Assembly (NCBI GenBank): GCA_014730235.1
Contig: WJIO01000061.1
Span: 1 to 9,914 of the forward strand
Reading direction: 5' to 3'
DNA length: 9,914 nt
Origin: Candidatus Poribacteria bacterium
GTDB lineage: Bacteria; Poribacteria; DTPJ01; WJIO01
Shown here: piece by piece, positions 1 through 9,914 of the stretch
Layout: each line of letters opens with the position of its first letter
Position numbering within the stretch: the first letter of the stretch is position 1
Program-made: the position numbers and the translations under genes
The notes under the pieces: model-generated
Told to the model about the DNA's origin: nothing
Seen by the model: the letters and a program-made list of their open reading frames with translations, nothing else
Databases searched by the model: none

Positions 1-2
1 GC

Positions 3-353
3 ATTAAATTCGATAAAGACACCTTCTTTTACCACGAATGGCGTGATAGTTCCAGCCCATATAAAGCGGGGCCAAGCCTGTGGATTAAAGACGGCAGCCT
101 GATGATCCAGGGTAAGGTTCTGATGAAACTACCCCAGGATAGCTGGATACATTTTCATATAGAAGCCGGATTAGGCGAAAAGGCCGACGGAACATGGGAA
201 ATGAAAGTCAAAACCGAAAATCAGGATGCCAGTTTTGACAACCTGAAGACCGGAAGCCCGGACTGGAAAAAGCTTGAGTGGCTGGGTTTTGTCAGTAATA
301 GCGACACCAAAAGCGTGTTTTATCTGGATGATATTAAGCTTAATCAGCGTTAA
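3..353 (+). CDS. C-terminal end of a probably secreted protein (5' end outside window)
   Basis: The reading frame is open from base 3 to the TAA at 351-353, giving 116 residues, with no convincing start inside the window. The internal ATG at 102 lacks a ribosome binding site and cuts through a continuous domain, so the gene begins upstream. The visible part is rich in aromatic and beta-forming residues and ends in a pattern 'W..LEWLGFVSNSD...VFYLDDIKL'. This resembles the C-terminal concanavalin/LamG-like sandwich domain that follows catalytic or beta-helix domains in large secreted proteins of Planctomycetes and Lentisphaerae. That assignment rests on recalled pattern similarity only. A carbohydrate-related role is possible but not shown. 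The next gene is 465 bp away, so it is probably not in the same operon. No terminator with a T-run follows. Confidence 0.75.
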   Translation: MKFDKDTFFYHEWRDSSSPYKAGPSLWIKDGSLMIQGKVLMKLPQDSWIHFHIEAGLGEKADGTWEMKVKTENQDASFDNLKTGSPDWKKLEWLGFVSNSDTKSVFYLDDIKLNQR

Positions 354-417
354 AGTAAATTTATAATAGAAAATTAGCTCCAGAGGGGTGACATAATAAT
401 AGGAATATACCAGCTTA

Positions 418-453
418 TGTAGGTTGGGTTTCCCAGACTCAACCCAACCTACA
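418..453. repeat. Short inverted repeat of the GTAGGTTGGGTT type
   Basis: Arms 418-430 and 441-453 are perfect 13-bp reverse complements around a 10-nt loop. Hairpins built on GTAGGTTGGGTT/AACCCAACCTAC are dispersed in many bacterial genomes. No T-tract follows directly, so I do not call it a terminator. Confidence 0.75.
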
Positions 454-482
454 CAACTATAGAATTTTCATTAAAGAGTTGA

Positions 483-580
483 GGTTTTAGATTGCTTCGT
501 CGCTCCGCTCCTCGCAATGACAGACATACAATATATATCATTGCGAGGAGCGGAGCGACGAAGCAATCTCTGTTAAAACC
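483..580. repeat. Large dispersed-type palindrome (GAGGAGCGGAGCGACGAAG family)
   Basis: Bases 489-520 and 538-569 are perfect 32-bp reverse complements separated by a 17-nt AT-rich loop. The stem resumes with 6 bp (483-488 with 575-580) after a 5-nt bulge. Units of the form TTGCGAGGAGCGGAGCGACG facing each other are a known kind of high-copy intergenic repeat in environmental bacteria, comparable to REP/BIME units. It lies between two genes and is not followed by a T-tract. Coding on either strand is unlikely because the small frame crossing it merely reads through the palindrome. Confidence 0.85.
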
Positions 581-818
581 ATAAATATTTAGTAAAATAT
601 CTATAGTGACATAATAGAACAAAGATCTGGAAAAGCTTACCATCTTCCCTACCAGACATTTTTACACCTCAGAAGCAAACAATTTCCCATTACATTTTAG
701 ATTTAAGACCAAAAATTATTGACTATAACGACTATAGGATCACTAAAGGCATTCTGTGTTTATTTTGACAAAACAATAAACCAAAAAATGTTCCATTACA
801 GGTTTACGGGGGTGTATT

Positions 819-1253
819 ATGTCACTAAAGAGATGGTTTTTAACAGATAAAAGCGGTTTTTCCATTATGGAAGGGGTAGTAAGTATAGCAGTTTTTACTA
901 TAGCAGCCCTGGGAACATATACTTCCCTGATATTGACCCAGAGATATGTGCTACATTCCAGGCAAATGGCCCAGGCCGTAAATTATACTCGTTCAAAGCT
1001 GGAAGAAATTTCAGATATTGAAATAACTGAAATCGCTGATACATATCCACCAAATGAAAATAATTATTTATACGATGGATATGAACCATATCTACCTTCT
1101 GCGAGGTGGAAGGTACAATACTTTAACGAATATGGCAACCCATCAACAATGGCCAATCCATTGACCATAAGGATTACTCTATACTGGAAAAAGACGGACA
1201 ATTCGGATCATTCTATCCAGTTGGCCACAAAGGTAACACCGGGGGCAATATAG
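819..1253 (+). CDS. PilV-like minor prepilin
   Basis: A 144-residue type IV pilin-like protein. A short basic leader (residues 1-13, ending K-S-G) is followed by the prepilin peptidase site G13/F14 with the conserved Glu at mature position 5 (E18, 'FSIME'). A hydrophobic helix runs to about residue 38 ('GVVSIAVFTIAALGTYTSLI'). The rest is a small globular domain with no cysteines. The family is inserted in the inner membrane, processed by PilD and incorporated at or near the pilus tip as a priming minor pilin; a pseudopilin of a type II-like system is the alternative. The start is supported by a GGGGGTG ribosome binding site at 808-814. It is first in an operon with 1267-1938, 13 bp downstream, and the PilV-PilW-PilX order supports the call. 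Confidence 0.85.
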   Translation: MSLKRWFLTDKSGFSIMEGVVSIAVFTIAALGTYTSLILTQRYVLHSRQMAQAVNYTRSKLEEISDIEITEIADTYPPNENNYLYDGYEPYLPSARWKVQYFNEYGNPSTMANPLTIRITLYWKKTDNSDHSIQLATKVTPGAI

Positions 1254-1266
1254 GGGGATTGTTAAT

Positions 1267-1938
1267 ATGTTTGGGCTAAAAGCAAATAAACATATATTTT
1301 TTGGGGAAGAAGGTCTTACTCTTGTAGAAATTTTAATATCCCTGGTTATTATGTCCATAAGCATTCTGGGTACATACGGTATTTTAATAGCTGTCCAGGA
1401 GCAGCAATCGGACAAGATTGATACCATAAGAATGTATGACGAAGCCAGAATAGCGCTGGATCGGATGTACAGGGAAATATCTGAAACATCAAACAGGACA
1501 GTATCGGCAGGAACAGGGTGCAAAGGTGTAAGTTTTGCCTCTGCCCGGAATTCCAATGGCGTTTTCCAATGGGAGACTTACGGTTCATTAAATTTCAGCC
1601 GTCCTGTCTGGAAAAAAGCAGTAATTTATTATGTATATAAAAAATCACCACAAGAACCGAATAAATTGTGTTTATACAGAAAAACAGTAAACAAAACCAA
1701 CTGGTCAGGTCAGAACAGGCATTATAACACCTGTGGTGCGGTAGGATATAACGGTGAAATTGTCGCTGAAGATGTCTATGATCTTACCTTTTACCCTACA
1801 GATGTTACAGCACAGAATCATTACATTCAGGTAAATCTGGAAATGAAAATAACCCCTGATGAAGACGAAGATGAAGAAGCCATTCAACCAGGAATAAAAC
1901 TCAGCACAGTTATTCCCATGATGAATCGAGAAAGGTAA
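1267..1938 (+). CDS. PilW-like minor prepilin
   Basis: A 223-residue prepilin. Leader residues 1-16 end in E-E-G and are cut before L17. Mature residue 5 is Glu (E21 in 'LTLVE'), followed by a hydrophobic helix to about residue 45. The C-terminal ~175 residues form the periplasmic domain, with three cysteines (in 'GCKG', 'LCLY' and 'NTCG') that could make a disulfide. An acidic stretch (D-E-D-E-D-E-E) lies near the end. The AGGGGGA ribosome binding site (1252-1258) overlaps the stop codon of the PilV-like gene, so the two are likely translated together. By family this is a PilW/PulJ-type minor pilin that joins the PilV- and PilX-like proteins in an initiation complex. The body is too divergent to tell a type IV pilus from a type II secretion pseudopilus. 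Confidence 0.82.
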   Translation: MFGLKANKHIFFGEEGLTLVEILISLVIMSISILGTYGILIAVQEQQSDKIDTIRMYDEARIALDRMYREISETSNRTVSAGTGCKGVSFASARNSNGVFQWETYGSLNFSRPVWKKAVIYYVYKKSPQEPNKLCLYRKTVNKTNWSGQNRHYNTCGAVGYNGEIVAEDVYDLTFYPTDVTAQNHYIQVNLEMKITPDEDEDEEAIQPGIKLSTVIPMMNRER

Positions 1939-1939
1939 A

Positions 1940-1946
1940 GAGGTGA
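1940..1946 (+). promoter_or_regulatory. Ribosome binding site deciding the PilX-like start
   Basis: GAGGTGA lies 5 nt before the ATG at 1952. This favours 1952 over the upstream in-frame GTG at 1943, which itself falls inside this site. Confidence 0.6.
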
Positions 1947-1951
1947 AGGTT

Positions 1952-3595
1952 ATGACAAAACAACATCCAAAGGGATTTGGTATATTCATTTTACATGAAG
2001 AAGGCTTCGCGTTAGTTGTTACGGTGGTTATAGCATTTATACTGGTTTTATTTGGTGGATCGCTCATGACCATTGCCATGCAGGAAATAAAACAGGTAAG
2101 CCAAGAGAAAAAGTCAAAAGACGCTTTTTACCTTGCTCGAGCTGGTATAGCTGATTCAATAGACACCCTTAGAAATGAATATTACTATATATCCGAGGAA
2201 AAATACACCCGTTATTATGTGTCCTTTGAAAGTGGAAGTTACAGCTACTCTATTGAACCTCTGGGAAAAGTCCATTTTATCGGCAGCAAGTATATGACCG
2301 GAACATTCCATGTTGAGGCTGTTGGCTATAAGGATGGCAAAAACCGGGGGCTTGGTTCTAAGATAGAGCGGGATACGTTTCTCAGGTACTCCAGATTTGT
2401 CAGCCAGGGAAGCCTTAGTTATGCAGCAAATGCAGAAATATTTGCCGATGTTTACGTTGGTAATGATCTCAACCTAAACGGTTATCCTGTAACTTTTCAT
2501 GGTGATCTGGAAATCGGCGGCAGGATTAACAACCAGCACAGAGGTATTTATGACGGTGATATAAGGGGAATAGGCCCTGGAATTGATTTACACGATTCTG
2601 TGAATATCAGTTATTACAGAGATCTGGCCAGGGGGAATATACCCAACGAAGGAACCGGCGTATATCTTTCCAATACAATTTCATTAGATTTAAGCCTCTT
2701 TGATTTCTCAAATAATCCACCGACATATAACGGATATCAACTTCCTTCAGACTTCAATGGTGTAATATTCTGTGAGAGTGATATATACGTGGAAGGCACA
2801 TTGGAAGGCGCAAAGATAGGCGACGAAACCAAAGGCTCTCTTACTTTTATCTCTAACGATGACATTATTGCCACCGATCATGTCCGCACAGGTAATGGCA
2901 ACGAGGATTCCCGCAGTACAGGTTCAGTAACTTTTAACCAGAGAAGCGGAAGAAGACAGACAGAATATGTAAACCTTAACGGCATTATTGATGACGATAC
3001 TACTGCTTTAAAGCTCAGGATAAATGGCAGTAGATGGAGCAAAATGAGGATGTATATAAAGGAAGATGGGGATGTCATTGCCCAGACAGACCTGGTGCGA
3101 GAGTCTGGATCACCAAATGAGCAGACAGCGATAGTTAATAACGTCATATTAGACCCTGATAACCACAACTACCAGGCGGAAATTCAATTTTACTCATCAG
3201 ACAGAGGTAATAATTACGCCAATGTAGAGGCATATGACGGAGAGCCTGTAAACGTGGGTTTTGTGGCTAAGGATATGTTTTATATTGATGATAACACCCC
3301 AAGAGAATTGGTGATAGATGCGGCAATACTGACAAGAAACCGAACATGGAACGCTCTGGGTAATTATTATAGTCATCCTGATGGTTTTGACTCCGGCAAC
3401 TGGGAGTTAACCATAAACGGTCCAATTATAACATATAACGGTGGTTCGGCGGGGCCATGGTCCAGTTATGGCAAAAGAAATTACAATTATGATATGGATA
3501 TGATCGAATACCCGCCACCAGCTTTTCCCGTACCTTCAGATGGATGGAAAATTGCATATTGGTATTACATGAAAGAGGATGAAATTACATTATGA
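1952..3595 (+). CDS. PilX-like protein with a large C-terminal ectodomain
   Basis: A 547-residue protein. The N-terminus is prepilin-like: leader ending 'HEEG' at residue 18, then 'FALVVTVVIAF', a hydrophobic helix to about residue 43. Mature position 5 is Val rather than Glu, as in PilX and GspK-type proteins. A segment 'KDAFYLARAGIADSI' (residues 56-70) matches the helix conserved after the membrane segment in PilX N-terminal domains, though Arg63 stands where Glu is usual. Residues ~140-547 form a long Gly/Asn/Tyr/Asp-rich, beta-prone region ('DVYVGNDLNLNGYPVTFHGDL') suggestive of a repetitive beta structure. Typical PilX proteins have about 150-250 residues, so this one carries an extra domain. 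The gene follows PilW by 13 bp and overlaps the next gene by 4 bp (ATGA). It is probably a pilus-tip or secretion-tip component. Confidence 0.75.
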   Translation: MTKQHPKGFGIFILHEEGFALVVTVVIAFILVLFGGSLMTIAMQEIKQVSQEKKSKDAFYLARAGIADSIDTLRNEYYYISEEKYTRYYVSFESGSYSYSIEPLGKVHFIGSKYMTGTFHVEAVGYKDGKNRGLGSKIERDTFLRYSRFVSQGSLSYAANAEIFADVYVGNDLNLNGYPVTFHGDLEIGGRINNQHRGIYDGDIRGIGPGIDLHDSVNISYYRDLARGNIPNEGTGVYLSNTISLDLSLFDFSNNPPTYNGYQLPSDFNGVIFCESDIYVEGTLEGAKIGDETKGSLTFISNDDIIATDHVRTGNGNEDSRSTGSVTFNQRSGRRQTEYVNLNGIIDDDTTALKLRINGSRWSKMRMYIKEDGDVIAQTDLVRESGSPNEQTAIVNNVILDPDNHNYQAEIQFYSSDRGNNYANVEAYDGEPVNVGFVAKDMFYIDDNTPRELVIDAAILTRNRTWNALGNYYSHPDGFDSGNWELTINGPIITYNGGSAGPWSSYGKRNYNYDMDMIEYPPPAFPVPSDGWKIAYWYYMKEDEITL

Positions 3596-3999
3596 AAACC
3601 AAATCAAACAGCAGAACAATGTATATATTCCTTGGGGTTTTTGTAGCAGCAGTTCTGGGTTTGTTTGTTCTTATGCACCTCACAACACGATCTCTGGAAG
3701 AGCAAATGTCATACCAGGAGTACGAGTCAACAGAGGAAAAACAAACAGCTAAAGCTGATCAGGTCCAGGATGTTTCAGCAAATCAAAAGAACGTGGTTAA
3801 AAACGAGATCACCAGACCGGAAAAAGAACAAAAACTAAACCAAGAAGAAGAAACAGAGAAAACAAAGAAACCAGAAACCTACCCAAGAATAGAAAGCTCC
3901 AAAAATACCACAGATGACTGGATGTTTGAAGGTGGTGAAGAAATAGAGGCTAAAATAGATTCACATAGCAAAAATGAATTGACAAAACCTAGTGAGTAA
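3592..3999 (+). CDS. Small single-pass membrane protein with a charged low-complexity tail
   Basis: 135 residues. A short basic N-terminus (K2, K4, R8) precedes one membrane helix (about residues 10-29, 'MYIFLGVFVAAVLGLFVLM'), so the N-terminus is probably cytoplasmic and the tail periplasmic. The remaining ~105 residues are rich in Glu, Lys, Gln, Thr and Asn with almost no hydrophobic residues, and are probably disordered or partly coiled coil. The start codon overlaps the stop of the PilX-like gene (ATGA at 3592-3595), which points to translational coupling and a shared role in the pilus system. I do not recognise the family. Such anchored, extended proteins can act as periplasmic spacers or partners in envelope assemblies, but no function is shown. 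Confidence 0.7.
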   Translation: MKTKSNSRTMYIFLGVFVAAVLGLFVLMHLTTRSLEEQMSYQEYESTEEKQTAKADQVQDVSANQKNVVKNEITRPEKEQKLNQEEETEKTKKPETYPRIESSKNTTDDWMFEGGEEIEAKIDSHSKNELTKPSE

Positions 4000-4020
4000 G
4001 TAATTACCAATAAACATTTT

Positions 4021-4208
4021 GGTTCTTTGGGGTTTGGTGTGGCAATAATTGAAAACCCTATCAGCTTGGTCATTCCTGCGAAGGCAGGAATCCAGAAAAC
4101 ACACTATTAATAACAGGATTCCTGCTTTCTCAGGAATGACAAGTAAAGTGGTTTTTTTATGTAAAATTTGTAATTTTTCTTCATTACCACACTAATCCCG
4201 GAAGAACC
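4021..4208. mobile_element. Degenerate MITE-like element, copy 1
   Basis: Terminal inverted repeats 4021-4042 and 4187-4208 match at 18 of 22 positions and have the same sequence type (GGTTCTT....GTGTGG) as the better preserved element at 6972-7109. The interior holds a second inverted repeat (4069-4140). No transposase is encoded. The 8 bases outside each end (AACATTTT and AAAAAGAA) do not match, so the target duplication is lost or the true right end is elsewhere (see 4276-4300). Confidence 0.6.
4069..4140. repeat. Inner palindrome of the GTCATTCCTGC type
   Basis: Arms 4069-4093 and 4116-4140 are reverse complements at 23 of 25 positions, with a 22-nt spacer. The arm GTCATTCCTGCGAAGGCAGG is itself partly palindromic. 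The same short unit recurs at 7037-7062. Such GTCATTCCTGC..GCAGGAATGAC units are a common dispersed intergenic repeat. Confidence 0.8.
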
Positions 4209-4275
4209 AAAAAGAAAAGCTCAGCAGGAGCTTCACCCTCCCGAAAACAAGGTAAGTCTTCAGCAATTTATATTC

Positions 4276-4300
4276 CCGCACTTAAGTCGAAAGAACCAAA
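4276..4300. repeat. Isolated right-end-like sequence of the MITE family
   Basis: CCGCACTTAAGTCGAAAGAA followed by CCAAA resembles the right ends at 4187-4212 and 7088-7113 (CCACACTAAACCC.GAAGAACC). It could be the end of an older, longer insertion that starts at 4021. The outside 8-mers AACATTTT (4013-4020) and AAATTTTT (4298-4305) agree at 6 of 8 bases. Confidence 0.4.
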
Positions 4301-4331
4301 TTTTTTAAATGAAGACTGATTAGCTAAACGG

Positions 4332-4384
4332 GGAATATACTCCTGTAAATCTTATGTTTACATTGTTAAAACAGGAGGTATTCC
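4332..4384 (+). promoter_or_regulatory. Leader hairpin that could mask the msrA ribosome binding site
   Basis: In the mRNA, 4332-4346 (GGAATATACTCCTGT) can pair with 4371-4384 (ACAGGAGGTATTCC): 14 pairs including one G-U, with A4339 bulged and a 24-nt loop. The 3' arm contains the whole AGGAGG of msrA (4373-4378). A competing hairpin, TGTAAA (4344-4349) with TTTACA (4357-4362), would break the upper part of the stem. This is read from the sequence; regulation is inferred. Confidence 0.5.
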
Positions 4385-4388
4385 AAAG

Positions 4389-4979
4389 ATGAAAAAAATT
4401 GCCATTTTAATTTTAGCATCATTTTTACCTTTTGCCTCCTTCTGTGGATGCAAGTCTGAAAAAATTGTGGCTCAGGATATACAGGAGTATAGAGGTGATA
4501 TAGATATGGAACACGCAACTTTTGCGGCAGGATGTTTTTGGGGTGTTGAATATACATTTAGCAAAGTTGAAGGTGTAGCTTCTACAAAAGTTGGCTATAC
4601 CGGCGGTCATACGGAAAACCCCACGTATAAAGAAGTTTGCAGAAAAAATACAGGACATGCGGAAGCCGTTTTCGTGGAGTATGATCCTGATGTGGTGTCA
4701 TACGAAGAGCTTCTGGATGTTTTCTGGAAGGTTCATGATCCTACAACCCTCAACCGTCAGGGACCGGATATAGGAAGCCAGTATAGATCGGCCATTTTTT
4801 ATCACAACGAAGAACAGAAAAAAGCCGCTATGGAATCCAAAGACATGCTTCAGAAATCCGGCAAATATAGAAGAGATATAGTAACAGAAATAACTCCAGC
4901 CTCTACATTCTACAAGGCCGAAGATTATCACCAGAAGTATTACGAGAAAAAAGGTTTGACCGGCTGTGGAATAGGCTGA
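4389..4979 (+). CDS. msrA: Peptide-methionine (S)-S-oxide reductase MsrA, exported form
   Basis: 196 residues. MsrA reduces the S-epimer of methionine sulfoxide in oxidised proteins back to methionine, using a catalytic Cys recycled by disulfide exchange. The hallmark 'GCFWG' is at residues 48-52 with catalytic Cys49. Further family motifs are 'GYTGG', 'GHAEAV', '[21 protein letters not shown]' and the C-terminal 'EDYHQKYY'; Cys193 near the end may be a resolving cysteine. Residues 1-21 are an export signal ('[20 protein letters not shown]'), possibly a lipoprotein signal with Cys21, though the lipobox is imperfect, so the enzyme probably works in the envelope. AGGAGG at 4373-4378 precedes this start. 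The internal Met40 (4506) has its own strong site and begins exactly where cytosolic MsrA proteins begin. The gene is monocistronic, ending at a shared terminator. Confidence 0.95.
4491..4498 (+). promoter_or_regulatory. Internal ribosome binding site within msrA
   Basis: AGAGGTGA lies 7 nt before the in-frame ATG at 4506 (Met40). Initiation there would give a 157-residue MsrA without the export signal. Confidence 0.45.
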
Positions 4980-4982
4980 TTA

Positions 4983-5038
4983 TAATAAAACCAAAAACGG
5001 GGATGCGATATATCGCATCCCCGTTTTTGGTTTTATTA
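4983..5038. terminator. Bidirectional terminator, perfect 56-bp palindrome
   Basis: Bases 4983-5010 and 5011-5038 are perfect 28-bp reverse complements. The stem has a GC-rich core (CGGGGATGCG) flanked by A5 and T5 tracts that give a U-rich 3' side in both directions. It sits between the converging ends of msrA (4979) and the minus-strand gene (5045), so it probably serves both. Confidence 0.92.
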
Positions 5039-5044
5039 AAGGGT

Positions 5045-6829
5045 TTACATACCGGCCATCTGGGAAAAATCATTTATAGTCCGGGTGAAATTCTGTATTT
5101 CACTGATGCGAAAATAGATAGTATTCTGAAGCCCATCATCGTTAAACCTTGTGGAAGCGGCAAACCCCACCCCGGGTTTTACTTCCTTTCTCGTTAGTCT
5201 ACCGCCCATCTGACGCACCATCATATTCATTATAAATTTCATATAACCCGAAGGCGCTACATAAAGACTCATATTGCTTTTATGGGATAAGCGTATGTTT
5301 AACTCGTCAAAACCAGGCGTATACTGTATGCTGGTTCCCCGGCCCTTTATAGAATCAATTGCCGTTTTTATGGTGCTTGCCGACTGAGAGACTGCATATA
5401 TTATTTTATCATCCACAAAAGCATACCATGTAAAGACTCTGTCGGGATAGTTCATTGATCTATTAGGCATATTCTGATTCATTTCACCCAAATCCATCTG
5501 GAAACTTTTTATATTTACACCTGTGTAATTCTGGGAAGGACCCTTTGACATTTTAAAATCCAGACCAAAGGCCTTATTCATTGGTCGAATTAGATCTTCC
5601 ATGTAGTCCAGATTTCCCAATGTTTTTCGGGCTTTTTCCCGGTCTTTAAGGTCTATTATATAAACCACCCGGGGCATTGTTTTGTCGGCATCAGTAAGGA
5701 AGGCGTAAGCAATCTCGTCCCCCAGGCATGACATCATATCATCAACGGCTTTTTTGTATTTATCCCGGAAAAACGCCAGCTCATCCTGTTGAATATCTTC
5801 TGCTATTGATTCCAGCATTATATCAAGCATAATTTCATTTATCTTACTGTAGGTTTCAGAATCAACAGTCATTCCACCAGCCATGAAAATATCACCCGGA
5901 AGCTGGTTGATTAACCTCATACGACTCGGTTTCATATTCTTCAGAAAAGGACAGACAGGACTGGCGGGAAAAACCTTGAGAGAATCGTTGAACCAGACTC
6001 CGCTTCTTTCTATACCAAGGCTAAAGGAATATGATTTGATCTGCTTTAACAGCCACAGCCCAATATCCATCTCGGAACTTACCAGATTGGCCACATTCAT
6101 ATTTTTATACGGCGTTGACGATCCCTGCTGCTTCATCTGTTTTATCATTTCGGCTTTGGCGTTGTTTAATTTATTCTCCAGAAAAGACGTATTATCAACT
6201 GTGATCTTCCCTACTGATACATATATCAAGACATCCCCTGAACGCAGGTTCTTTATATTCGATGTATATGCCCCGTTGTCAGCTATTGATGGCTTGTCTT
6301 TCAAATGTGTTTCGATTGCATCTGTTATGTCGGATTTTTTCTTTGAGTATACGAATATATCATCCAGAAATACCCAGGCTGAGTCAGGGCTTGGTTGACC
6401 GTAAGTTACACCTTTATATTCCTTTTTATCCCCACCAATTTTTTCTTCAATAGCCTTTTGCGCTTTTTGTAATGATGCAATATGGACGGCCACACCGGGA
6501 GGGTTGTTAAAAGAGGCATTGTTCCAGAAAATACAAGCATCTCTTTTCATATCAAATCCAAGACCCTCCAGGGCCATAATATCATGCACATCTGTTCCTG
6601 TGGATTGTTTTAAAAGCATTGCCATTGATACATGGGGAACATCGTCTATTTCCAGGGAATTCATAAGTTTAGACAATTTCAGATCGAAATTCCTGGGATT
6701 GGATATTTTGACGATAATTGAAGAATTCTCAGGAATTACCCTGACAACAGAATCCTGTTGAGAAAAGGCCGGCGTATTTGCAAAAAGAAGAATTACTATG
6801 ACTATTGATATTAAAAGATTTATTTTCAT
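5045..6829 (-). CDS. Exported protein of unknown function, DUF3352-like
   Basis: 594 residues from the ATG at 6829, which follows GGGGAGGT (6842-6835) by 5 nt and begins a clean signal peptide: 'MKINLLISIVIVILLFANTPAFS', likely cut before Gln24. The longer frame to 6898 starts inside a probable -10 box and is rejected. The mature part opens with 'VIPENSSIIVKISN' and holds repeated blocks of a form '..PDSAWVFLDDIFVYSKKKSDITDAIETH' and 'FTWYAFVDDKIIYAVSQSASTIKTAIDS'. These alternate beta strands with a helix after 'S', the pattern I associate with DUF3352-type periplasmic proteins. No catalytic motif is visible. It is probably soluble in the periplasm or on the surface. It stands alone, convergent with msrA. 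The family label is tentative; that it is an exported protein is much surer. Confidence 0.85.
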   Translation of the reverse strand: MKINLLISIVIVILLFANTPAFSQQDSVVRVIPENSSIIVKISNPRNFDLKLSKLMNSLEIDDVPHVSMAMLLKQSTGTDVHDIMALEGLGFDMKRDACIFWNNASFNNPPGVAVHIASLQKAQKAIEEKIGGDKKEYKGVTYGQPSPDSAWVFLDDIFVYSKKKSDITDAIETHLKDKPSIADNGAYTSNIKNLRSGDVLIYVSVGKITVDNTSFLENKLNNAKAEMIKQMKQQGSSTPYKNMNVANLVSSEMDIGLWLLKQIKSYSFSLGIERSGVWFNDSLKVFPASPVCPFLKNMKPSRMRLINQLPGDIFMAGGMTVDSETYSKINEIMLDIMLESIAEDIQQDELAFFRDKYKKAVDDMMSCLGDEIAYAFLTDADKTMPRVVYIIDLKDREKARKTLGNLDYMEDLIRPMNKAFGLDFKMSKGPSQNYTGVNIKSFQMDLGEMNQNMPNRSMNYPDRVFTWYAFVDDKIIYAVSQSASTIKTAIDSIKGRGTSIQYTPGFDELNIRLSHKSNMSLYVAPSGYMKFIMNMMVRQMGGRLTRKEVKPGVGFAASTRFNDDGLQNTIYFRISEIQNFTRTINDFSQMAGM

Positions 6830-6834
6830 TACAT

Positions 6835-6842
6835 ACCTCCCC
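6835..6842 (-). promoter_or_regulatory. Ribosome binding site deciding the start of the 594-residue protein
   Basis: Read on the minus strand this is GGGGAGGT, 5 nt before the ATG at 6829, which is also where the signal peptide begins. Confidence 0.75.
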
Positions 6843-6896
6843 GGTATTAATTTGCACATTCCGATCTTGTCATTCCTCCGTCTAAACATTAGTCGC

Positions 6897-6902
6897 ATTA
6901 TA
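6897..6902 (-). promoter_or_regulatory. Possible -10 box for the minus-strand gene
   Basis: On the minus strand this reads TATAAT, an exact -10 consensus, about 68 bp before the chosen start codon. No good -35 hexamer is seen at 16-18 bp, so this is only a candidate. Confidence 0.3.
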
Positions 6903-6963
6903 TGGTTATATCGGTTGAATATTTATGGAAAATAAATGGTTTTTCCGACTTGAATGGGGTAAA

Positions 6964-6971
6964 AGAATTTT
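6964..6971. repeat. Left target site duplication of the MITE
   Basis: AGAATTTT, identical to 7110-7117 on the other side of the element. Confidence 0.75.
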
Positions 6972-7109
6972 GGTTCTTCCGGGTTTAGTGTGGAAATAAT
7001 AAAATATTATCTAATAAGAAAAAATATCCTCTGTTTGTCATTCCTGCTTTCGCAGGAATGACATACTTATACAGGTTTTCATATTTACCACACTAAACCC
7101 TGAAGAACC
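6972..7109. mobile_element. 138-bp MITE with ISL3-like ends and 8-bp target duplication, copy 2
   Basis: Terminal inverted repeats 6972-6993 and 7088-7109 match at 21 of 22 positions and begin GGTTCTTC. The eight bases on both outer sides are identical (AGAATTTT at 6964-6971 and at 7110-7117), the signature of transposition. ISL3-family insertion sequences make 8-bp duplications and, as I recall, have ends starting GGxTCTTC, so an ISL3-type transposase acting in trans is the likely mover. No coding capacity. The centre holds a GTCATTCCTGC palindrome (7037-7062). Confidence 0.8.
7037..7062. repeat. GTCATTCCTGC palindrome inside the MITE
   Basis: Arms 7037-7047 and 7052-7062 are perfect 11-bp reverse complements around TTTC. 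It is the same unit as the arms of 4069-4140. Confidence 0.8.
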
Positions 7110-7117
7110 AGAATTTT
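7110..7117. repeat. Right target site duplication of the MITE
   Basis: AGAATTTT, identical to 6964-6971. Confidence 0.75.
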
Positions 7118-7125
7118 CAATTATA

Positions 7126-7151
7126 CCTACACTAAACCCGGAAGAGCTAAA
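7126..7151. repeat. Isolated right-end-like sequence of the MITE family
   Basis: CCTACACTAAACCCGGAAGA followed by GCTAAA closely resembles the right end at 7088-7113 and has the same orientation. No partner left end is adjacent. It mirrors the extra right end seen after copy 1. Confidence 0.5.
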
Positions 7152-7182
7152 TAAATTATTTGAGTTTTAAAATTTCCAGGCC

Positions 7183-7211
7183 TTGATATTTACGCAATTT
7201 TGATGTAAAAT
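7183..7211 (+). promoter_or_regulatory. Sigma-70 promoter of the RHH/CHAT operon
   Basis: TTGATA (7183-7188) and TAAAAT (7206-7211) each match the consensus at 5 of 6 bases and are separated by exactly 17 bp. A transcript would start near 7218, giving a leader of about 50 nt. Two ACGCAAT words (7192-7198 in the spacer, 7236-7242 downstream), 44 bp apart, are candidate operator half-sites for the RHH protein encoded next. Confidence 0.55.
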
Positions 7212-7267
7212 ACACATGAAATAAACGTCAATTTAACGCAATATAAAAGCAACAGGAGGTAAGTAAA

Positions 7268-7474
7268 ATGGCAAAACTTACAGTACAATTTGGAGATAGA
7301 ATTAATGATAATCTGGAAGAAATCGCAAAACGCAAAGGTATAACTAAATCCGAGGTTATTCGCCGGGCCCTGGCCATGTATATGTATGTTGATGATGAAA
7401 CCAAAGAGGGTAACAAATTGACTATTACATCGGCTGAGGATGATAAGGTACTTAAGGAAATTGTTAATCTTTAA
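7268..7474 (+). CDS. Ribbon-helix-helix (CopG/Arc-type) DNA-binding protein
   Basis: 68 residues. Residues 3-8 ('KLTVQF') form the DNA-contacting beta ribbon. Helix A (about 11-23), a turn 'GITKSEV' at 24-30 and helix B (to about 40) follow, which is the standard RHH_1 layout. A C-terminal tail 'GNKLTITSAEDDKVLKEIVNL' is typical of small RHH regulators that sit at the head of conflict-type operons. RHH proteins work as dimers and often repress their own operon. An AGGAGGT ribosome binding site (7254-7260) is 7 nt before the ATG. The gene is first in an operon with the membrane protein (45-bp gap) and the CHAT/NB-ARC protein. Its likely job is to control that operon. It could also be an antitoxin, but no partner toxin of a known RHH-linked family is seen. 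Confidence 0.87.
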   Translation: MAKLTVQFGDRINDNLEEIAKRKGITKSEVIRRALAMYMYVDDETKEGNKLTITSAEDDKVLKEIVNL

Positions 7475-7506
7475 GAAATTCTCACAGTGCTTACGACCAG
7501 ACATTC

Positions 7507-7513
7507 AGGAGGG
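7507..7513 (+). promoter_or_regulatory. Ribosome binding site deciding the two-TM protein start
   Basis: AGGAGGG lies 6 nt before the ATG at 7520. The in-frame GTG at 7487 has no such site. Confidence 0.7.
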
Positions 7514-7519
7514 TATGTC

Positions 7520-7906
7520 ATGGGAAATGGAAATTCAGATAATAAAGTTAGTATTGGAGATATAACCAGCAAAAAGATTCCATCAGATGGATCCGATAAA
7601 GACATCCGAATACTACAGGTCAGGGCAGGTGTTGTATTATGCTATATATCCATAGCCCTGGTTGGTGCATCATCTATCATAATGATTATATATTATATCG
7701 TATCCATAGGTGATTTTAGAGAAATACTGAAAGTAACTAATGGAAGCACAGATACAGAATTAATACAAAAATACAAGGAAGTTTCGGGAATAGCTGTTGA
7801 CAATATCCTCAGAGTAAGCGAACGCATTATAGGAAGTATTCTTGTACCTATACTGACGTTATTATTAGGTTATATATTCGGTTCAAAGGAAGCCAAAAAC
7901 GAGTAA
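7520..7906 (+). CDS. Small two-helix membrane protein of the CHAT operon
   Basis: 128 residues. A polar N-terminal segment of ~35 residues rich in Asn, Asp, Ser and Lys precedes membrane helix 1 (about 38-61). A mixed helical loop follows (62-102, 'DFREILKVTNGSTDTELIQKY'), then membrane helix 2 (about 103-121, 'ILVPILTLLLGYIFG') and a short charged tail. Both ends are probably cytoplasmic and the loop periplasmic. The 'LLGYIFGSKEA' ending resembles small two-TM proteins I have seen near NTPase conflict systems, but I cannot name a family. It lies between the RHH regulator and the CHAT protease gene, the latter starting 11 bp after its stop, so the products are probably co-translated. It could anchor the CHAT protein at the membrane, be cleaved by it, or form a pore. 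None of these is shown. Confidence 0.8.
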   Translation: MGNGNSDNKVSIGDITSKKIPSDGSDKDIRILQVRAGVVLCYISIALVGASSIIMIIYYIVSIGDFREILKVTNGSTDTELIQKYKEVSGIAVDNILRVSERIIGSILVPILTLLLGYIFGSKEAKNE

Positions 7907-7917
7907 AGGCGGCATAT

Positions 7918-9914
7918 ATGGAGATTAACAGAAGCTTAAAGATTTTGCTGGCTTGCAGTCGTCCAATGGCGGTGCGAGGTAATGATAGTCCTTTAGATAT
8001 AGTAAGACAGGAAGAGGAACTGGAAGCTGTAAGAAATGGTTTGCAGGGTTTAAATCAAAATGTTGAGGTTGTGGTCCACAGCGGGGTTATGCTTTCGGAC
8101 ATAAATCGAATTCTGATGAACTCTGACCCGGAGTTTGACATACTGCATCTTATCCTGCATGGCACAGAGGACGGAAAACTCTATTTCGAGGATGAATCCG
8201 GCTATCTAAGGCCGGTAAGTCCTGATGAATTATCCATAGTCATAGATGGTCGGGTCAAAATGCTGGTTACTATGGCCTGTCATTCCGGAGGAGCGGTAAA
8301 TCTCTTGTTTGATGGTGATGATCCACCGGTTCAGTCGGCTGTGTGTATCGACCAGAAGCATCCTGTAACAGTCCGGGCGGCGGAAATTTTCACCGGCGCG
8401 CTGTATTCCGGCCTAGCAAGAGGGCGAACACTGGAGCGCAGTTTCAAGGATGCTGTGGGAACAGTCCGTCTGGATGATATTGTGGGTGAAAAAGCCATGC
8501 CCGGTTCAGACGAAGAGCCGTCCCAGTGGAAGCTGTTCCAGATAAAAGGCGATGACCAGATTACATTCCCGGACGTGGCCCGGGGAGATGTTAATATATC
8601 AGAGGCAGTAGAGAAAACCAACCATGTTAAAATACTCCTTACAGAAGAAATCTTTGTCGGTCGTAATGCCGACATGGCCAGAATCATAGAAAATATTCTC
8701 CCTCCATCTCTTGGTAATAATAAGCCAAAAGCCCGGATAGTCACCATTGTTGGTGAAGGCGGAATGGGTAAAACGAGAATAGCCCAGAAGGTGGCGGAAT
8801 GGCTGGCCTTCCGGGGAAGGTTTCCCGGCGGAATATTTGAGGTTGCCTGCGAGGGTGTCAATACATCCGCAGGATTGGCTGTGGAAATAATGAATTCACT
8901 GGATATAGAGGGCGCTGAAAGCATACCCAACGTGGAAACTGTTCTGCCGGAACTGCTGAAAAATTATAACTTGGATACGCTGCTTGTGCTGGATAATCTG
9001 GATGATCTATTTTCTGAGGATGGTAATAAAGCTGAAGCCGGAAGGCTTCTTAAAGCCTGTCTTACCAATTCCCCAAAGCTACGGATATTGGCCACATGCC
9101 GATGGCGGCTGGATTTGAGTTCGGATGAAAAGGTTTATCCGTTGAATCCCATGAATCAAATAGAGGCGGCGAAGCTGTTTATCCTGAGTATCCCTGACAA
9201 TAGGATAAAAAGGCAACTGCAGCAAAGTCTGTTTGAAACTGACAAAAACAGTGATTTCTTTAAACTGATCAATCTCACATCCTGCATCCCCCTGTGCGTA
9301 ATCCTTGCCGCCCGAAGGCTTGAACGGCATGGTCAAAGCCTGGAGACACTGCTGGAGGAAGCGGCGGAGGATATGATGAACGTGATGAACGATCCGGGGT
9401 TGGCATATCTGCCGGACAGGCTCAAGTCTGTCAGGGCATCCCTGGGATTATCTTATAAGAGGGTTTCAGAACCGGCAAAACTCCTTTTTGCCCGGATGAG
9501 CTTTTTCCCCGGTGGACTGTCCAGGAATCTTGACCTGTTTGAGCTTCTTGGAAATGCTTGGAAGGATGAACCGGAGGAACTCACCCGCTATGCCCTGGTA
9601 CGTTTTAATATTGATCATCAGCGATACATAATGCTGAATCCTGTCATGGAGTACGCAAAGGAAAAGCTGGATGGAATGGAGAACAGCAGGGATTTCCGTA
9701 AAAAGGCTGCCGAATACTGGGCCCAGTTTGCGTCGTGGCATGACATGATGATGGACGTAAGACCAGCCAGCCAGACCCAGGTGGAACAAATTATTGACCT
9801 GCCGGAAGACCCGGAAGAGCGTAAAGAGATGAAAGAGCTTCTGCGGGATAAATCCTTCGCCGAATTATCAGCGGAGGAGGATAACTTGGTCCACGCCGCC
9901 CAATGGGCGTTAAA
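7918..9914 (+). CDS. CHAT protease / NB-ARC (STAND NTPase) protein, 3' end outside window
   Basis: The frame is open from ATG 7918 to the window end (665 codons). Residues ~5-215 form a caspase-like CHAT protease with catalytic His81 ('LHLILHGTEDG') and Cys121 ('VTMACHSGG'), then the usual end 'AAEIFTGALYSGLARGRTLERS'. Residues ~245-590 form an NB-ARC/AP-ATPase switch: Walker A GEGGMGKT (279-286, Lys285), Walker B 'LLVLDNLDD' (Asp359), 'ATCR' (Arg395) and a degenerate GLPL motif with Pro458. A winged-helix region follows, where the MHD-like position reads 'MLNPVMEYA' (572-580). From ~600 on a helical repeat sensor, perhaps TPR, appears to begin. STAND proteins oligomerise on sensing a trigger; a CHAT effector would then cleave its target. 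The start has only a weak site (AAAGGCGG), consistent with coupling to the gene 11 bp upstream. Its base composition is more GC-rich than its neighbours. Confidence 0.9.
   Translation, partial: MEINRSLKILLACSRPMAVRGNDSPLDIVRQEEELEAVRNGLQGLNQNVEVVVHSGVMLSDINRILMNSDPEFDILHLILHGTEDGKLYFEDESGYLRPVSPDELSIVIDGRVKMLVTMACHSGGAVNLLFDGDDPPVQSAVCIDQKHPVTVRAAEIFTGALYSGLARGRTLERSFKDAVGTVRLDDIVGEKAMPGSDEEPSQWKLFQIKGDDQITFPDVARGDVNISEAVEKTNHVKILLTEEIFVGRNADMARIIENILPPSLGNNKPKARIVTIVGEGGMGKTRIAQKVAEWLAFRGRFPGGIFEVACEGVNTSAGLAVEIMNSLDIEGAESIPNVETVLPELLKNYNLDTLLVLDNLDDLFSEDGNKAEAGRLLKACLTNSPKLRILATCRWRLDLSSDEKVYPLNPMNQIEAAKLFILSIPDNRIKRQLQQSLFETDKNSDFFKLINLTSCIPLCVILAARRLERHGQSLETLLEEAAEDMMNVMNDPGLAYLPDRLKSVRASLGLSYKRVSEPAKLLFARMSFFPGGLSRNLDLFELLGNAWKDEPEELTRYALVRFNIDHQRYIMLNPVMEYAKEKLDGMENSRDFRKKAAEYWAQFASWHDMMMDVRPASQTQVEQIIDLPEDPEERKEMKELLRDKSFAELSAEEDNLVHAAQWAL

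Follow-up and report, generated by a model that had tools for sequence, protein, structure and literature searches.

An ordered ribbon-helix-helix, two-TM, and CHAT-NB-ARC gene trio in Poribacteria: a possible rare variant of described death or immune modules of bacteria

INTRODUCTION

Bacterial gasdermin systems place a CHAT protease beside a membrane-acting partner, and AfsR, in which an NB-ARC switch is followed by a winged helix, carries a DNA-binding SARP domain at its N terminus. The SAVED-CHAT protease forms a stacked oligomer, in which the SAVED domains are stacked and which serves as a model in PMC11417357. EACC1-caspase conflict systems consist of two genes, with the EACC1 gene preceding the caspase gene, and the C termini of the caspase proteins include STAND NTPases, as set out in the passages of Kaur et al. 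(2020, PMC7159879) that we draw on here.

In this study, we compare these systems with a Poribacteria locus in which genes for a ribbon-helix-helix (RHH) protein, a small two-TM protein, and a CHAT-NB-ARC protein follow one another. None of the papers searched described an RHH-2TM-CHAT/NB-ARC gene set. Our own reading, which we hold tentatively and at somewhat less than even confidence, is that the operon is a conflict or cell-death module that is rare and regulates itself.

RESULTS

The stretch of DNA analyzed here (the window; 9,914 nucleotides) is contig C425 of a 5.53-Mb Poribacteria genome that is 92% complete and assembled in 451 contigs. Three genes lie in one direction on its plus strand: the RHH gene (7268 to 7474), the two-TM gene (7520 to 7906), and the CHAT-NB-ARC gene, which starts at 7918. 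The initial annotation had described three co-directional genes separated by gaps of 45 nt (RHH/two-TM) and 11 nt (two-TM/CHAT-NB-ARC), and the ORF coordinates and strands bear this out. Genes 1 and 2 are each preceded by a Shine-Dalgarno-like AGGAGG. The operon had also been placed behind one good promoter. A consensus scan did identify a candidate sigma-70 promoter on the plus strand (TTGATA-17-TAAAAT, 7183 to 7211, scoring 10/12). The region holds 11 promoter-like sites compared to 6.9 in shuffled sequences, a slight enrichment that is near chance, so a single good promoter is plausible rather than demonstrated. A repeat search of the same strand yielded a candidate RHH operator spanning 7189 to 7242, a near-identical direct repeat of TTTACGCAAT (7189 to 7198) and TTAACGCAAT (7233 to 7242) that overlaps the promoter and leader; at 10 nt and two copies, this repeat could be due to chance.

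According to a Pfam scan, the 5' flank of the operon in the window contains pilin-like genes, msrA, and a gene for a DUF3352 protein. At 819 to 3999, a prepilin-like gene cluster, with N-terminal methylation motifs and PilX-like features, is followed by a gene for a charged one-TM protein. The DUF3352 protein (5045 to 6898, minus strand) is 617 aa long and looks secreted, and its gene adjoins that of a peptide methionine sulfoxide reductase (4389 to 4979). The window also contains a MITE-like element of ~150 bp (6966 to 7115) in which inverted arms of 39 nt (GGTTCTTCCGGGTTTAGTGTGG) flank a central palindrome. We rejected this inverted repeat as an RHH operator because it is a dispersed element: a search of its own genome, in which 40 of 880 candidates were scored, matched at least 88 stretches, many of which were hits to an arm or overlapped one another. 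The presence of copies across the genome supports the membership of this contig in the source genome.

A second copy of the trio (G080, see below) has neighbors that look ordinary, as judged by eye from their translations. No defense genes were recognized beside either copy, on contigs from which the sequence 3' of gene 3 is absent, so that neither the defense-island location raised by the initial annotation nor a mobile-element setting was seen for the window copy or the G080 copy. PADLOC gave no match of note for the operon, and neither a MoxR ATPase gene nor a vWA gene, the markers used for a MoxR-vWA ternary system, was present within 7 kb 5' of the trio.

Gene 1 encodes a 68-aa RHH protein of the CopG type, with a match to Pfam RHH_1 above the cut-off (E = 2.7e-5). 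Gene 2 encodes a small membrane protein of 128 aa whose hydropathy profile has two hydrophobic segments, at residues 31 to 49 and 99 to 117. It was modeled as a two-helix hairpin with long helices (pLDDT of 64, with two sequences only as input). It matched no family in Pfam (at E = 0.1), PHROG, or PADLOC, its NCBIfam match was insignificant, and a test for type II toxin-antitoxin systems found no match to a recognized toxin family. Comparison with its G080 homolog shows a conserved C-terminal motif, LVPxxTLLxGYxFGxxE. When 84 genomes of the phylum were searched with a two-TM profile, the only convincing matches were in the source genome and G080, each beside RHH and CHAT genes.

Gene 3 (7918 to 9914) has 665 codons and runs off the contig end, so its C terminus is missing and the repeat region that the initial annotation saw starting here is at most putative. 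The CHAT cysteine protease domain (7918 to 8592) is followed by an NB-ARC switch with a winged helix (8629 to 9774). The predicted catalytic residues His81 and Cys121 lie exactly where they had been annotated and do not vary among 10 aligned CHAT sequences, and a profile of that alignment matched SAVED-CHAT (PDB 8tl0) as the nearest solved structure (E = 2.9e-33). The annotated switch motifs were likewise located precisely, with Walker A at residues 279 to 286, Asp359, and Arg395; in our check for STAND NTPases, gene 3 contained Walker A, Walker B (LLVLDN), and the sensor Arg. Pfam ranked NACHT as the best match for this region (32.3 bits, above the cut-off), with NB-ARC just below its cut-off at 22.7 bits. 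A profile of the switch region, however, matched AfsR (E = 3e-11) across nearly the whole NB-ARC/winged-helix span and also matched plant CNL resistosomes. Given how much of the region this profile match spans, and given a Walker B that reads LLVLDN, NB-ARC is the better name for the switch. AlphaFold modeling of all 665 residues gave a pLDDT of 37, too low for use.

A search of the source genome for TPRs found a contig (C30; G000:C30:1-590, L124) whose start lies within an open frame encoding 195 aa of TPRs that closely resemble one another. This frame is a candidate, as yet unproven, for the missing C terminus of the CHAT-NB-ARC gene, and repeats this similar would explain the assembly break; no overlap joining the end of the window to C30 or to another contig was found.

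The G080 copy of the trio (contig JADFGN010000070.1) belongs to another Poribacteria family and has the RHH, two-TM, and CHAT genes in identical order. The encoded proteins share 41% (RHH), 22% (two-TM), and 30% (CHAT) identity with those of the window. Its two-TM and CHAT genes overlap by 4 nt, and its contig ends within gene 3, past the CHAT domain. Considering that gene order has been kept despite such strong divergence, chance adjacency is very unlikely, an estimate that is informal rather than based on a calculated probability. We conclude that the three-gene set is real. It is known from these two instances only, one of which has gene 3 readable for the CHAT part alone.

We then inspected ~26 loci of CHAT relatives, drawn from eight plasmids and 20 fetched loci (found with a CHAT profile in 386 genomes; the 20 include G080 and one locus without a readable upstream gene). 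Outside the source genome and G080, none had RHH and small two-TM genes upstream. The initial annotation had named CHAT homologs without the two upstream genes in nearly all genomes as evidence that would refute its immune or self-killing reading, and for the CHAT family as a whole this is largely what we see: nearly all of the inspected relatives lack the RHH and two-TM genes, and several of these are CHAT-STAND fusions. The trio itself is nonetheless conserved where it occurs. Some of the plasmid relatives are proteins of the conflict type (EAD1, TIR, and SAVED fusions). A relative from genome G323 aligns with gene 3 over residues 29 to 606 and has the architecture CHAT-NB-ARC-7xTPR. At that locus (L105, reverse complement, 3765 to 8319), the gene 61 nt upstream encodes 421 aa, including a hydrophobic C terminus, and is possibly part of a second arrangement with a membrane partner.

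An alignment of the RHH protein, run against 84,980 genomes, found G080 only among the matches listed. An RHH profile applied to two further phyla (~400 genomes) recovered weaker RHH relatives only, with no CHAT gene downstream, and viral scans found no relative. A small TM protein is encoded within ~250 nt 3' of the RHH gene in 8 of 23 relatives, five of which have two TM segments, compared to a background of 9/342 genes (2.6%) in a similar ORF-based count; these counts are approximate, as we compiled the foreground cases manually and ORF calling was crude. Excluding the source genome and G080, the frequency was 6/21 (P ~ 1e-5). On plasmids of Burkholderia glumae (L028:3977-4581), Spartinivicinus (L031:4001-4524), and Escherichia coli (IncX1; L033:4001-4522), an RHH gene is directly followed by one for a two-TM protein, and these genes are possibly an undescribed toxin-antitoxin-like pair. 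Some other RHH relatives have PIN-like genes next in the 3' direction, as is the case for antitoxins. Genome G071 has the RHH gene alone, without a two-TM gene, and a profile comparison between the plasmid and Poribacteria two-TM proteins was not significant, so that homology is not established. RHH plus TM protein nevertheless looks like a reusable pair, joined here to a CHAT-STAND gene.

DISCUSSION

The anatomy of the trio is what we observe, and from it we infer every functional step of the module proposed here. The RHH protein would repress its own promoter and hold expression of the operon low. The unseen C terminus of gene 3, most likely TPRs as in the CHAT-NB-ARC-TPR protein of G323, would sense a trigger, and ATP-dependent oligomerization of the NB-ARC domain could then cluster and activate the CHAT protease, by analogy with SAVED-CHAT. 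The activated protease would cleave or release a partner, for which the two-TM protein is the most likely candidate and the RHH protein the alternative. The cleaved partner might disturb the inner membrane, resulting in a growth stop or cell death. If this mechanism is right, both a caspase-like protease and a membrane protein other than gasdermin would be under the control of an NLR-type switch, in a bacterial death pathway that has its own repressor, and the plasmid RHH-2TM pairs would become a family of candidate membrane toxins.

The immune or self-killing module put forward in the initial annotation gains support from the ordered trio in a second family, the intact motifs, the conflict-type CHAT relatives, and SAVED-CHAT as the nearest solved structure; against it stand the inspected CHAT relatives, nearly all of which lack the two upstream genes, and the failure to see a defense island at either copy or any convincing PADLOC result. 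We think it unlikely that the two-TM protein is instead a membrane anchor or sensor, similar to EACC1, that would recruit the CHAT-STAND protein and control how it is activated, the targets of CHAT then being CHAT itself or other molecules. According to Kaur et al. (PMC7159879), EACC1-caspase systems have the same layout: the 5' gene is small and encodes a membrane protein, whereas the 3' gene has an N-terminal caspase-superfamily domain and a variable C terminus, two features that gene 3 shares. A plain two-helix hairpin, as predicted for the two-TM protein, is also consistent with an anchor. However, EACC1 has one TM helix and the two-TM protein has two, an RHH gene is present in addition, and the Poribacteria unit lacks EADs. 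Although Pfam includes an EACC1 model, gene 2 matched neither this domain nor any other at E = 0.1.

Similarly improbable is a non-defense unit for signaling or transcription control of the AfsR type, in which CHAT would be a protease under regulation within an ordinary pathway of stress response or development. AfsR is the closest solved structure to the switch, and within the phylum the switch is similar to that of many STAND proteins, among them a cyclase-NB-ARC-TPR protein from G080. Both trio loci lie among ordinary genes, and one CHAT-STAND gene of the same order is located after genes that look like folate genes. NB-ARC-TPR proteins with non-defense N termini exist (AfsR and the G080 cyclase protein), so the switch by itself does not imply immunity, and this counts against the conflict or cell-death module that we prefer. 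In contrast, the patchy distribution of the trio (2/84 genomes of the phylum) is unlike that of a core pathway, and several CHAT relatives are conflict-type proteins. Very doubtful is an independent toxin-antitoxin-like or plasmid-type RHH-2TM pair joined to the CHAT-STAND gene, in which activated CHAT would destroy the RHH protein and free a membrane toxin: the plasmid pairs, the enrichment of small TM neighbors without the Poribacteria trios, and the PIN-like genes speak for it, but two-TM homology across the pairs is not significant and the RHH gene of G071 lacks a two-TM partner.

A further reading, to which we give a low probability, is that the RHH and two-TM genes are a mobile effector cassette that stands alone on plasmids and is wired here to an NLR-like CHAT switch, which would trigger the membrane toxin by cutting either the toxin or the RHH protein. 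If true, this would be a new bacterial analog of inflammasome-driven membrane killing without gasdermin.

How does the proposed conflict or cell-death module compare with the remaining described systems? It shares the CHAT domain with the SAVED-CHAT protease of type III CRISPR systems, but the sensor of the latter is a SAVED domain bound to cyclic oligoadenylate, whereas the Poribacteria protein has NB-ARC in its place; neither a SAVED domain nor type III cas genes were found in the three proteins or the scanned window genes. To our knowledge, SAVED-CHAT has no RHH or two-TM partner. With AfsR (PDB 8k60 and 8jke), gene 3 shares NB-ARC and the winged helix over ~330 residues, but the N terminus of AfsR is not a protease and that of gene 3 is a CHAT protease. 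As in gasdermin systems with CHAT, a protease is encoded beside a putative membrane partner, but gene 2 lacks gasdermin similarity and its product is modeled as an alpha-helical hairpin; no gene with a gasdermin fold was found next to the protease. Like the bacterial NLR-related (NACHT/NB-ARC STAND) antiphage proteins, gene 3 combines an N-terminal effector, here CHAT with an intact predicted active site, with a central STAND switch and, presumably, C-terminal repeats. The Poribacteria unit differs from these proteins in having CHAT as the effector, two dedicated upstream genes, and no defense island in view. Overall, the trio has the look of the death or immune modules already described in bacteria, of which it would be a rare variant.

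Follow-up and report, generated by a model that had tools for sequence, protein, structure and literature searches.

The locus

The stretch of DNA analyzed here, referred to below as the window, is an entire 9914-bp poribacterial contig from a host genome of 5.5 Mb. Its distal end holds three consecutive genes on one strand (Table 1), encoding an RHH DNA-binding protein, a small two-TM membrane protein (2TM), and a CHAT protease joined to a NACHT/STAND NTPase. The RHH gene lies 45 bp ahead of the 2TM gene, and the 2TM stop codon is followed, after a gap of 11 bp, by the CHAT ATG at 7918. Because no terminator-like site was found between the RHH and CHAT genes, the layout suggests that RHH, 2TM, and CHAT are probably carried on one transcript. 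The promoter candidate upstream of the RHH gene is best considered suggestive, as the scan that returned it found 5 sites against 5.8 in shuffles, which is not above chance. A near-identical 10-nt direct repeat (TTTACGCAAT / TTAACGCAAT) lies around this putative promoter and could serve as an RHH operator, with the caveat that short repeats in two copies often arise by chance.

Table 1. Features of the window, with coordinates and the basis for each assignment
Feature	Position	Strand	Basis
Type IV pilus/pseudopilin-like gene cluster	819..3999		Two N-terminal methylation motifs, one of which passes the cut-off; weak PilX_N match
Peptide methionine sulfoxide reductase with lipoprotein-like signal	4389..4979
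DUF3352 protein, on the opposite strand	5045..6898
MITE-like element, immediately upstream of the cassette	6966..7115		Inverted arms of 39 nt sharing 85% complementarity
Candidate sigma70-like promoter ahead of the RHH gene, TTGATA-17-TAAAAT	7183..7211	+	Consensus scan, 10/12 matches
Direct repeat, candidate RHH operator	7189..7198 and 7233..7242
RHH (CopG/RelB-like) DNA-binding protein, 68 aa, first cassette gene	7268..7474	+	Pfam RHH_1, second-cassette identity, hhalign
Two-TM helical-hairpin membrane protein (2TM), 128 aa	7520..7906	+	ORF, hydropathy, predicted structure
CHAT protease domain (~residues 1-210), then NACHT/STAND NTPase; gene cut by contig end	7918..9914	+

The RHH protein scores 24.4 bits against Pfam RHH_1 (cut-off 20.5). 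The 2TM ORF opens with an ATG behind a strong Shine-Dalgarno sequence, AGGAGGG, and an alternative in-frame start, the GTG at 7487, would yield a protein of 139 aa. Kyte-Doolittle analysis places hydrophobic peaks at residues 39-57 (TM1) and 103-121 (TM2), and the first 36 residues are polar. The ORF, the hydropathy profile, and the intergenic gap confirm what an earlier note on this DNA had described, namely a small two-helix membrane protein with a polar N-terminal tail directly ahead of a CHAT gene. That note overlooked the RHH gene, as well as the RHH-2TM pairs that occur without CHAT.

The CHAT assignment draws on the conservation of a His (in LHGTEDG) and a Cys (in MACHSG), which align with those of annotated CHAT proteins in an eight-sequence alignment, and on tblastn matches to cyanobacterial and other CHAT regions at E-values down to 3e-8; the Pfam CHAT score, at 16.9 bits, falls under the cut-off of 24. 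The NACHT/STAND NTPase domain that lies 3′ of CHAT is recognized by Pfam NACHT at 32.4 bits (cut-off 26.7), while the NB-ARC score of 22.7 is just below its cut-off. Because the gene runs off the contig end, the C-terminal sensor region of the protein is unseen, and the AlphaFold model of the CHAT domain, with a pLDDT of 38.5, is too poor for use.

A second cassette in another poribacterial family

The same gene order, RHH (68 aa), 2TM (127 aa), and CHAT, occurs in a second genome, G063, which belongs to another poribacterial family; JADFGN010000070.1, from a Candidatus Poribacteria MAG, has the identical sequence. Here the 2TM stop codon overlaps the CHAT start by 4 bp (ATGA). Identity between the two cassettes amounts to 41% for RHH and 30% for CHAT, and for 2TM to 22% across the whole protein, rising to 28% in its C-terminal half. 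The best-conserved part of 2TM is TM2, with the shared pattern LVPxxTLLxGYxFGxxE, and the N-terminal tail of ~36 residues holds few positions common to both. The 2TM ORF can be regarded as more than a chance reading frame, since its relative in the second poribacterium sits between the same two gene types. We have high confidence that the RHH, 2TM, and CHAT genes are real and that the cassette recurs.

The distribution of the three components across the phylum is narrow. Among 84 poribacterial genomes, 2TM was found at two places only, both adjoining a CHAT gene; these are the only two cassettes found, and in both the contig ends within the CHAT gene. RHH relatives were found in three genomes, the third being G064 (L008 733-1390), where the RHH gene precedes a putative zinc metallopeptidase (HETVH) and neither 2TM nor CHAT is present. 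Conversely, the one further genome of the window's order that was encountered (G001, L005) carries a CHAT-STAND gene with no RHH or 2TM just upstream. Further 2TM profile matches in Poribacteria were rejected as chance TM similarity, since they lie within frames of ~460-790 residues or, in one case, in a frame interrupted by stops. Searches of genome contigs returned no 2TM homologues and, among the RHH matches listed, the second cassette only. No description of the cassette was found in the open-access papers covered, although such an absence is not proof.

RHH-2TM pairs without CHAT

Outside the Poribacteria, RHH genes followed directly by an 84-127-aa 2TM gene, and lacking CHAT, are found in B. 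glumae (L022), Spartinivicinus (L018), and an E. coli IncX1 plasmid (L023), and four IMG/VR viral contigs (L026, L027, L028, and L031) harbor the same dyad, likewise without CHAT. These were located by tblastn of the RHH protein against plasmids, and then by searching viral contigs with RHH and 2TM profiles. Among loci reached via RHH with enough room downstream, 2TM follows RHH in 7 of 16—a count that leaves out the window, L031 (reached via 2TM), and L029 (too little room), and that comes from a small sample partly seeded by the RHHs of known dyads. Within the dyads the stop and start codons of the two genes often overlap, which, together with their occurrence without CHAT, indicates that RHH and 2TM belong together. 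In complete E. coli genomes any match is rare (3/5426), and the dyad region was present in two of the 5426, on plasmids. The IncX1 plasmid dyad (L023 2501-3022) is annotated simply as an RHH protein and a hypothetical protein.

Other searches returned little. The membrane half of the dyads reached the cut-off of no family model in Pfam or NCBIfam, and PHROGs gave weak matches to families of unknown function only. No 2TM homologues were recovered at a useful E-value by tblastn against plasmids, from viral contigs with a two-sequence profile, or among phage records, and no CHAT relatives were found in the viral contigs. Annotation around nine plasmid CHAT regions revealed no RHH-2TM pair; the small gene upstream of one plasmid CHAT (L060), once translated, contains no TM segment by eye.

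How closely the cassette and dyad proteins are related differs between the two halves of the pair. RHH profiles of the cassettes and of the plasmid and viral dyads match in hhalign with an E-value of 4.8e-16, a strength that owes something to RHH being a common fold. For 2TM the homology is moderate and comes down to one TM2 motif: profile comparison of the window and second cassette with the dyads gives a match over TM2 at E ~1e-3, equaled by one of 600 column shuffles in which the composition of each segment was kept. Plain HMM searches discriminate less well: the second-cassette 2TM is weakly set apart, equaled by 9 of the 4733 shuffles reported, and with a single-sequence HMM the window 2TM is not separated from its shuffles, of which 352 of 4995 do as well. 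The B. glumae protein lacks the P-x-x-T-L motif of TM2 in the alignment and may represent a different hairpin. On these sequence comparisons, a common origin of the cassette and dyad RHH-2TM pairs is likely. A pattern close to [DK]V[DS]IxD[VI], noted by eye near the N terminus of the window protein and of some dyad proteins, was discounted, as the second cassette fits it poorly.

Predicted structure and topology of 2TM

AlphaFold2 predicts an all-helical hairpin, devoid of strands, with helices at residues 27-73 and 78-127; the model was built on six aligned sequences and is of modest confidence (mean pLDDT 63). Residues 1-32 have pLDDT below 50 and are predicted to be disordered, in keeping with the flexible N-terminal segment that had been proposed. 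A helical loop separates TM1 from TM2, and the latter carries the motif LVPxxTLLxGYxFG. Foldseek returned no significant PDB match for the hairpin, the best being a designed TM hairpin (E 0.45).

Comparison with known effectors was similarly negative: against holin, SLATT, gasdermin, and PADLOC effector models, nothing rose above cut-off for the window 2TM. No SLATT profile in Pfam or NCBIfam matched it, and the B. glumae 2TM reaches a sub-threshold 14.5 bits against SLATT (cut-off 55). Nor was there a gasdermin match in Pfam or NCBIfam, and the beta-strand pore-forming fold is absent from the AlphaFold2 model, so gasdermin membership is unsupported, as the earlier note had itself surmised.

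Topology is not fixed by charge in the window protein, where the tail (6+/5−), loop (5+/5−), and C-terminal end (2+/2−) are nearly balanced. Dyad 2TM proteins have basic residues right before TM1 and an acidic loop, a charge pattern that suggests an N-in/C-in arrangement.

Parallels with known systems

Several characterized systems resemble parts of the cassette. In bGSDM operons (PMC9612521) a protease of caspase-like type is encoded beside a small membrane-acting protein, and the parallel holds at that level only: the cassette has a predicted all-helical two-TM hairpin rather than a beta-rich protein, its first gene encodes an RHH protein, and CHAT and STAND are combined in one polypeptide. 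The Csx29-Csx30-CASP-sigma system of type III-E CRISPR offers a second parallel, in that the CHAT protease of Csx29 (TPR-CHAT) cuts a protein that holds a transcription factor (PMC10028731), proteolysis thereby relieving inhibition of the regulator. There too a CHAT protease is encoded near a protein substrate and a transcription factor; the cassette, however, is free of CRISPR parts, has an RHH protein as regulator and the 2TM hairpin as putative substrate, and would sense through a STAND NTPase instead of an RNA-guided complex.

Type II TA loci with RHH antitoxins share with the RHH-2TM pair an RHH gene in first position, a small second gene, an overlapping or adjacent start, and carriage on mobile elements. 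They differ in that the second gene of RHH-2TM encodes a membrane hairpin whose role as a toxin is putative. When type II TA systems were surveyed in 2009, none was reported with a membrane component (PMC2701414); a TA-like function for the pair is possible, though it would for that reason be unusual. SLATT effectors are likewise two-TM helical proteins of NTPase-containing conflict systems, but the window 2TM matches no SLATT model and nucleotide-signaling genes are absent from the window.

Possible functions of the cassette

To our knowledge, few substrates of bacterial CHAT proteases have been described, and the earlier note had proposed 2TM as a possible one, with the N-terminal segment as a plausible site of cleavage. 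Part of that proposal stands: shared order and tight coupling in two families argue for a functional link between 2TM and CHAT. The notion that being a CHAT target defines 2TM is weakened, because 2TM of this type occurs with RHH alone and CHAT-STAND occurs without 2TM; the protein is not a dedicated CHAT substrate. A conserved cleavage site also goes unsupported, given the poor conservation of the N-terminal segment between the two cassettes. Instead, 2TM appears to belong to a mobile regulator/membrane dyad that, in Poribacteria, became coupled with a CHAT-STAND protease. Since its steadier partner elsewhere is the RHH regulator, it is probably a membrane part of the system, and we consider it fairly probable that it contributes to the working of the CHAT-STAND system. 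The cassette as a whole is probably a conflict or stress-response system; in any single mechanism for it our confidence is low.

The mechanism that we tentatively favor, while giving it somewhat less than an even chance, is that 2TM is the membrane component of an RHH-2TM-CHAT-STAND cassette and that activated CHAT acts on its N-terminal tail. RHH would be the likely autoregulator and the steady partner of 2TM, with which it may be in contact. The CHAT-STAND protein would act as sensor-protease, its STAND part sensing a trigger and oligomerizing, whereupon the CHAT protease would be activated and could act on the presumably cytoplasmic tail of the hairpin. Either a membrane-held RHH would then be freed, or the hairpin would switch to a membrane-damaging state. 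Retention of the three-gene order and of tight 2TM-CHAT spacing, despite protein identities of 22-41%, supports this reading. By analogy with Csx29-Csx30-CASP-sigma, CHAT-STAND could cut the hairpin tail and so free RHH; the full version of this idea, in which CHAT-STAND senses infection or stress and cuts the tail of a hairpin that tethers the RHH transcription factor at the membrane, strikes us as improbable. If true, it would mean that a STAND immune receptor controls gene expression by regulated proteolysis, by way of a mobile RHH-2TM dyad joined to a CHAT-STAND gene.

Alternatively, the hairpin may be a membrane anchor or adaptor only, whose tail recruits CHAT-STAND (and RHH) while being neither cut nor membrane-damaging, the CHAT substrate lying elsewhere. 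The predicted all-helical hairpin with its disordered tail would suit a tether, and the variable tail offers no conserved cleavage site. CHAT-STAND genes without a membrane partner also exist. A plain anchor would have no obvious need, however, for the conserved polar/proline TM2 motif PxxTLLxGYxFG, and the dyads that lack CHAT suggest that 2TM has a role in its own right; on balance we hold this explanation to be rather unlikely, if a serious one.

An independent RHH-2TM module—TA-like, or a regulator-membrane pair of plasmids or phages—that just happens to lie upstream of CHAT-STAND and shares its transcript would account for the dyads without CHAT and for the RHH-first order and small, overlapping genes familiar from type II TA loci, and the MITE-like repeat directly upstream fits local rearrangement. 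Yet the same tightly coupled CHAT neighbor in two families speaks against it, as does the lack of a membrane component in the type II TA survey (PMC2701414), and we regard it as unlikely. Least of all do we expect a latent pore or depolarizing toxin, restrained by the N-terminal tail or RHH and triggered by CHAT cleavage in a gasdermin-like function with another fold: the disordered tail and the bGSDM-like adjacency of protease and membrane protein (PMC9612521) would suit it, but all of the effector models tried fell below cut-off and the tail is not conserved.

Even where the mechanism is in doubt, the cassette ties one CHAT-STAND protein to one membrane and one DNA-binding protein, providing a list of two candidate substrates that a single experiment could test. 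The RHH-2TM dyad is itself a recurrent two-gene plasmid module, extending to an E. coli IncX1 plasmid.

The MITE-like element upstream of the cassette has ~40 related copies within the same genome.
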